64,000 nucleotides of DNA, from assembly GCA_012842495.1 (NCBI GenBank), contig DUSS01000045.1:134634-198633 (forward strand), given 5' to 3'. A program made the translations under genes and the position numbers. The stretch is from Candidatus Fermentithermobacillaceae bacterium (GTDB taxonomy: Bacteria; Bacillota; Sulfobacillia; Fermentithermobacillales; DUSS01). Below the pieces are notes generated by a model. It was not told where the DNA came from and did no database searches. It worked only from the letters and a program-made list of their open reading frames with translations. Shown piece by piece: positions 1 through 64,000 of the stretch (position 1 is the first letter of the stretch; each line of letters opens with the position of its first letter).

Positions 1-2
1 CC

Positions 3-176
3 GACGGCGATTCACTCGTAACAACTTACCGCCAAAACGGAATCAACGCCGCCGTTGTAGGAAAGATTATCGCTGGTACGAGACGGGTGGTCCTTAGGGA
101 GTCCGGGGAGGAAGCTTTAAATCCGCCGGGTACGGACCACCTGTGGTTGGCCAGAGCTTTTTTGAGCGAGAAATGA
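3..176 (+). CDS. C-terminal fragment of an AIR synthase-related (HypE/ThiL-like) protein, truncated by the window edge
   Basis: Open frame from the window start, DGDSLVTTYRQNGINAAVVGKIIAGTRRVVLRESGEEALNPPGTDHLWLARAFLSEK*; resembles AIR-synthase C-terminal tails. Confidence 0.35.
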   Translation, partial: DGDSLVTTYRQNGINAAVVGKIIAGTRRVVLRESGEEALNPPGTDHLWLARAFLSEK

Positions 177-426
177 TCGGATAACCGGCTGAACCGGCTT
201 CATGGGCGGCAGTAACTCCTCGCCGGCGTATCGCTCGAAAAGAATGCGGACGAAGCATTTTTTGCGGTGGCGTTTAGCGAGGATGGCAGATCGACGGGCG
301 GGTTATTGCTTAGTGCAGCCGGTTGCAAGCTAGATGATAGCTGGGTTTGGACGGGGGTTTCCTGGGAACCATGGTATAATGAACCCCGAGGATGGCTTTC
401 AGCGCTATAAAGGGGGGGGGCACAGG

Positions 427-1311
427 ATGTGGATCTTCTGGGTTCTGGCGTCCCTCGTTGTGGTAGGATGGGGGACCGTCACCTGGGTCCAAACCCTCAA
501 AGCCAAGTTCGAACACACCCCCGAATCCAGGCTACTGTTGCTTGTGACCGCCGCCATCGCGCTGGCGCTGGGATGGCAGACCGCCCGCATGTTCGGGCCA
601 GGATGGTCCGCAAAGGTTCAGGCCGTCGCAGCTATCGGCGTTGGGGTAGTATACTTTGACATACTCTCTATTGCGCTGGTATCGATCTGGAAGGCGATTC
701 TCACTCTCGACATCGACGAAACCATATCAGGGCTGGAAGAAGAAGAGGAACGTCTCCGCCGCAAGCTGGATTCCCTCCGGTACGGTCGCTTCGCCGGTGA
801 CGTCATGGGGGCCGCGGGGGGCCCTGTGTACCCTGTCAGCCGGGTCGAAAAGGTGGAGGGGCCTGATGAGGAAATCTCGAGGCTCAGACGGATCGTGAAC
901 CGCTGGTTGGAGAGCGCCGGGATGACGAGGGTTCGCGCCTTGAAGCTTGAATCGTGGAAAGAAGAATACGCGCGGATGTCTCTGGACGAACTCGTGCGGG
1001 AAAAGAGACGGCTTGGGGAAGAGCGTCCGGCTGAACCCGGTGTCCGCGAACAGACCGAGGTCAGGATAGCTCTGATTGAGATGGAAATTCTTTCGCGTCA
1101 AGCTCGCCGGCTAGATGAAGGTACCATTAGCTCCGCCGGAGACCGGTCCTCTACCTCGTCAACCAGCCCGCTGGAAGGTGGCGGGGAGGAATCCGAGGAA
1201 CAGCTGAGGCGGAGGTTGGAAGAGATTTCAAGACAGGCCGCCCGGGCGCGGGCGGAGAAGGAAGCGTTCCTGAGAAGGAAGATAAGGCTTTCCTGGAGGG
1301 AGCGGGGATGA
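427..1311 (+). CDS. Membrane-anchored coiled-coil protein of unknown function
   Basis: N-terminal hydrophobic segments (MWIFWVLASLVVVGWGTV; VGVVYFDILSIALVSIW) then a Glu/Arg-rich coiled coil; stop overlaps the next start (ATGAG at 1308). Confidence 0.65.
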   Translation: MWIFWVLASLVVVGWGTVTWVQTLKAKFEHTPESRLLLLVTAAIALALGWQTARMFGPGWSAKVQAVAAIGVGVVYFDILSIALVSIWKAILTLDIDETISGLEEEEERLRRKLDSLRYGRFAGDVMGAAGGPVYPVSRVEKVEGPDEEISRLRRIVNRWLESAGMTRVRALKLESWKEEYARMSLDELVREKRRLGEERPAEPGVREQTEVRIALIEMEILSRQARRLDEGTISSAGDRSSTSSTSPLEGGGEESEEQLRRRLEEISRQAARARAEKEAFLRRKIRLSWRERG

Positions 1312-1754
1312 GTCTCATAAGCTCCTATAAAACCGATATCCGGCTGACACAGGCCCTGTCCGAAGGGAAGTCTGTGGAAGAGGATCCCGGGTGGGATATC
1401 TTACACGAGGCGGTTTGGGCTGCAGCTGACGAATTCACGGGCGAGGTCTCCCACAGCGTCAAAGATTTTTACGGGAGGACCTTTTACGCTGACTGGGCCA
1501 TTTCTACGCCGGAGATCCCCCGGGGCATCGGCATCAACGTCGATAGGAAGACGGGCCAGGTGATGTTCGTATACGATTCGTACGGGCTAGAAGGGTACGA
1601 GCGCCGTATTCAGGAAATCAAGGACAGGGTCCTTCAAAACTACTCGGCTATAGCTGTGTCGAAAGCGCTATCGCTACTAAACTATGAGGTTGATGTGGTA
1701 GAAGAAAAACATGCGACCGGCGGCAAGAAGGTGATCGTTACGGGGGTCCTCTAA
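1308..1754 (+). CDS. DUF1257 (Ycf35-like) protein
   Basis: Overall DUF1257 pattern (N-terminal S.I..YKT, ADWAI...GIGINVDRKTGQVMFVYDSYG, C-terminal NYEVDVVEEK); next to DUF2997 and Ycf46-like genes. Confidence 0.6.
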   Translation: MSLISSYKTDIRLTQALSEGKSVEEDPGWDILHEAVWAAADEFTGEVSHSVKDFYGRTFYADWAISTPEIPRGIGINVDRKTGQVMFVYDSYGLEGYERRIQEIKDRVLQNYSAIAVSKALSLLNYEVDVVEEKHATGGKKVIVTGVL

Positions 1755-1755
1755 G

Positions 1756-1983
1756 ATGACCAGGACTATTCGCGTGGAGATCTCGAAAAACGGACGGATC
1801 GAAGTGGATTTTCTGGGTTTTCCGGGAGAAACTTGTCTCGATGAGGAAGAGAATCTCACGGGGATATTGAAGAGTCTCGGTCTGTGGGCGGTACCGATTA
1901 CCATCGATAGAAAGGATACGGAACGGATAAGGCGGGAACTCGGCGCCGAGGAGGAACGGCGGAAGGAGGTCAAGGCCGAATGA
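1756..1983 (+). CDS. DUF2997 family small protein
   Basis: TRTIRVEISKNGRIEVDFLGFPGETCLDEEENL matches the DUF2997 pattern. Confidence 0.65.
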   Translation: MTRTIRVEISKNGRIEVDFLGFPGETCLDEEENLTGILKSLGLWAVPITIDRKDTERIRRELGAEEERRKEVKAE

Positions 1984-2204
1984 GGAAGGATTTGCCTCGA
2001 GCTGTGGCGCCAGGTTCCAGGCACCGTGAAGCCGACCGGTGTGTCGGCGCGTCTCCCGGGGGTTCCTATATGGAGGTGTGGATATCCGCCAGCCGCATAG
2101 ACGTATTCGAAAGACAGGGAGACGGGAAAACCGCGCGGCTAATCGAGGCCCTCAGAAAGCTCGGTCTCGAGATGCGGGCACGCACCGTATCCTTCTGCGG
2201 ATAA
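1980..2204 (+). CDS. Small hypothetical protein of the Ycf35/Ycf46 cassette (start could be 2070)
   Basis: ATGA overlap with the DUF2997 stop; ORF ends 12 nt before the AAA gene. Confidence 0.4.
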   Translation: MRKDLPRAVAPGSRHREADRCVGASPGGSYMEVWISASRIDVFERQGDGKTARLIEALRKLGLEMRARTVSFCG

Positions 2205-2216
2205 ACGGGGTGGCAA

Positions 2217-3965
2217 ATGAAAACCGGGGGTTATCTCGATGATTCCTGGATACAGAAGGCTCTCCTAAAACGAAAGGCCAATTACTCGCCTGTGATGTGC
2301 TTTGAGACGGTGGACCCCAAGCGCATCCTCCAGCTTAAGTCGTATGTGCTCACTTCGGAGGAGTTCTCCGGAATAGACCAGGTGTTCATCTACGATCCGT
2401 GGGACGGGCTGGGGTTGTTGAAACTGTCTCCGACGGGGCCAGTCACGGAGCCGTACAGGAAAAAACTCCAGTCCGAAACCCCGCTTGCTTCAAGGATCCG
2501 TCCGGATGGGCTGGTAGAGCTCCAAAACCTTAAGGCGGTCCTCAAAGAGGTGGACAGGTTTCTCAGGCAAAGAAGGACCGTGTTCATAATCCAGAACCTG
2601 TCCGAAGCGAGGGAGTTCGAAAGCGGTTTCCAGTCGGCCATCCGGGCCTGGGCCATAGATCCCCAGGTGATTTCCAACGGGTCGTCTGTATTCATCCTCA
2701 CCTCGGACGCGTCCAAGATCATGGACGACTTCACCAAAGACTTCGTGGTCATCATCCCGGTGGACCCATCCAGCGACGAGGAGAGGAGGCGTTTGGTCCA
2801 GGCGGTAGCTGCTGACCTGGAAGTACCCTGCGATTCGGAGAAGACGGAGCAGCTCGCGGTGGCCCTGGCCGGGCTCAACCTGCATCAGACCGAAAGCATT
2901 CTTCTGGAATCGTACCAGAGGACCCGCGATTTCGATCTCAGAACAATAAAGGATCTCAAATCTGACATGGTGAGGAAATCCAGGGTGCTCGAAGTCCGGG
3001 ATCCTCAGTGGAGGTTTACCGACATCGGCGGGTATCACGCCGTCAAGGAATTCGTGTCCAAATACATCGTGAACGTGCTCAAGCACTCGGACAGGGCGAG
3101 GTACTTCGGCCTATCTCTTCCCAAAGGCTTGCTCTTTTTCGGCCCTCCTGGCACCGGGAAAAGCCTATTTGCCAATGCGCTGGCCAGCGAAGTTCACCTG
3201 CCTTTCATATATCTGGTCACGGAAAACATCTATTCAAAGTGGTTGGGAGAATCCGGCCAAAACATGAAAAGCGCCATTACAATGGCGGAGAAGATGTCGC
3301 CGGCCATAGTGTTCGTGGATGAAATAGACAGGTTCGGCAAGAGAACAGGGGTCGCGGCGGGTTCCGCGGAAGAGGAGACCCAGCGGGTGTTCTCGCAATT
3401 CCTCGAATGGCTGGGCAATCCCTCCAGGGAAGCTATCATCGTCGGGACAACGAACGTGCCCGAACATCTGGACGAGGCCTTCACCCGGGCGGGTCGCTTC
3501 GACTATAAGATTCCCTTCCTCTACCCGGGGCCGCAGGCGCGGTTGGAGGTTCTCATGGTTCACCTGGGATTCGCCGAAGGTTCGAGGAGGCCGAAAGTGC
3601 CCCTGTCGATGGGACGAGAAGAGACCGCGGAGTTCTTGCGGGAACGCATAGTTCCGTTGACGAGAAATTTCTCTTGCGCCGAGCTGGAGGAGCTCGTGAC
3701 CAGGGCGAAGAGGATCGCCTTCGACAGGCAAGCCGAGGCGGTATCTGAGGAGGACCTTTTGAAAGCAACCCGCACATTCCGAATCGACCACGCTCACCGC
3801 AGGAGGGTTGTTCAGTCCTGCCTGGCCCAGGCCAGAAGGTTTACCGACGACCAGACGTTCCTCGATGCCATCGAGGAAGAAATGGGTTCGGCGGAATCGG
3901 ACGAAGAGTGGACGAGGAGCTCCCGGAACGCGTCTGCGACGGAGCCCGAGACGGGCCCGGGATAG
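2217..3965 (+). CDS. AAA+ ATPase, Ycf46-like
   Basis: Walker A GPPGTGKS, Walker B AIVFVDEID, second region of homology TTNVPEHLDEAFTRAGRFD; degenerate N-terminal ATPase-like region plus GLNLHQTESIL linker typical of Ycf46. Confidence 0.85.
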   Translation: MKTGGYLDDSWIQKALLKRKANYSPVMCFETVDPKRILQLKSYVLTSEEFSGIDQVFIYDPWDGLGLLKLSPTGPVTEPYRKKLQSETPLASRIRPDGLVELQNLKAVLKEVDRFLRQRRTVFIIQNLSEAREFESGFQSAIRAWAIDPQVISNGSSVFILTSDASKIMDDFTKDFVVIIPVDPSSDEERRRLVQAVAADLEVPCDSEKTEQLAVALAGLNLHQTESILLESYQRTRDFDLRTIKDLKSDMVRKSRVLEVRDPQWRFTDIGGYHAVKEFVSKYIVNVLKHSDRARYFGLSLPKGLLFFGPPGTGKSLFANALASEVHLPFIYLVTENIYSKWLGESGQNMKSAITMAEKMSPAIVFVDEIDRFGKRTGVAAGSAEEETQRVFSQFLEWLGNPSREAIIVGTTNVPEHLDEAFTRAGRFDYKIPFLYPGPQARLEVLMVHLGFAEGSRRPKVPLSMGREETAEFLRERIVPLTRNFSCAELEELVTRAKRIAFDRQAEAVSEEDLLKATRTFRIDHAHRRRVVQSCLAQARRFTDDQTFLDAIEEEMGSAESDEEWTRSSRNASATEPETGPG

Positions 3966-4010
3966 AGCTAGAAGATGGAACCTAATAAAAGCCGAAGAGA
4001 GGGATCAAGT

Positions 4011-4247
4011 ATGAGAGAAAAGGTCGAGGCCGTGTTGGAGAGCATACGTCCGCAGCTTCAGGCGGACGGAGGCAACGTAGAGCTTATCGATGTATCGGAA
4101 GATGGAGTCGTTAAGGTGAAGCTCACGGGGAGCTGCGGCGGTTGTCCCTTCGCCATGCTTACGTTAAAGGCCGGAATAGAGCGTGTGCTCAAACAAGAGG
4201 TACCGGGGGTCAAGGCGGTGGAGGCCGTCGGATTAACGACTCGTTGA
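4011..4247 (+). CDS. NifU C-terminal domain (Nfu-type) Fe-S scaffold protein
   Basis: VLESIRPQLQADGGNVELIDV...LTGSCGGCPFAMLTLKAGIERVLKQEVPGVKAVEAV with CxxC. Confidence 0.92.
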   Translation: MREKVEAVLESIRPQLQADGGNVELIDVSEDGVVKVKLTGSCGGCPFAMLTLKAGIERVLKQEVPGVKAVEAVGLTTR

Positions 4248-5019
4248 GATAGCGTTCGAGGATATCCCATCTCCTGGCCGACGCAGCGCCAATTCTCACA
4301 GCTCCTTCGAATATCCGCGTGGGGGATTTGTTGTGGAAGGTTTCGAGGGCTTCCACCGAGTCCCCCATGATGCATTCAGCTATGCTTTCTGCGTGGCTTA
4401 TATCCTTTTCTCTGGCCCCAAGAAGCCTGTGGTCAAAGGACGAGCCTATTTTCACGATCAGGCCCTTTTTCACGGCCAGGGCCTGTGCGAGAGGGGGTAT
4501 GGCAAGGGCCTGCAGAGGAATGGCTTGGAGAAATTTCCGGGACACGCACGAAGGACCGTGGGACATGGAAGCTACACCCAGGTCGGCCCTGCCGATTCCC
4601 TCGTTCAAAAGGCGGCGGGCTTTAAGGACCTGTGCGGCCAGCCCCGTTCCCGGCAGTCCTTTGGGATAGCAGTCGGTCAGGGCGAGATCGTATCCCCAGG
4701 CCATTGTGCCCGCGAGCTCCGCGAGACACTTTGAGATGGGACCGGAGAGGTCACCGTCACAAAAGAGAAGCGAGTCCGCGGCGCCGCGAAGAGCTTCGAG
4801 AGCAGATATCGCTCTGGGAACGTCCACCCCTAGAGGTTCTTCGAATACCAGCGCTCTTACCCTTGTGTCGCCCAATTCCCGAACCAGGGTCTCTGTACGA
4901 TCCCGGGACCCGTTTATAACGACAAGCACGCGGTTTAAGCCGGCACCCAAACAAGATTGGATGACGTGAAGGATGGTTTTCTCCTCGTCTTTTGCAGGGA
5001 CAGCTGCCCACATTTCCAT
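4210..5019 (-). CDS. Glycosyltransferase family 2-like protein
   Basis: AAVPAKDEEKTILHVI...VLVVINGSRDRTETLVREL...LLFCDGDLSGP; AGGAGG upstream of ATG 5019. Confidence 0.8.
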   Translation of the reverse strand: MEMWAAVPAKDEEKTILHVIQSCLGAGLNRVLVVINGSRDRTETLVRELGDTRVRALVFEEPLGVDVPRAISALEALRGAADSLLFCDGDLSGPISKCLAELAGTMAWGYDLALTDCYPKGLPGTGLAAQVLKARRLLNEGIGRADLGVASMSHGPSCVSRKFLQAIPLQALAIPPLAQALAVKKGLIVKIGSSFDHRLLGAREKDISHAESIAECIMGDSVEALETFHNKSPTRIFEGAVRIGAASARRWDILERYLNESLIRRPPPP

Positions 5020-5157
5020 AACCCGAAAACCTCCTACACATACCCTGTATATGCTTGGCATTTGCTAAAGCTGCGTTACATTTTCGGTTTCACCACGATT
5101 CCGGCCTGAGCATATAAATGTGCTAGTCTCGCTCCTTTTGGAAAGGAGGGGAGGAGG

Positions 5158-6750
5158 TTGGACGTGGACGCCCTCGAAGTCAGAAAAGAAGAGCTTCGCC
5201 TTGAAGAAGTAGTGGGCGAAGGTACCTCGCAGATCGTTATCTCCGAACCTGTATCTGTACCCGAGCCGAAGCCTGTAGTAGCATCCGTCATCGATTTCGC
5301 GGCGAGAACCCGTATCACCAGAGTAACCGTGCTGCCGGGCAAGGTAGTGGTGGACGGAGTTGTCTCCTTGTCCATCATTTACGAAGCGCAAGTCCCGTAC
5401 CAGACCGTTCACGTGTTCCATGCAGAAGTGGCGTTCAGCACGTTCGTGGAGATCCCGGGTGCCGAGCCGGGTATGGTCGCCGTTCCCGTTGTCACGGTAG
5501 AGCACGCCGCGTTTGAAGTACTGCCCGACGGAAGGACCGTCGTAGTTCGCATGGTACTCAGTATGTACGTGCGAGTGGTACGAACCGCCATCGTAGAGGT
5601 GGTGACCGACGTCTCCGGTATTCCGGGTCTGCAGGTCACGAAGGAGATGATCAAGGCCGAGACGGTTTTGGGCGAGGTCACGGCGCAGGCGGTGGTAAGG
5701 GAGCAGCTTACGGTTCCGGAAACGAAACCCCCGGTCGTCTCCATCATAGATTACGTGGCGACGGCCAACGTGACTACGACTACGGTGCTGCCCAATAAGG
5801 TGATAGTGAACGGTGTGATAAGTCTCCGCGTGATTTACGAAGCCAGGACGCCCTATCAGACGGTGCACGTGGCTCACTTTACGATACCTTTCGAAAGGTT
5901 CGTTGAGATCCCCGGCGCGCAACCCGGCATGGCGGTGGTGGCGGACGTGGCTGTGGAGTTCGTCGCCCTGGATGTCACGGCGAACGCAAGAGGCATCACA
6001 GCTCGAATCGTTATAGAAATCACCGCCAAGGTCGTCCGAGTACAGACGCTGCAGGTGGTCACAGGAGTCACAGGCGTAGCCGGCCTCGAGGTCGAGAAGG
6101 AACTGGTACGGGTTCAGGAGGTGCTGGGGGAGAACACCGCTCAAGCTATCGTGCGCGAACTCGTGGATGTGCCGCCCGAAAAGCCGCCTGTCGCCGCTGT
6201 ACTGGATTACTCGGCGACTCCGGAGGTCAAACGAACCATCGTTGCTCCCGGGAAGATCATAATAGATGGCGCCGTTGCTCAGCGCATTATCTACGAGCCC
6301 CTGATGGAACCCACCCAGACGGTTAGGACCCTGCACTTCACGGTGCCGTTCTCCGAATTCGTTGTGCTGCCTGAGGCGAAACCGGGTATGGTCGCCCGGG
6401 TATTCGTTCAGGTTGAGCACGTGAACTTCGAAGTGCCGCCTGCCGGGGAACCGGTGATGGTGACCAAAGTCCTGATGCTCACGGCCAGGGTCTTCAGAAC
6501 CAGGCAGGTTACCGTGGTTACGGCCGTCACTATCGGAAAACCCGCTTGCACCGGCGTGATCACGGCGAATTTGGTGAACGTGAGAGAAGGTCCCGGGATG
6601 ACCTACCCTGTCATTACCCAGGTCAACGTCGGGACCCAAGTATCGGTGCTCGAAGTAACTTCGGACTGGCTGCGAGTAAGGCTTCCTTCCGGGCAGGAGG
6701 GATGGGTATTCGCCCAGTTCGTGCGGCATGACTGCATGCCAAGGGGTTGA
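5158..6750 (+). CDS. Three SPOCS (DUF3794) repeats plus C-terminal SH3b domain protein
   Basis: Three ~155-aa repeats (E.VLGE.TAQ.VV.E...VPE.KP.V..IIDY...VLP.K.I..G.....IYEA....QTVH...) then VITANLVNVREGPGMTYPVITQVNVGTQVSVLEVTSDWLRVRLPSGQEGWVFAQFV; TTG start. Confidence 0.85.
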   Translation: MDVDALEVRKEELRLEEVVGEGTSQIVISEPVSVPEPKPVVASVIDFAARTRITRVTVLPGKVVVDGVVSLSIIYEAQVPYQTVHVFHAEVAFSTFVEIPGAEPGMVAVPVVTVEHAAFEVLPDGRTVVVRMVLSMYVRVVRTAIVEVVTDVSGIPGLQVTKEMIKAETVLGEVTAQAVVREQLTVPETKPPVVSIIDYVATANVTTTTVLPNKVIVNGVISLRVIYEARTPYQTVHVAHFTIPFERFVEIPGAQPGMAVVADVAVEFVALDVTANARGITARIVIEITAKVVRVQTLQVVTGVTGVAGLEVEKELVRVQEVLGENTAQAIVRELVDVPPEKPPVAAVLDYSATPEVKRTIVAPGKIIIDGAVAQRIIYEPLMEPTQTVRTLHFTVPFSEFVVLPEAKPGMVARVFVQVEHVNFEVPPAGEPVMVTKVLMLTARVFRTRQVTVVTAVTIGKPACTGVITANLVNVREGPGMTYPVITQVNVGTQVSVLEVTSDWLRVRLPSGQEGWVFAQFVRHDCMPRG

Positions 6751-6879
6751 GGTTGAGGGGTCATACGTGCGGGTCCCGACGGAGTGTACGAGCGAGGGAG
6801 GCCGGCTATATGGTCTCCCTCGTTTCCTTGATTACAAGAGAATCATTCGGATGAGAAACCCAGGTCGGACCAAGTCGGG

Positions 6880-7343
6880 GTGAGGCGGATGGGCGACGTA
6901 GAAAGACTTTACCCACGCAGGTTCCCTTCTAAAGATAAAAGTTGGTCTTCCGCCAGAGTCCTGCGTAATGCAGGTCTACAGGGAGTATTGACCGCCGTCG
7001 CGTACGACGCTGGAGTCGCTCTGGCCGGAGGCCCTCCCCTCACACAGCTGGAAACCATGGCCGACACATTCAGCGGCTTCATCGGTGGAATGGTCACACC
7101 CATTCTCAGCCCTTTCGTTGGCGCCAGAGCTGCGCTTGCGGTCAGCGCTGTACTGACCGGTTTCCTGTACCAGACCTACATTACTCAGACCGGCGGTGGG
7201 TCGGCGGAGCAGCCACACAACAAAGCCCGATCAAGGTCGCTCATGTGGATATCCGTGACGCCTCATCTTCGCCGGGAGGAAAAGAGCACTCGACTTGCGA
7301 AGACATCCAGAACCGGTTTAAGGCGTTGGAGGTGTTCGGATGA
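6880..7343 (+). pseudogene. Hypothetical protein, apparently frameshifted near 7195-7215
   Basis: Listed ORF 6880-7455 runs into the next gene out of frame; switching frame near 7200 gives a C-terminus (...TQQSPIKVAHVDIRDASSSPGGKEHSTCEDIQNRFKALEVFG*) ending with an ATGA overlap at 7340-7343. Confidence 0.45.
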
Positions 7344-8158
7344 GCGATTGCATCAAAACCCACGGCCTTTTCCGGGGAAAGGAACGAGAACTTCTCGATC
7401 TTTTACGACCGGCCGGCGGGGAGTGGGGTATTGTCATCGACGATCTGGAAGGTAAGGGCTTTCTCGAACTCAATGGCAACAAGAAGTTTCTTGCAGCTTC
7501 GGTCATCAAACTCCCCATCATGATGGCGGCTTTTAACCAGGTGCGGCTGGGACGCTCGAGGCTCGACGATACTATCGTGCTGAAAAAAGAAGACAAAGTC
7601 GGGGGCTCGGGCGTCCTCCTCGAGTTTCACAACGGCTTATCGCTGACGCTTCTCGATGCCATACATCTCATGATCGTTGTGAGCGACAACACTGCAACCA
7701 ACCTTGTAATCGACGCTATCGGCGGCATTGACGTGGTAAACCACTACATGGCTCAGAGGGGGTTAAAGGACTCCAGGCTCGAAAACTACCTTATGAAGCC
7801 CAAGCCCCAGGGTCCCAGGAACTCAGTAACCCCGTCGGAGGTGGCATATCTCCTCCGGGGAATAGCTACCCGCTCCATCGACAACCCAGGCGACTGCGAC
7901 ACCATGTATGAGATCCTTAAACGCCAGCAGTACAACGAAAAAATTCCCTGGGACCTCCCGCCCGAGGTCGAGTGCGCTCACAAGACCGGCGAGCTAAAAG
8001 GTGTAACTCATGACGTGGGGATAGTGCGAGGTTCCGGAGTAAACTTCGTCATCGTCTGTCTCTCCCAAAATCTGCCCAGTACAAGGGAAGGTGACAGGAC
8101 CATAGGACATATAGCGAAGTGGGCTTATGATATCCTAGTTCGGAACCAACAAGCGTGA
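7340..8158 (+). CDS. Class A beta-lactamase-related serine hydrolase
   Basis: ASVIKL (SxxK), VSDNTATN (SDN), AHKTGELKG (KTG). Confidence 0.88.
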   Translation: MSDCIKTHGLFRGKERELLDLLRPAGGEWGIVIDDLEGKGFLELNGNKKFLAASVIKLPIMMAAFNQVRLGRSRLDDTIVLKKEDKVGGSGVLLEFHNGLSLTLLDAIHLMIVVSDNTATNLVIDAIGGIDVVNHYMAQRGLKDSRLENYLMKPKPQGPRNSVTPSEVAYLLRGIATRSIDNPGDCDTMYEILKRQQYNEKIPWDLPPEVECAHKTGELKGVTHDVGIVRGSGVNFVIVCLSQNLPSTREGDRTIGHIAKWAYDILVRNQQA

Positions 8159-8169
8159 GGGCGAGTTTT

Positions 8170-8517
8170 TTACGAGCACGCGCTTCCCTGGTTCGGCCCG
8201 ATCAGCCGGTATATTCCCGCGATCCTGAAGCGGAATTTCCGCAGGGGCGTTATGGAGCTCGGTCGGTCTTTCACGACGTGGAGCATGTTCCTTTCGTCGA
8301 CCATGACACCCAGGTGCACGTAGCCCCCGGGGAAGCGCATGACTACGATGTCGTCGGCTTGGGGATTTGATACCGGGCGAGCTATCCGGTTGAGGGTATC
8401 TAGAGCTCGTTTCAGGTAGTCGGGGTGAGCTTCTTCCTCTATCGGCAGGCCGTCGCCATCCGGAAACCAGACGCCCTTAGAGCGGAAGTATAGCCAGACG
8501 AGACCTAGGCAATCCAC
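8170..8517 (-). CDS. NlpC/P60 family hydrolase; coding homology extends upstream to about 8590
   Basis: Reverse frame upstream of the GTG reads LVGIPYKFKGRDFDGVDCLGLVW, then DDIVVMRFPGGYVHLGVMVDERNMLHVV (Cys and His motifs). Confidence 0.7.
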   Translation of the reverse strand: MDCLGLVWLYFRSKGVWFPDGDGLPIEEEAHPDYLKRALDTLNRIARPVSNPQADDIVVMRFPGGYVHLGVMVDERNMLHVVKDRPSSITPLRKFRFRIAGIYRLIGPNQGSACS

Positions 8518-8891
8518 GCCGTCGAAGTCGCGCCCCTTGAATTTGTAAGGGATACCGACGAGGTTTTCCAGGGTGAAAGCACCTCCCGGTGGCCGTCTCA
8601 GCTGGCTTAGACATTCTATGCGTTCTCACGATAATGTGAACATAATGTGCTAGTCCCCGAGAGGGTTAAGCTCCCAGATGATACCATCACCACCTTAAAA
8701 CGAGATCGCGGAAGTAATGAGGAAATAGTACACGATAACTTCGAATGCAGGGGATCCAGTGCAATGAGACAGATTTGTGGTTTGTGCTGCAATAACTCTA
8801 ACATAGAGGCAAAGATACACAAGGAGACTAAGATGTGCAAACGGGAGGTGAAGCCGTACACTCACATAGTTCAAACACGAGGAGGGGCAAT

Positions 8892-9644
8892 ATGAAGAGA
8901 ATCAAATTCCTCGCCGTTTTTCTGGCCGCAAGTTTTACGGTGCTCGTATCAACGGGTCCGGCCATGGCCGGAGGTCAAACTTATCAACGCCTGTACATTT
9001 CGAAACCTGACTGGACTCGAGTGTTCATATTCACAACTCCGGGTAGACCGGGTCTTGACCGGCTGCTCGAGGAGATCTTCCGGGGATGGCGCGGCGTTGG
9101 GACTTTCCCGGGAAGGACGGTTCCGAAACCGGTTCCGCCCGTGTCACCGCCACCGTCCAAGAGTGAGCCGCCTATCACGTCACCGCCCGAAAGCCAGCCT
9201 GATCAGCCCCTGGTGCCACCGCAAGAGGATGGTTCACCGGCTGTCGAGGAGGGCAAGACACTGGCGCCTGAAGAAGCCAAAATGCTCGAACTCGTCAACG
9301 CGGAGAGGACGAGCAGAGGACTCAAACCTCTGACGGTGGATTTCCGCCTTGTGGAACTCGCGAGAAAAAAGAGTCAGGACATGATAGACAAAAACTATTT
9401 CGGCCACAATTCCCCTACATACGGGTCTCCCTTCGACATGATGAAGTCGGCGGGGATCGAATACCGTCTTGCAGGGGAGAACCTGGCCGGTGCCCCGGAC
9501 GTGGCTACCGCGCATAAAGCCCTCATGAATTCCGAAGGACATAGGCGCAACATTCTCAATCCGGGCTTTACCAAAATCGGAATTGGAGTGGCCAAAGGCG
9601 GGCCCTATGGGATTATGTTCACTCAGATGTTCATAGGCTACTGA
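8892..9644 (+). CDS. Secreted CAP-domain (SCP/PR1, YkwD-like) protein
   Basis: Signal peptide MKRIKFLAVFLAASFTVLVSTGPAMA, Pro-rich linker, CAP motifs MLELVNAERTSRGLKPL, GENLAGAPD, NSEGHRRNILNPGFTKIGIG. Confidence 0.93.
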   Translation: MKRIKFLAVFLAASFTVLVSTGPAMAGGQTYQRLYISKPDWTRVFIFTTPGRPGLDRLLEEIFRGWRGVGTFPGRTVPKPVPPVSPPPSKSEPPITSPPESQPDQPLVPPQEDGSPAVEEGKTLAPEEAKMLELVNAERTSRGLKPLTVDFRLVELARKKSQDMIDKNYFGHNSPTYGSPFDMMKSAGIEYRLAGENLAGAPDVATAHKALMNSEGHRRNILNPGFTKIGIGVAKGGPYGIMFTQMFIGY

Positions 9645-9670
9645 TTCCGGTAGTCTGAAACGATGGGTGA

Positions 9671-9716
9671 GCACGAAAGCCGCAGAAACCCTTCGGGGTT
9701 TCCGCGGCTTTCGTGC
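9671..9716. terminator. Strong bidirectional hairpin with UUCG loop
   Basis: gcacgaaagccgc a gaaaccc ttcg gggtttc c gcggctttcgtgc between convergent genes. Confidence 0.75.
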
Positions 9717-9726
9717 TTGAAGGCGA

Positions 9727-9807
9727 TTACATAGTCGGGAACACGAAAATCAACAGTATGATGATGAGAAAGAGAAACCACCACCACCACATCCAGGCCA
9801 TGGCCAC
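9727..9807 (-). CDS. 26-aa Trp-rich hydrophobic micropeptide (not in ORF track)
   Basis: GTG start with upstream GGGAGGTGA; (M)AMAWMWWWWFLFLIIILLIFVFPTM*. Confidence 0.5.
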   Translation of the reverse strand: MAMAWMWWWWFLFLIIILLIFVFPTM

Positions 9808-9940
9808 GAGGGTTCACCTCCCGTAAAGACGGTTTAGCCGTTAACATGTTATGTGGAACCCTCGTTCGATGACACACGACTCGGTTTCCTGGCGGGTCTC
9901 GGTTGTTCACGTTCTTTTCCGGATCATGGTGGTTGTGGCT

Positions 9941-10318
9941 TCACTCGTTGGCGCGGACGTAGTCCTTAAAGACCCATCCTTGCTTTCCGTCGTAAAGCTG
10001 TATGTTCACCCAGTTCCCTTTCCGGTCCATGAGGATGCAGCCGGTATCTTGTTGGAGAGTTAAGACCACCGGAGAGGTGGTGCTGGGTCCCTCCCTCAGA
10101 TTGACCGAGTCATCCGTGACTGTTCCGAACGTGATGAACCGTTCGGGGACCCGACCGCTCTTCAAAAGCTCGAGCGCGTCCATTTCAAACTTCTTTTGCC
10201 TCAATATCTTTCCAAGGAGCTCGCGTTCGGTCGCCCTGGTAGCCCTCTCATAAAGCTCCCTATAGTCCTGGGTGAGCTGGGTGACCTGCTTGATGGCGCG
10301 GTCTAAGATTTCTTCCAC
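9941..10318 (-). CDS. SH3b domain protein with N-terminal helical segment
   Basis: TVTDDSVNLREGPSTTSPVVLTLQQDTGCILMDRKGNWVNIQLYDGKQGWVFKDYV. Confidence 0.8.
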   Translation of the reverse strand: MEEILDRAIKQVTQLTQDYRELYERATRATERELLGKILRQKKFEMDALELLKSGRVPERFITFGTVTDDSVNLREGPSTTSPVVLTLQQDTGCILMDRKGNWVNIQLYDGKQGWVFKDYVRANE

Positions 10319-10450
10319 CGCGAATCCCTCCTGCCAAACTGTGTCGGATAATGTTTATGTCAGCTTCGGCCGGGAGATTCCCGAAGAGAACCCGCGGTCT
10401 TCCCAGCGCTGGTCCGGTGTGCAAGAATACTTGAAGGAGGGAGGAAGAGC

Positions 10451-10975
10451 TTGCGACAGGCGCCAGGAAGAGGAATTCGAAGAGAGCACGCCGTGAAAGC
10501 ACTGGCCGATAGAGGGGTGGCCGTGGAAGACATTGCCCAGTTAGTACTGGAGATTCAAAAGCGGTATGTCCCGGACTTGACTCTGGAGGACGCCCGCGAG
10601 AGCGTCGAAAGAGTTTTGGACAAGAGGGAAGTTCAGAACGCCATCCTTACGGGGGTGGCTCTGGACGTGCTCGCTGAAAAGGGCGCTCTTCCCGAACCCC
10701 TCGGTTTCACCGTAAAAACGGACGACCCCTTGTACGGCATCGATGAAATTCTAGCTTTGTCCATCGTTAATGTGTATGGAACGATCGGGCTGACGAATTT
10801 TGGTTACCTGGACAAACTAAAGCCGGGTATCATCGGCAAACTTAATTCTCAAAAAGACGGTAGGGTGAACACATTCATCGATGACATAGTAGCGGCGGTC
10901 GCTGCCGCTGCTGCTGGTCGGGTCGCTCACCGCGCTCGCGACGGCACATTGAGGGAGACGATTCCTCCGGAGTAA
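10451..10975 (+). CDS. yutG: Phosphatidylglycerophosphatase A-like protein (YutG family)
   Basis: SVERVLDKREVQNAILTGVALDVLAEKGALPEPL...DEPLYGIDEILALSIVNVYGTIGLTNFGYLDKLKPGIIGKL pattern; TTG start. Confidence 0.85.
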   Translation: MRQAPGRGIRREHAVKALADRGVAVEDIAQLVLEIQKRYVPDLTLEDARESVERVLDKREVQNAILTGVALDVLAEKGALPEPLGFTVKTDDPLYGIDEILALSIVNVYGTIGLTNFGYLDKLKPGIIGKLNSQKDGRVNTFIDDIVAAVAAAAAGRVAHRARDGTLRETIPPE

Positions 10976-11182
10976 CGTAAATACCTGGGGACAGCGTAGA
11001 CAGATATGAGGACGGTAGTTTGCTCGGCATAGGAATAGGCAGAGACAAGGACTCCGTGTTAACAAGTTCCTGACCCGGGCCGTTTTCCACGGGCAGACGG
11101 CGGTTTGAGGCGGTGAGGGAGGCAGTGAAATTCCGCCCGAGATGCGTCTTGGCTATGGGATTATGGAGAATGGCGGCTTTAG

Positions 11183-12316
11183 ATGTCGGGTACGGAGGCA
11201 GTGAGACTTATGGATAGGCTCTATCGCCGCGATACCGCGTCAGATGAGAAGGGACCCCCTAGGGGTGCCGGGATTCTGGACCTTAAAAAGATTCTCGTAG
11301 GCGCAGGATGGGCTCTAGGGCTCAGTATCGCTGCGGTGTGGCTTCTTTTAAGATACACCGGGATCGAGAATTTCTCTCGTCACCTCAGCCAGGTTCGGGT
11401 CATCTTTCTCGTCCTCGGGGTATCGATGATCGCTCTGAGCTGGTGGTTTGACACCATCAGGCTAGTCGTCCTGTCTCGTAGTCTCGGGCGGAGGCTTTCT
11501 TTGACAGGAGCGTTTAAAATCACGATGATGTCGTCGTTCATGGCCGGCGTGACTCCCTTCGACACCGGGGGAGAACCTTTGAAGGTGTATCTTCTACACC
11601 GCGAGGGGGTTCCCCTGGGCGAAGGCGCTGCTATCGTAGCCCTCGCTGCCCTTCTCCACGCCACATCTAGACTGTTGTTGTTTATGATCGCACCCTTGAT
11701 AGCGTTAGCTACCGGTGTAGCATGGGCCGCTCTTCCAGGCGTTAAAGCTGCGCTGGGGCTAGGCTTGTTCATATATCTTGTGTTTTTAGGTATCATGATA
11801 GCTTCTCTCATCCGACCCGAAATCGCGAACAATTTGGCAAGAAGAATATGTGCGTCTGGAGTGGTAAAGAAGATTACCTCGGAACGGACGCGGGAGGAAA
11901 TAGTCCGGAGGGTAGCTATGCACGTCCAGGAGTTTCGCGACGGAGTGCTCAGGTTTTCCAATATGCATCTTCATGCAGGGGCGGCAGGCCTGTTGAGCGT
12001 GGGATACTGGCTCTCGTTAACCCTGGTGCCTTTCTTCGTTTTGAGGGGCGTGGGGGTGGGGGTTTCCTATCCCGCAGCTTTCGCTACTTCCATGTCCCTC
12101 TACCTGGTCATGGCATACGTGCCGACCCCCGGGGCAAGCGGAGGCGCTGAGATCGGCTCGGCGGCTCTTTTCGCGACCATGATTCCCTCCCGGCTCATCG
12201 GCGTGTTTGTCCTGTTATGGCGTCTGGTTACTTTTTACCTCACCATGGTGGTGGGCGGACTTTTTGTCGCATTTGAGGCGATATCCTGGTCGTTCAGAAA
12301 ACTTGCCGCCGATTAA
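11183..12316 (+). CDS. Lysylphosphatidylglycerol synthase TM-like / flippase-like membrane protein (UPF0104)
   Basis: Multiple TM helices; TPFDTGGEPLKVYLLHREGVPLGEGAAIVALAALLHATSRL...YVPTPGASGGAEIG. Confidence 0.88.
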   Translation: MSGTEAVRLMDRLYRRDTASDEKGPPRGAGILDLKKILVGAGWALGLSIAAVWLLLRYTGIENFSRHLSQVRVIFLVLGVSMIALSWWFDTIRLVVLSRSLGRRLSLTGAFKITMMSSFMAGVTPFDTGGEPLKVYLLHREGVPLGEGAAIVALAALLHATSRLLLFMIAPLIALATGVAWAALPGVKAALGLGLFIYLVFLGIMIASLIRPEIANNLARRICASGVVKKITSERTREEIVRRVAMHVQEFRDGVLRFSNMHLHAGAAGLLSVGYWLSLTLVPFFVLRGVGVGVSYPAAFATSMSLYLVMAYVPTPGASGGAEIGSAALFATMIPSRLIGVFVLLWRLVTFYLTMVVGGLFVAFEAISWSFRKLAAD

Positions 12317-13962
12317 GAACTCGCGCCGCGCTCCTTTAGCAGTAGCCATTTGTGAAGAAGAGCAGCCCCCTGTGCTCTCGTGAAGAAATCTGATGGTCCG
12401 ACGCGGTTGTCCCCGTAGCCGTCAAACAGCCCTTGCTCCCGACCCCAGAGAAACGCAGCCCGCTTCTCGTCGCTGAGGTCAGCTGTGTCGGCGAAATCCG
12501 GTATCCCGGGGGACGCGGGAGATTTTCCCGCCGTCTTCCACATCATCAACGCGACTTCCGCTCGGGTAAGCGGCGCCTTGGGGTCGAAGCCCGGCTGGGC
12601 CGGTGGGAAAACGCCCTGCAGACACATGTATACCAAATAGGGATAAGACCATCTTTCCGGAGTCACCAGAGAAAAACCAGCGGGTGCGGCTAGCTTTGTT
12701 AATTCGTCCTTTGACATTTCCGCCGAGGCCAAAAGACAAGCCCATTCTTCTACCGTTAAGGGATCGTTGGGCCGAAAAGTACCATCAGGAGTACCGTTTA
12801 CGATGCCTCTTCGTTCCAGCGACATGATGTAGGTCACTGCCCAATGACCGGACAGGTCCGAAAACCGCCTTTCCCATATGTTGCCTTCCGTATCCACCTG
12901 GGTCGCAAAACGCTGGGACAGGGTGTTTAGTGAGGAAAACACTTCGGCCTTCTTGGCGGGGTCTTCCAGAAGGGTTGTCCTTCCCCACGTTATAGTAGTG
13001 GGATAGAGTTTGGCTGACTTTACCCCTTCACGAGTAACGGTGAGCTTTAGAATCCCTCCTGTCTGGCAAAGAGGAACCTTGGGGTTGGTGATGAACACGA
13101 AATTACCCAGGCTGAATGCGGTAAAGCGCTTTCCGTCGTATGAGAAGCCCTGAAGAACGTGGGGATGCGTTCCGATGATAATATCCGCTCCTGCATCCAG
13201 CAAAGCCCGGCGGAGTTTAAGCACCCAGTCCTCGGGTTCGAGAGTGTACTCTGTTCCCCAGTGGACGAGCACAATGACTACATCGGCCCTGGCTTTCATC
13301 GCCTTGACCTCGGAGACGATGGCTTTGTTCCAGGTAGAGAAGTCGGCGGCGAGACCTGGCTTACCGGTGTCGGCTCTCCACCATCCCCATGGGATGAGCA
13401 TCGTGGTTGCGAGAAAACCGATTTTGAGGCCCTTCACCTCGATTATCCGCCCTTCCCAGGCCGAAGCCGCATCTTTGCCTGCTCCTACGTGCAAGATACC
13501 GTAATCATCGAGGTGCTTAAGAGTTTCAAGCATGCAGTCGACTCCGTAATCGAGGGTATGATTGTTGGCCAGCGAGACGATGTCAAACCCGCATTCCACC
13601 AGACCCTTCAAAGACTCAGGGCGGGCGCGGAAGGTATATTCTTTGCCCTTCAGCGGTTCTCCGGTTGTGCCGACCGCGCACTCCAGGTTACCAACGGTGA
13701 GATCTGCGGAAAGCAGAATGTCCTTGACGCCCCACCACGGAGCCATGGGACCTTCTTTAGCTATGAGGTCACCTATTCCGTGTGCCAAGAGCACATCACC
13801 GACGAAGTTGATGGTCACTTCCGGGGAGCCCGGCGGAGACTCCTCCGGTGCCGCCGAACAGAAAGGGAGGACCGGTGCGAACACTGCGGCCGTTGCCAGC
13901 ATCACCACGAGCACCGGTACACCCCAGAACTTGAGCACGATCCTTTTGGATACCCTGACCAT
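12313..13962 (-). CDS. CapA family (poly-gamma-glutamate synthesis-type) metallophosphatase with C-terminal SLH domains
   Basis: INFVGDVLLAHG...GNLECAVG...VSLANNHTLDYG...VHWGTEYTLEP...IIGTHPHVLQG; SLH motifs SDLSGHWAVTYIMSLERRGIVNGTPDGTFRPNDPLTVEEWACLL. Confidence 0.93.
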   Translation of the reverse strand: MVRVSKRIVLKFWGVPVLVVMLATAAVFAPVLPFCSAAPEESPPGSPEVTINFVGDVLLAHGIGDLIAKEGPMAPWWGVKDILLSADLTVGNLECAVGTTGEPLKGKEYTFRARPESLKGLVECGFDIVSLANNHTLDYGVDCMLETLKHLDDYGILHVGAGKDAASAWEGRIIEVKGLKIGFLATTMLIPWGWWRADTGKPGLAADFSTWNKAIVSEVKAMKARADVVIVLVHWGTEYTLEPEDWVLKLRRALLDAGADIIIGTHPHVLQGFSYDGKRFTAFSLGNFVFITNPKVPLCQTGGILKLTVTREGVKSAKLYPTTITWGRTTLLEDPAKKAEVFSSLNTLSQRFATQVDTEGNIWERRFSDLSGHWAVTYIMSLERRGIVNGTPDGTFRPNDPLTVEEWACLLASAEMSKDELTKLAAPAGFSLVTPERWSYPYLVYMCLQGVFPPAQPGFDPKAPLTRAEVALMMWKTAGKSPASPGIPDFADTADLSDEKRAAFLWGREQGLFDGYGDNRVGPSDFFTRAQGAALLHKWLLLKERGASS

Positions 13963-14101
13963 CGCTTCATCTCCGTTCTTCCGACTCAAACTATATTGCA
14001 GGCAGCCTAGTTGACTAGATACTCGTTTCTCCCGGAAAATCCTGCTAGTGAGGCAAGCCGCACGGAAGACCGGAACCCTTTGTTCTTGAGCGAAATATGA
14101 T

Positions 14102-14130
14102 TTGACGACCAGCGGCGGGTTCGCTATACT
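14102..14130 (+). promoter_or_regulatory. SigA-type promoter for the tRNA cluster
   Basis: TTGACG (14102-14107), 17-nt spacer, TATACT (14125-14130), 20 bp before the first tRNA. Confidence 0.8.
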
Positions 14131-14150
14131 ATCCCTTGCTGGAGAGATCA

Positions 14151-14225
14151 GGGCGAATAGCTCAGTGGGAGAGCACCTGCCTTACACGCAGGGGGCCACA
14201 GGTTCGAACCCTGTTTCGCCCACCA
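14151..14225 (+). tRNA. tRNA-Val (TAC)
   Basis: Cloverleaf; anticodon loop CTTACAC; GGTTCGAACC T-loop; encoded CCA. Confidence 0.95.
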
Positions 14226-14237
14226 TCGAGTTCACGC

Positions 14238-14315
14238 GGAGGCGTGGTGTAGCCGGTCAAACATACGTGCCTGTCACGCACGAGATCGCGGGTTCAAATC
14301 CCGTCGCCTCCGCCA
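14238..14315 (+). tRNA. tRNA-Asp (GTC)
   Basis: Acceptor GGAGGCG/CGCCTCC; anticodon loop CTGTCAC; GCCA end. Confidence 0.95.
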
Positions 14316-14321
14316 TGATTT

Positions 14322-14397
<76 letters not shown>

Positions 14398-14404
14398 TTC
14401 TCGA

Positions 14405-14479
14405 GCGGAAGTAGCTCAGCGGTAGAGCATCGCCTTGCCAAGGCGAGGGCCGCGGGTTCAAATCCCGTCTTCCGCTCCA
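14405..14479 (+). tRNA. tRNA-Gly (GCC)
   Basis: Anticodon stem-loop CGCCT TGCCA AGGCG; TCCA end. Confidence 0.95.
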
Positions 14480-14493
14480 GTTCTTGATCACCG

Positions 14494-14567
14494 GGCGACA
14501 TAGCCAAGTGGCAAGGCAGGGGTCTGCAAAACCCTTATCCCCGGTTCGAATCCGGGTGTCGCCTCCA
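14494..14567 (+). tRNA. tRNA-Cys (GCA)
   Basis: Anticodon stem-loop GGGGT CTGCAAA ACCC; GGTTCGAATCC; TCCA end. Confidence 0.95.
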
Positions 14568-14577
14568 AAAGGATATG

Positions 14578-14654
14578 GGGCGGCTAGCTCAGTTGGTTAG
14601 AGCGCCACGTTGACATCGTGGAGGTCAGAGGTTCGAGTCCTCTGTCGCCCACCA
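14578..14654 (+). tRNA. tRNA-Val (GAC)
   Basis: Anticodon stem-loop CCACG TTGACAT CGTGG; ACCA end. Confidence 0.95.
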
Positions 14655-14664
14655 TAAGTTTGAA

Positions 14665-14690
14665 GCCTCCCAGAGGGGAGGCGCTTTGCT
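14665..14690 (+). terminator. Hairpin after the tRNA cluster
   Basis: gcctccc agag(g) gggaggc followed by gctttgcttt. Confidence 0.55.
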
Positions 14691-14760
14691 TTATAACCCC
14701 TGTTTTGCATGGAATTCCCCTGGGATCGCACCTGACATACTACCCTTGGAGGTGAAGGAG

Positions 14761-15636
14761 GTGAAGCTCATCTCCGTTTCGGCCAAGAGACCCTTGCAGA
14801 ACGTGAGAGAAGCTTTGCGTTCCGAGATAGCCTCCATGAGGAAGGAGGGCATCCGGGTCTTTCTCCGGGAAAACCACCGCGGGTCCGTCGTGGCCCTTAG
14901 ATGCGACGCCCGGGGGAGCGACCGCAGCCCTGTGGAAAGACTTTCTTCCAGACTGAAATCGGTCGTGGCGAACGCTCTGGCCGACGTGATAATCGACGAG
15001 TACGAGGAGACCCTCGTAAGCTGCCTGGTCGATGAAAACTACGAATTTCTGTCAGGGAAGGACAGGGTGGCGCTTAAACGGGCCGTCCTGAAGAGGCTCG
15101 ATGATGGGACGGAGCTCGGTCAAGGCCTCTCCAAAAGGCAACAGAGAAAGAGCATGGTATGGGCTAAAATAGTCGAATACCTGGATAAGGAGGATGACGT
15201 CATACTTGAAGGGTTCGTCACTTTCCGGCTGAAGGAGTATCTGGAGTACCTAGCTGACACGGTCCAAAGCGTCGCCGAAGACTACCTCACCAGGAGAGAG
15301 TATAAGGAGTTTCTCAAATTGCTTCGATACTTCATGAATCTCCAGGAAAAGCCCATTCCAATGCTGAACGTGATTCGAAAGCCGGCCGGCTACGATCTTC
15401 TGGACATAACCGGGGAAAGGCTTCGTGGGGAGGTGGAGAAACTTGCCCTGGTCAAGTCTCTTCACCCGGAGCTTACCTCCGACGAGCTGCTTGTCTCCAT
15501 CGCCGTTACGCTTTCTCCCGAAAAACTGGTCTGGCACGGACCGACGGACGGTTGTCAAGCCTGCGACCTCTTAAAGGACCTGTTTGGGGAACGTTTCACG
15601 GTGTGTGCCGGGTGCGCGTGGGATGAGGAAAGCTAG
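14761..15636 (+). CDS. ytxC: YtxC-like sporulation protein
   Basis: MKLISVSAKRPLQNVREALR...IIDEYEETLVSCLVDENYEFL...; upstream of thrS as in Bacillus. Confidence 0.8.
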   Translation: MKLISVSAKRPLQNVREALRSEIASMRKEGIRVFLRENHRGSVVALRCDARGSDRSPVERLSSRLKSVVANALADVIIDEYEETLVSCLVDENYEFLSGKDRVALKRAVLKRLDDGTELGQGLSKRQQRKSMVWAKIVEYLDKEDDVILEGFVTFRLKEYLEYLADTVQSVAEDYLTRREYKEFLKLLRYFMNLQEKPIPMLNVIRKPAGYDLLDITGERLRGEVEKLALVKSLHPELTSDELLVSIAVTLSPEKLVWHGPTDGCQACDLLKDLFGERFTVCAGCAWDEES

Positions 15637-15899
15637 GTTCCTCACGATAATCACTGGAAAGTGGGTCTTGCCCGGGATGTAAACCTCTTGGGACGGTCAA
15701 CGCCGGCAAGAGGCTTTCTTCGAAGGGGTGGCCAGGTTCTTGTTCTCGCTCGCTGATTGGGGGCTTACCGGATAGCAGCTGCATCCTTTCCTGCGAGATG
15801 TACGGAGATGTGCTGTCATCCGGCGGGTTCACCCCTCCCCGACGCAAAGGAAACCGGCGGTCCGGGGCCGAAGTCTACCGATTCGGGAGGGATAGTTGC

Positions 15900-17390
15900 A
15901 TGAGAAAGACCGTCCGGATGCTTGGTGTCCTCGCGTTGGTCGCGGTAGTACTGACGGTCACGCCGGCCCGAGCGGAGGGGGCTGCCTATGTGGGTCAGCC
16001 GATCGGTATGGTCCGCTGGTCCGACGTAAAAGTGGACATCGATGGTATGCCCATAAGGGCCTATGAGTTGGCTGGGTGCCACTTAGTGGTCTGCGAAGAC
16101 CTTCCGGCCTACGGATTCTGGGTGAGCTGGGATCCGAACGTGCGTGTTGTCGATGTGAGGACGCTGGAGATGCCCGAGAGGCCGCCTGTCCCGGTGGACA
16201 GCGGGGGTGAGCCCGGTTCCTTCGCCGCGACTATATACGCCAGTGACATCGTAACGTACGTCAACGGTCGCAGGATCGCGTCATACAACCTGGGGGGCAG
16301 GACCGCCATTGCGGTCGAGGACCTTGCGGCGTGTGGTGTGGGCGGCCCGTCCCAGCCCGGGAGCGGGTTCTCGGCTTACGGCTTCTCCTGTGTGTGGAAC
16401 CACGGCAAAGGGACGATGAGTCTGCGCGCGCTGCGCCCCGGCGCCCAATTCGATTGTGACCTCGGGCGATGTACTCTGTCCCGCGTCGTAGATAACGGCG
16501 ACTACGGCTACTCGCTGCAGCTCCGCCCCCTTAGGCTCGATGGCGTACTGCTTATTCCGGACATGACCGTCGTGACGTTGCCGACAGGGAACCAGTACGC
16601 GCCTTGGGCTGAGGTTGCGGGGGCTTTAGGCCTCAAGTGGCAGTGGGATGCCAAGCACAACATCATCTCCATAGATGCACGCACACTGTCCCCAGTTGAG
16701 CCAGCTTCGGGTGAGCCCGACCGGCCCATGCTTTCTTGGAACGTGCGTGGGGACTCCTTCGCCATTGAGATTGGGTTCTCCGTTGCCGGGCAGATGGTTG
16801 AAATCCCGCGCGATCCCTGGAAGTATGTGCCGCCCGACGCGATTGTGTGCGAGGGCAAGGTATTCGTCCGCTTTGAAGCTATAGCTACGGTGCTCGACCT
16901 AATTCCGGTGGCGGCCGACGGCTTCTACAGGAAGGCCAATTCTGCTGTGTGCTGGGACTACACCTTCATTCCCTACACGGGCGGCGAGAGTGAGTGGCTG
17001 GCCTCGGCGAGCCCATCCTACTTGGGTGTCGGCAGAGGAATGATTGGAACCGTGGGTCACGAGCGGACCACTCCGATTACGCTAACGTTCTCCCGCAAGA
17101 TGGACGCGACTACGTTGACGCCAGAGAACATTCCCGTCGTTTACAAGAAGGTGTTCGCCAACGGGCGGGTCGAGTACGGCGTGATATCCGGTTACTACGT
17201 TTACACGTTCGACGAAGCGACCAACACGCTGACTATTTCACCCGTCAGCCCAATCGAACTGCCTGCCGGCACCGATGTCATCGTCGCCATAAAGCCGTCA
17301 ATCGCGGACGCGGAGGGACGCCATCCCTCTGAGGGCATGAAGATCGGTTTTTACATTTCGCCGGATCCCGACGTGAAGACCGGTCCGTGA
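15900..17390 (+). CDS. Secreted stalk-domain-like (copper amine oxidase N-terminal-like) protein with C-terminal SbsA Ig-like (Big_5) domain
   Basis: Signal peptide MRKTVRMLGVLALVAVVLTVTPARA; VDIDGMPIRAYELAGCHLVVCEDLPAYGF; C-terminal TTPITLTFSRKMDATTLTPENIPV...LPAGTDVIVAIKPSIADAEG. Confidence 0.65.
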   Translation: MRKTVRMLGVLALVAVVLTVTPARAEGAAYVGQPIGMVRWSDVKVDIDGMPIRAYELAGCHLVVCEDLPAYGFWVSWDPNVRVVDVRTLEMPERPPVPVDSGGEPGSFAATIYASDIVTYVNGRRIASYNLGGRTAIAVEDLAACGVGGPSQPGSGFSAYGFSCVWNHGKGTMSLRALRPGAQFDCDLGRCTLSRVVDNGDYGYSLQLRPLRLDGVLLIPDMTVVTLPTGNQYAPWAEVAGALGLKWQWDAKHNIISIDARTLSPVEPASGEPDRPMLSWNVRGDSFAIEIGFSVAGQMVEIPRDPWKYVPPDAIVCEGKVFVRFEAIATVLDLIPVAADGFYRKANSAVCWDYTFIPYTGGESEWLASASPSYLGVGRGMIGTVGHERTTPITLTFSRKMDATTLTPENIPVVYKKVFANGRVEYGVISGYYVYTFDEATNTLTISPVSPIELPAGTDVIVAIKPSIADAEGRHPSEGMKIGFYISPDPDVKTGP

Positions 17391-17664
17391 AGTCGGTAGT
17401 GTTTTAGTCTTCGCCAACTCGTGCCGCTGGGTTTCCTTTGTCATTTTTTCCGCCCCTCTATGGTGAGGCTTTTGCCTAGCATGAGTAGGACGTTCTGTTC
17501 GCTGTTTGGTTCGCTTCCGGCCGCTCTAGAGGGAGTACTGAAAGCCTTGGGAATCGACCATCACATACCCAGGCGGATGAAGCGAGTGGGAGCGAGGCAC
17601 GGTTCTAGAACCTGCAAGGTCTTGATCGACCGTGCTCTGCGCTATAAGATCTAGACCATAGGAG

Positions 17665-17919
17665 ACCTGAATAGAGGACCGTTGAACGTGCTGTGACGGG
17701 GAGAGTACCGAAAAGCTCTCCATACAGAGAGAGACGGTCGGGGCTGAAAACCGTCTCTGGAAGCTTGAGGGAAGACCGCCCCTGAGCACCAGGCCGAAAA
17801 GCGCCGTTTGCAAAAGGTCTGCGGGCTTCGCCCGTTACAGCGAAGACGAGCCTTGACGGAAAATAAGGGTGGAACCGCGAGTCACAAGCTCGCCCCTTTG
17901 GGGCGGGCTTGGTTTTTTT
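17665..17919 (+). promoter_or_regulatory. T-box riboswitch, thrS leader
   Basis: T-box AGGGTGGAACCGCG at 17866-17879; likely Thr specifier ACC at 17775-17777; terminator aagctcgcccctttggggcgggcttggtttttt. Confidence 0.93.
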
Positions 17920-17948
17920 AGAGCGCTATCTACTGCGCGCTAGGAGGT

Positions 17949-19892
17949 ATGACCGTGAACGGCTCGACAGAATTCATCGTCAGGTGCGAGGGCGAGGAAT
18001 TAAAGGTACGGCAGGGGGAGACGTTTCTGGATCTGGCGGAAAGAGCGGGATGGTCCCGGGACGTCCTCATGGTTGAGGTAGACGGTGTTCCCCGGGAGCT
18101 CCGCTGGCCCGTGCCCGGACCGTGTGAAATCAAACCGCTCGGATTCGGATCCGCCGCCGCTCGCGAAGCGCTTCGCCACAGCGCTTCTCACGTCCTAGCT
18201 CAAGCGGTGAAACGTCTTTACCCGGATGCCGAGCTGGGTATCGGTCCGGCCATAGAAGACGGGTTCTACTACGATTTTCGGTTGGGCCATTCGTTCGAGC
18301 CGGAGGATCTCGAGAAGATAGAACGAGAGATGGAAAAGGTCATCGAGGAGGACCTGCCCATCACGAGGCACGAGGTATCCCGCCAGGAAGCTTTTAGCAT
18401 ATTTTCGCAAAGGCGGGAGCCGTTAAAACTAGAGATCCTCGAGGAAATCCCGGGGGGCGAACCGGTTTCCATTTACAAACAGGGGGAGTTCATCGACCTG
18501 TGTGCGGGTCCTCATGTGCCGAGCACGGGTTACATCCGTGCGTTCAAACTCACGTCGGTGGCGGGTGCCTACTGGCGGGGGGACGAAAAGCGCGACATGC
18601 TCCAGCGCATATATGGGACGGCGTTCTTGACCAGGGCGGAACTGGACCAGTACCTGAAGCGCCAGGAGGAAATCAAGCAGAGGGATCACAGAAAGCTCGG
18701 CAAGGAGCTGGGTATATTCAGCATCCAGGAAGAGGGAGGACCCGGCCTGGTTTACTGGCATCCAAAAGGCGGAGTCATCCGCCAGGTTATCGAGGACTTC
18801 TGGAGAGAGGAGCACCGCCGCCGTGGTTATGATATCGTATATACTCCCCACATAGCTAAGCTCGACCTATGGAAGACCTCGGGTCACTGGGACTGGTACC
18901 GGGAAAATATGTACTCCCCCATAGTGGTGGAAGGGGTAGAGTACCTCTTAAAGCCAATGAACTGCCCGTTTCACATACTAATGTATAAGAGCTCCCTCAG
19001 GAGCTACAGAGATTTGCCTCTGAGATGGGCCGAACTCGGAACCGTTTACCGTTATGAGCGATCCGGTGTGCTCCACGGCATGTTGAGGGTGCGGGGATTT
19101 ACCCAGGACGATGCCCACATATTCTGTCGCCCGGATCAGCTCGAGGACGAACTCGTCGGAGTCCTAGATCTCGCCCAGTTCATGCTGAAGAGCTTCGGCT
19201 ACGAAGAGTACGACTGCATGCTATCGGTCAGGGACCCGCACGACAACAAGAAGTACATCGGTGAAGACAGCGTCTGGAACCAGGCCGAGGCCGCTCTGGA
19301 GGCTGCTCTCAAACGCAAAGGGCTCCCTTACGCCCGCGATGAAGGAGAAGCCAAGTTCTACGGGCCAGCGATCGACATCAAGATAAAAGACGTGTTCGGC
19401 AGAGGCTGGCAGGGGCCTACGATCCAGGTGGACTTCAACCTGCCGGAGCGCTTCGACCTCACGTATATCGGCGAGGACGGAAAGCCTCACAGGCCGGTGA
19501 TGATTCACAGGACCGTGCTGGGGGCCATGGAACGCTTTGTCGGCGGTCTCATCGAGCACTATGGCGGGGCATTTCCCGTGTGGCTTGCGCCCGTACAGGT
19601 AAAAGTGATACCCGTTACCGAAGGGCAGGAGGACTATGCTGCGGAAGTTGTGAAGACCCTCAAAGCCGAAGGAATCCGTGCGGAAGGCTTCTTCGGGCCC
19701 GAGAAGGTTGGTTACAAGATTCGCCAGTGCCAGCTGGAAAAGATTCCATACATGCTGGTGGTAGGTCCCAGGGAAAAGGAATCGGGGACGGTAGCTGTAA
19801 GACACCGGTCAAGAGGGGATCTCGGTCCCCAGCCCCTTTCGGAGTTCAGTCAAAAGGTGAAAGAGCAGATATCCGCGAAAAGCCTGGACTAG
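17949..19892 (+). CDS. thrS: Threonyl-tRNA synthetase
   Basis: TGS domain, HSASHVLAQAVKRLYP, MNCPFHILMYKS, RYERSGVLHGMLRVRGFTQDDAHIFC. Confidence 0.98.
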   Translation: MTVNGSTEFIVRCEGEELKVRQGETFLDLAERAGWSRDVLMVEVDGVPRELRWPVPGPCEIKPLGFGSAAAREALRHSASHVLAQAVKRLYPDAELGIGPAIEDGFYYDFRLGHSFEPEDLEKIEREMEKVIEEDLPITRHEVSRQEAFSIFSQRREPLKLEILEEIPGGEPVSIYKQGEFIDLCAGPHVPSTGYIRAFKLTSVAGAYWRGDEKRDMLQRIYGTAFLTRAELDQYLKRQEEIKQRDHRKLGKELGIFSIQEEGGPGLVYWHPKGGVIRQVIEDFWREEHRRRGYDIVYTPHIAKLDLWKTSGHWDWYRENMYSPIVVEGVEYLLKPMNCPFHILMYKSSLRSYRDLPLRWAELGTVYRYERSGVLHGMLRVRGFTQDDAHIFCRPDQLEDELVGVLDLAQFMLKSFGYEEYDCMLSVRDPHDNKKYIGEDSVWNQAEAALEAALKRKGLPYARDEGEAKFYGPAIDIKIKDVFGRGWQGPTIQVDFNLPERFDLTYIGEDGKPHRPVMIHRTVLGAMERFVGGLIEHYGGAFPVWLAPVQVKVIPVTEGQEDYAAEVVKTLKAEGIRAEGFFGPEKVGYKIRQCQLEKIPYMLVVGPREKESGTVAVRHRSRGDLGPQPLSEFSQKVKEQISAKSLD

Positions 19893-19971
19893 AAAGGGAT
19901 GTCCGATCGCCGGGGGATGTGTGCCAATCTGACGCAGATCGTCCGAGTAGACCGTACTCAAATCCCTGTGG

Positions 19972-20097
19972 TATACTCGGAGTCGTTGAAAGAAGAAGCC
20001 ATCCGCTTCTCACCTTACGGCATCGCCAGTAAGGTTCGCACCACGACGAGAATGGTTGTCGTTCGGACTAAGAGGCGGGTGGAACCCGCCTTTTTTA
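19972..20097 (+). promoter_or_regulatory. infC-operon leader / attenuator (L20-leader-like) with intrinsic terminator
   Basis: Extended -10 TGGTATACT (19972-19977), structured leader, hairpin ggcgggt gga acccgcc TTTTTT (20074-20096) upstream of infC-rpmI-rplT. Confidence 0.7.
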
Positions 20098-20117
20098 CGT
20101 TGAGGAGGTGTATATCA

Positions 20118-20693
20118 ATAAGTCAGGATCTCAGGGTAAACGAGGAGATCAAGGTCCGCGAAGTGAGGCTTATCTCACCGGAGGGGGAGCAGCTGGGCGT
20201 CGTGCCGATACGCCAGGCCCTGGAGATGGCCCGGGAACGCAATCTCGATCTCGTTGAGGTGGCACCTCAGGCTAAACCGCCGGTATGCAAGCTCATGGAC
20301 TACAACCGGTGGAAGTATGAGCAGCAAAAGAGGCAGAGGGAAGCTAAGAAGAAGCAACGAGTTCAGGATGTGAAAGAACTCAAAATGCGACCGGTCATCG
20401 ACGACCACGACTTCAACGTCAAGGCCAAAAGCGCCCGGCGCTTTTTAATGGAAGGCGATAAGGTGAAAGCCGTCATCATGTTCCGGGGCAGGGAAATAGT
20501 TCACCTTCAGCTCGGCCAGAGGGTGCTGGAGCGGTTGTATGACAGCATCAAAGATGTAGGCGCCGTCGAACGGCCTCCCAAGCTCGAAGGACGCAACATG
20601 GTCATGGTTATCGCGCCGAGGCCGGTTCATAAGCAACCTGCACCTGGCAAGGCCGAAGTGCAGGAACCCGTTCCGGAGGAAAAGGAGTTGTGA
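20118..20693 (+). CDS. infC: Translation initiation factor IF-3 (probable AUA start)
   Basis: SQDLRVNEEIKVREVRLISPEGEQLGVVP...PPVCKLMDYNRWKYEQQKRQREAKKKQ; GAGGAGGTG at 20102-20110. Confidence 0.96.
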   Translation: MSQDLRVNEEIKVREVRLISPEGEQLGVVPIRQALEMARERNLDLVEVAPQAKPPVCKLMDYNRWKYEQQKRQREAKKKQRVQDVKELKMRPVIDDHDFNVKAKSARRFLMEGDKVKAVIMFRGREIVHLQLGQRVLERLYDSIKDVGAVERPPKLEGRNMVMVIAPRPVHKQPAPGKAEVQEPVPEEKEL

Positions 20694-20696
20694 AAA

Positions 20697-20900
20697 GTGG
20701 CCAAGAACAAGATGAAGACCCATAAGGGAGCAGCTAAGCGCCTCATGGTGACCGGAACCGGAAAGATCAAGCACTACCATTCCGGACACAACCACAGGCT
20801 TGAGGTGAAGTCGACCAAGGCCAGACGACGGCTGCGGAAGTCAACAATTCTCACTCCCGTGCACGAAAAAGCCGTACGCCAGCTCATTCCTTACAAGTGA
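20697..20900 (+). CDS. rpmI: 50S ribosomal protein L35
   Basis: MAKNKMKTHKGAAKRLMVTGTGKIKHYHSGHNH; GTG start. Confidence 0.97.
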   Translation: MAKNKMKTHKGAAKRLMVTGTGKIKHYHSGHNHRLEVKSTKARRRLRKSTILTPVHEKAVRQLIPYK

Positions 20901-20945
20901 GTTGGTCTCGGGTAAGGCCAGTCTGTTGGAAGGAAGTGTGATATC

Positions 20946-21317
20946 ATGCCGCGAGTAAAAACGGGGGTTATCAACAAGAAACGTCATAAGAAGATATTGA
21001 AACTGGCCAAGGGATATTGGGGCAAGAGGTCGAAGACGTTCAGGGCAGCTAACGAAGCTGTCATGAAGGCCCTGTACTATGCCCGCAGGCACCGCAGGGA
21101 GAAAAAGCGCGAGTGGAGAAGCCTCTGGATCTCCCGGATTAACGCTGCGGCTAGGTCCAACGGGATGACCTATTCCAGCTTTATCGCTGGTCTTAAGAAA
21201 GCAGGCGTCCAGGTGAACAGGAGGATCCTCGCAGATCTCGCCATCACGGATAAGAAAGCTTTTGAAGAGCTGGTAGAGGTGGCAAAAGCAAACCAGACCC
21301 GGCCCGAGAAGCTTTAA
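20946..21317 (+). CDS. rplT: 50S ribosomal protein L20
   Basis: [68 protein letters not shown]. Confidence 0.98.
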
Positions 21318-21337
21318 GCTCTGAAGGAGCATAACTC

Positions 21338-22681
21338 ATGTCGGACAGATCTTTTCCTAGGCGTCTCACCCCCGTCCGCCTTCTAGTGATGGGGTTCGCC
21401 TCAGTGATATTGGTCGGAGCGGTCGTTTTGACGCTGCCCGTTTCGAGCGCTCGGGGAACATTCACATCTCCGGTGGATGCTCTGTTCACCGCTACTTCTG
21501 CCGTATGTGTCACGGGGCTCATCGTAGTTAACACGGCTTCCCACTGGAGCACGTTCGGCAAGGCGGTGATCCTCTTATTGATCCAGGCTGGTGGGTTGGG
21601 CATCATGACTATAGCTACGGGGCACGCACTGGTTACCGGAAGGCGTGTAGGGTTATGGGAGCGTATGGCCATACAGGAGCAGACCGGCTTCTGGACGTTG
21701 CAGGGTTTGGTCCTGCTCGTCAAGCGGATAATCCTGGCCACTGCCCTTTTTGAATCGGTGGGAGCGCTAATCCTGGCGCTGGTTTTCCGTTTTTCTGGTG
21801 GGTTGCCTGTTGGCGAATCCATCTGGTTTGGACTGTTTCACTCGGTTTCAGCTTTCTGCAACGCCGGTTTTGACATAACCGGACGGAGCTTTGTGGACTT
21901 CGTGGACAACGCGACGCTGGTCTTGACCGTGACCTCCTTAATCATAGCAGGAGGGATCGGCTTCCACGTTCTGGTTGACCTGTACCAAACCAGGGGCAGG
22001 TTCCGGGAGATGAAGCTTCACAGCAAGATCGTGATCAAGACGACCTTTTGGCTCCTCCTGGCAGGCACAGTGCTGGCGCTTTTATTGGAGCACGGAAACC
22101 CAGGAACCATGGGGAATCTGGATGCGAAGGGGAAAATTCTGGCTTCCTGGTTTCTCAGCGTTACGCCCAGGACCGCTGGGTTTAACACTGTACCCACGGA
22201 AGCCCTTCGAACTGCCACTGCCTTCGTGGTCATTCTGCTCATGTTCGTGGGGGCCTCGCCGGGAGGTACAGGCGGCGGTATCAAGACCAGCACCTTTGCC
22301 ATCCTCGCGAGAAGCGTGATCGGGTTCGTAAGGCGGGAAGCTGATGTTACATTTGGTGGCAGACGCATTCCCGAATCTGCCGTAATGAAGGCCGTAGTGA
22401 TCTTTGCGGTGGCCTTGGGACTTGTTATAACCTCGACTTTGGTGCTATGCGTCACAGAAGAAGCCGAGTTTCTGGATATCTTGTTCGAAGTGGTATCGGC
22501 TTTCGGAACCGTGGGGCTTTCCCGGGGGATCACCGGGAATCTGACGATGGCGGGGAAGCTCACTCTGATCCTGACGATGTTTGCAGGGCGAGTAGGCCCT
22601 CTGACCCTGGCGATGGCGCTTTCGACGCCAAGGCCGTCCGCGGACATCAAATATCCTGAGGAGAAAGTGTCGGTTGGGTAG
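21338..22681 (+). CDS. ktrB: TrkH/KtrB family potassium uptake protein
   Basis: Repeated filter segments TATSAVCVTGL, SVSAFCNAGFDITG, SVTPRTAGFNTV, EVVSAFGTVGLSRGIT. Confidence 0.95.
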   Translation: MSDRSFPRRLTPVRLLVMGFASVILVGAVVLTLPVSSARGTFTSPVDALFTATSAVCVTGLIVVNTASHWSTFGKAVILLLIQAGGLGIMTIATGHALVTGRRVGLWERMAIQEQTGFWTLQGLVLLVKRIILATALFESVGALILALVFRFSGGLPVGESIWFGLFHSVSAFCNAGFDITGRSFVDFVDNATLVLTVTSLIIAGGIGFHVLVDLYQTRGRFREMKLHSKIVIKTTFWLLLAGTVLALLLEHGNPGTMGNLDAKGKILASWFLSVTPRTAGFNTVPTEALRTATAFVVILLMFVGASPGGTGGGIKTSTFAILARSVIGFVRREADVTFGGRRIPESAVMKAVVIFAVALGLVITSTLVLCVTEEAEFLDILFEVVSAFGTVGLSRGITGNLTMAGKLTLILTMFAGRVGPLTLAMALSTPRPSADIKYPEEKVSVG

Positions 22682-22717
22682 TCGGACCCGAGTGTATATG
22701 GGGTGGTATGACCGCAT

Positions 22718-23380
22718 ATGACTAAACAATGTTTGGTGATAGGTATTGGGCGCTTCGGAAGTTCCGTTGCCGAGACTCTTACCGAACTTGGAGCCGAAGT
22801 CCTGGCGGTGGACAAGGTAGAGGAGCGTGTCAGGGCTATAGCCCCCCGGGTGACTCAGGCCATCGTGGCGGACGCAACAGACGAAACAGTGCTCAGGGAA
22901 ATCGGAGTGCGTAACTTCGATGTGGTCATTTGCTCCATGGGCGAATCCCTTGAGGCCAGTCTTCTCGTCACGATGCTTCTCAAGGAGCTCGGGGCAAAGC
23001 GCGTTATCGTGAAGGCCGCCAACGAGATTCATGGGAGGATTTTAGCCAGGATCGGGGCGGATACGGTGGTTTACCCCGAAAGAGATATGGGCAAAAGGCT
23101 CGCCTATTCGCTCCTGTCCGGAAGTATCATAGACTCGATAGAGCTTTCCAGCGACTATCGAGTGGTAGAAGTAGTCGTGTCGGGTGGCCTCGTGGGGAAG
23201 ACCTTGCGGGGTCTCAACCTTCGCAACAAAATCGGAGTTAACGTCATGGCCATCAAGCGTGGGAATTACGTTAACGTGGCGCCGGACCCTGACCATCCGC
23301 TCGAGGAAGGCGATATTCTGGTTGTGGTCGGGCCGAACTCCGGAGTTGCGCGGTTGAACCAAATCGTCGAAAGAGGTTGA
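22718..23380 (+). CDS. ktrA: TrkA/KtrA family K+ transport regulatory subunit (RCK)
   Basis: CLVIGIGRFGSSVAETLTELGAEVLAVDK...; TrkA-C domain; adjacent to ktrB. Confidence 0.95.
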   Translation: MTKQCLVIGIGRFGSSVAETLTELGAEVLAVDKVEERVRAIAPRVTQAIVADATDETVLREIGVRNFDVVICSMGESLEASLLVTMLLKELGAKRVIVKAANEIHGRILARIGADTVVYPERDMGKRLAYSLLSGSIIDSIELSSDYRVVEVVVSGGLVGKTLRGLNLRNKIGVNVMAIKRGNYVNVAPDPDHPLEEGDILVVVGPNSGVARLNQIVERG

Positions 23381-23451
23381 AGCAATGCTTCAGGCAATGG
23401 TGACTTTGCCCACAACCCTGGGACTGATACTCGAAGGAGGACGCACGGGGA

Positions 23452-24330
23452 TTGGCATCTTCAAACGACCGTGACGTTCCCTGGAGGTTCGTAAAATCCC
23501 TTCACCTTAAGAAGCACCGGGATGAAGTGGGTCTGTCGCTAGCGGAAGGGCTCAGGGTAGTAAAGGTTTGTATTGATGCGGGAGTTGAGATTCAATCCCT
23601 ATTTTTGTCTCGCGAGTTCGTCGAATCGACTGCCGGAGAAGCTTTTCAGTGTGAGGTTGAAGCGTACCGCCGGGTGGCGGCGGGGCTTTCCGGCCGGCTC
23701 TTCCCCGTCTACACAGTGCGGGACGAGTTGTTCGAAAAGATGTCTGCCACGGAGGCTCCCCAGGGTGTTCTCGCGGTCATTCCCGTTCCCCCCAGATTCA
23801 TCCGGGCCCAGCCGCGAGGTTTGTGGCCAGAACCGCTCGTCGTGGTGGGTTCCGGCATACAGGACCCGGGGAATGTGGGTACGATGGTGAGAACGGCCGC
23901 GGCATTTGGGGCCACCGAGGTCATTTTCGGGAATGATTCGGCCGATCCGTTCTCGCCCAAAGCGATCCGGGCTTCTGCCGGTGGTTTCGTCCAGGTAAAG
24001 GTGACTCGTGTGAGATCCGTTGAGGATGAGCTCTGCCGTTGGAGCGAGCAGGGGGTAACTCTGTGGAAGACTCACCCTGCTGAGGGCACCCTGCCGTGGG
24101 AAGCGCCGCTTACAGGTCCGGTAGCCATCGCCTTCGGAAGCGAGGCCAGAGGCCTACCAGCCTCGCTGGACCGTCTCATCCCGTTGGCGCTCAGGGTGCC
24201 GATGCCCGGCGGAGTCGAATCCCTCAATGTCGGGGTATCGTGTGCAATTATCCTTTACGAAGTTTTGCGCCAGCGCTCCCTGCCCAGAGGACTGAGTACT
24301 AAAACGGTACCAAGTCAGGGGCCAGTATGA
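23452..24330 (+). CDS. TrmH/SpoU family RNA methyltransferase
   Basis: GSGIQDPGNVGTMVRTAAAFGATEVIFGNDSADPFSPKAIRASAGG...AIAFGSEARGLP...PGGVESLNVGVSCAIILYE. Confidence 0.95.
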   Translation: MASSNDRDVPWRFVKSLHLKKHRDEVGLSLAEGLRVVKVCIDAGVEIQSLFLSREFVESTAGEAFQCEVEAYRRVAAGLSGRLFPVYTVRDELFEKMSATEAPQGVLAVIPVPPRFIRAQPRGLWPEPLVVVGSGIQDPGNVGTMVRTAAAFGATEVIFGNDSADPFSPKAIRASAGGFVQVKVTRVRSVEDELCRWSEQGVTLWKTHPAEGTLPWEAPLTGPVAIAFGSEARGLPASLDRLIPLALRVPMPGGVESLNVGVSCAIILYEVLRQRSLPRGLSTKTVPSQGPV

Positions 24331-25291
24331 CTACAGCGGTGAGTGTGAAGCTTAGGGCGAAAAACACCACCAGCACAACATAGGACCAGCTCGCAAAAAG
24401 GGTCTTGAATCTCTGCCCTAAAAGCTCATCCTGGCGGAGACTTCGGAACGTTTTGACCGCTCGTGTCCACAAGTCTCGTACGTCACTGCGGAAAGCCAGA
24501 AGCGGGACGAGTCCAGCTACCCGGACTACGACGCAAGGCAACCACTCGGGCAGTCCCGGAAATACGCCATGCACTCGTGAGTGAATGGCGTCCAACCCCA
24601 ACACGCACAGGTTGGCTGCACCATGCAAAACGATAGCTGGCCAGAGGGATGCCGTCTTCAGGACTAAGAGGGCAGCGGAGAAGCCTAACACGAACGCGTA
24701 TGCTACTCCTAGCGGGCCGTGATATAGGGCGAATATCGCGCTGGGGAGAATGACCGCCCATCCCTGGCCCCAATCGCGGAAACAGTAAAGGCCAAACCCG
24801 CGATAAAAGAGCTCTTCCGAAAGCGGAGCTACTACCCCCAGAAGGACAAGCTGAGCGAGAAAGCCCGGTGAAATCGCGCTCCCGATGACCCTTGTCATCG
24901 CCTCACTGAGGTTGCCTCCGAGGAGAAAGTCGACGAGCATCAGGACGAGTGAACTGGCCGACTGGATGCCCAGGGCGAGAATGATCGGGAAGGCCAAGCT
25001 CCCAGCCTTCGCCCGTCTTACCATGAATGCCTCTTCCGCGGGGAGTTTCCTTCTTGTAACTACGAGCCATGCGATGACGACGAATCCGACTTCAGCGACA
25101 ACTGAGGATAACAGGGGTTTACCGAATGCCGTAGCAAGAAACGAGAGACCCGCTCCGTAGACGCACGCCCTTCCCAGGTCCTGCGGGCTCAATCGGCCTT
25201 GCCCATTGTTATGAGACTCTACCTTCAATTTGCTTTCCTCCAACAATTCCAAGGTCCGGGTGGGAGGTTGTCTGTCAAGTGGCAGGTCCAC
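24299..25291 (-). CDS. CPBP family intramembrane metalloprotease
   Basis: APLSEELFYRGFGLYCF (EExxxR), FALYHGPLG; multiple TM helices. Confidence 0.9.
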   Translation of the reverse strand: MDLPLDRQPPTRTLELLEESKLKVESHNNGQGRLSPQDLGRACVYGAGLSFLATAFGKPLLSSVVAEVGFVVIAWLVVTRRKLPAEEAFMVRRAKAGSLAFPIILALGIQSASSLVLMLVDFLLGGNLSEAMTRVIGSAISPGFLAQLVLLGVVAPLSEELFYRGFGLYCFRDWGQGWAVILPSAIFALYHGPLGVAYAFVLGFSAALLVLKTASLWPAIVLHGAANLCVLGLDAIHSRVHGVFPGLPEWLPCVVVRVAGLVPLLAFRSDVRDLWTRAVKTFRSLRQDELLGQRFKTLFASWSYVVLVVFFALSFTLTAVVILAPDLVPF

Positions 25292-25486
25292 CTGCTAAAA
25301 CAGAAAGTAGCCTTCGCTCCGGCATCGAGTTACACCACGTGCTGCCCGCCTGCGGCAAACGCTGTCACTTTGCAGATTGATTCTCCGGCTTGAGCACTTT
25401 GCTTCTTTGTCAAATTCCTCTACAATCTTGCCAATCCCTCCCTCAAGGAAAGTGATAATTTCTTTTCAGCTTCCTGTAGGAGAAGA

Positions 25487-25700
25487 ATGACTTTGCAGAT
25501 TCTGTGGAGAGCGTGCATGTCCTATGCGGCCCTGGGAAATAGGGTCCCCTTTCCGGTCCCTGGCGAATGCCCGGTTTGCCGGAGGAAAGTGAATCTGAAG
25601 CGCCATGGATGGTACCTGCGGTATGCAGCGAGAGAGGACCTCGAAGTACAGGTTTGGATTCCGAGGCTTCCGTGCCCTGGACCCGTCGATCTTTGAGCCC
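25487..25700 (+). pseudogene. Zinc-finger ORF remnant of a transposable element (DUF6431-like)
   Basis: GECPVCRRKVNLKRHGWYLRYAAREDLEVQVWIPRLPCPG; reading frame broken just after. Confidence 0.45.
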
Positions 25701-26612
25701 CTCTTCCTTCGAAGAGAAATCCGCAAGGTGCGTCACGACTCTACGATATCCGTGCAGAACGAGAAGAAAACCTGGCCCGGATCAGGTACCTGGTCGGAAC
25801 AGAGAGGCATTGGAGTGATTCTCGGCGAGCCGGGCTGGGGCGAAACCTACGCTTTGAGGTCGGTCACGGAAAGTTTGAATCCCTCGGTCTACAGTACCGT
25901 CTATTTACCCTTTCTACGGGAACCACCATGGACATGTACAGGGCAATTGCAGCCCGGTCTGGGAGAAGAGCCTCGCTTTCGGAAGGTGGACCTCTTTGGC
26001 CAGATCCAGAAGGCCGTCGGGCATCTGTACTATGACAAGAAGATTACCCCTGTCTTCATCACGGACGAGATGCACCTTGCTCGGTCAGACTTCCTCCTCG
26101 ACCTGGCCATGATTTTCAACTTTTCCATGGACTCGAAAAACCCCTTCGTCCTCGTATTGTCGGGCTTGCCTTTCTTCCAATCCCGCCTCAGGCTCAACCA
26201 GGCACAACCCCTGGCGCAGCGGATCATCGTCCAGTACAAGTTCGAGCCCCCGGACAAAGATGAGGTCAAGGGCTATCTCGACCAGAGGCTGAGACTCGCC
26301 GGTGCCGTGACCCCCATCTTCACCGTCCAGGCCATCGAGGCCATAGCTTCTCGCACGGGTGGATGGCCGAGACTCATGAACAACCTGGCATCTACAGCGC
26401 TTCTCTATAGCGCTCAACTGAAAAGAAGTCCCATCGAGAGCGAAGAAGGAGCAGACAGGATGGCGGGACTCCTGTCGGCCAAAGCGAACGGCGAGTTGAG
26501 CAGGTACACAAGAGAATGGTGCGAGCCATGGAAACCGGTTTGCGCGGCGTCGCCTCGGATGGAAGAGTTGAGCGCTACCGAGCTGTTTGGCAATCCTCGT
26601 CCCTCCTGGTGA
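25700..26612 (+). pseudogene. Decayed ExeA/TniB-like AAA ATPase of a transposable element
   Basis: ILGEPGWGETYALRS (degenerate Walker A), FITDEMHLA, ILxNFxMDSKNPFVLVLSGLP, LAQRIIVQYKFEP, ASRTGGWPRLMNNLA; alternate frame TGTTMDMYRAIAARSG near 25917 implies two compensating frameshifts. Confidence 0.7.
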
Positions 26613-26901
26613 CGTGTCGATTGCACACCCGATCTACCAGAGGCAGGATGGCCTTTCCTGCTGGTTAAGGGCCATACCCCGTCAAGTTTTTACACCAACA
26701 TACCGGACACTACTCCGGATACCTTCCTCGGTAAGGATCGTTTGGCCCTTGTATCTGAACCTAGCCGGTCCATCCGTCTCGTGGTGAATTCCGACCCTCC
26801 GTTCGAGCTGCCCGGCGGAAATTCCATTGCAACGTTCCACGGATTTGCAAAGTGCGACGGTTACCCGTGTCCGAACCTGCGGTTTATAGCGTGGTCCGAG
26901 C

Positions 26902-26916
26902 TGGCACACGGATTGC
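26902..26916 (+). promoter_or_regulatory. Sigma-54 (-24/-12) promoter
   Basis: TGGCAC-ACGGA-TTGC, consensus at all core positions, ~58 bp upstream of the aminotransferase ORF. Confidence 0.8.
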
Positions 26917-26973
26917 TTCAAATCCTCCGACGGGTGTAGATTCAAACCATTTCGAGAGGAGGAGTACCCGCAC

Positions 26974-28251
26974 ATGCAATGTGAGGCCGTAGGCGAGTTC
27001 ATGTCGGAATCGCTGCTGAAGGAGGTACGAGACAAGTTTTACTACGTGAACTGGAGCCCGCACGATGGTCAACGGATATTCCTGGATAACGCTTCGGGCT
27101 CACTGAGACTTAAAGAAATGGTCCAGCGCGTGGAAAGGGAGCTTTCTTTGCCGGACCAGCTCGGGAGAGCTACTTCAGGCTCGAAACATGCAGGCCAAGT
27201 GAAATCCCGCGGCGAGTATGACGTCAGGTTGTTCCTCGGTGTAGATGGGGGAGTGGTGATGCCCGCTCAGAGCGCAACGGCGGCAGCATTCCGCGTAGTA
27301 GAAGAGGCGGTAGCTAACTTTCGCGGGTCGAATGTCGTGACTACCGCTCTCGAGCATCCCTGCATTTACGACTCGACGCAGATATTTGCCAGGATGTATG
27401 GCAAGGAGTGGCGGGTCGCGCCCTTTGACGTGCGCACCGGTCGCGTGCCCGTACAGTCCGTGGTTGACATCGTCGATAAGGAAACGTCGGTTCTTGCCAT
27501 AATCCATGGATCTAACGTGACGGGAGCTTACAACGACATTGGTGCGATCGTCACGCAAGCGAGGAAGAAAAACCCGGATTTATGCATCATCGTAGACGGC
27601 GTTCAGTACGCTCCTCACGCGCCGGTAGACCTGACGGAGATTCGTCCGGACGCTTACATCATCGGGTGCTATAAGTCTTTTGCCAAGAAAGGTATAGCTT
27701 TCGCCTGGTTGTCGGACCGCTTTGCCGCCATCCCGCATCGCAAGTTGATCGGTAAGAAGCCACACGAATGGGAATTGGGAAGCATGGACCAAGCAGATTT
27801 TGCGGCATGGTCTTCCGTCGTGGATTACTGGTGCTGGCTCGGCAGCCATTTCACGAAGTCCTCCGATCGAAGGAGCCAGCTGGTAGCGGGGATGAAAGCT
27901 GCCGAAAGACACGAAACAGCGCTGCTTGAGAGACTTATGTATGGCACTCCGCAGCGGCGGGGGCTCAGAAGCTTGACCGGGGTAACTGCCTACTGTGTGG
28001 ACGATGGTCTTAGCGAGAGAGCCTGTCTTGTGTCTTTCAACCTGGCAAACATGCCGGCACCGGCTGCCGTGGACGCCTACGTCTCTCGAGGAATAGCTAT
28101 CTCCGCTCGGGTATCCGACGCCTATTCCAGGCACATACTGGAGCGCATTAGAGTAGACTCCGTCGTACGCTTGTCGGCATGCCATTACACCTCGCCTGAA
28201 GAGATAGATGCTTTTCTCGACGTTACGGAGGACTTGATAAAAACACGGTAA
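26974..28251 (+). CDS. Class V aminotransferase (cysteine desulfurase-like fold)
   Basis: IFLDNASGSLRL...TTALEHPCIYDS...IIHGSNVTGAYNDI...IIVDGVQYAPHAPVDL...GCYKSFAKKGIAFAWLS. Confidence 0.88.
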   Translation: MQCEAVGEFMSESLLKEVRDKFYYVNWSPHDGQRIFLDNASGSLRLKEMVQRVERELSLPDQLGRATSGSKHAGQVKSRGEYDVRLFLGVDGGVVMPAQSATAAAFRVVEEAVANFRGSNVVTTALEHPCIYDSTQIFARMYGKEWRVAPFDVRTGRVPVQSVVDIVDKETSVLAIIHGSNVTGAYNDIGAIVTQARKKNPDLCIIVDGVQYAPHAPVDLTEIRPDAYIIGCYKSFAKKGIAFAWLSDRFAAIPHRKLIGKKPHEWELGSMDQADFAAWSSVVDYWCWLGSHFTKSSDRRSQLVAGMKAAERHETALLERLMYGTPQRRGLRSLTGVTAYCVDDGLSERACLVSFNLANMPAPAAVDAYVSRGIAISARVSDAYSRHILERIRVDSVVRLSACHYTSPEEIDAFLDVTEDLIKTR

Positions 28252-28267
28252 CAGGGGGTGCGAGAAC

Positions 28268-29464
28268 ATGAAGTGGTGGTTCGGTAGGCCGTTGTACGTA
28301 AAGATCACGATAATGCTCATCCTCGGTATAGTCGCGGGTGCCGCGCTTGGGGAAAAAGCGTCATTGTTGAAGCCATTAGGGGACGTCTTCGTAAACCTTC
28401 TCAAGATGCTCATCGTCCCACTGGTATTTTTCACGATCTCCGCCGGAGTCACAAAGATGGAGAGCCCGAAAGAACTCGGTAGGATCGGGACGGGTATCAT
28501 GCTGTACTACGTTGTGACGTCTACCCTTGCCGCGGCGGTGGGAACCCTTATGGGGTTGGTCATTCGTCCGGGTCTTGGTGCGCAAGGGTTGCTGGCTGGC
28601 ACGGTCGAAACCAAACCGGCGAGTTTTTCCTTCGTGAACCAGATCGTGTCGTGGGTACCCACCAATCCGGTTCAGGCGATGGCCGAAATGAACATGATGC
28701 ACATAATCATCTTCGCCGTTCTGGTCGGCGTGGTAGTTCTGTTGCTCGGCGAACGAGCCAAGACCGTCCGGACCGTACTCGCCGAAGGTAGCGATTTGAT
28801 GATCCGCATGACCGAGATCATCATGGAGCTGGCTCCGTACGGCATCTTCGCACTGGTGGCTGTCATGGTGGGTACACTTGGAGGAAAGATGCTCGCCGCC
28901 GTGGGAAAGTTCCTTGTGGCTGACTATCTCTCCATGGTGACGCTCCTCGTTCTGGTGTATCCAACGATATTGAAGTTTGTCGCAAAGAAAAACGTCTTGG
29001 CCTTTTACCGTGACATAAGCCCGGTCATCGTTGTGGCAGCTACTACCACTTCGAGTGCTGCTACCTTACCCGTGTCGCTTAGAATCGCAAAGGAGCGTCT
29101 GGGTTTGCCGGAGAAAGTATATGGGTTCACCCTGCCGCTGGGCAACACGGTTAACATGGACGGTGCTGCAACTGCATTTGCCCTGATAGGCGTATTTGGT
29201 GCCGACTTATTCGGCGTACCAATTACCCCAGCTCTGGTCGTTCAGTTCGTGTTCCTCGGGCTCGTGCTCTCTATCGGCGCAGCGGGGGTAAAAGGCGCGG
29301 GGATCGTCATGTCATCGGTACTGCTGCAAACACTTGGCATGCCTCTTAGCCTGGTGCCTGTGCTCGCGGCGATATGGCCCTTGATTGACCCGGGCCATAC
29401 TGTATGTAACAATACGGGTGACTTGGTGGGGACGGTTGTAGTTTCGTCCAGAGTCACAGACTAG
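28268..29464 (+). CDS. Dicarboxylate/amino acid:cation symporter (DAACS family)
   Basis: KMLIVPLVFFTISAGVTKM, TTTSSAATLPVSLRIAKERLGLPEKVYGFTLPLGNTVNMDGAAT, DPGHTVCNNTGDLVGTVVVS. Confidence 0.96.
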   Translation: MKWWFGRPLYVKITIMLILGIVAGAALGEKASLLKPLGDVFVNLLKMLIVPLVFFTISAGVTKMESPKELGRIGTGIMLYYVVTSTLAAAVGTLMGLVIRPGLGAQGLLAGTVETKPASFSFVNQIVSWVPTNPVQAMAEMNMMHIIIFAVLVGVVVLLLGERAKTVRTVLAEGSDLMIRMTEIIMELAPYGIFALVAVMVGTLGGKMLAAVGKFLVADYLSMVTLLVLVYPTILKFVAKKNVLAFYRDISPVIVVAATTTSSAATLPVSLRIAKERLGLPEKVYGFTLPLGNTVNMDGAATAFALIGVFGADLFGVPITPALVVQFVFLGLVLSIGAAGVKGAGIVMSSVLLQTLGMPLSLVPVLAAIWPLIDPGHTVCNNTGDLVGTVVVSSRVTD

Positions 29465-29629
29465 TTTACGTGCGATCGGGGTCTAGGCGCCTCGCTCGGT
29501 CGGAATCACGGGGCGGGGCGCCGCCACCGCAGGCCGGACGCTGTGCTCTTTTCAGCTGTTATGCGCGGTCGCGTGGGGAAGGGGCGGGAATCAACCGGGG
29601 TTGGAGCAACTTGAGCGGAGGCTAGGCTT

Positions 29630-31036
29630 ATGAGCGTGCAACTGGTGGGGAACTACCTTCCCATACAGAGACTATGTGATGGCCTTGCTTCCGGCGTGGG
29701 AGCCGAAATTACTGTTATAGCATTAAATCTTCACAGAGTTGCAGGTACGGGTCCGTTCAGGGATTCCGTAGGTAAATGCGTCCCGGATTACTATCTTTCC
29801 TCAAAGGCAATACGTACCGGAGAAACGCTAGTCGTGGATGCTCCTGGGCGACATAGGCTCTGTGCTGACTGCAGAGTACGAGACGGCTGTACAGAGACCA
29901 TAGCCATCGCCACTCCGATAGTCCGAGGAAGCAGCATCATTGGAGCCATAGCGGTAGTAGGCACGACGGAGCACCAACGGGCTCGTCTTTCGAACAACGT
30001 GGATGGTCTTAGATACATGTTTAAAGAGGTCTCTACAGTAGTCGGTGCTCAACTGGTCGTTCCGGCAGAACGGTCGAAACATCGAGCCATCACATTTGAC
30101 CACATCATCGGCGATTCGCCCCCAATGCTGGAAGCAAAGCTGACAGCGGCGAGGGCGGCAGGGTCGCATGCGAACATACTCTTGTTGGGGGAAACTGGAA
30201 CAGGAAAAGAACTATTTGCTAGAGCAATACACGCTGCAAGCGACAGATCACATGGTCCTTTCATCGCTGTAAACTGCGGTGCCATACCTGAAGGGTTATT
30301 TGAAAGTGAGCTATTCGGCTACGAGGAGGGTGCGTTTACTGGAGCACGTAGAGGGGGCAAACCTGGAATCATCGAGTTAGCACGTGGTGGGACACTGTTT
30401 TTGGATGAGGTTGGCGATTTGCCGTTACAGGTTCAGGGCAAGTTACTGAGAGCACTCGAGCAAAAGGAAGTCTTGAGGATCGGGGCTAAGGCACCCGTTC
30501 ATGCTGATTTCAGGCTGATCACGGCCACGCACAAAGATCTGCAAGAGCTGGTTGATCGTGGCTTATTTAGAAGTGATCTGTTCTACCGCATTAACGTCGT
30601 TCCCATCAGAATTCCGCCCCTCCGAGAACGGGCCGAGGATATACCGTTGTTGATACAGCACTTCATGATGAGGCACTCTTGGGAACGTCGAACTCCGCTG
30701 AGCTTGACTGATGAAGCACTCAGAGCGCTGATGACATACCCATGGCCGGGAAACGTCCGCGAACTTGAAAACCTTGTTGAGTACTTCGTGGTCATGGCAA
30801 AAGGTTCTCGAATCGGTCTCAAAGACTTGCCGTCGATTTACCTTCGCCGAGGAAGCACTTCAAAGCTGCAGGGAGGCGTCATTCCCTTGAAGGAGCTCGA
30901 GCGAATGGCTGTCGAGCAGGCACTGGAACTGTACGGAAGATCCGGTGAAGGGAAACGCGCAGCGGCGAGGGCGCTGGGTATCGATGTCAGCACCCTTTAC
31001 CGAAAGATCAAACGGTATTCAATACGCTTATCCTAG
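29630..31036 (+). CDS. Sigma-54-dependent enhancer-binding transcriptional regulator
   Basis: GETGTGKELFARAIH, GAFTGARRGGKPG, GGTLFLDEVGDLPLQVQGKLLRALEQKE, RSDLFYRINVVPIRIPPLRER; Fis-type HTH; Cys-rich GAF/PAS-like sensor. Confidence 0.96.
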   Translation: MSVQLVGNYLPIQRLCDGLASGVGAEITVIALNLHRVAGTGPFRDSVGKCVPDYYLSSKAIRTGETLVVDAPGRHRLCADCRVRDGCTETIAIATPIVRGSSIIGAIAVVGTTEHQRARLSNNVDGLRYMFKEVSTVVGAQLVVPAERSKHRAITFDHIIGDSPPMLEAKLTAARAAGSHANILLLGETGTGKELFARAIHAASDRSHGPFIAVNCGAIPEGLFESELFGYEEGAFTGARRGGKPGIIELARGGTLFLDEVGDLPLQVQGKLLRALEQKEVLRIGAKAPVHADFRLITATHKDLQELVDRGLFRSDLFYRINVVPIRIPPLRERAEDIPLLIQHFMMRHSWERRTPLSLTDEALRALMTYPWPGNVRELENLVEYFVVMAKGSRIGLKDLPSIYLRRGSTSKLQGGVIPLKELERMAVEQALELYGRSGEGKRAAARALGIDVSTLYRKIKRYSIRLS

Positions 31037-31199
31037 TCTCCCCGTTTTTCGGGTACCCGTTTAAAGAAGTTCCAGCCTATCGGTGCTCACACGAGATCGG
31101 CCATCACCCTTGCCAGGACAGATCTCGCCAGTATGACGGATGTCCCGGTGAGGTATGAGTAAAATCTCTGTGGGTCGGTAGAAGGCAAAAAGGGCGAGA

Positions 31200-31545
31200 A
31201 GGCATCCGGAAAGGCACCATTGCCACGTTGCTCGGGGATGTAGAGTATTGCCGGAGGTATTACTTCGACAGAAAGACGGCTGGATACGTGTATCTGTTGG
31301 ACGAAGCACTGGGGGTTGGCAGGGGAAGGGTCGGCCCCGGTTTGGCCGTAGTGGCTGCAATTCAGGCGGTGATCGGGCCTTCCTACCGGGCCGCAAGAGA
31401 CGCACTGAAATAGTTCTACGGGCATCAGGTAGTCAGTTACGAGACCATTCGGCAGTTGATATTGCGGCTGGGAGAGTTTCTGGAGAAAGAAGAAGCGGGC
31501 AAACGGGAAGAACCTGAGGCACCCTGCCATCACATGAGTACCAGT
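31200..31545 (+). pseudogene. ISLre2 (UPF0236)-type transposase fragment with in-frame stop
   Basis: IATLLGDVEYCRRYYFDRKTAGYVYLLDEALGVGRGRVGPGLAVVAAIQAVIGPSYRAARDALK*FYGHQVVSYETIRQLILRLGEF; TAG at 31411-31413; lacks most of the catalytic region. Confidence 0.75.
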
Positions 31546-31604
31546 ATAGAGGGGCGTGGCTTCTCATCCACAACCACTTGACAGACTCTAGAGCCTGTTG
31601 CTCG

Positions 31605-31633
31605 TTGCCATCCGGGTGGCAGGATGGTATCAT
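31605..31633 (+). promoter_or_regulatory. Candidate SigA promoter for T-box-pheST
   Basis: TTGCCA, 17 nt, TATCAT. Confidence 0.55.
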
Positions 31634-31689
31634 CATGACAACCGACCGGCAGCCTACCCCGGACGACGCGGGAACTCAACGGGCCGGCG

Positions 31690-32003
31690 GCCGTCAAACG
31701 CGATAACACCAGGGCGAGAGTGCGATGAAGGAGAGGTTGGGCCGGTAGAAGCTGACAGGGCGAGGGGGCCGCGACTGAGAGCCCCTTTCTGCGGAGCCGG
31801 CTGAGATTCGCTCCTGAGCATCCGCGCTGAAAGAGGGATAGTTTAGGTACGGGTACCATCTTGGGTACCCTGTTTCCCCCTGGTAGGTGCGGCGTATCTC
31901 CGCGATAAGGAGACACGAGGTGGGCGGCGGTTCTCGTCGCCAAGGCCAGGGTGGTACCGCGGAAGCTTTAGCTTTCGTCCTAGGGACGGAAGCTTTTTCT
32001 TTT
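31690..32003 (+). promoter_or_regulatory. T-box riboswitch, pheS leader
   Basis: T-box AGGGTGGTACCGCG at 31948-31961; likely Phe specifier TTC at 31807-31809; terminator AGCTTTCGTCC tag GGACGGAAGCT TTTTCTTTT. Confidence 0.93.
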
Positions 32004-32154
32004 GGCGCATGCTTTCAAATGTGGCTGGTCGCTGGTGCGCTCGTAAGAAACAGCCCGCTACAAGATGCGCGCAGGTAAGGGGGAAGAAGCGGCGGCAAGT
32101 AAGTAAATTACAGATTGGGAAGATGATGTAGACACCAGAGATGGGGGGTTACAG

Positions 32155-33225
32155 ATGGGTGAAGATGACGTAGCTTTGTCTCCAACCACGAGGAATCTTA
32201 TTGATGAGATCGGAACGATAGAGAAAAGAGCTTTAGAAGAGCTCGAGGCGGTGTCATCCCAACAGGAACTCGAAGAGTTCCGCACGAGGTACCTGGGAAG
32301 GAAGGGACTGCTGACAGCGGTCCTCCGGCGTCTAGGGGAGCTTCCTCAACGGGAGCGACCAGCGGTGGGACAAAGAGCCAACGCCCTCAGGCAAAAACTC
32401 GAAGAGGAGATAACCCACCGGGATGAAGCGCTGAGGCGCGAGGCTCTCGCCAGGACTCTCGAGCGCGAGCAGCTGGACGTCACTTTGCCTGGCCTTCCTT
32501 TCCGCCGGGGTACGCTGCATCCTCTGACCCTTGCGCTAAGGGAAATCGTGGATATCTTTGCCGGCATGGGGTTCAGTGTTTTCGAAAGCCGGGAAGTGGA
32601 GACGGACGAGATGAACTTCGTATTCCTCAATATCCCGCCGGGACACCCGGCCAGAGACATGCAGGCGACGTTCTACGTCAATCCCGAGGTGGTGCTGCGA
32701 ACTCAGACGTCTCCCGGGCAAATAAGGGGTATGCGCACATACGAAGGCCGCTTGCCCGTCAGGTTCATTGTGCCGGGCAGGGTGTACCGGAGAGATCCTG
32801 CCGATGTTTCTCACCATCCGGTATTCCACCAGATCGAGGGAATAGCTGTAGATCGGGACATAAGTTTCCGCAACCTGGTATGGGTCCTGGAGGAGTTTGC
32901 CAGAAAGTTTTTCGGTCCTGATACTCGCATCCGGTTGCGTCCGAGTTACTTCCCGTTTACTGAACCCAGCGCCGACATGGAAGTGTCCTGCACCATTTGC
33001 CGCGGAAAGGGTTGCTCGGTTTGCAAGTACTCCGGGTGGCTGGAGGTGGCCGGAGCAGGGATGGTCCATCCCGTGGTCTTGAGAAACGGGGGGTACGATC
33101 CCGCCGAGGTGACAGGCTTTGCCTTCGGAATGGGCCTCGAACGCCTGACTATGCTCAAACTGGGAATCGATGATATTCGCTTGTTTTACTCGTGCGACAC
33201 GAGGTTCCTCAGCCAATTCGCTTAA
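32155..33225 (+). CDS. pheS: Phenylalanyl-tRNA synthetase alpha subunit
   Basis: LHPLTLALREIVDIFAGMGF, LRTQTSPGQIRGM, HHPVFHQIEGIAVD, FGMGLERLTMLKLGIDDIRLFY. Confidence 0.98.
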   Translation: MGEDDVALSPTTRNLIDEIGTIEKRALEELEAVSSQQELEEFRTRYLGRKGLLTAVLRRLGELPQRERPAVGQRANALRQKLEEEITHRDEALRREALARTLEREQLDVTLPGLPFRRGTLHPLTLALREIVDIFAGMGFSVFESREVETDEMNFVFLNIPPGHPARDMQATFYVNPEVVLRTQTSPGQIRGMRTYEGRLPVRFIVPGRVYRRDPADVSHHPVFHQIEGIAVDRDISFRNLVWVLEEFARKFFGPDTRIRLRPSYFPFTEPSADMEVSCTICRGKGCSVCKYSGWLEVAGAGMVHPVVLRNGGYDPAEVTGFAFGMGLERLTMLKLGIDDIRLFYSCDTRFLSQFA

Positions 33226-33313
33226 GGTCTGGTTAAATCGTCACCTGAATATTTAGGTCGCTATCCAGACAGTGTTAACTTGTGCAAATCGAGTGAGAAA
33301 GGGCGGATGAACT

Positions 33314-35830
33314 GTGAAAGTACCGTGGAAGTGGCTGACGGAGTATTGCCGGTCTCCGTGGTCGGTAAAAGAGACCGCGGAGCGGTTAACGATGGTAGGT
33401 GTCAGCGTCGAAAACGTGGTACACGACTCGTTTGAGGGAAAGGGCCTTGTCACAGCGAAGGTGGTTTCGGTGTCCCCCCATCCAGAGAGGCCCGGGCTCA
33501 GCGTCGGTTTCGTCGATGCTGGCGGCAGGACCTATACGGTCGTTTCGGGTGCGCCCGGGTTCAAGCCGGGGGTCGTAACAGCCTTCGCTCCGCCCGGATC
33601 CAAGATTCCTCGGAAGGGAAGTCAAAAAAAGCAAGGGCCGGGTGAGGACGGTTCCTCCAGGTCGGACTCAGAAACTTTTGAGGTGGTGGCCCGGGACATA
33701 CACGGGGTTCTTTCGGAAGGAATGGTGCTTTCTGTGAACGAAATCCTCACGGGCGAAGGGCCGCGACCTGGCGAAGACATAGTGATCTTCCCCGAGGGCA
33801 CTGCTTCAGGGCTTCCCCTTGACGAGTTTCTGGACCTCGATGACTATGTTTTTGAACTTGAGCTCACCCCGAGTTTTTCCCACTGCCTGTCCATCATAGG
33901 GGTGGCCATGGAGCTCAGCGCCATCTCCGGTGTTCCCGTACGCCTTCCCCAAACGCTTGCCTCGTGGTCCTTTCTCGATCCTGCAGGCTCACGCCAGGCA
34001 GAGGACGACCGTTCCGCCGGAGCTCACGAGAGCAAGGGCCAACGAGGGATGATCGAGGTGGTTCTGGAGGATCCGGACCTGTGCCCCTATTATGCTGGCA
34101 AGACCATCCTCGACGTGAAGTGGGGGTATTCTCCCATCGAGGTGGAACGGAGGCTCTACCTGGCCGGAATGAGACCCATAAACGCGCTGGTGGATGCCAC
34201 CAACTACGCCATGCTAGAGACGGGACAGCCGCTCCACGCTTTCGACCTGGACAAGCTCACGGGCGGCATCATTCAGGTGCGCCTGTCCCGTCCGGGGGAA
34301 TCCATAATGACGCTGGACGGAGTTCTGCGAGAGCTGCCCCCGGAGAGTCTCGTGATAGCTGACGCCCGCGGTCCCGTAGCTATCGCAGGTATCATGGGAG
34401 GCAAGGAAACGGAGGTTTCGGAGGCCACGCGCAACGTGTTTCTGGAATCGGCCTGGTTCAACCCAAAGAGCGTAAGGGCGACCTCGGTGCGCTTGGGGCT
34501 GCGGACCGAAGCTGAGATCCGGTTTGAAAAGGGTGTAGACCCCACGGCGCAGGTAGCTTGCGTCGAACGGGCTGCCGAGCTTATCACGCGGGTCTCGGGC
34601 GGTAAACCGGTGCCCGGCTGGTCACAAGCTCGGGCCGCCAAGCCACCTCGAAGGAAGAGCATGCTGGACTTAGGCTATCTCGAAAAAGTCCTCGGCAAGA
34701 GCATCGAAAAGGACCGGGTTGCAGGTGCCTTGAGGCGGCTCGGGTTTTCCGTCCTGGATAAGGGGGACGGCCTCGAAGTCTCAATCCCTCCCCGGAGGGT
34801 GGACGTCGCCGGACAGGTGGATCTGGTCGAGGAAGTAGCGAGACATCTCGGTTACGGGAATTTCCAGGGGCAGCCTTTGAAGGTGACGGTTTCACCCAAA
34901 GTCCCTGCCGGGGTCATCTATAAAGAACGCGTCCGGGACCTCCTTCGCTCTCTGGGAGGGAGCGAGGTGATGACCAATTCCCTGTGCGGCCCCGACGACA
35001 TCGCCGCTATGGGATGGGAGGCAGACGATCCTCGCGCGAACCCGGTGAAGCTGGAAAACCCCCTCACTTCGGATGAATCCTTGTTGAGGACCAGCCTGTT
35101 GCCTGGCTTGCTGAAAGGCCTGGAAACCAACAAACGGTATAAGGCTGCGGGGGCGATCATTTGGGAGATCGGGACGGTGTTCTTTCCTTCCAAAGAGGAG
35201 CTGCCCTTAGAGAAGCTTCAACTCGCCATCGCGGCGAGTGGCACTCTCGCGCCTAAAACGTGGAATGCGCTTCCCCTCGAAGCTGACTTTTACTACATGA
35301 AGGGCCTTGTCCAGTCGCTTTTGGGCGGCCTCGGGGTTGAGGATGTCGTGGTGGAAAAACGTGCCGGCATGCCTTTCCATCCCGGAAAGTCCTGCAAGGT
35401 ATTATCAAATGGCGTGACCTTAGGAGAAACGGGAGAAATACATCCCGTGGTCCTCGAAAAGTATGACCTGGACCGGAGGACCGCTCTCGCGTGGCTCGAC
35501 GTGGAAGCTCTAAGGGCCATGTCGCGGGAACCGCGATACCAGCCCGTTCCGAGATTCCCCAGAGTCGAGCGGGATTTGGCGGTCATTGCACCCGAGGAAC
35601 TGGAAGTGGGTGCAATCGAGCGTCTGGTGAAAAGGGAGGCCAAGCACCTGGTGGGCTTCAGAGTATTCGACCTCTGGAAAGGATCTCCCGTTCCTGCCGG
35701 TAAGAAGAGCATCGCGTTTTCCATGACCTTCGGGGCACCGGACAGGACCCTGACTGACGACGAGGTAACTTCGGAAATCGAGATGATCGTCAAGAAACTT
35801 GAGCAGGAACTAAACGTTACGTTACGGTAG
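33314..35830 (+). CDS. pheT: Phenylalanyl-tRNA synthetase beta subunit
   Basis: MKVPWKWLTEYC, NALVDATNYAMLETGQPLHAFDLDKL, AIAGIMGGKETEVSEATRNVFLESAWFNP. Confidence 0.98.
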   Translation: MKVPWKWLTEYCRSPWSVKETAERLTMVGVSVENVVHDSFEGKGLVTAKVVSVSPHPERPGLSVGFVDAGGRTYTVVSGAPGFKPGVVTAFAPPGSKIPRKGSQKKQGPGEDGSSRSDSETFEVVARDIHGVLSEGMVLSVNEILTGEGPRPGEDIVIFPEGTASGLPLDEFLDLDDYVFELELTPSFSHCLSIIGVAMELSAISGVPVRLPQTLASWSFLDPAGSRQAEDDRSAGAHESKGQRGMIEVVLEDPDLCPYYAGKTILDVKWGYSPIEVERRLYLAGMRPINALVDATNYAMLETGQPLHAFDLDKLTGGIIQVRLSRPGESIMTLDGVLRELPPESLVIADARGPVAIAGIMGGKETEVSEATRNVFLESAWFNPKSVRATSVRLGLRTEAEIRFEKGVDPTAQVACVERAAELITRVSGGKPVPGWSQARAAKPPRRKSMLDLGYLEKVLGKSIEKDRVAGALRRLGFSVLDKGDGLEVSIPPRRVDVAGQVDLVEEVARHLGYGNFQGQPLKVTVSPKVPAGVIYKERVRDLLRSLGGSEVMTNSLCGPDDIAAMGWEADDPRANPVKLENPLTSDESLLRTSLLPGLLKGLETNKRYKAAGAIIWEIGTVFFPSKEELPLEKLQLAIAASGTLAPKTWNALPLEADFYYMKGLVQSLLGGLGVEDVVVEKRAGMPFHPGKSCKVLSNGVTLGETGEIHPVVLEKYDLDRRTALAWLDVEALRAMSREPRYQPVPRFPRVERDLAVIAPEELEVGAIERLVKREAKHLVGFRVFDLWKGSPVPAGKKSIAFSMTFGAPDRTLTDDEVTSEIEMIVKKLEQELNVTLR

Positions 35831-35836
35831 TGGTGT

Positions 35837-37591
35837 ATGGGAGCCCATGGCATGGACAACTTGACCGTCGCCAGCATGTTGCGGGAGATCTCGGCGCTTT
35901 TGGCGGTGAAGGGCGAAGACCCGTTCAAAGTCCGGTCCTACGAAAAGGCCGCCGACAGCATCGAGTACCTCAATCGCCCTCTTTCCGAGATCGTGGCTGA
36001 GGGGGGCCTTTTGGATATACCGGGGATAGGCAAAAACCTCGCTCCGAAGATCGAGGAAATGGTCAGGACCGGGAGATCAAGCTTTCTCGAGAAGCTCAAA
36101 ACCGAAGTCCCCGAGAGCGTCCTCGAACTCCTCATGGTGCCAGGTATCGGTCCCAAGACCGCGCACATGCTGTTTCGCGATCTCGGTATCGTGAGCCTTG
36201 CCGGGTTGGAGGAGGGGCTTACCCGGGGTTCCCTCCATAATCTGCCGGGACTCGGGCCGAAGAGGGTGGAGCTCATTTCGAAAGGCGTTGCGGAGGTTAA
36301 GAAGTATTTGGGCAAGACCCTTCTGGGCATCGCCCTTCCTCTGGGAGAAGAGTTAGTCTCCCGCCTGCGGGCGGAGGGATTTCGCTGCGAAATGGTGGGT
36401 GAGGTGAGGCGAAGGACGCCCGTTGTGTCCCGGCTGGAGCTGCTCCTGTGCGTGAACGGTGGTGAAAAACCCGCTTGCTCCGGAGAACTACGGGATCGGT
36501 GTTTACCCCGCGTGGAAGAGGTCCTCGGTGTGAGGCTGGAATGGCAAAGGGATAATGACGGGCTCATTCGGGGCCGGTCCTTGGGTCCAGGTTTGAAAAT
36601 GGAGGTCTCCTTTTGTCCCCCGGAGGAGTTCGGGCTATGGACGCTGATCCTAACTGGAGAAGAGGGATACGTTTCCCACGTCAAGGACGTTCTGGCGGAG
36701 AGTGGGTGTGCCGTCGTCCGCGGTGGGCTAAAAAAAGGCAATGGCACCGAGGTTCTTCCGGTCCCTGATGAGGCGACTCTGTTCACCATTGCAGGTCTTC
36801 GCCCCGTACCTCCTGAAATCAGGCACCGCCCGGAGATGTGGAGGGAAGTGGAGGACCGGGGATTCAAGCTGGTTTCTATATCTGACATCCGTGGAGACCT
36901 GCATGTCCATACGACCTGGAGCGACGGGGTGATGAGCATAGAGGAAGCCGTCGGGGAGTGCCGGCGTCTCGGTTACGAGTACGTTGCCATCACCGACCAC
37001 GCTACGAGGATTTCGTTTATTCAGGGACTTGACTCCGTCCGGATCCGTCTCCAGGCGGAGGAAATAGCCCGCACAAGTTGCCTTTTCCCCGATATTTCGC
37101 TGATCAGGGGAGTCGAGGTGGACATTTTAAAGGACGGCAGCTTGAGCTTGCCCGAAGAGGAGCTCAGGCAGGTCGAGTTGGTAATAGCTTCGATTCACCA
37201 GGGGTTTGAGCCACCCGACGTCTATCTCGAAAGGCTCAAAGAGGCGGCCTCTAATCCCTTCGTGCACGTCATCGGGCATCCAACCGGCCGGAAAATGGGG
37301 AGGAGGCCGCCGGCTATCGTCGACATCCAGCCGCTTCTTGAGATATGCAGCAAGACGGGAACTTGCCTCGAAGTAAACGCTTCCCCCGACCGGCTGGATC
37401 TGGACGAGGAAGCTGTGCGGCTGGCCTGGAAAGCTGGGGTCAAGCTGGTGGTTGCCACGGACGCCCATTCGGTTCGGGGGCTTTCGGATATGCGCTACGG
37501 GGTGGATGCGTGTTTCAGAAGAGCCGGCCTCCCCCCCGATGCAGTGATCAACTCAAGACCTTTGAGCGAATGGTTTCCCCTCAAAAGCTGA
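35837..37591 (+). CDS. polX: PolX-family protein (HhH + degenerate polymerase X + PHP domain)
   Basis: N-terminal HhH KVRSYEKAADSIEYL, DIPGIGKNLAPKIEE; PHP motifs DLHVHTTWSDGVMSIEEAV, YVAITDHA, RGVEVDIL, ASIHQ, ATDAHS. Confidence 0.92.
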   Translation: MGAHGMDNLTVASMLREISALLAVKGEDPFKVRSYEKAADSIEYLNRPLSEIVAEGGLLDIPGIGKNLAPKIEEMVRTGRSSFLEKLKTEVPESVLELLMVPGIGPKTAHMLFRDLGIVSLAGLEEGLTRGSLHNLPGLGPKRVELISKGVAEVKKYLGKTLLGIALPLGEELVSRLRAEGFRCEMVGEVRRRTPVVSRLELLLCVNGGEKPACSGELRDRCLPRVEEVLGVRLEWQRDNDGLIRGRSLGPGLKMEVSFCPPEEFGLWTLILTGEEGYVSHVKDVLAESGCAVVRGGLKKGNGTEVLPVPDEATLFTIAGLRPVPPEIRHRPEMWREVEDRGFKLVSISDIRGDLHVHTTWSDGVMSIEEAVGECRRLGYEYVAITDHATRISFIQGLDSVRIRLQAEEIARTSCLFPDISLIRGVEVDILKDGSLSLPEEELRQVELVIASIHQGFEPPDVYLERLKEAASNPFVHVIGHPTGRKMGRRPPAIVDIQPLLEICSKTGTCLEVNASPDRLDLDEEAVRLAWKAGVKLVVATDAHSVRGLSDMRYGVDACFRRAGLPPDAVINSRPLSEWFPLKS

Positions 37592-37944
37592 CCGGGTTCC
37601 CTCAACTTCGCGGGCTGGGACGGCCTTGATGCCCGATGTGCCTCACACTCACCTTACCTGTGTCTGCGCCGATGCTTCCGGCCCCGTCGTCGAAGCCCCG
37701 TGGGATACGTAATGGCATTGTCGGCTCGACCGGCAGCCTGTAGCGGGAAACTCTTATGAATTAGCACGGCGTCTTCCTCGGAATACCTGATCCTCGCCGT
37801 TCATAGATTTCTCTCGGACCTGCCCGGTACGGATTGGTTCACTGGAATCCGGGTGGAGTCGCGCGAGCATTCCCGCACGGTGCCCGGCCCAAGAGCCTTC
37901 AGAGCGCCGTGGCGGGACATTCCAGTATCTGGAGGACGGGCGCG

Positions 37945-38946
37945 ATGAGGCGGACGAGAGGTTTTCTGCTTCCGACGTTCTGCAAAGGGTTGTACCCCAT
38001 ATCCCGCTATAAGACTTTGAAGGTTGCGCTCGTGATAAGCCTCATGTTTAGTATCTGGGCAATCCTGGGAGCGTCGGGCCTACCCCGGAAGGTCCCGGAC
38101 TACCTGGCGGTGCATGAAACGGACGAACCTCTGGTCCCGTCGAAACCGCCAATGGTTCGTCACGACGTGCTCGAACTGAAGATCCGTCTCAGGGACCTGA
38201 ACTTTTACTCAGGACCTATCGATGAAGTGTACGATTCCCTCTGCGTTTCCTCGGTGAAAGAGTTTCAAAGGAGGAACTGGCTCGATCCCACGGGGGTTGT
38301 GGACCGCAATACCTGGAAAGCTTTGGCCGCGGGGATCAAAGCTCCCCCTGTTCAGGCAAGGGCACCCTTTCGCGAGGGCGAAATCAGCCTGTACATCGAC
38401 ACCGAAAGGCTTGAACTTACCGTGCTCATCGACGGTCAACCCTGGAAAACGTACCCGGTGGCCGTAGGAAGGTGGAATTCGATGACACCGGTGGGCGAGT
38501 GGAAAGTGGTGGACAAGGGTTATGAGACGGGTGGGGCTTATGGGACCAGGTGGATGGCTTTGGATGTTCCCTGGGGAGGATATGGCATCCACGGGACCAA
38601 CAGGCCCTGGTCGATAGGGAGCTATGCGAGTTTAGGTTGCGTCCGGATGTTTAACGAGCACATCGAAGAGATCTTCGACATAATTCCCATTGGTACCAGG
38701 GTCAAGATAGTCGGCTTCCGCCCGCCGTTACGTTTTGAAGGGCCTCTGCATCCGGGATCCGTAGGGCCAGAAGTCGTAAGGCTGCAGGAAGCTTTAAGGG
38801 AATTCGGCTTCGATGCCGGACCACTGGACGGGCGGTACGGGCCCATGACAGAGGCGCAGGTTAGGGATGTAAGGTCTCTTTTCGGGCTGAGTTGGGGAGG
38901 CGGGGCCGACGGGGACCTCTACGTGCTTATCGGAGTCGAAAACTAG
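37945..38946 (+). CDS. L,D-transpeptidase (YkuD) flanked by two peptidoglycan-binding domains
   Basis: GGYGIHGTNRPWSIGSYASLGCVRMFNEHIEEIFDIIPIGTRV; PG-binding LKIRLRDLNFYSGPIDEVYD and VVRLQEALREFGFDAGPLDGRYG. Confidence 0.93.
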   Translation: MRRTRGFLLPTFCKGLYPISRYKTLKVALVISLMFSIWAILGASGLPRKVPDYLAVHETDEPLVPSKPPMVRHDVLELKIRLRDLNFYSGPIDEVYDSLCVSSVKEFQRRNWLDPTGVVDRNTWKALAAGIKAPPVQARAPFREGEISLYIDTERLELTVLIDGQPWKTYPVAVGRWNSMTPVGEWKVVDKGYETGGAYGTRWMALDVPWGGYGIHGTNRPWSIGSYASLGCVRMFNEHIEEIFDIIPIGTRVKIVGFRPPLRFEGPLHPGSVGPEVVRLQEALREFGFDAGPLDGRYGPMTEAQVRDVRSLFGLSWGGGADGDLYVLIGVEN

Positions 38947-38984
38947 AAAGCAGGGCCGCACGAGGGGTGCTTTGGGAGGGGGGT

Positions 38985-40283
38985 GTGAAGGCGGTGAACT
39001 TCCTGGTCAGTTCCGGAAGGAACCGCGGGCCCCGTTTCGGTCTCGCCGTCCTTCTGGCAGTGAACCTCCTTATTTTGATATGCCCTGGGTGTGCCAGGCA
39101 GATGCCGCAGAAGTCAGAGGGGCAGGTCCCGGTTCTGCCTCCAGGACAGGAGATCGTGGTATGGGAAATGAAGCAGCCGCACTTTCCAGGGTCCAGGCCG
39201 TACGAAGAGGAAGTTCAAAGGGTATGTGAACAATTCCAACAGAAGACGGGCATACGGGTTAAGCTCGTATTCGTAAGCAGGTGGGAGCTTCCGGATGCTC
39301 TCCTGAAAGCCAGGGAGGAATCCAAACTTCCGGACGTACTGTTCAGCGGCGAGTTTCCCTGCCTGACGGGGCTGGAAAGGGACTTGGCCGGTATTTTAGA
39401 TGCAGGGCAGTATCAGGAAACGGCTTTAGCCGCGTGGACCCGGGGCGGGCGGATCATGGGGATTCCTTCTGCGATTCTGTGGTTCGGCATAGCCGCGCGG
39501 AAAGACGTTTTGAATTCGCAACAAGGGGAGCCCGGCGACTTCCGAACCGATCCATCGACCCTAAACGGTCTACTACGATCCCTGGGAGTGCTTCCCACTT
39601 CCGAGGCGTTCATGCAGATCGCGACCCACGAGCTTTCGGGCCGGCACCGGGCTCCCCGGGAAATCGCCTCCTTTGTGTCGTGGATAAAGATGAACGTTTC
39701 CGAATCCGAACAGGAGTTTTGTCTTCAGCGCTTCAAGCGCGGGGACATTCAGGGCATTTACGGGGTGACCCCTTACATTTTTAAGTGGCTCAGAATTTCC
39801 TCAGAGCCCGGAAGTTCTGGGGAGCCCGTGCTTGTTCCCCTGATTTTCGAAAAGGGAGATACTGGCTTCGGGTTTACTGTGCCGGGCTACCTGATCCTTA
39901 GTGGCGCCGAACCGAAGCTTAAAGCGTCGGCGGAACTTGGTAAGCTCCTCGCCCAGAACTACGGCCGGTGGGGGGCGCGCGCTCTAGGCCTGATACCTGC
40001 GAGGATTGAGGATCTGCCCATTTTCACGCTGGAAAGCGGGTTCACGAGAGAGGAAAGATCCCACCTCCTGAAAATCCTCGATTTAACCGGTATTCCCCTT
40101 TCGCCTCAGGACGCCGGGGTAGAGGGGGTAGCCGCGGATGCTGGTCTTGACGATCTCTTTACCCGCTACAAATGTCTTGAGGAACTTGCCGGGGTACTTT
40201 CCAGCTACTTTTCCGGCAACCTGATCGACGATGGACTCGCCGAAGAAATTGCCCACGCACTCGAAGGCAATACTAGTCGTTAG
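38985..40283 (+). CDS. Putative lipoprotein, extracellular solute-binding protein-like
   Basis: Signal/lipobox LAVLLAVNLLILICPGCA; EEVQRVCEQFQQKTGIRVKLVFVSRWELPDALLKAREESKLPDVLFSGEF. Confidence 0.7.
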   Translation: MKAVNFLVSSGRNRGPRFGLAVLLAVNLLILICPGCARQMPQKSEGQVPVLPPGQEIVVWEMKQPHFPGSRPYEEEVQRVCEQFQQKTGIRVKLVFVSRWELPDALLKAREESKLPDVLFSGEFPCLTGLERDLAGILDAGQYQETALAAWTRGGRIMGIPSAILWFGIAARKDVLNSQQGEPGDFRTDPSTLNGLLRSLGVLPTSEAFMQIATHELSGRHRAPREIASFVSWIKMNVSESEQEFCLQRFKRGDIQGIYGVTPYIFKWLRISSEPGSSGEPVLVPLIFEKGDTGFGFTVPGYLILSGAEPKLKASAELGKLLAQNYGRWGARALGLIPARIEDLPIFTLESGFTREERSHLLKILDLTGIPLSPQDAGVEGVAADAGLDDLFTRYKCLEELAGVLSSYFSGNLIDDGLAEEIAHALEGNTSR

Positions 40284-40336
40284 AAGCTCAGGAAAGGCCG
40301 TGGTCTAGTTTAGTACGAAGGAAGGACGCTTTTGGG

Positions 40337-40948
40337 TTGGAAGTACTCAAGGACATACCTTTAATGGTCATGCGGTCTATCGTCATGTATCTTCTCGCGC
40401 TGGTAGCCGTGAGGTTTATGGGGAAACGGTCGATAGGACAGCTCGCTCCGTTCGACCTGGTAGTCATAATCATCATGGGCTCGGTTGCCGCTCTTCCTCT
40501 AGAGGAGCCATCGATCCATCCGATCAAGGGCATAGTGCCGATAATAGTTATGTCCGGGCTTCAGTACATACTCAGCGTCATCAATATGCACTGGCGAGAG
40601 GCGGAGAAGGTGACGCAGGGTATGTCGACCCCCCTCATAATGAACGGGCAAATCCTCCATGAAAACTTAAAGAGGGAGCGGGTTTCCCTTGCGGACCTGC
40701 ACATAGTGTTGAGACAGCAAGGCGCCGATAGGGTGGAAGACGTGGCCCTGGCAGTGCTGGAACCCACTGGGGAAGTGAGCGTGATCAAGAAGAAAGAAGC
40801 TCAGCCCGTGACGCCGAGGGATATGGATCTCATGACGTTATCCCGGGTAGATACGGTGCGACAGCAAATGCACGACCGGCTTGTCGTGCAGTACAGGGAC
40901 CTTTCGCGCGATTTCACGAGGACACGGAAGCTCCGGGGTCGAACTTAA
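40337..40948 (+). CDS. DUF421 (YetF-like) membrane protein
   Basis: RSIVMYLLALVAVRFMGKRSIGQLAPFDLVVIIIMGSVAALPL; C-terminal QGMSTPLIMNGQILHENLKRERVSLADLHIVLRQQG. Confidence 0.92.
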   Translation: MEVLKDIPLMVMRSIVMYLLALVAVRFMGKRSIGQLAPFDLVVIIIMGSVAALPLEEPSIHPIKGIVPIIVMSGLQYILSVINMHWREAEKVTQGMSTPLIMNGQILHENLKRERVSLADLHIVLRQQGADRVEDVALAVLEPTGEVSVIKKKEAQPVTPRDMDLMTLSRVDTVRQQMHDRLVVQYRDLSRDFTRTRKLRGRT

Positions 40949-40968
40949 AGCCTCGGAGGTGAAGCTGT

Positions 40969-41535
40969 TTGATTCCCCAACGGTTTCAAGAGGGATTATC
41001 CTTCGAACAGTATTTAACCCATTCTTCTATGAACGTGCCCACTATGCGGGAAAACTTCAACGAAACAGAGCCCGGACAGGCTTCTGCCCAGTATTTCGAA
41101 GGACTGTGCCGCAAGCTTGAGCCGGCCGCAATCCGGGTTCTGGCTTTGTCCGAGGACTGGTGCGGCGACTGCGTGGAGAACGTGCCCATCGTGGCGAAGC
41201 TGGCCCACCTATACCCGGTTTTCGAGCTCCGAATCTTCCCCCGGGACGAAAATCTCGATATCATGGACCAGTACCTCACCGAAGGGAAGAGGGTCATTCC
41301 CGTATTCGTGTTTTTCGACGAGGCGGGGGAGGAAATCGGCAGGTTCATCGAACGTCCGAAGGGGGCTCACCGTTTCCTCCAGGAATTCATGCAAAGTCAC
41401 CCTGCTCAGGAGGAAGCTGAAAGAAGGCAAATCATTTACAGGGCCCGGAGCGAGCTCCGCAAGTTGTACAAGGCGGGGCTTCGGGAGCAGACCATAGGGG
41501 AAATCAGGTCGATCCTTGAGAAGCGTTATCCCTGA
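40969..41535 (+). CDS. Thioredoxin-family protein
   Basis: VLALSEDWCGDCVENVPIVAKLA...VIPVFVFFDEAGEEIGRFIERP; TTG start. Confidence 0.88.
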   Translation: MIPQRFQEGLSFEQYLTHSSMNVPTMRENFNETEPGQASAQYFEGLCRKLEPAAIRVLALSEDWCGDCVENVPIVAKLAHLYPVFELRIFPRDENLDIMDQYLTEGKRVIPVFVFFDEAGEEIGRFIERPKGAHRFLQEFMQSHPAQEEAERRQIIYRARSELRKLYKAGLREQTIGEIRSILEKRYP

Positions 41536-41692
41536 TGAGGCGGCGTGCGCGTCCAATGGACAGGTACGGCGCGGACAACGCAGCCGGTCCCATCTAAACC
41601 CGAAACCACTCCGCTCAGGACAGGAGCGGGTCGTAAGATGGGGAGACCTCCGGGCCTCGACCGTTTTAGGGAGAAAGAGGAGACTTCGACTG

Positions 41693-44089
41693 ATGAATCG
41701 CAAAGCCTTGGAAATACTGGACTTTCATGAGATACAAAAACTGTTGGCCCAGGAGACTCTCACCCCCATGGGGAGAGACCTGGCCATGTCCGCGTACCCT
41801 TGCACCGCCCGGGAAGCAAGAGCTCGTCAGCGTTCCGTGCTGGAGGTTCACAAGGCTTCGGCAAGTGCACCGTTACCCTCCTTATCCGGTGCCGGAGACC
41901 CGAGACCGGCCCTGGAAAAGATCGATGCCGGTGCCGTCCTGAGCTCCGCTGAGCTTTCCCTCATGTTAAGGGTCTTTTCCGTCATGGACTCGGTGCGATC
42001 GTGGCTTTCCCGATTCGATGCCGGTGAATATCCCGAACTCCATTCCCTCGGTAAGAAGATTCCCCCGGTAAAGGGGATCGTTGAACTCCTCGAGCGGACC
42101 GTGACACCCGAGGGGGAGATAAAGGATTCCGCCTCGGATCTGCTGAGGAAGATTCGCCGGGAGATAAAAAGACATCTTGATGACATGAGGGCACGCCTTG
42201 AGTCCCTGTGCAGATCTCCTCAGATGGCTCCTTATCTTCAAGAACCTGTTGTGAACTTACGTTCGGGAAGATACGTTCTCCCGGTTAAGCAGGAGTACGC
42301 ATCGCGCGTCCCGGGGGTCATTCACGATCAGTCCGGGTCCGGGCAGACGGTGTTCATAGAGCCTTTGGTTATCGTGGAGATGTGGAACGAACTCAGAAAA
42401 CTGGAGCTCTCGGAACGGGATGAAATCGAACGGATTTTGAGGGAAGCTACATCAGCTATTCGAGCTGTTCCGCGATTGAGGGAGGCCGCAACTGCTCTGG
42501 GCGAACTAGATTTCGCCTTCGCAAGGGCGAGCTTGATGGCCAAATGGCGAGGGGTGTTGCCCGAGCTCAGGGATGGTCACGACCTCGTTCTCAAGAAAGC
42601 CAGACATCCCCTGCTAAGGGGAAATCCCGTTCCTTTGGACGTGGCTCTGGAACAGTCGGGAGAAGCTCCGCGGACGCTCGTAATAACCGGCCCCAATATG
42701 GGTGGCAAAACCGTCGCCCTGAAGACAATTGGTCTTCTTACGGCCCTCGCCTTGTCCGGATTTCCGGTCCCGGCTGCGGAAGGAACCGTTGTGGGGGACT
42801 TCTCGGATATCCTGGTGGATATCGGAGACGAGCAATCCATTCAGGAGAACTTGAGTACTTTCTCAGCTCATATTAAAAACATCATCGCCATATTGCAGGA
42901 AGCAGGGCCTGGAAAACTGGTCCTTATTGATGAGCTGGGCGCCGGGACGGACCCGAAAGAGGGTGCGGCTTTAGGTCTGGCAGTTTTGAGACGACTCCAT
43001 AACTCTGGGGCCCTGGTCGTGATCAGCACTCACTATTCCGAAATAAAGACCCTCGCGTACGAAACCCCCGGGATGGAAAACGCATGTATGGAATGGGATT
43101 CTGTCAACACGGTACCCACCTACAAGCTTGTGGTGGGGCGGCCTGGACGGTCCAACGGGCTGGATGTGGCGTTGAAAATAGGCCTCCCACCTGAGATCGT
43201 CCGGGAGGCGCGGGATCTCATGCCGCGGGATCTCGTGCGCCTCGAGGACATGGTTCGCGAAATGGAGGAAAAGAATCGCGAGGTTGAAGGGGAGCTTTTA
43301 AAGCTGAGAGAGGAAGTATCCCGGTACGAAAGGCTTCGGGCAGAGATGGAGACAATGGTCAAAACCACGGAGGGGGAGAGAAAGGAGATCCTCGCCGCGG
43401 CCAGGCGGGAGGCCCAGGAAATCGTGAGAAGGGTCACGGTTGAAACGGAGAGACTCGTGAAGGAAATCAGAAAAGCATCCCACGCGCCGGACAGAGAAGC
43501 GCTTATAGCAAAGGTACGGGAAGAACTCGACGCGTTGCGCCGGAGTGTGGGTGAAGAGATGCCCGAAACGGCCGAACTTGGATTCACTCCTATACCGCCC
43601 GAAGAAATCACGCCGGGAACCTCTGTGCGGGTTAGGGGGTTTACCGAGCCCGGTCGGGTTCTGCAAACTCCGGGCGAGGACGGGACGGCCCTCGTCCAGG
43701 TAGGCTCCGTTGCAGTGCGGGTGAAAGCGGGGGATCTCGCGGCTCTCTGCGGACCCGGCGAGAAGAGGTTCACGGAAGCGGAATCGAGGCATCCGCGGGC
43801 AAAGCTTTCTCTTCCAAACGTGGCTGCGAGTAAAGCGGTACAAGTCCGGTCGGAGATAGACCTCAGGGGTGTTCGGGCGTCCGAAGCCCTGGAGCTCCTG
43901 GACAAATACCTGGACGACGCCTATCTCGCCGGTCTTAAGACCGCGCGGATAATCCACGGGAAGGGTACGGGAGCCCTCAGGAAGGCAGTAGTAGACTTCC
44001 TCCAGAACCACCCTCACGTAAAGGAGTTCCGGAGCGGCGAGCTCGCCGAAGGGGGTCACGGGGTCACGGTGGTCGCCCTGAAGGAGTGA
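41693..44089 (+). CDS. mutS2: MutS2 with C-terminal Smr domain
   Basis: GPNMGGKTVALKTIGLL, LVLIDELGAGTDPKEGAAL, STHYSEIKTLA; Smr IDLRGVRASEALELLDKYLDDAYLAGLKTARIIHGKGTGALR. Confidence 0.97.
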   Translation: MNRKALEILDFHEIQKLLAQETLTPMGRDLAMSAYPCTAREARARQRSVLEVHKASASAPLPSLSGAGDPRPALEKIDAGAVLSSAELSLMLRVFSVMDSVRSWLSRFDAGEYPELHSLGKKIPPVKGIVELLERTVTPEGEIKDSASDLLRKIRREIKRHLDDMRARLESLCRSPQMAPYLQEPVVNLRSGRYVLPVKQEYASRVPGVIHDQSGSGQTVFIEPLVIVEMWNELRKLELSERDEIERILREATSAIRAVPRLREAATALGELDFAFARASLMAKWRGVLPELRDGHDLVLKKARHPLLRGNPVPLDVALEQSGEAPRTLVITGPNMGGKTVALKTIGLLTALALSGFPVPAAEGTVVGDFSDILVDIGDEQSIQENLSTFSAHIKNIIAILQEAGPGKLVLIDELGAGTDPKEGAALGLAVLRRLHNSGALVVISTHYSEIKTLAYETPGMENACMEWDSVNTVPTYKLVVGRPGRSNGLDVALKIGLPPEIVREARDLMPRDLVRLEDMVREMEEKNREVEGELLKLREEVSRYERLRAEMETMVKTTEGERKEILAAARREAQEIVRRVTVETERLVKEIRKASHAPDREALIAKVREELDALRRSVGEEMPETAELGFTPIPPEEITPGTSVRVRGFTEPGRVLQTPGEDGTALVQVGSVAVRVKAGDLAALCGPGEKRFTEAESRHPRAKLSLPNVAASKAVQVRSEIDLRGVRASEALELLDKYLDDAYLAGLKTARIIHGKGTGALRKAVVDFLQNHPHVKEFRSGELAEGGHGVTVVALKE

Positions 44090-44109
44090 GCATCGCCTTC
44101 TTATGCTGA

Positions 44110-46212
44110 CTAGGGACCGGACGACGACGGTGGTTGGGTGACCGGTGGCTCACCGAGAGCCGTGTGGTATGTGCAGAATTGAGTCGGCTCCCGTCCCTTG
44201 ATAAAGAGGTCTTCGCCTATATCCGAAGGTGGACAGAACGGGCCTGGTAAAAGCCCTGATTTCTTGCAGAATTTTGAAGATACGATGTTCGCGGGAACTG
44301 GAAAATCGGAGGGAGGTACGTCCTTGAGTATTTGCTTCATCATGCGGTTCCAGATCATCGCCGGGTAACTTCCGCCCGTGACTTTCCATTGGGACATATT
44401 CTTGTCCTGATCGAAACCCATCCAAACGACTCCTACCATATCCGGCGTATAGCCGCAGAACCAGGCATCTGTATAGCTCGAAGTCGTCCCGGTTTTTCCC
44501 GCGCAGGGCCTGCCAATGTTGGCAAGCTGGCCTGTCCCACCGGGTTTCGTAATGACGTCCCTGAGCATGCTGGTCATGAGGTACGCGACCTGCTCGGACA
44601 TGACAATGTTTCGTTTGGGTTGAGTTTCTTCCAGCACGTTACCTTCCTTGTCCTCAACCCTCAGAATCGCCACCGGCTCCACCTTTATGCCCCTATTAGC
44701 CAGGGCGCTATAAGCTTCGGCCATCTCGATGACACGCACACCCCGGGTGAGCCCTCCGAGGGATAGGACCATAGTGTAATCGGTCTTGCCGTCGTCGGAT
44801 GAATCCTTATCTAGTGTAGTAATGCCCAGCCTTTCGCAAGACTCGACCCCGATCTTGGGCGTGATCTGCTCAAGCACCTTGAAGGCTACAACGTTCACGG
44901 ATTCCCTGACGGCGTCCCGGATAGTAATCAGGCCTCTAAAGGTACCTCCGTAGTTTTGGGGAGAAAACTCTTCGCCTGTGTAGGGATCTTTCCAGGTGTA
45001 CGGAGAGTCATCCACCACCGTAGCCGGGCTCATGCCCATTTCGAGAGCAGGAACGTATACCGCCAGCGGCTTGATAGCGGAGCCTGGCTGCCTTGTTGTG
45101 TCCACCGCCCGGTTCCAGGAGAGCATTCCTTTATGCTCTCTTCCTCCGACCATGGCCAGGATGTGACCGGTTCTTGGATCCATTACGATTGCGGCCGCCT
45201 CAACGTGGTCCTGGCCTTCCTTGATTGGAAACACGGGATCGAGTACTGACGCTACAGCTTCTTCCACCGCCTTCTGAGCGGCCGGAACGTAGGTCGTGTA
45301 GACTCTCAGACCGCCCCCGTATACCTGTTCCTCGGGATACCGCGAGAGGAGTTCCTTTAACACGTAGTCGAAGAAGTAGGCGCCTTCGGGTATCACCATG
45401 CCGCCCTTGTAGGGAATGGGCCGGAACGGTTCAGCTTTTGCGCGCTCGGCCTCTTCCCTGGATATGAATCCATATTCAACCATTTTATCCAGAACGTCGT
45501 TTCGAGCGGCGATGCACTGATCCGGTCGCTTCTCAGGATCGTATAGCGAAGGACCGCGGATGAGGGCTGCCAGGAAAGCTCCCTCTCCCAGCGACAGTTC
45601 GGAAGCGGATTTTCCAAAATACATGCGGGCAGCAGCTTCGATACCGTAAGCGTTTCTTCCGAAGAATACCTGGTTCAAGTACATGCCGAGGATCTCGTCT
45701 TTGGTGAAGCTCCGTTCGAGCCTGACCGCGAGGATCACATCCTGGATCTTTCGCTTGAGGGTTCTAGCGGGCTCCAGGAAGGCGGTTTTCGCCAACTGCT
45801 GAGATATGGTACTTCCGCCCTCCCGTATGGACTGGCTCCTTAGATTCACGTAAAGTGCTCTGAAGATAGCTTTTAAATCGAAGCCTTTGTGCGTATAAAA
45901 CCTATGGTCTTCTTGAGCTACGACGGCATCCCTCACATACTTGGGCACATCCTCCAGGTCGATGGGAATTCTGTACTCGCTCGACCGCAATTCGCTCCAG
46001 AGATTGCCGTTGGCGTCGAAGACGTAGGATGCCTGAGTGGGTTTGGGTTCCAGCGACGAAAGAGTGGGAAGCGTTCTGACCGCGTCGAAAATGAAAAGTC
46101 CTACCGCAAGAGCTCCGGTAAAGCCTACGATCAATATCGCATAGAGGATTATGTCCAGTCTGGAAGTTCTCCGCTTTGTCCTCCGCAAAAGCCATACCTC
46201 CGTATCACCCAA
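44110..46212 (-). CDS. Penicillin-binding protein 1A (transglycosylase/transpeptidase)
   Basis: AQEDHRFYTHKGFDLKAIFRALYVNLRS, EGGSTISQQLAKTAFL, RQPGSAIKPLAVYVPALEMG, AGKTGTTSSYTDAWFCGYTPD. Confidence 0.97.
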   Translation of the reverse strand: MGDTEVWLLRRTKRRTSRLDIILYAILIVGFTGALAVGLFIFDAVRTLPTLSSLEPKPTQASYVFDANGNLWSELRSSEYRIPIDLEDVPKYVRDAVVAQEDHRFYTHKGFDLKAIFRALYVNLRSQSIREGGSTISQQLAKTAFLEPARTLKRKIQDVILAVRLERSFTKDEILGMYLNQVFFGRNAYGIEAAARMYFGKSASELSLGEGAFLAALIRGPSLYDPEKRPDQCIAARNDVLDKMVEYGFISREEAERAKAEPFRPIPYKGGMVIPEGAYFFDYVLKELLSRYPEEQVYGGGLRVYTTYVPAAQKAVEEAVASVLDPVFPIKEGQDHVEAAAIVMDPRTGHILAMVGGREHKGMLSWNRAVDTTRQPGSAIKPLAVYVPALEMGMSPATVVDDSPYTWKDPYTGEEFSPQNYGGTFRGLITIRDAVRESVNVVAFKVLEQITPKIGVESCERLGITTLDKDSSDDGKTDYTMVLSLGGLTRGVRVIEMAEAYSALANRGIKVEPVAILRVEDKEGNVLEETQPKRNIVMSEQVAYLMTSMLRDVITKPGGTGQLANIGRPCAGKTGTTSSYTDAWFCGYTPDMVGVVWMGFDQDKNMSQWKVTGGSYPAMIWNRMMKQILKDVPPSDFPVPANIVSSKFCKKSGLLPGPFCPPSDIGEDLFIKGREPTQFCTYHTALGEPPVTQPPSSSGP

Positions 46213-46545
46213 GGTTACCTAACAGAACGAGTTCACTCTACAATACGACCGCGGCCCAGTCAGCGATGCAGGTAGGTCGAGATTCGCAGTTATTATATCA
46301 CCCTTGCCTCGTAGACCGGTATGTCACGTATCTACTGGACGGTCCTGACGCCCGATGGTGGTCATTTACAGAGAACTGCGTCACCGTCCCCGGCTGTTTG
46401 CGGTTGCCCGGTAGATGACAGTTCAGCCTGCACTCCCGGGGGAGACAAGGATAGGGTTCCGTGCAGGTTACTAACTGGAAGAGGTAACTCCCGCGGTAGA
46501 CAGTCTCATCCGACGATGCGATAATCAAGAGCATAAGACGCGGGG

Positions 46546-47805
46546 GTGGACAGGTTGAATCGTACAGACGAAGACATCGCCCGTGAAACAGGGCGGCAGA
46601 TGGATTTGCTTTGCCGGGGTGCCCTGGAGGTTGTGACAAAAGAAGAGCTTTCCGCCAAGATCCACCGGTCGATCGCGGCGGGAAAGCCGCTCAAGGTGAA
46701 ACTCGGGGTCGACCCCAGCGCTCCTGACCTTCACCTGGGCCACGTCGTCGTTATGAGAAAGCTCAGGGAGTTTCAGGAGTGCGGTCATGAGATTTACTTC
46801 GTCATCGGCGATTTCACCGGGATGATCGGAGATCCTTCCGGGCGGTCGGAGACCCGACCCCAACTGTCCCGGGAGCAAGTGGAAGCTAACGCCGAAACAT
46901 ATCGCAAGCAAGCTTCTGTGATTTTGGACCCTGAGAAAACCCACACGGTTTTCAACTCTCAGTGGTTATCCAAGCTCGATTTTTACCAGGTAATACACCT
47001 GGCTTCCAAATTCACGGTGGCGCGCATGCTGGAGAGGGATGACTTCCAAAAGAGATACGCGCAAGGATATCCCATCGCCATTCACGAGTTTCTGTACTCC
47101 CTGGCCCAAGCTTATGATTCGGTGGCCCTGGGGGCCGACGTCGAGCTCGGGGGCTCGGACCAGACCTTTAACCTGCTGGTGGGGCGCCACATACAAAAGG
47201 AGTACGGGCAGGAGCCGCAGGTGAATATGACGATGCCGCTTCTGGTTGGCCTCGACGGGCGTAACAAGATGTCGAAAAGCCTCGGCAATTACGTCGGAGT
47301 CACGGATAGCCCGGGGGAAATGTTCGGAAAGATTATGTCGTTGCCCGACTCCCTAATGAAGGACTACTTTGTGCTTGTGCTTGGGGATGACGTCAGCGTC
47401 GTCGATGCAATTATGCGCGACATCGCCGCAGGTAAATCCCATCCCATGGATGTCAAACTGACGCTTGCCCGAAGGATCGTAGCGATGTTTTACGGTTCGT
47501 CGCAGGCGTCCTGGGCCGAAAGGGAGTTCCTTAGGGTGTTCAGGGAGAAGGAACTCCCCAGCGACATCAGTGTGGTAACGCCGGGAGAACTCAAACCCGG
47601 AGAAAGCGTGGGAGTAGCCCGGCTCTTAGTTTTGCTGGGTCTTGTTCCCTCTTCCAGCGAAGGCCGTCGTTTGATCGCCCAAGGTGGAGTGAGGATCGAC
47701 GGGAAGACGGTAACCTCCGAGTCCGATTTCGTCTCGGTGAGAAACGGCATGCTGGTCCAGGTCGGCAGGAGAAAAGCTTGCCGGGTCAGTTTCAACCGGT
47801 CATAG
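46546..47805 (+). CDS. tyrS: Tyrosyl-tRNA synthetase
   Basis: [55 protein letters not shown]-terminal S4 domain. Confidence 0.97.
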
Positions 47806-47933
47806 GCCTGTCCGCTGCGAAAAAGAGGACCGCCCGACGGTTCTTTCGTCGTGCCGGCACCGGGCGCCGAAGCACGCCTCGGGCCTTGGGTGAATAAGTA
47901 TGAAAAGCCCTGCCTTTGAGGGAGTAGTGCCCT

Positions 47934-48611
47934 GTGTTCCGCCGGCGTTTTGTAAGACGGCGACCGCCGCGAAGAGGTCTTTTTTGGCCGCTCTTGTTTC
48001 TGGCAGCGGCCGTCTTCGCCTTTGCGTTTGTAGAACGCTCGGTGGTTCCTACCGTTGTAACGCTGGCCGAATCGGAAGCTTCCGGCGCCGCAAACCGGCT
48101 CATCGTCGATACGGTGCGTAACGAAGTACTACCGCTCCTCCAGGGCAAAGACCTCGTCGAGTTCGTGACCAGCGCGTCGGGAGAAATCGTGTTCGTAAGG
48201 GTCAATTCTGCATATCTCGGTGAGGTAGAAGCTATATCCCTTCGCGCGCTTCAAGAGGGGCTGGCCAGAGTCGGGGAGTTCAAAGTGTACGTACCGCTGG
48301 GTCAGTTGGTCGGGTCGCGGATACTGGCGGCGTCCGGACCGAAGCTCCCCGTGACGCTCATACCCGCCGGGGTAGTGAGCACGAAGATCGCTGACAGCTT
48401 TGAGGTGGCAGGGATAAACCAGACCAAGTATACGCTTTTCCTCACGGCGAAAGTGTCGATTAAGGTGGTCATACCGTTGGTGTCCTCTTCGACGGTGGTC
48501 TCCGCGGAGGTCCCGCTTGCGACCGTCCTCATCCCCGGGAAAGTTCCCGACACGTACCTGTCTTTGCCATTGCCAGCAAGCCCGTGGTCGTCGCAGGAGC
48601 TGGGGAAATGA
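47934..48611 (+). CDS. yunB: Sporulation protein YunB
   Basis: ANRLIVDTVRNEVLPLL...IVFVRVNSAYLGEV...VYVPLGQLVGSRILAASGPKLPVTLIPAG. Confidence 0.88.
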   Translation: MFRRRFVRRRPPRRGLFWPLLFLAAAVFAFAFVERSVVPTVVTLAESEASGAANRLIVDTVRNEVLPLLQGKDLVEFVTSASGEIVFVRVNSAYLGEVEAISLRALQEGLARVGEFKVYVPLGQLVGSRILAASGPKLPVTLIPAGVVSTKIADSFEVAGINQTKYTLFLTAKVSIKVVIPLVSSSTVVSAEVPLATVLIPGKVPDTYLSLPLPASPWSSQELGK

Positions 48612-48794
48612 TGTCAGGGCCGGAATGGAGCAAACTCTTGTTGAAGCTCGTCTGTCCGCGGCGTATTCTGTTGCTAGGACTGAGTCTTTGCCAATGGGAA
48701 ATGTCTGTGCCAGGCGGACCGCCTGACGGATCGAGGATCTCCTAAGACGAGGTGGAGGAGTGGCCCGACCTAGGACGGGGTTTCCCCTGGGGCA

Positions 48795-49577
48795 ATGGAG
48801 GGGTCTCTCGTGGATGCCGCCAAAAAGGCCAGCGAGATTGTGGAATGGATGAGGGAGGCCGGAAATAGAGCGGGGACGGACGGCGCCGTGGTGGGAGTCT
48901 CCGGGGGCGTGGACTCGGCGGTAACTTTGATGCTCTCCTGCCGAGCGTGGCCGGGAAAGACCTTGGGCCTGGTTCTACCCTGCCATTCCAACCCTAAGGA
49001 CGTGGAAGACGCCCTCAGGGTTATCCGGTTTGCCGGGTGCGAGTACAGGGTAATAAATCTTTCCCCTGCCTACGAGCTCCTGGTAGCCTCCTTCGATGCG
49101 GGTGATTCGAGCGGGTCGGAGCTGTGGGACAGAGCTTCCCTGGAACGGCAGAAAGTTGCCCGGGCCAACCTCAAGCCAAGGCTCAGGATGCTCACCCTGT
49201 ATTACCACGCAAACGCCTTGAACAGGCTGGTTGTGGGAACCGGAAACCGCTCTGAGATTTATGTCGGGTACTTTACCAAGTACGGTGATGGAGGAGTCGA
49301 CATCCTGCCCCTTGGCGACCTCGTGAAGCGGGAAGTCAAGGATATGGCGAGATATTTCGACCTGCCTGAAGACATAGTCGAACGAGTCCCTTCAGCGGGA
49401 CTGTGGCCCGAGCAAACCGATGAAGGGGAAATGGGCGTCGAGTACAGGCACCTCGACGGCTACCTTAGAGGCGAACCGGTGCCTCCCGAAGTTGTCAGAA
49501 GGGTCGAAGAGATGCACCGGAAGAGCGCTCATAAGAGGGAAATGCCCGCGACGCCCGGTTCCGGTCGAGGGGGATGA
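48795..49577 (+). CDS. nadE: NAD+ synthetase (NH3-dependent)
   Basis: GVSGGVDSAVTLML, VVGTGNRSEIYVGYFTKYGDGGVDILPLGDLVKREVKDMARYF, PSAGLWPEQTDEGEMGVEY. Confidence 0.95.
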   Translation: MEGSLVDAAKKASEIVEWMREAGNRAGTDGAVVGVSGGVDSAVTLMLSCRAWPGKTLGLVLPCHSNPKDVEDALRVIRFAGCEYRVINLSPAYELLVASFDAGDSSGSELWDRASLERQKVARANLKPRLRMLTLYYHANALNRLVVGTGNRSEIYVGYFTKYGDGGVDILPLGDLVKREVKDMARYFDLPEDIVERVPSAGLWPEQTDEGEMGVEYRHLDGYLRGEPVPPEVVRRVEEMHRKSAHKREMPATPGSGRGG

Positions 49578-49580
49578 ACG

Positions 49581-50351
49581 GTGTCAGGACATTCCAAGTG
49601 GGCTAATATCAAAAGGCATAAGGCAAAGATGGACGCGGTCAGGTCCAATATCATATCCAAAGCTTTGAGGGAGATCATGCTCGCCGCGAGGCACGGAGGA
49701 GGCAATCCCGAGGCCAACCTCCGGCTGAAGGTCGCCATCGAGAGAGCTAGAGAAGCTAACGTGGCGATGGATAGCATAAACAGGGCCATAAAGCGGGGGA
49801 CCGGTGAACTCGAAGCCGGGAGCCTGGAGGAAGTCACTTACGAAGGTTACGGTCCCGGTGGCACCGCCGTTCTCGTGGAGGCCGCCACGGATAACCGGAA
49901 CAGGACCACTTCGGATCTGAGATATATCTTCTCTAAACACGGCGGCAAACTTGGAGAAGTCGGTTCAGTGGCGTGGATGTTTCAACAAAGAGGCTATATT
50001 TCGCTGGAAAAGACCGGGTTGTCCGAAGACGAGGCCCTGTCTCTAGCCGTTGACGCCGGCGCTATCGACTTCAAGGTGGAAAAGGAATGTTTCGAGGTGT
50101 ACACCGAGCCCGCCGATCTGCTAAAAGTGAAGGAGTCGCTGGAAAAGGCCGGCGCCAAGGTGACCACCGCCGAGGTGACTATGGTACCGCAGACGACCGT
50201 GTTTCTTACGGGCGAGGATGCTCAGCGGATGCTCAAATTGATGGACGCTCTGGAGGAACACGACGACGTCTCAAGGGTGTACGTCAACTTCGACATACCT
50301 GAGGAAGAAATGGAAAAGAGTGTGCTTGAGAACACAAAGAGCGACGAATGA
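49581..50351 (+). CDS. yebC: YebC/PmpR family regulatory protein
   Basis: MSGHSKWANIKRHKAKMDAVRSNIISKALREI, YEGYGPGGTAVLVEAATDNRNRT, LMDALEEHDDVSRVYVNFDI. Confidence 0.97.
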   Translation: MSGHSKWANIKRHKAKMDAVRSNIISKALREIMLAARHGGGNPEANLRLKVAIERAREANVAMDSINRAIKRGTGELEAGSLEEVTYEGYGPGGTAVLVEAATDNRNRTTSDLRYIFSKHGGKLGEVGSVAWMFQQRGYISLEKTGLSEDEALSLAVDAGAIDFKVEKECFEVYTEPADLLKVKESLEKAGAKVTTAEVTMVPQTTVFLTGEDAQRMLKLMDALEEHDDVSRVYVNFDIPEEEMEKSVLENTKSDE

Positions 50352-50448
50352 GTGAATAGTTCCCCCCTCCTCGTGGAAAGATAAATTGTCCGCAAGGAGC
50401 GTTTACGCCCTTGGAGTGGACAAGGACATCTGAGGGGAGGAGGGGACT

Positions 50449-50994
50449 GTGAAACGGTCTCTCCCCGGCGTGTCGTGGAAGGCCATCGGCGTGCTGGCGC
50501 TGGTGACAGCTTTTCTCGCCGCGATAACCTGTTACGCTCTCGTGTCGAAGCGAAGGTCTGGAGCGGGGGAAAACGCTCCTCCTGAACGGGCGGCCCGGGC
50601 GGTCTTCGAAACCCGTTACTTACTCTGCGGTTGCGTTGTGGTGGAGGAACGGGAACTGGAAGGGGGCAAGATCGATGTGTTGTCCGCTTCCGGTGCCCCG
50701 GTCTGGCAGCTTGCCGGTGCCCGGGAAGGGCTGCAGTGCTTTTTCCGTGTGGTCAACGATTACTGCCCGGAGCACTCCCGCTTCCGCCTGATAACCCTCA
50801 AAGACGGCGTCGTAGCCGTGTACAGGGGGAAGAGAGCCGTCGAGGGTTTTCTTCTTAAGAGCTATCCTGAACTGCAAGAGGGCCTGATGACTCCCGGTAC
50901 CAAGCAGGCCCTGACAACGGGGGTTCTGGTGGAAGGTGACCCCCGCGAAGTGGACCACACCGTCAAACTTTACCTTGAAGGGATCATCGACTGA
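50449..50994 (+). CDS. BofC-like protein (C-terminal BofC domain)
   Basis: N-terminal TM; DYCPEHSRFRLITLKDGVVAVYRGKRAVEGFLLKSYPEL; next to ruvCAB. Confidence 0.65.
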   Translation: MKRSLPGVSWKAIGVLALVTAFLAAITCYALVSKRRSGAGENAPPERAARAVFETRYLLCGCVVVEERELEGGKIDVLSASGAPVWQLAGAREGLQCFFRVVNDYCPEHSRFRLITLKDGVVAVYRGKRAVEGFLLKSYPELQEGLMTPGTKQALTTGVLVEGDPREVDHTVKLYLEGIID

Positions 50995-51153
50995 CTGGGA
51001 CAATCGCCGAAGGCGTTGGACCACAGGCTGCTACCTTTGTTGTTTGTTGGCCGGCGCAGAGGTCAGGCCGCGGACCCGTCCCGGGGCTGACCGGCCGGCC
51101 CTGGCGCGATTGTACAGAAGTACCCGGCGCACCGGCTGAAATCCCCGAAGGAA

Positions 51154-51693
51154 GTGCGGCGCGTCCTGTCGAAGCCCTTTCTGGTGATGCTGGTGAGAAT
51201 ATTGGGTATCGACCCGGGTACCGACAGGACCGGCTACGGGATGATAGAGGTTTCCGGCCAGTCTCTCACATGTCTGGATTACGGATGCATCATGACAGAA
51301 AAGGGCATCTCCCTGCCTGAGAAGCTCCTTTGCATTTACCGGAGGGCGACAGATGTCGTCGCAAGATGGAGTCCTGAGATCATGGCCGTCGAGCAAGTGT
51401 TTTTCTCCCGCAATGCGAAGACGGCGTTCCAGGTAGGTCAAGCCAGAGGTGTTGTGCTTCTGGTGGCGGCCACCTTCGGGATGGAGCTGGATGAGCTGAG
51501 CCCCGTCGAGGTGAAATCCAGCGTGGTCGGTTACGGAAACGCTTCCAAGGAGCAGGTGAAGGCGATGACCCGGATGATCCTGGGTCTTGACCGCATGCCG
51601 GAACCGGACCATGCCGCTGACGCGCTTGCGTGCGCCATCGCTTCTTCGGTGAAGAGGACCTTTAAAGCTCACCTCGAAGGGGTTGAAGGCTGA
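51154..51693 (+). CDS. ruvC: Crossover junction endodeoxyribonuclease RuvC
   Basis: RILGIDPGTDRTGYGMIEV, AVEQVFFSRNAKTAFQVGQARGVVLL, ADALACAIA. Confidence 0.97.
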   Translation: MRRVLSKPFLVMLVRILGIDPGTDRTGYGMIEVSGQSLTCLDYGCIMTEKGISLPEKLLCIYRRATDVVARWSPEIMAVEQVFFSRNAKTAFQVGQARGVVLLVAATFGMELDELSPVEVKSSVVGYGNASKEQVKAMTRMILGLDRMPEPDHAADALACAIASSVKRTFKAHLEGVEG

Positions 51694-51720
51694 GTCTAAA
51701 AGGGAAGAAGGCTGATCCGT

Positions 51721-52317
51721 TTGATATCCGAGCTTCGAGGGACGGTTCTTGCCAGCCGCGGATCAAAAATCGTCCTCGACGTGAACGGAGTCGGGTTCGA
51801 GGTTAACATGGGTCCCGACCGGGCCAGTGCCTACCGCCCGGGGCAGGAGGCCCACGTGTTCACCCGGCTCATTTTGCGCGAGGACGGGCTTTATCTTTAC
51901 GGTTTTGAAGCTGAGGAACAAAGGACGGTATTCGATCTCCTCCTCACCGTTCGGGGGATAGGCCCGAAGCAAGCTTCCAGCCTGGCAGCTTTTCTCGAAC
52001 CCTCCGACTTTTACAAGGCGGTGCTTTCCCAAGACGACGCGACACTCTCGAGGTGCCCGGGAGTGGGGAGGAAGACTGCTTCTCGCATCCTGATGGAACT
52101 CAGAGACAAAATCGGATTAGCTGCTGAGGGAAGATATGCCCCTAGAACGGGTCAACCGGGAGATCTGTGGGAAGATGCGCTGGAGGGTCTCGTAGCTTTG
52201 GGCTATACTCGAGAAGAGGTTCGTCCCGTTCTCGACGAGGTCAAGCGGGAGGGCATAGCTTCGGACCTGGAAGCGGTCCTGAGGGAGGCGCTGAAGAAGA
52301 TTGCCAGACGACGGTAG
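51721..52317 (+). CDS. ruvA: Holliday junction helicase subunit RuvA
   Basis: [65 protein letters not shown]. Confidence 0.97.
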
Positions 52318-53353
52318 GAGAACTCTCGAGGAAAGGATAACTTCAGCCCAAAAGCTCCCTGGGGACGAGGGTTTCGAGGAATCGCTCAGGCCCTCTTTTC
52401 TTACCGAATACATCGGACAGGCCCGGGCCAAGGAAAATCTAGGCGTTTACATCGAGGCAGCTCGAATGCGTAAAGAGCCTATGGACCACGTGCTTCTCTC
52501 AGGTCCCCCCGGTTTGGGAAAGACTACCCTGGCCCACGTTATCGCCAATGAACTCGGTGTGGGGATAAGGGTGACTTCGGGGCCCGCCATAGAGCGGGCG
52601 GGGGATCTCGTGGCCATTCTCACATCCCTCGAGGATAGGGACATACTGTTCATCGACGAGATCCACAGGCTGAACAGAACCTGCGAAGAAGCTCTGTATC
52701 CCGCGATGGAGGACTTTGTTTTCGACTGGGTTTCTGGGAAAGGACCCTCCGCCCGAACGTACAGGATAAAAATACCCAGGTTCACCCTGGTGGGCGCCAC
52801 CACCAGGCAGGGTCTTCTCACCTCGCCTTTGAGGGACAGATTCGGGATAAACCTGAGGCTTGAGTACTACAGTTGTGACGAATTACTACAGGTGGTGTTG
52901 CGTTCGTCCCGAATTTTGAGGATTCCGGTGGACGAAGAAGGCGCCCGTGAAATAGCTTCGAGGTCGCGCGGCACTCCCAGGGTGGCGAACCGGCTCCTGA
53001 GAAGGGTCAGAGATTACGCAGAAGTGAGAAAAGACGGCAAGATCACCAGGGAGGTAGCGGGAGAGGCCCTGGACTTACTGGAGATCGATGAGGCGGGCCT
53101 CGACAAGCTGGACCAGGAAATACTCCGAACCATAGCATACAAGTACGGAGGTGGCCCGGTGGGGCTGTCCACTCTCGCGGCTGCTCTTTCAGAAGATCCC
53201 GAGACTATCGAATACGTGTATGAACCATATCTCCTTCAGATAGGGTTCCTGGAGCGAACAGCTAGAGGGCGAGTGATTACGCCGCTCGGCTTAAAGCACT
53301 TGGGTTCGAGTCCGGCCCAACCCGCTCAGGGGAGGTTGTTCCCCCAGGCATGA
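52301..53353 (+). CDS. ruvB: Holliday junction helicase RuvB
   Basis: [71 protein letters not shown]. Confidence 0.98.
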
Positions 53354-53901
53354 GAGTACTTCTTCACACCTGTTGCGGACCATGCGCAATTTTCCCTGCG
53401 TCGCTGCTGGAAGCTGAGGGTTTCTCGGTGACTCTGTTTTTCTACAATCCAAATGTATTTCCCCTGGAGGAAAAGGTTAAGCGCCGGGATGCTCTGGCAT
53501 CGCTGGCGAAAGAAGAGGGTTGGACGGTTGTGTATGACGACGCGCCCTACGAGGCTTATGAATCGCGAGTCGCCATGCTCGAAAGGCCCCGGCGTTGCCA
53601 GGCGTGCTATTTGATGAGACTCGAGAAGACAGCTCGGGCGGCTTCCGACGGCAGATACGATGGGTTTTCCACCACGTTGCTGGTGAGCCCGTATCAAAGG
53701 CACGAAGATGTCCGCCGGATCGGGGAAGTCCTGGGGAACAGGTTCGGGGTCTCGTTTATATACAGGGATTTCCGGGTAGGTTACCGGCGAGGACGAAGCG
53801 CTGCCAGAGGAAAGCACATATACATGCAGAATTACTGTGGATGCGGGTGGAGCCTGGAAGAGCGCGTTATGACGGACGCGTCTTCCCGGACTTCTCTATG
53901 A
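53350..53901 (+). CDS. queH: Epoxyqueuosine reductase QueH
   Basis: [51 protein letters not shown]. Confidence 0.92.
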
Positions 53902-53908
53902 GAGAGGG

Positions 53909-54142
53909 GTGCACATGCTGGGGTTTTCGGATTTCGGCCGGATTTTGATGGTGTTCGGGGTAATCCTGCTGGTGCTGGGTGCGTTTTTGACTTTCAGTGG
54001 CAGGTTCTTCTCCCTTGGTCGCCTGCCAGGAGACATCTTGATACGCCGGGGAAACTTCACATTCTATTTTCCCCTGGCCAGTTCGCTGCTTTTAAGCATA
54101 GTTCTGACTCTGGTGTTGTGGCTGGCGGCAAGGGGGAGGTAA
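53909..54142 (+). CDS. DUF2905 family small membrane protein
   Basis: VFGVILLVLGAFLTFSGRFFSLGRLPGDILIRRGNFTFYFPLASSLLLSIVLTLVLWL. Confidence 0.92.
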   Translation: MHMLGFSDFGRILMVFGVILLVLGAFLTFSGRFFSLGRLPGDILIRRGNFTFYFPLASSLLLSIVLTLVLWLAARGR

Positions 54143-54151
54143 GGGCCTAAG

Positions 54152-55180
54152 GTGCGCGTAGACGAATTCGACTACGAGCTGCCCCCCGAACTCGTAGCTC
54201 AAGAGCCTCTGGAACGCCGGGATGAATCGCGTCTTCTGGTCCTGAACAGGGCTACCGGCGAGGTGAGGCACAGGGTATTCCGGGACGTGCTGGATTACTT
54301 GACTTCTCGAGATGCCCTGGTCGTCAACGAAACCAGGGTGATCCCGGCGAGGCTGTTCGGAAGGAGGTCTTCGGGCGGCAAGACCGAGGTACTTCTCCTG
54401 AAAGACTTGGAGGGCGACAGGTGGGAGTGTCTTGTTCGTCCCGGCCGGAAGGTGCGGACCGGTGACCGTATAGTAGTGGAGAAAAACGGCCGTCGAATGG
54501 AAGGAGAGGTCCTGGCCCGGACCTCCTACGGAGGAAGGATAATTAAATGGAGCTACCAGGGCAATTTCCAAGAAAACCTTGAAGCTCTGGGGACCGTTCC
54601 CTTGCCGCCGTACGTAAAAAGGCCCATTCAAGATCCCGAACGTTACCAGACTGTTTACGCCAGAATTCCGGGGTCCGCCGCTGCCCCCACTGCGGGTCTC
54701 CACTTCACTCCGGAACTCTTGAGCCAAATCGAGTCGAAGGGGGTCCACGTGGTGAAGATTCGTCTCGACGTGGGCTTGGGTACTTTCCGGCCGGTCAGAG
54801 AGACGGAAGTGGAAAAACACGCAATGCACGAAGAGTATTTTCAGATCAGCGAAGAAGCTGCGCGCACCATCAACCGGGTGAGGGAAAGCGGTGGGAAAGT
54901 CGTCGCCGTCGGCACGACGGTGGTGAGAGCTCTAGAGACGGCGGCTTCTCCAGATGGGAAAGTGAGACCGAAGGCGGAAGAAACTCGTCTTTATATTTAC
55001 CCCGGGTACGAATTCAAGGTGGTAGACCGCCTCATCACCAATTTTCATCTGCCTCGTTCAACCCTGCTCATGCTGGTCTGTGCTTTCGCAGGAAAGGAGC
55101 TCGTCCTGAAAGCTTACAGAGAAGCTGTTAAGGAGAGATACAGATTCTACTCCTTCGGTGATGCCATGCTGATCCTGTGA
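54152..55180 (+). CDS. queA: S-adenosylmethionine:tRNA ribosyltransferase-isomerase
   Basis: FDYELPPELVAQEPLERRDESRLLVLNRATGEVRHRVFRDV, GSAAAPTAGLHFTPELL, LPRSTLLMLVCAFAGKE. Confidence 0.98.
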   Translation: MRVDEFDYELPPELVAQEPLERRDESRLLVLNRATGEVRHRVFRDVLDYLTSRDALVVNETRVIPARLFGRRSSGGKTEVLLLKDLEGDRWECLVRPGRKVRTGDRIVVEKNGRRMEGEVLARTSYGGRIIKWSYQGNFQENLEALGTVPLPPYVKRPIQDPERYQTVYARIPGSAAAPTAGLHFTPELLSQIESKGVHVVKIRLDVGLGTFRPVRETEVEKHAMHEEYFQISEEAARTINRVRESGGKVVAVGTTVVRALETAASPDGKVRPKAEETRLYIYPGYEFKVVDRLITNFHLPRSTLLMLVCAFAGKELVLKAYREAVKERYRFYSFGDAMLIL

Positions 55181-56331
55181 GGACGGGTTCTGAAATGGGT
55201 AAATTTCGATTTACCATCGAGACTAAAAGAGGTCCGGCCAGAACCGGGCGGCTTGATACCCCGCACGGGCAGATTGAGACCCCGGTTTTCATGCCGGTCG
55301 GGACCAAGGCAACCGTGAAGTCCCTCACCCCGGACCAGGTTTGGGAGACGGGCGTCAGGATCTTGCTGTCCAATGCCTATCATCTTCATTTGAGACCCGG
55401 GCCGGAGGTGATCGAAGCTCTAGGCGGACTTCACTCGTTCATGGGGTGGCCTGGGGCTATTCTTACCGATAGCGGCGGCTTTCAAATCATAAGCCTTGGA
55501 GGCCTTATTCGCATAGAGGACGAGGCGGTGCGGTTCAGGTCTCACATAGACGGAAGCCTCGTCATATTCACACCGGAGCAAAGCGTGAGAACCCAGGTGG
55601 CGCTAGGGGCGGACATCATTATGTGTCTGGACCAACCGGTCCAATATCCGGCCACCAGGGAACAGGCGGCGGACGCGGCCCGCCGGACGGTACTGTGGGC
55701 TAGGCGCTCGAGGGAAATCGCGGTCCCCGACCACCAGGCCCTCTTCGGAATAGTGCAGGGATCGGTGTATACCGATTTGAGGGAGTGGTGCGCCCGAGAG
55801 CTTTGCCGGCTGGACTTCCCCGGCTATGCCCTGGGGGGGCTCTCCGTAGGGGAGCCGGCCGAAGAGTTTTACCGGGTCATGAGGGAGACCGCTGCGATGC
55901 TTCCGGAGGACCGCCCGAGATATCTCATGGGGGTAGGCCATCCCCTCGACCTCGTAGAAGGTGCCGCAGCCGGGATAGACATGTTCGACTGCGTACTCCC
56001 GACGAGAAACGCAAGGCACGGCAGGGCGTACACTTTTGCCGGGTCCTTAAACCTCAAAAACGCCGTCCACCGAAACGACTCGTCGCCGCTGGAGGAAGGT
56101 TGTCCATGTTATACGTGCTCTAAATTCAGCCGGGGGTACATCCGGCACCTTTTGCAAGAAGATGAGGCGCTCGGTAGGACCCTTTTGACCATCCACAATC
56201 TCCGCTTCTTTTTTCGTTTAATGGAAAAGATCAGAAATGGAATACGGTCAGGTTGTATGGAATCTGTGAAAGAAGATATACGCCGGGTTTACCCGAGAAA
56301 AGGGTACGGAGAGGCTGTGTCGAAGGATTAG
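55177..56331 (+). CDS. tgt: tRNA-guanine transglycosylase
   Basis: TPVFMPVGTKATVKSLTPDQV, ILTDSGGFQIISLG, GIVQGSVYTDLRE, CPCYTCSKFSRGYIRHL. Confidence 0.98.
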   Translation: MRTGSEMGKFRFTIETKRGPARTGRLDTPHGQIETPVFMPVGTKATVKSLTPDQVWETGVRILLSNAYHLHLRPGPEVIEALGGLHSFMGWPGAILTDSGGFQIISLGGLIRIEDEAVRFRSHIDGSLVIFTPEQSVRTQVALGADIIMCLDQPVQYPATREQAADAARRTVLWARRSREIAVPDHQALFGIVQGSVYTDLREWCARELCRLDFPGYALGGLSVGEPAEEFYRVMRETAAMLPEDRPRYLMGVGHPLDLVEGAAAGIDMFDCVLPTRNARHGRAYTFAGSLNLKNAVHRNDSSPLEEGCPCYTCSKFSRGYIRHLLQEDEALGRTLLTIHNLRFFFRLMEKIRNGIRSGCMESVKEDIRRVYPRKGYGEAVSKD

Positions 56332-56375
56332 AGGGTATACCGGCAAGACACTCATGTCTTAAGGAGGGAAAAACC

Positions 56376-56654
56376 GTGGCGGAAACAACAACCGGTTCCT
56401 CGTATTTCCTCTTCATCTGGATTGGGCTTCTCTTGGTCATGATGTACTTCTTGTCGATCCGTCCACAGCAGCAGGAGCAACGCAGGCGGGCCGAGATGCT
56501 GAGGAACCTCAACCCCGGTGACAAGATCGTGAGCGAAGGCGGCCTCGTGGGAGTGATCACGAAGGTTGAGGACAATGTGGTAAAAGTCCGGGTCGCGGAG
56601 AAGACCGAAGTGGAGATCTGGAAGACCAGGGTAGCTCGGGTGCTTAAAGAATAG
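56376..56654 (+). CDS. yajC: Preprotein translocase subunit YajC
   Basis: TM then MMYFLSIRPQQQEQRRRAEMLRNLNPGDKIVSEGGLVGVITKVEDN; RBS AAGGAGGG before GTG. Confidence 0.95.
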   Translation: MAETTTGSSYFLFIWIGLLLVMMYFLSIRPQQQEQRRRAEMLRNLNPGDKIVSEGGLVGVITKVEDNVVKVRVAEKTEVEIWKTRVARVLKE

Positions 56655-56721
56655 GGGGTACTGAGAGAGCAGTAATTCGAGGTTCCATGGGTGGTTCTAA
56701 ATTGGACTCGGAAGATGATCC

Positions 56722-56748
56722 AATCCGGGCGGACAACCGCCCGGATTT
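56722..56748 (+). terminator. Intrinsic terminator after yajC
   Basis: aatccgggcgg acaa ccgcccggattt. Confidence 0.7.
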
Positions 56749-56872
56749 CGTTTACGTGTAGGAACTATATGAACCAAGTAAGCGCATAACACCGGGAATT
56801 TATCGGCGATCGAATTGGACCAAAAGAGGAATTCAATTAGCCTCAAAGAATAGATCCATTGCTATAATTGGA

Positions 56873-57952
56873 TTGGCCTTTAGGGGACGGGAAGGAGGCG
56901 AAAGGTCGTTGCGGAACCCTGCGATCGATTTGCCGCTGGAAATCGAACGTCGGGGAGGCCCTCCCATATACATTCAGGTTAAGCGAGGGCTGGAGAAGCT
57001 CGTGGCCAGTGGCCAGTTAAGAAAGGGGCAGCGTTTACCCACCGAACGGGCCCTTGCTCAAAAGCTCGGTGTGAGCCGAAACACGGTGAGTTTGGCATAC
57101 CGCCAGCTGGAAGCGGAAGGACTCATCACTTCCAGGCAGGGGAAGGGGACTTTCGTCACGGAAGCCGACGATATAGTCCGCATCGAGAACAGGCGGGAAA
57201 GGCTCAAGCGAATCATCGACTCTTCTATAGAAGAAGCCATTTCCCTCGGCATCAGCTTGGACGAGTACCTGGAAATGGCCGCTAAGAGGGCTGGCGAGAA
57301 GAAGGAGATCCTGGCCCGCCTCCGGGTAGTTTTTATCGAATGCAACCGGGAACAGCTCGACTATTTTTCCAAAGAGCTTCAACTGGACACCGGTGTGAGC
57401 GTGGTACCGCTCATGATAGACGACCTGCGCGCGGGCGGTGAACGAGTGACGGAGATCATCGCCGGCGCGGACCTCATAGTCACCACGTTCTTTCACCTGG
57501 ATGAGGTGAAGTCGCTTCTGTCATCCAGAAGCGAAGATATCGTGGGAATCGCCCTGGATCCCGTCCTCGAGAGCATCGTGAGGATAGCGAGACTCCCGAA
57601 AGGAGCCAGAGTCGCCCTGGTTTGCATTTCGGAAGCTTTTGGCGAGCGAGTCCTCAAGTCCGTAGAAAACGCCGGAATCGATGGGCTTGACATAACCCTG
57701 GTTACTTCCAGAGATCCCGACGAGGTGCGAGCCTCCCTGCGCGGTAAAAGGGCGTGCATCGTTTCACCGGGGAGATTGAAAGAGGTCCAGGCTCTGGCAG
57801 GAAGGGGAACCGAGGTCATCGAGTTCATCTACAAACCCGACGCCGGTTCGGTAAACTTCCTTCGATCATTGGTCCTGGAAAGAAAAAACAGAAATAGGAC
57901 GGGGGTGGGGATGGTTGGAAGGAAAAACACGTCTCTGGGACGTGAAGATTAA
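56873..57952 (+). CDS. GntR family transcriptional regulator
   Basis: GGPPIYIQVKRGLEKLVASGQLRKGQRLPTERALAQKLGVSRNTVSLAYRQLEAEGLITSRQGKGTFV plus large C-terminal domain. Confidence 0.93.
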   Translation: MAFRGREGGERSLRNPAIDLPLEIERRGGPPIYIQVKRGLEKLVASGQLRKGQRLPTERALAQKLGVSRNTVSLAYRQLEAEGLITSRQGKGTFVTEADDIVRIENRRERLKRIIDSSIEEAISLGISLDEYLEMAAKRAGEKKEILARLRVVFIECNREQLDYFSKELQLDTGVSVVPLMIDDLRAGGERVTEIIAGADLIVTTFFHLDEVKSLLSSRSEDIVGIALDPVLESIVRIARLPKGARVALVCISEAFGERVLKSVENAGIDGLDITLVTSRDPDEVRASLRGKRACIVSPGRLKEVQALAGRGTEVIEFIYKPDAGSVNFLRSLVLERKNRNRTGVGMVGRKNTSLGRED

Positions 57953-58124
57953 CTCGAAGTGGTGCAAGCGATGCGGTCTTTGTGTCGCATTTTGTCCCAG
58001 GGGAGTCTTGAAACTCGACGACGAGGGGAGACCAGTCGTAGTGGACATCGCGCATTGTACCGGCTGTCTTTTATGCGAGATGCACTGCCCCGACTTCGCG
58101 ATCGCTGTGAAAAGGAGTGAGTAA
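57915..58124 (+). CDS. korD: 4Fe-4S ferredoxin-type subunit of 2-oxoacid:acceptor oxidoreductase
   Basis: WCKRCGLCVAFCPRGVLKL, CTGCLLCEMHCPDFAI. Confidence 0.92.
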   Translation: MEGKTRLWDVKINSKWCKRCGLCVAFCPRGVLKLDDEGRPVVVDIAHCTGCLLCEMHCPDFAIAVKRSE

Positions 58125-59271
58125 GGTGGCGGAGTCAAGATCCAGGCTCTATCAGGGGAATGAGGCATGCGTGGAAGGGGCGATAGCTGCCGGCATGAGG
58201 TTTTTCGCCGGGTATCCGATCACGCCGTCTACCGAGATCGCTGAACTGTGCTCGGTTCGTCTTCCCCAGGTAGGGGGCACCTTTATACAAATGGAAGATG
58301 AGATCGCCAGCATGGCCGCGGTATGCGGTGCTTCCCTGGCCGGCCTCAAAGCGATGACAGCCACGTCCGGACCGGGATTCTCTTTGAAGCAGGAGAACAT
58401 CGGTTTTGCGGCGGAAGCGGAAATCCCGTGCGTGATCGTAAACGTCCAGAGGGTAGGTCCTTCCACGGGAATGCCTACCTCACCGGCTCAAGGCGATTTA
58501 ATGCAAGCCCGGTGGGGAAGGCACGGGGATCAAGAAATCGTAGCTTTAAGCCCGGCGTACGTAGAAGAAGTCTATTCTCTCACGGTGGAAGCTTTCAATA
58601 TTTCCGAGGAGCTGAGGACACCGGTAATTCTCCTCATGGATGAAGTCGTCGGTCATCTCAGGGAAAAGGTGACTTTACCGAAGCCAGGCGACCTGGTTAT
58701 CAAGGATAGGAAGAAGCCGGCACCCGGTTCGCGGTATCTACCTTACGCTCCGGGCGAAGGTGAAGACGGGGACATTCCGCCGCTGGGAGTGTTCGGAGAT
58801 GGCTTCAGATTTCACGTGACAGGACTCACCCACGGGCCGGAGGGTTTTCCCACGAACAGCCCGAACGTCGGTGAACCCCAGATCAAGCGGATAAACTCGA
58901 AAATATCTTCGCGAAGGGAAAAACTTTGTAAAGCTGAAGAGCTTTTCACCGAAGAAGCGGATGTACTCGTGGTGTCCTTCGGTTGTTCGGCCAGATCCGC
59001 GAAGAAAGCCGTGAAAGACCTGAGAGCTATGGGGGTCAAAGTCGGGCTTCTGCGCCTCATCACAGTGTGGCCTTTCCCCGAGCATCTCATCCAAAGAATA
59101 GCAGCGCGACAGCTTAAAGCGGTCGTAGTTCCCGAGATGAACCTCGGGCAACTAGCCCGGGAAGTGAGAAGATGTCTCGACGGCAGAGCTCCCGTTATCG
59201 GTGTGAACCGGGTGGCCGGAAAACTCATAGAACCCGCCGATATCATCCGCGCGGTTCAGGAGGTGAGGTAA
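58117..59271 (+). CDS. korA: 2-oxoacid:acceptor oxidoreductase alpha subunit
   Basis: GNEACVEGAIAAGMRFFAGYPITPSTEIAE, MATSGPGFSLKQENIGFAAEAEIPCVIVNVQRVGPSTGMPT. Confidence 0.96.
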   Translation: MSKVAESRSRLYQGNEACVEGAIAAGMRFFAGYPITPSTEIAELCSVRLPQVGGTFIQMEDEIASMAAVCGASLAGLKAMTATSGPGFSLKQENIGFAAEAEIPCVIVNVQRVGPSTGMPTSPAQGDLMQARWGRHGDQEIVALSPAYVEEVYSLTVEAFNISEELRTPVILLMDEVVGHLREKVTLPKPGDLVIKDRKKPAPGSRYLPYAPGEGEDGDIPPLGVFGDGFRFHVTGLTHGPEGFPTNSPNVGEPQIKRINSKISSRREKLCKAEELFTEEADVLVVSFGCSARSAKKAVKDLRAMGVKVGLLRLITVWPFPEHLIQRIAARQLKAVVVPEMNLGQLAREVRRCLDGRAPVIGVNRVAGKLIEPADIIRAVQEVR

Positions 59272-59272
59272 C

Positions 59273-60100
59273 GTGGGTTCGGATCTAACCAGGTACCTCA
59301 GGGTGGAAAAGCTTCCTCACATCTGGTGCGCGGGGTGCGGGCACGGGATCGTCACCCAGGCGATAGTGAGAGCAATCGACGAACTCGGGCTCGACCCGGT
59401 TAAAGTGACGATCGTGTCGGGTATCGGCTGCTCGTCGCGAGCCCCGGGTTACATGAACTTCGATACCCTGCATACGACCCATGGACGGGCTATAGCCTTC
59501 GCGACCGGGGTGAAGCTAGCTCGTCCCGAACTTAAGGTCATCGTGATTACCGGGGACGGGGATGCAGCTGCCATTGGAGGTAATCACCTGATCCACGCTG
59601 CCAGAAGAAACATCGACTTGACCGTCATTTGCTATAACAACACCGTTTACGGAATGACTTCAGGCCAGTACTCTCCGGTTACCCCGCTAGGGAGCTTTGC
59701 TTCAACTGCACCTTACGGGATGGTCGAGCGTCCTTTCGATCTATGCGAGCTCGTGATGGGCGCAGGGGGTACCTTCGTAGCCCGCAGCACTACTTACCAC
59801 GCTCGCCATCTCACCAATGTCATAAAGCAAGCGATTCAGCACAAAGGGTTTTCCTTCGTAGACGCGTTCTCGCAGTGTCCCACGTACTTCGGCCGGAGAA
59901 ACAACATGCGGGACGCCCTCGCGATGCTCAACTGGTACAAGGAAAACGCCGTGTCCCGAGATGATTGGGCGAAAATCCCCCCGACCCAAAGGGGCTCGAA
60001 GTTTCCCATAGGGGTGTTCAAAGACGAAGAAGCCCCTGAGTACTGCGAAAGTTACCGGAAAGTTATCGAGAAAGCGATGAAAGAGGGGGACGCGAAGTGA
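59273..60100 (+). CDS. korB: 2-oxoacid:acceptor oxidoreductase beta subunit
   Basis: WCAGCGHGIVTQAI, GIGCSSRAPGYMNFDTLHTTHGRAIAFATGVKLA, TGDGDAAAIGGNHLIHAARRNIDLT (TPP site). Confidence 0.97.
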   Translation: MGSDLTRYLRVEKLPHIWCAGCGHGIVTQAIVRAIDELGLDPVKVTIVSGIGCSSRAPGYMNFDTLHTTHGRAIAFATGVKLARPELKVIVITGDGDAAAIGGNHLIHAARRNIDLTVICYNNTVYGMTSGQYSPVTPLGSFASTAPYGMVERPFDLCELVMGAGGTFVARSTTYHARHLTNVIKQAIQHKGFSFVDAFSQCPTYFGRRNNMRDALAMLNWYKENAVSRDDWAKIPPTQRGSKFPIGVFKDEEAPEYCESYRKVIEKAMKEGDAK

Positions 60101-60699
60101 GGAAGGAATTCAGGCTGGCCGGTGCGGGAGGCCAAGGTCTCATCAGCGCGTCTATAATCCTTGCGGAGGCCATCGCTTCCCGGACCGACCTGCACGTCGC
60201 TCAAACTCAGTCCTACGGTCCTGAGTCGCGAGGTGGATCCTCCCGGGGTGACGTGATAATATCCGATTCTCAGGTAGACTATCCCGAGGTTACAAAGCCC
60301 CAGTACCTTCTGGTGATGACTCAGGAAGCCTGCTCGACGTACGCGAAAGGCCTCGCTCCCGGAGGCGTGCTGATCGCCGATTCCACCTACGTAAAGGAAA
60401 TTCCCCCCGTGGATGGAACGGTCAAGTCTTACCCCATCAGTGAACGGGCCAGAGAGATGGGCAGGGAAATAGTGGCCAATATGATTGGTCTGGGTATCCT
60501 CGCCGGTTTCACCGGCGTGGTTTCTCCTGAGGTCCTCGAGGAAGCCGTGATGGAAAGGCTGCCCAAGAGCACATGGGATCTCAACAGGAAAGCTCTTCGT
60601 CACGGTTTCGAAGTAGGAATGCAAATGGCTGGCCGGGGGGAGGTGGTGACTGAAAGGGCACGAGCCCAAAGGCCTGGTTTGGGCGAGTTAGAGAAGTAG
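60097..60699 (+). CDS. korC: 2-oxoacid:acceptor oxidoreductase gamma subunit
   Basis: LAGAGGQGLISASIILAEA, TQSYGPESRGGSSRGDVIISD. Confidence 0.96.
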   Translation: MRKEFRLAGAGGQGLISASIILAEAIASRTDLHVAQTQSYGPESRGGSSRGDVIISDSQVDYPEVTKPQYLLVMTQEACSTYAKGLAPGGVLIADSTYVKEIPPVDGTVKSYPISERAREMGREIVANMIGLGILAGFTGVVSPEVLEEAVMERLPKSTWDLNRKALRHGFEVGMQMAGRGEVVTERARAQRPGLGELEK

Positions 60700-60755
60700 A
60701 TCGCGTTTTCAAGAAGGCAGTGATTGTGAGCAGTTATGGGGGAGGTTTCTAAAGA

Positions 60756-62009
60756 ATGGCGGAGAAGACGTTAAATCCTTTTGAAATCGTCCAGGGTCAG
60801 ATTAAAAGGGCTTGTGACCAGCTGGGGCTGGAACCCGCGGCCTACGATATCCTGAAGCAACCGGAGAGGGCCATAGAGGTTTCGTTCCCGGTGGAAATGG
60901 ACGATGGCACGGTTAAGGTGTTCACAGGATGGCGCTCTCAGCACAATACCGCATTGGGTCCGGCTAAAGGAGGACTCAGGTTCCATCCCAACACCAACTT
61001 CGACGAGGTTAAAGCGCTCTCCATGTGGATGACGTTTAAGTGCTCCGTAGTAGGTCTTCCCTATGGCGGGGGTAAGGGGGCGGTGAGGTGCAACCCCAAG
61101 GAACTTTCGCCCAGGGAGCTGGAGAGGATTTCCCGCGGCTTCATCAGAGCTCTAGGCGACTTCATAGGTCCTCTTAAAGATATTCCGGCGCCGGACGTAT
61201 ACACCAACGCACAGATCATGGCGTGGATGGTGGACGAGTTTTCTGCAATGAAGGGATTCCCCAACCCCGGGCTACTGACTGGAAAGCCCATATTGCTCGG
61301 AGGTTCCCTTGGGCGCAATACCGCAACCGCGAGGGGTTGCACTTATGTTATTCGCGAAGCTGCGAAGAAAATCGGTCTCGATCTGAAAAAAGCTACTTAC
61401 GCCGTTAACGGCTTCGGGAACGCCGGGTCTTATTCGGCCTTCTTCATGAAAGATATGGGCGCCAAGATGGTGGCGTGCAATGACTCCAAGGGTGGTGCTT
61501 ACAACCCCGAAGGAATGGACCCGGTGGCAGTCTCCCAGTGGAAAGCCGAGCACGGCACGGTGAAAGGATTCCCCGGCTCTCGTGATATTTCCACCGAAGA
61601 GCTTTACGCCCTTCCGGTGGACATACTCATCCCGGCAGCTTTGGAGAACACGATAACCCAGTCGATCGCCCCGAACGTAAAGGCCAAAATAATTGGGGAA
61701 GCTGCCAACGGGCCCACCACCCCAGAAGCCGATGAGATCCTGAACAAGAAGGGGGTCATGATTCTCCCGGACATCCTGGCGTCCGCCGGTGGGGTGACCG
61801 TGTCCTATTTCGAGTGGGTGCAAAACCTGATGAACTTCTACTGGACGGCCGAGGAAGTAGATAGCCGTCTGGAGAACATCATGGTGAAAGCTTTCGAGGA
61901 AGTCTATGCCATGCACAAAGAAAAGGGAGTTTCCCTGAGGGAAGCTGCGTTCCTGGTGGCCGTCAAAAAAGTGGCCGACGCCATGAGGCTCAGGGGCTGG
62001 CTCTCCTAA
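60756..62009 (+). CDS. gdhA: Glutamate dehydrogenase (Glu/Leu/Phe/Val dehydrogenase family)
   Basis: HNTALGPAKGGLRFHPNTNFDEVKALSMWMTFKCSVVGLPYGGGKGAV, APDVYTNAQIMAWMVDEFS, VNGFGNAGSYSA. Confidence 0.97.
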   Translation: MAEKTLNPFEIVQGQIKRACDQLGLEPAAYDILKQPERAIEVSFPVEMDDGTVKVFTGWRSQHNTALGPAKGGLRFHPNTNFDEVKALSMWMTFKCSVVGLPYGGGKGAVRCNPKELSPRELERISRGFIRALGDFIGPLKDIPAPDVYTNAQIMAWMVDEFSAMKGFPNPGLLTGKPILLGGSLGRNTATARGCTYVIREAAKKIGLDLKKATYAVNGFGNAGSYSAFFMKDMGAKMVACNDSKGGAYNPEGMDPVAVSQWKAEHGTVKGFPGSRDISTEELYALPVDILIPAALENTITQSIAPNVKAKIIGEAANGPTTPEADEILNKKGVMILPDILASAGGVTVSYFEWVQNLMNFYWTAEEVDSRLENIMVKAFEEVYAMHKEKGVSLREAAFLVAVKKVADAMRLRGWLS

Positions 62010-62032
62010 GGCAAAGCCACCCGAGATACTTA

Positions 62033-62061
62033 GGCCCATCCCCAGTTCTCGGGGATGGGCC
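62033..62061 (+). terminator. Intergenic hairpin between gdh and mutA
   Basis: ggcccatcccc agttctc ggggatgggcc; only a weak T tract. Confidence 0.55.
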
Positions 62062-62089
62062 TTCTCTGAAACGAAGGGGGAGTGCATAG

Positions 62090-63766
62090 TTGTCGCAAGA
62101 GAAAAACAGGGAACTGGAGAACGCAAAAGCTTCCTGGGAGCGTTCGACCCTCGCGAGGGTCGTTTCCAAGTTTCCTGAAAGACAATCCTCGTTCAAAACG
62201 GACTCGGGTATCCAGCTGGAGCGGGTGTTTACCCCGGTCGAACTCGGAGACTGGGATTACCTGACCAAGCTCGGCTTTCCCGGTGACTACCCCTTTACCA
62301 GGGGAGTCCAGCCCACTATGTACCGGGGAAGGCTCTGGACCATGCGTCAGTATGCCGGCTTCGGAACAGCCGAAGAGACCAATAAACGGTTTCGTTTCCT
62401 GCTGGACCAGGGTCAGACCGGTTTGAGCGTAGCCTTCGACCTTCCGACTCAAATGGGGTACGATTCGGACCATCCCCTGGCCGAAGGAGAAATTGGGCGC
62501 GTCGGGGTGGCGGTAGATTCCCTGGAAGACATGGAACTGATATTCCAGGGTATCCCCTTGGATAAGGTTTCTACCTCCATGACCATTAACGCTCCCGCTG
62601 CCGTACTCTTGGCCATGTACCAGGTGGTAGGCGAAAAGCAAGGGACGAGCCCGGACAAACTCGAGGGAACGGTCCAAAACGATATATTGAAGGAATACGT
62701 GGCGAGAGGCACGTACATTTTCCCACCTGGGCCATCCATGCGCCTCGTCACCGACGTGTTCGAATACTGCTCGAAAGCGATCCCCAATTGGAACACGATT
62801 TCTGTCAGCGGTTACCATATAAGAGAAGCGGGCGCTACCGCAGCTCAAGAGCTGGCTTTTACCCTGGCCGATGGCATCGCTTACGTCGAAGCGGCCATAA
62901 AGAGGGGGCTCGATGTGGACGCGTTTGCGGGGCGACTGTCTTTCTTCTTCGCGTGCCAGATGAACTTCCTCGAGGAAATCGCCAAATTCCGGGCAGCCAG
63001 AAGACTTTGGGCCAGGATTATGAAGGAGCGGTTCGGGGCGAAAAGCCCGAGGTCGTGGATGCTCCGATTCCATACCCAAACGGCAGGTTCTTCTCTTACG
63101 GCGCAGCAACCCTTCGTAAACGTCGTTCGTACGGCCATAGAAGCGCTTGCGGCCGTCCTCGGAGGGACCCAGTCTCTTCATACCAACTCGTGGGATGAAG
63201 CTCTGTCCCTTCCCACGGAAGAGTCGGTGAAGATCGCTCTCCGCACCCAGCAGGTAATCGCTTTTGAGACGGGTGTCGCGGATACCATCGATCCCCTCGG
63301 AGGGAGCTATTGTCTGGAGCGACTTACCGACGAACTCGAGGCCCTTGCCGAAGACTATATTCGGAAGATCGACGACCTGGGAGGAGCGGTCGCCGCGATC
63401 GAGTGCGGCTTTATGCAGCGCGAGATCCAGGAGAGCGCGTACCGGTATCAAAAGGCCGTGGAAAAAAAGGAACGTATTGTAGTAGGGGTTAATGCTTTTA
63501 CTGAGAAAGAGGAGCCTCCCAGGGAGATATTGCGCCTGGATCCGGCCGTGGCCGAGTCCCAATTAAAGCGGCTCCGGGCTCTGAGGATGCGGAGGGACGG
63601 CGCCGCTGTGAAAAGGGCACTAAAAGAGATAGAGAGGGCGGCAAAAGGGGAGGAGAATCTGATACCCCCTATAATCGAAGCGGTAAGAGCATATGCCACC
63701 ATCGGAGAGATCTGCGATGTGCTCAGGGGCGTGTTCGGTACCTACCATCCCGCGGCCGTATTCTAA
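62090..63766 (+). CDS. mutA: Methylmalonyl-CoA mutase, catalytic (large/N-terminal) subunit without B12-binding domain
   Basis: [109 protein letters not shown]; 558 aa. Confidence 0.95.
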
Positions 63767-63916
63767 GACCCCGGGCGACCTGCTCGGTGGGCAGAATGCT
63801 GCAGGCGCCGTTGGTTGGGCGTCATGAAAGAGACTGGGTGCGGCGAGGTATGGCAGCGTCCTGGTGGTCAAGGTGAGGTTAGAGGCTGTTGTACCGGAGA
63901 TTGGAGGTGGTTTTCT

Positions 63917-64000
63917 GTGATAAAGAAGATCGATCACTTGGGGATAGCTGTGAACGATGTGAAACAAGCTGCGGAGGACTTCGCTCGGGCTTTCGGCATC
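63917..64000 (+). CDS. Methylmalonyl-CoA epimerase (VOC family), truncated by the window edge
   Basis: GTG-initiated MIKKIDHLGIAVNDVKQAAEDFARAFGI. Confidence 0.85.
   Translation, partial: MIKKIDHLGIAVNDVKQAAEDFARAFGI

Follow-up and report, generated by a model that had tools for sequence, protein, structure and literature searches.

To our knowledge, Ycf35, DUF2997 and Ycf46 belong to the conserved families of plastids and cyanobacteria for which no biochemical role is known, and our literature search returned no experimental function for DUF1257 or DUF2997 in the searchable papers. The three families form the closest described relative of the locus analysed here, the Ycf35 (DUF1257, PF06868)–DUF2997 (PF11211)–Ycf46 set, which occurs in cyanobacteria, in plastids and on plasmids and which we refer to below as the canonical set; in cyanobacteria the ferredoxin fed7 is found together with DUF2997 and Ycf35 (PMC4284462).

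The locus compared with this set lies in a 64,000-nucleotide stretch (the window) of a Candidatus Fermentithermobacillaceae MAG. On the + strand, genes for a membrane coiled-coil protein (427..1311, 294 aa), a DUF1257/Ycf35-like protein (1308..1754, 148 aa), a DUF2997-like protein (1756..1983, 75 aa), a short ORF (1980..2204, 74 aa, conserved core from position 2070) and an AAA+ ATPase (2217..3965, 582 aa) are followed by a NifU-domain gene. The operon-like packing described in the earlier note is seen in ATGA overlaps at positions 1308 and 1980 and in remaining gaps of 1, 12 and 9 nt. Scanning for promoters and terminators gave no excess over shuffles, and an inverted-repeat search found none. 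Upstream, and outside the cassette, the window holds the 3' end only (1..176, + strand) of a chromosomal AIR-synthase-related gene with a HypE/PurM-like fold (the full gene, L111:9728-10810, matches Pfam AIRS/AIRS_C), a neighbour that recurs in 14 of 38 related loci.

We based the neighbourhood analysis on 39 loci, namely the window and 38 related loci, which span 21 family codes of one Bacillota class and in most of which the intergenic gaps are short or overlapping. The first five genes keep the same order and strand in 39/39 loci, as had been anticipated from the window, with the short ORF present in 38 and not found in one (L087). Because the genes are co-directional and identically ordered in the window and 38 related loci, the arrangement is not due to chance. 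Of 154 genomes of the class, 49 have the family according to a DUF1257-like profile, which finds no member outside the class in a 399-genome sample of the phylum. The cassette is a strongly conserved five-gene unit of one little-studied Bacillota class.

The relationship of the second gene to DUF1257 escapes Pfam. PF06868 gives no hit for the window protein or for variant proteins in genome searches, and matches only one of 18 relatives (E 0.017). Profile–profile comparison nevertheless supports the original DUF1257 call: hhalign of the DUF1257-like and canonical DUF1257 profiles gives 96.8% with a score of 63.2, against a maximum of 17.6 in 60 column shuffles, and the match covers profile columns 1–131. 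This confirms, at the level of profile similarity, that the protein is homologous to canonical DUF1257 over the whole domain, as a divergent branch. Its AF2 model (pLDDT 81.6) retrieved nothing better than E 0.2 from the PDB and one match among viral models (E 3.4e-5; the 147-aa protein A0A7S5REL3), and a search of phages with the window protein gave no match. Profiles of the DUF1257-like and DUF2997-like proteins produced only chance or coiled-coil matches in the PDB.

The DUF2997-like protein lies just below the Pfam threshold (PF11211, 22.7 bits where the cut-off is 24.1), which is passed by four variant relatives (G007, G020, G028 and G040); among 18 relatives, 15 match at E<=1, the best at 2.6e-7. 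As with DUF1257, the first assignment is upheld by hhalign (95.8%, score 46.1, shuffle maximum 13.3 against canonical DUF2997), which confirms homology as judged from the profiles, including the G..C motif; an invariant G-F and Cys27 lie within the motif GF.G..C. The two findings named beforehand as speaking against the cassette, missing family profile hits and missing conservation of order, were thus not obtained in substance, the family signal being weak in Pfam and clear between profiles.

The short ORF has no family in Pfam, NCBIfam or PADLOC scans and ends in Cys-Gly-stop in all 38 copies. Its profile matches that of the variant DUF2997 (hhalign 91.5%, score 33.7, shuffle maximum 13.9) and does not match that of canonical DUF2997 (0.2%). 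On this basis it is probably a paralogue of the DUF2997-like protein and a second member of that fold, which was missed in the first reading. A hypothetical protein at the corresponding position on a Nostoc plasmid was considered as its counterpart and rejected, the two being unrelated on comparison.

The two small proteins could be products or cargo that are matured, presented or exported by a unit of the AAA+, DUF1257 and membrane proteins, in canonical loci together with a radical-SAM enzyme. Both are tiny, carry an invariant cysteine (Cys27 and the C-terminal Cys-Gly) and are encoded between larger genes, and a radical-SAM protein is indeed added in canonical loci. We nevertheless judge this explanation unlikely: neither a leader–core layout nor a cleavage motif was seen in the small proteins, no modifying enzyme or exporter is a constant part of the variant loci, and the DUF2997 gene is as constant as the ATPase gene.

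The variant shares with the canonical set homologous DUF1257 and DUF2997 proteins by profile–profile comparison, the local order DUF1257-DUF2997-(x)-AAA, which is also that of Nostoc plasmids and of genome G036, and a predicted two-tier ATPase layout. It differs in having an extra membrane coiled-coil gene and the Cys-Gly-tailed second DUF2997-like protein, in being without the canonical radical-SAM or ferredoxin gene, and in a DUF1257 that has diverged past Pfam.

The AAA+ protein (Pfam AAA, 110 bits) consists of a degenerate AAA domain (about residues 10–255) followed by an active one with the Walker A motif GPPGTGKS, Walker B DE at 368–369, sensor-1 Asn413 and the SRH arginines R424 and R427. 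The Walker motifs, which the earlier note had read as intact, are invariant together with Asn413, R424 and R427 in 35/35 aligned AAA sequences, and W342 of the pore loop K341-W342-L343-G344 is kept in 34 of the 35. The AF2 model aligns with p97/Cdc48 D1–D2 over about 600 columns (Foldseek TM up to 0.61), and Rix7 is also among the tandem-AAA fold matches. When both AAA domains are considered, no solved structures match better than Cdc48/p97 and Rix7, and these share the aromatic pore loop and SRH arginines. Accordingly modelled, the protein is a Cdc48-like tandem with a degenerate D1 and an active D2 carrying a Trp pore loop. It differs from Cdc48/p97 and Rix7 in that D1 is without Walker A and the p97 N-domain is absent, and its partners by gene context are DUF1257 and DUF2997 proteins rather than Ufd1-Npl4 or Shp1.

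For the original designation of this ATPase as Ycf46-type, the picture is more complex. Architecture and gene company agree with it: comparison with plasmid Ycf46-like proteins is colinear (hhalign 99.9%), and a blind plasmid search with the window AAA+ protein returned ATPases from Paenibacillus, Vibrio and Arthrobacter that are encoded next to genes for DUF1257 and/or DUF2997. The N-terminal region compared alone with Ycf46 N-termini, however, scores 20.3, within the column-shuffle controls (maximum 23.2), and the variant ATPase combines a Trp pore loop with a classical SRH (LDEAF.R.GRF) where the cyanobacterial plasmid Ycf46-like proteins have S-L-V-G and LPPEL-type sequences. Unrooted AAA-core trees show three supported, separate, long-branched clades, one each for the variant, the canonical Ycf46-like set and Cdc48/FtsH, so that transfer of knowledge from Ycf46 is unsafe; the tree does not place the variant inside the Ycf46-like clade, and the protein is a possible rather than an established orthologue of Ycf46.

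The AAA core also resembles IetA of the IetAS defence system (PADLOC, 106.9 bits). Plasmids and cyanophages carry DUF1257 sets, and canonical relatives keep Hsp70/WD40 company, which would likewise suit a defence or conflict system. We consider such a role very improbable. The IetA match is limited to the AAA core and was judged generic, the subtilase partner (IetS) is absent and the gene set is different, and the other five proteins have no PADLOC hit. There is no effector or nuclease gene in the cassette and, in contrast to MoxR-vWA ternary conflict systems, no vWA domain among its proteins (Pfam), while the variant is chromosomal, slow-evolving and located beside AIRS/dnaE genes in at least 12 loci. 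A paper on conflict systems (PMC7159879) mentions none of Ycf46, DUF1257 and DUF2997.

The membrane gene, described in the earlier note as new-looking, is fixed in front of the cassette in 39/39 loci, and its product has no family in Pfam, NCBIfam or PADLOC scans and, as a profile against the PDB, nothing beyond coiled-coil noise. By hydropathy, the window copy has two peaks above the cut-off and four relatives have three each, always at the N-terminus and ahead of a charged coiled coil with the conserved core W..GG.aRvRslKV.eW. Identity of this protein outside the genus is only 18–37%, which marks it as fast-evolving, whereas the AAA+ protein keeps 57% or more across the class and evolves very slowly, as one would expect of a core engine whose tether varies.

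Directly behind the cassette, the NifU-domain gene (3975/4011..4247, + strand, probable true start 4011) encodes a clear member of the Nfu/NifU C-terminal-domain Fe-S carriers (PF01106, 97.4 bits; paired cysteines CGGC present) and is the sole NifU-domain gene of its genome. The emphasis originally placed on this gene holds for its frequency, since it follows directly on the same strand in 15/39 loci, mainly of two related families, but it is a neighbour only and no fixed part, being absent from two cassette-bearing genomes and unlinked in others. For this reason the Fe-S link may be coincidental. Other loci support it indirectly: radical-SAM/4Fe-4S (Fer4_12) genes adjoin the canonical set in G036, two Paenibacillus and Arthrobacter, another adjoins the AAA gene in Treponema, and a ferredoxin gene lies downstream of the variant cassette in one locus (L049). 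These recurring Fe-S or redox neighbours of DUF1257/DUF2997/AAA loci suggest clients with Fe-S clusters or with a dependence on redox state.

A stress or housekeeping membrane quality-control chaperone without a specific Fe-S link, with the NifU and ferredoxin neighbours due to chance or co-expression, would fit the fact that Nfu is not obligatory, as well as the Hsp70, GrpE and WD40 genes of two canonical loci. PMC7496141, citing Jiang 2015, places Synechocystis ycf46 (slr0374) within a multi-stress operon and states that EcaB carbonic anhydrase is less active when this gene is lost. However, the Fe-S neighbour recurs across separate lineages, each with different Fe-S proteins, and we regard this explanation as rather unlikely.

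The reading we prefer, held tentatively and with slightly less than even confidence, is that the cassette encodes one membrane-docked Cdc48-like AAA+ remodeller with DUF1257/DUF2997 adaptor or cargo subunits, possibly acting on Fe-S or redox clients. From the evidence above we infer a physical complex, its docking at the membrane, the adaptor role and the identity of the clients. The AAA+ protein would assemble into a Cdc48-like ring of two tiers, of which D1 would be inactive while D2 hydrolyses ATP and threads the substrate. Its dedicated adaptor or cargo subunits would be the DUF1257-like protein and both small proteins of the DUF2997 fold, and the coiled coil of the membrane protein would tether the machine to the cytoplasmic membrane on its inner side. 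Such a machine would most likely pull on, remodel or extract particular client proteins, which may be Fe-S-cluster-bearing or redox-state-dependent. In its most specific form, which we think quite unlikely to hold in full, this would be an undescribed class-specific membrane-anchored Cdc48-like machine in which paired DUF2997-fold Cys proteins, one of them Cys-Gly-tailed, deliver or hold Fe-S or redox clients for AAA+ remodelling at the membrane. In that case the Ycf35/DUF2997/Ycf46 set of cyanobacteria and plastids would be a machine of this kind as well.

Taken together, a compact and strictly conserved non-photosynthetic version means that photosynthesis is no longer the sole frame for the function of Ycf35, DUF2997 and Ycf46. 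It brings two partners new to these families, a putative tether in the membrane and a small protein with a Cys-Gly tail. It also supplies a testable hypothesis, an AAA+ remodeller using small Cys-protein adaptors, for which the recurrence of a radical-SAM, ferredoxin or Nfu gene nearby provides a concrete candidate client class.

The window begins inside an AIR-synthase-related gene, behind which the + strand carries genes for a membrane protein (427–1311), a 148-aa DUF1257-like protein (1308–1754), a 75-aa DUF2997-like protein (1756–1983), a short ORF (1980–2204), a 582-aa AAA+ protein (2217–3965) and a NifU-domain protein (from 3975, more likely 4011, to 4247). ATGA overlaps occur at 1308 and 1980, the remaining gaps are 1, 12 and 9 nt, and this spacing would suit a single transcript for the cassette. 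A promoter and terminator scan gave nothing exceeding shuffles, which leaves the single transcript as an inference. Shortly behind the cassette, at 5158–6750, is the gene of a sporulation-type protein that combines three SPOCS (SipL) domains with a bacterial SH3 domain at its C-terminus.

The DUF1257 and DUF2997 families had been named by eye in an earlier note. The DUF1257-like window protein had no match to Pfam DUF1257, and one of 18 relatives matched at E 0.017; for Pfam DUF2997, the DUF2997-like window protein scored 22.7 bits, just below the cut-off of 24.1, and 15 of 18 relatives matched (best 2.6e-7). Because Pfam alone was weak for both, canonical members were collected for profile–profile comparison from a genome of the same class (G036) and from plasmids of Pseudanabaena, Geminocystis, two Nostoc, Paenibacillus and Treponema. 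DUF1257-like against canonical DUF1257 gave 96.8% (score 63.2, nearly full length; 60 column shuffles ≤17.6), and DUF2997-like against canonical DUF2997 gave 95.8% (score 46.1; shuffles ≤13.3). Both assignments were thus borne out, DUF1257 by this comparison and not by Pfam alone, and by sequence the two proteins form a divergent branch of their families. Canonical PF06868 is rare (2/154 class genomes; 3/399 in the phylum sample), and both class genomes that have it are without the variant. The cassette is real and under-called by standard databases.

The closest named relatives of the DUF1257-like protein are from Candidatus Fermentithermobacillaceae MAGs (Bacillota; 93% and 92% identity). 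The protein is present in 25/41 genomes, counting the window's own; its profile matches 49/154 class genomes in 36/88 genera, in single copy each, and gives five matches among the 399 genomes of the phylum sample, all inside the class. We compared the window with 38 fetched loci (21 family codes; some contigs stop within the AAA gene). The membrane, DUF1257-like, DUF2997-like and AAA genes keep an identical order on one strand in 39/39 loci; these figures are conditional on the DUF1257-like gene, since all 39 loci were retrieved through it. The upstream AIRS gene is common to 14/38 loci, and dnaE is shared in 12/38, indicating a stable chromosomal site in part of the class.

A profile located the short ORF in 31 loci, and reading the DUF2997–AAA gap added seven; a single locus of the 39 (L087) has no room for it. 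Its conserved part is the C-terminal 44 residues, ER.G.G...L...L..LGL.......S.CG, with Cys-Gly before the stop in 38/38 copies. The 1980 start is favoured because conserved 'SY' residues precede 2070 in several relatives. The short-ORF profile matched the adjoining DUF2997-like profile (91.5%, score 33.7; shuffles ≤13.9; other profiles ≤8%) and had no match to the canonical DUF2997 profile; the ORF is probably a DUF2997-like paralogue in which the internal Cys was lost and a terminal Cys acquired.

The membrane protein has N-terminal hydrophobic segments and then a charged helical region with conserved W..GG.aRvRslKV.eW, and no family for it was found in Pfam, NCBIfam, PADLOC or PDB profiles. 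It is the fastest-evolving of the set (copies from beyond the genus are 18–37% identical to that of the window; ATPase at least 57%).

The predicted ATPase model (pLDDT 75.8) consists of two AAA modules, and its alignment to p97/Cdc48 D1–D2 spans some 600 columns, with TM values reaching 0.61. The first module is without Walker A; in the second, the Walker A and B residues, Asn413, R424 and R427 are all invariant, in line with the intact Walker motifs originally noticed, and the pore loop reads K-W-L/F-G (Trp in 34/35). By analogy with Cdc48 and FtsH, these features of the second module would be compatible with substrate threading.

The resemblance to Ycf46 claimed for this ATPase held for its layout, shared with plasmid Ycf46-like proteins, and for a colinear alignment (99.9%), but the N-terminal regions alone showed no significant similarity to those of Ycf46-like proteins, and two unrooted trees give three separate, long-branched clades, one each for the variant, for the canonical set and for Cdc48/FtsH. 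Cyanobacterial Ycf46-like examples differ in the pore loop (S-L-V-G) and SRH. On these trees the ATPase may or may not be an orthologue of Ycf46; against this counts a plasmid search with the window ATPase sequence alone, blind to neighbouring genes, which found ATPases beside DUF1257, DUF2997 or radical-SAM genes. In Paenibacillus polymyxa the ATPase has DUF1257, DUF2997 and radical-SAM genes next to it; in Vibrio the neighbours are DUF1257-like and DUF2997-like (Pfam weak, hhalign clear), and in Arthrobacter they are DUF2997-like and NrdG-like. The Treponema ATPase adjoins a radical-SAM gene. Two other proteins returned by this search, a Cdc48 of Microvirga and an ATPase of Tolypothrix, were without DUF1257, DUF2997 or radical-SAM neighbours. 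The Treponema succinifaciens plasmid pTRESU01 also carries a DUF1257 gene amid contractile-tail genes (sheath, baseplate; L102:6010–6417), and, at another place, a radical-SAM and AAA pair followed by a second baseplate V gene (L112:1521–3676).

The NifU gene reported directly behind the cassette is next downstream on the same strand in 15/39 loci (≤130 nt away in 12), mostly in the window's own and a sister family, and the window genome has only this one. However, two genomes with the cassette (G019, G025) have no NifU-domain gene, in two (G017, G026) it is unlinked and in G040 it lies about 10 kb off; NifU is therefore a neighbour and not part of the cassette. G019 has a 4Fe-4S ferredoxin gene in its place (locus L049), the extra gene of canonical loci is often Fer4_12/radical-SAM (G036, two Paenibacillus, Treponema, Arthrobacter), and a published cyanobacterial cluster combines DUF2997, ycf35 and the ferredoxin fed7 (PMC4284462). 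This recurrence of different Fe-S proteins is suggestive of an Fe-S link but does not prove one.

Overlapping DUF2997–DUF1257 pairs, annotated as hypothetical, also occur in Prochlorococcus phages P-SSM2 (L109:3802–4381; Pfam 64.5 and 85.5 bits) and P-SSM7 (L110:3832–4384, with psbA and a ferredoxin gene behind); cyanophages took up this module from the host. An unnamed 147-aa viral protein (BFVD model A0A7S5REL3) has a predicted fold similar to that of the DUF1257-like protein (E 3.4e-5 at a probability of 1.00) and is possibly a phage relative missed by sequence.

Among the few papers that a limited search found to mention DUF1257 or DUF2997, those consulted give no function for either. Synechocystis ycf46 (slr0374) is reported to lie in a multi-stress operon, its loss lowering the activity of the carbonic anhydrase EcaB (PMC7496141). 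Canonical Ycf35/DUF2997/Ycf46 genes share one block with GrpE, Hsp70 and WD40-repeat genes in G036, a Bacillota MAG (L077:1177–8123), and in a Pseudanabaena plasmid (L100:3864–12021), which gives the canonical set protein-remodelling factors as neighbours.

Taken together, the cassette is a variant of the already known, uncharacterised Ycf35/DUF2997/Ycf46 kind. Tentatively, at somewhat less than an even chance, it would be a membrane-docked AAA+ remodeller with DUF1257 and DUF2997 adaptors; that its clients may be Fe-S or redox proteins is the weaker half of this proposal.
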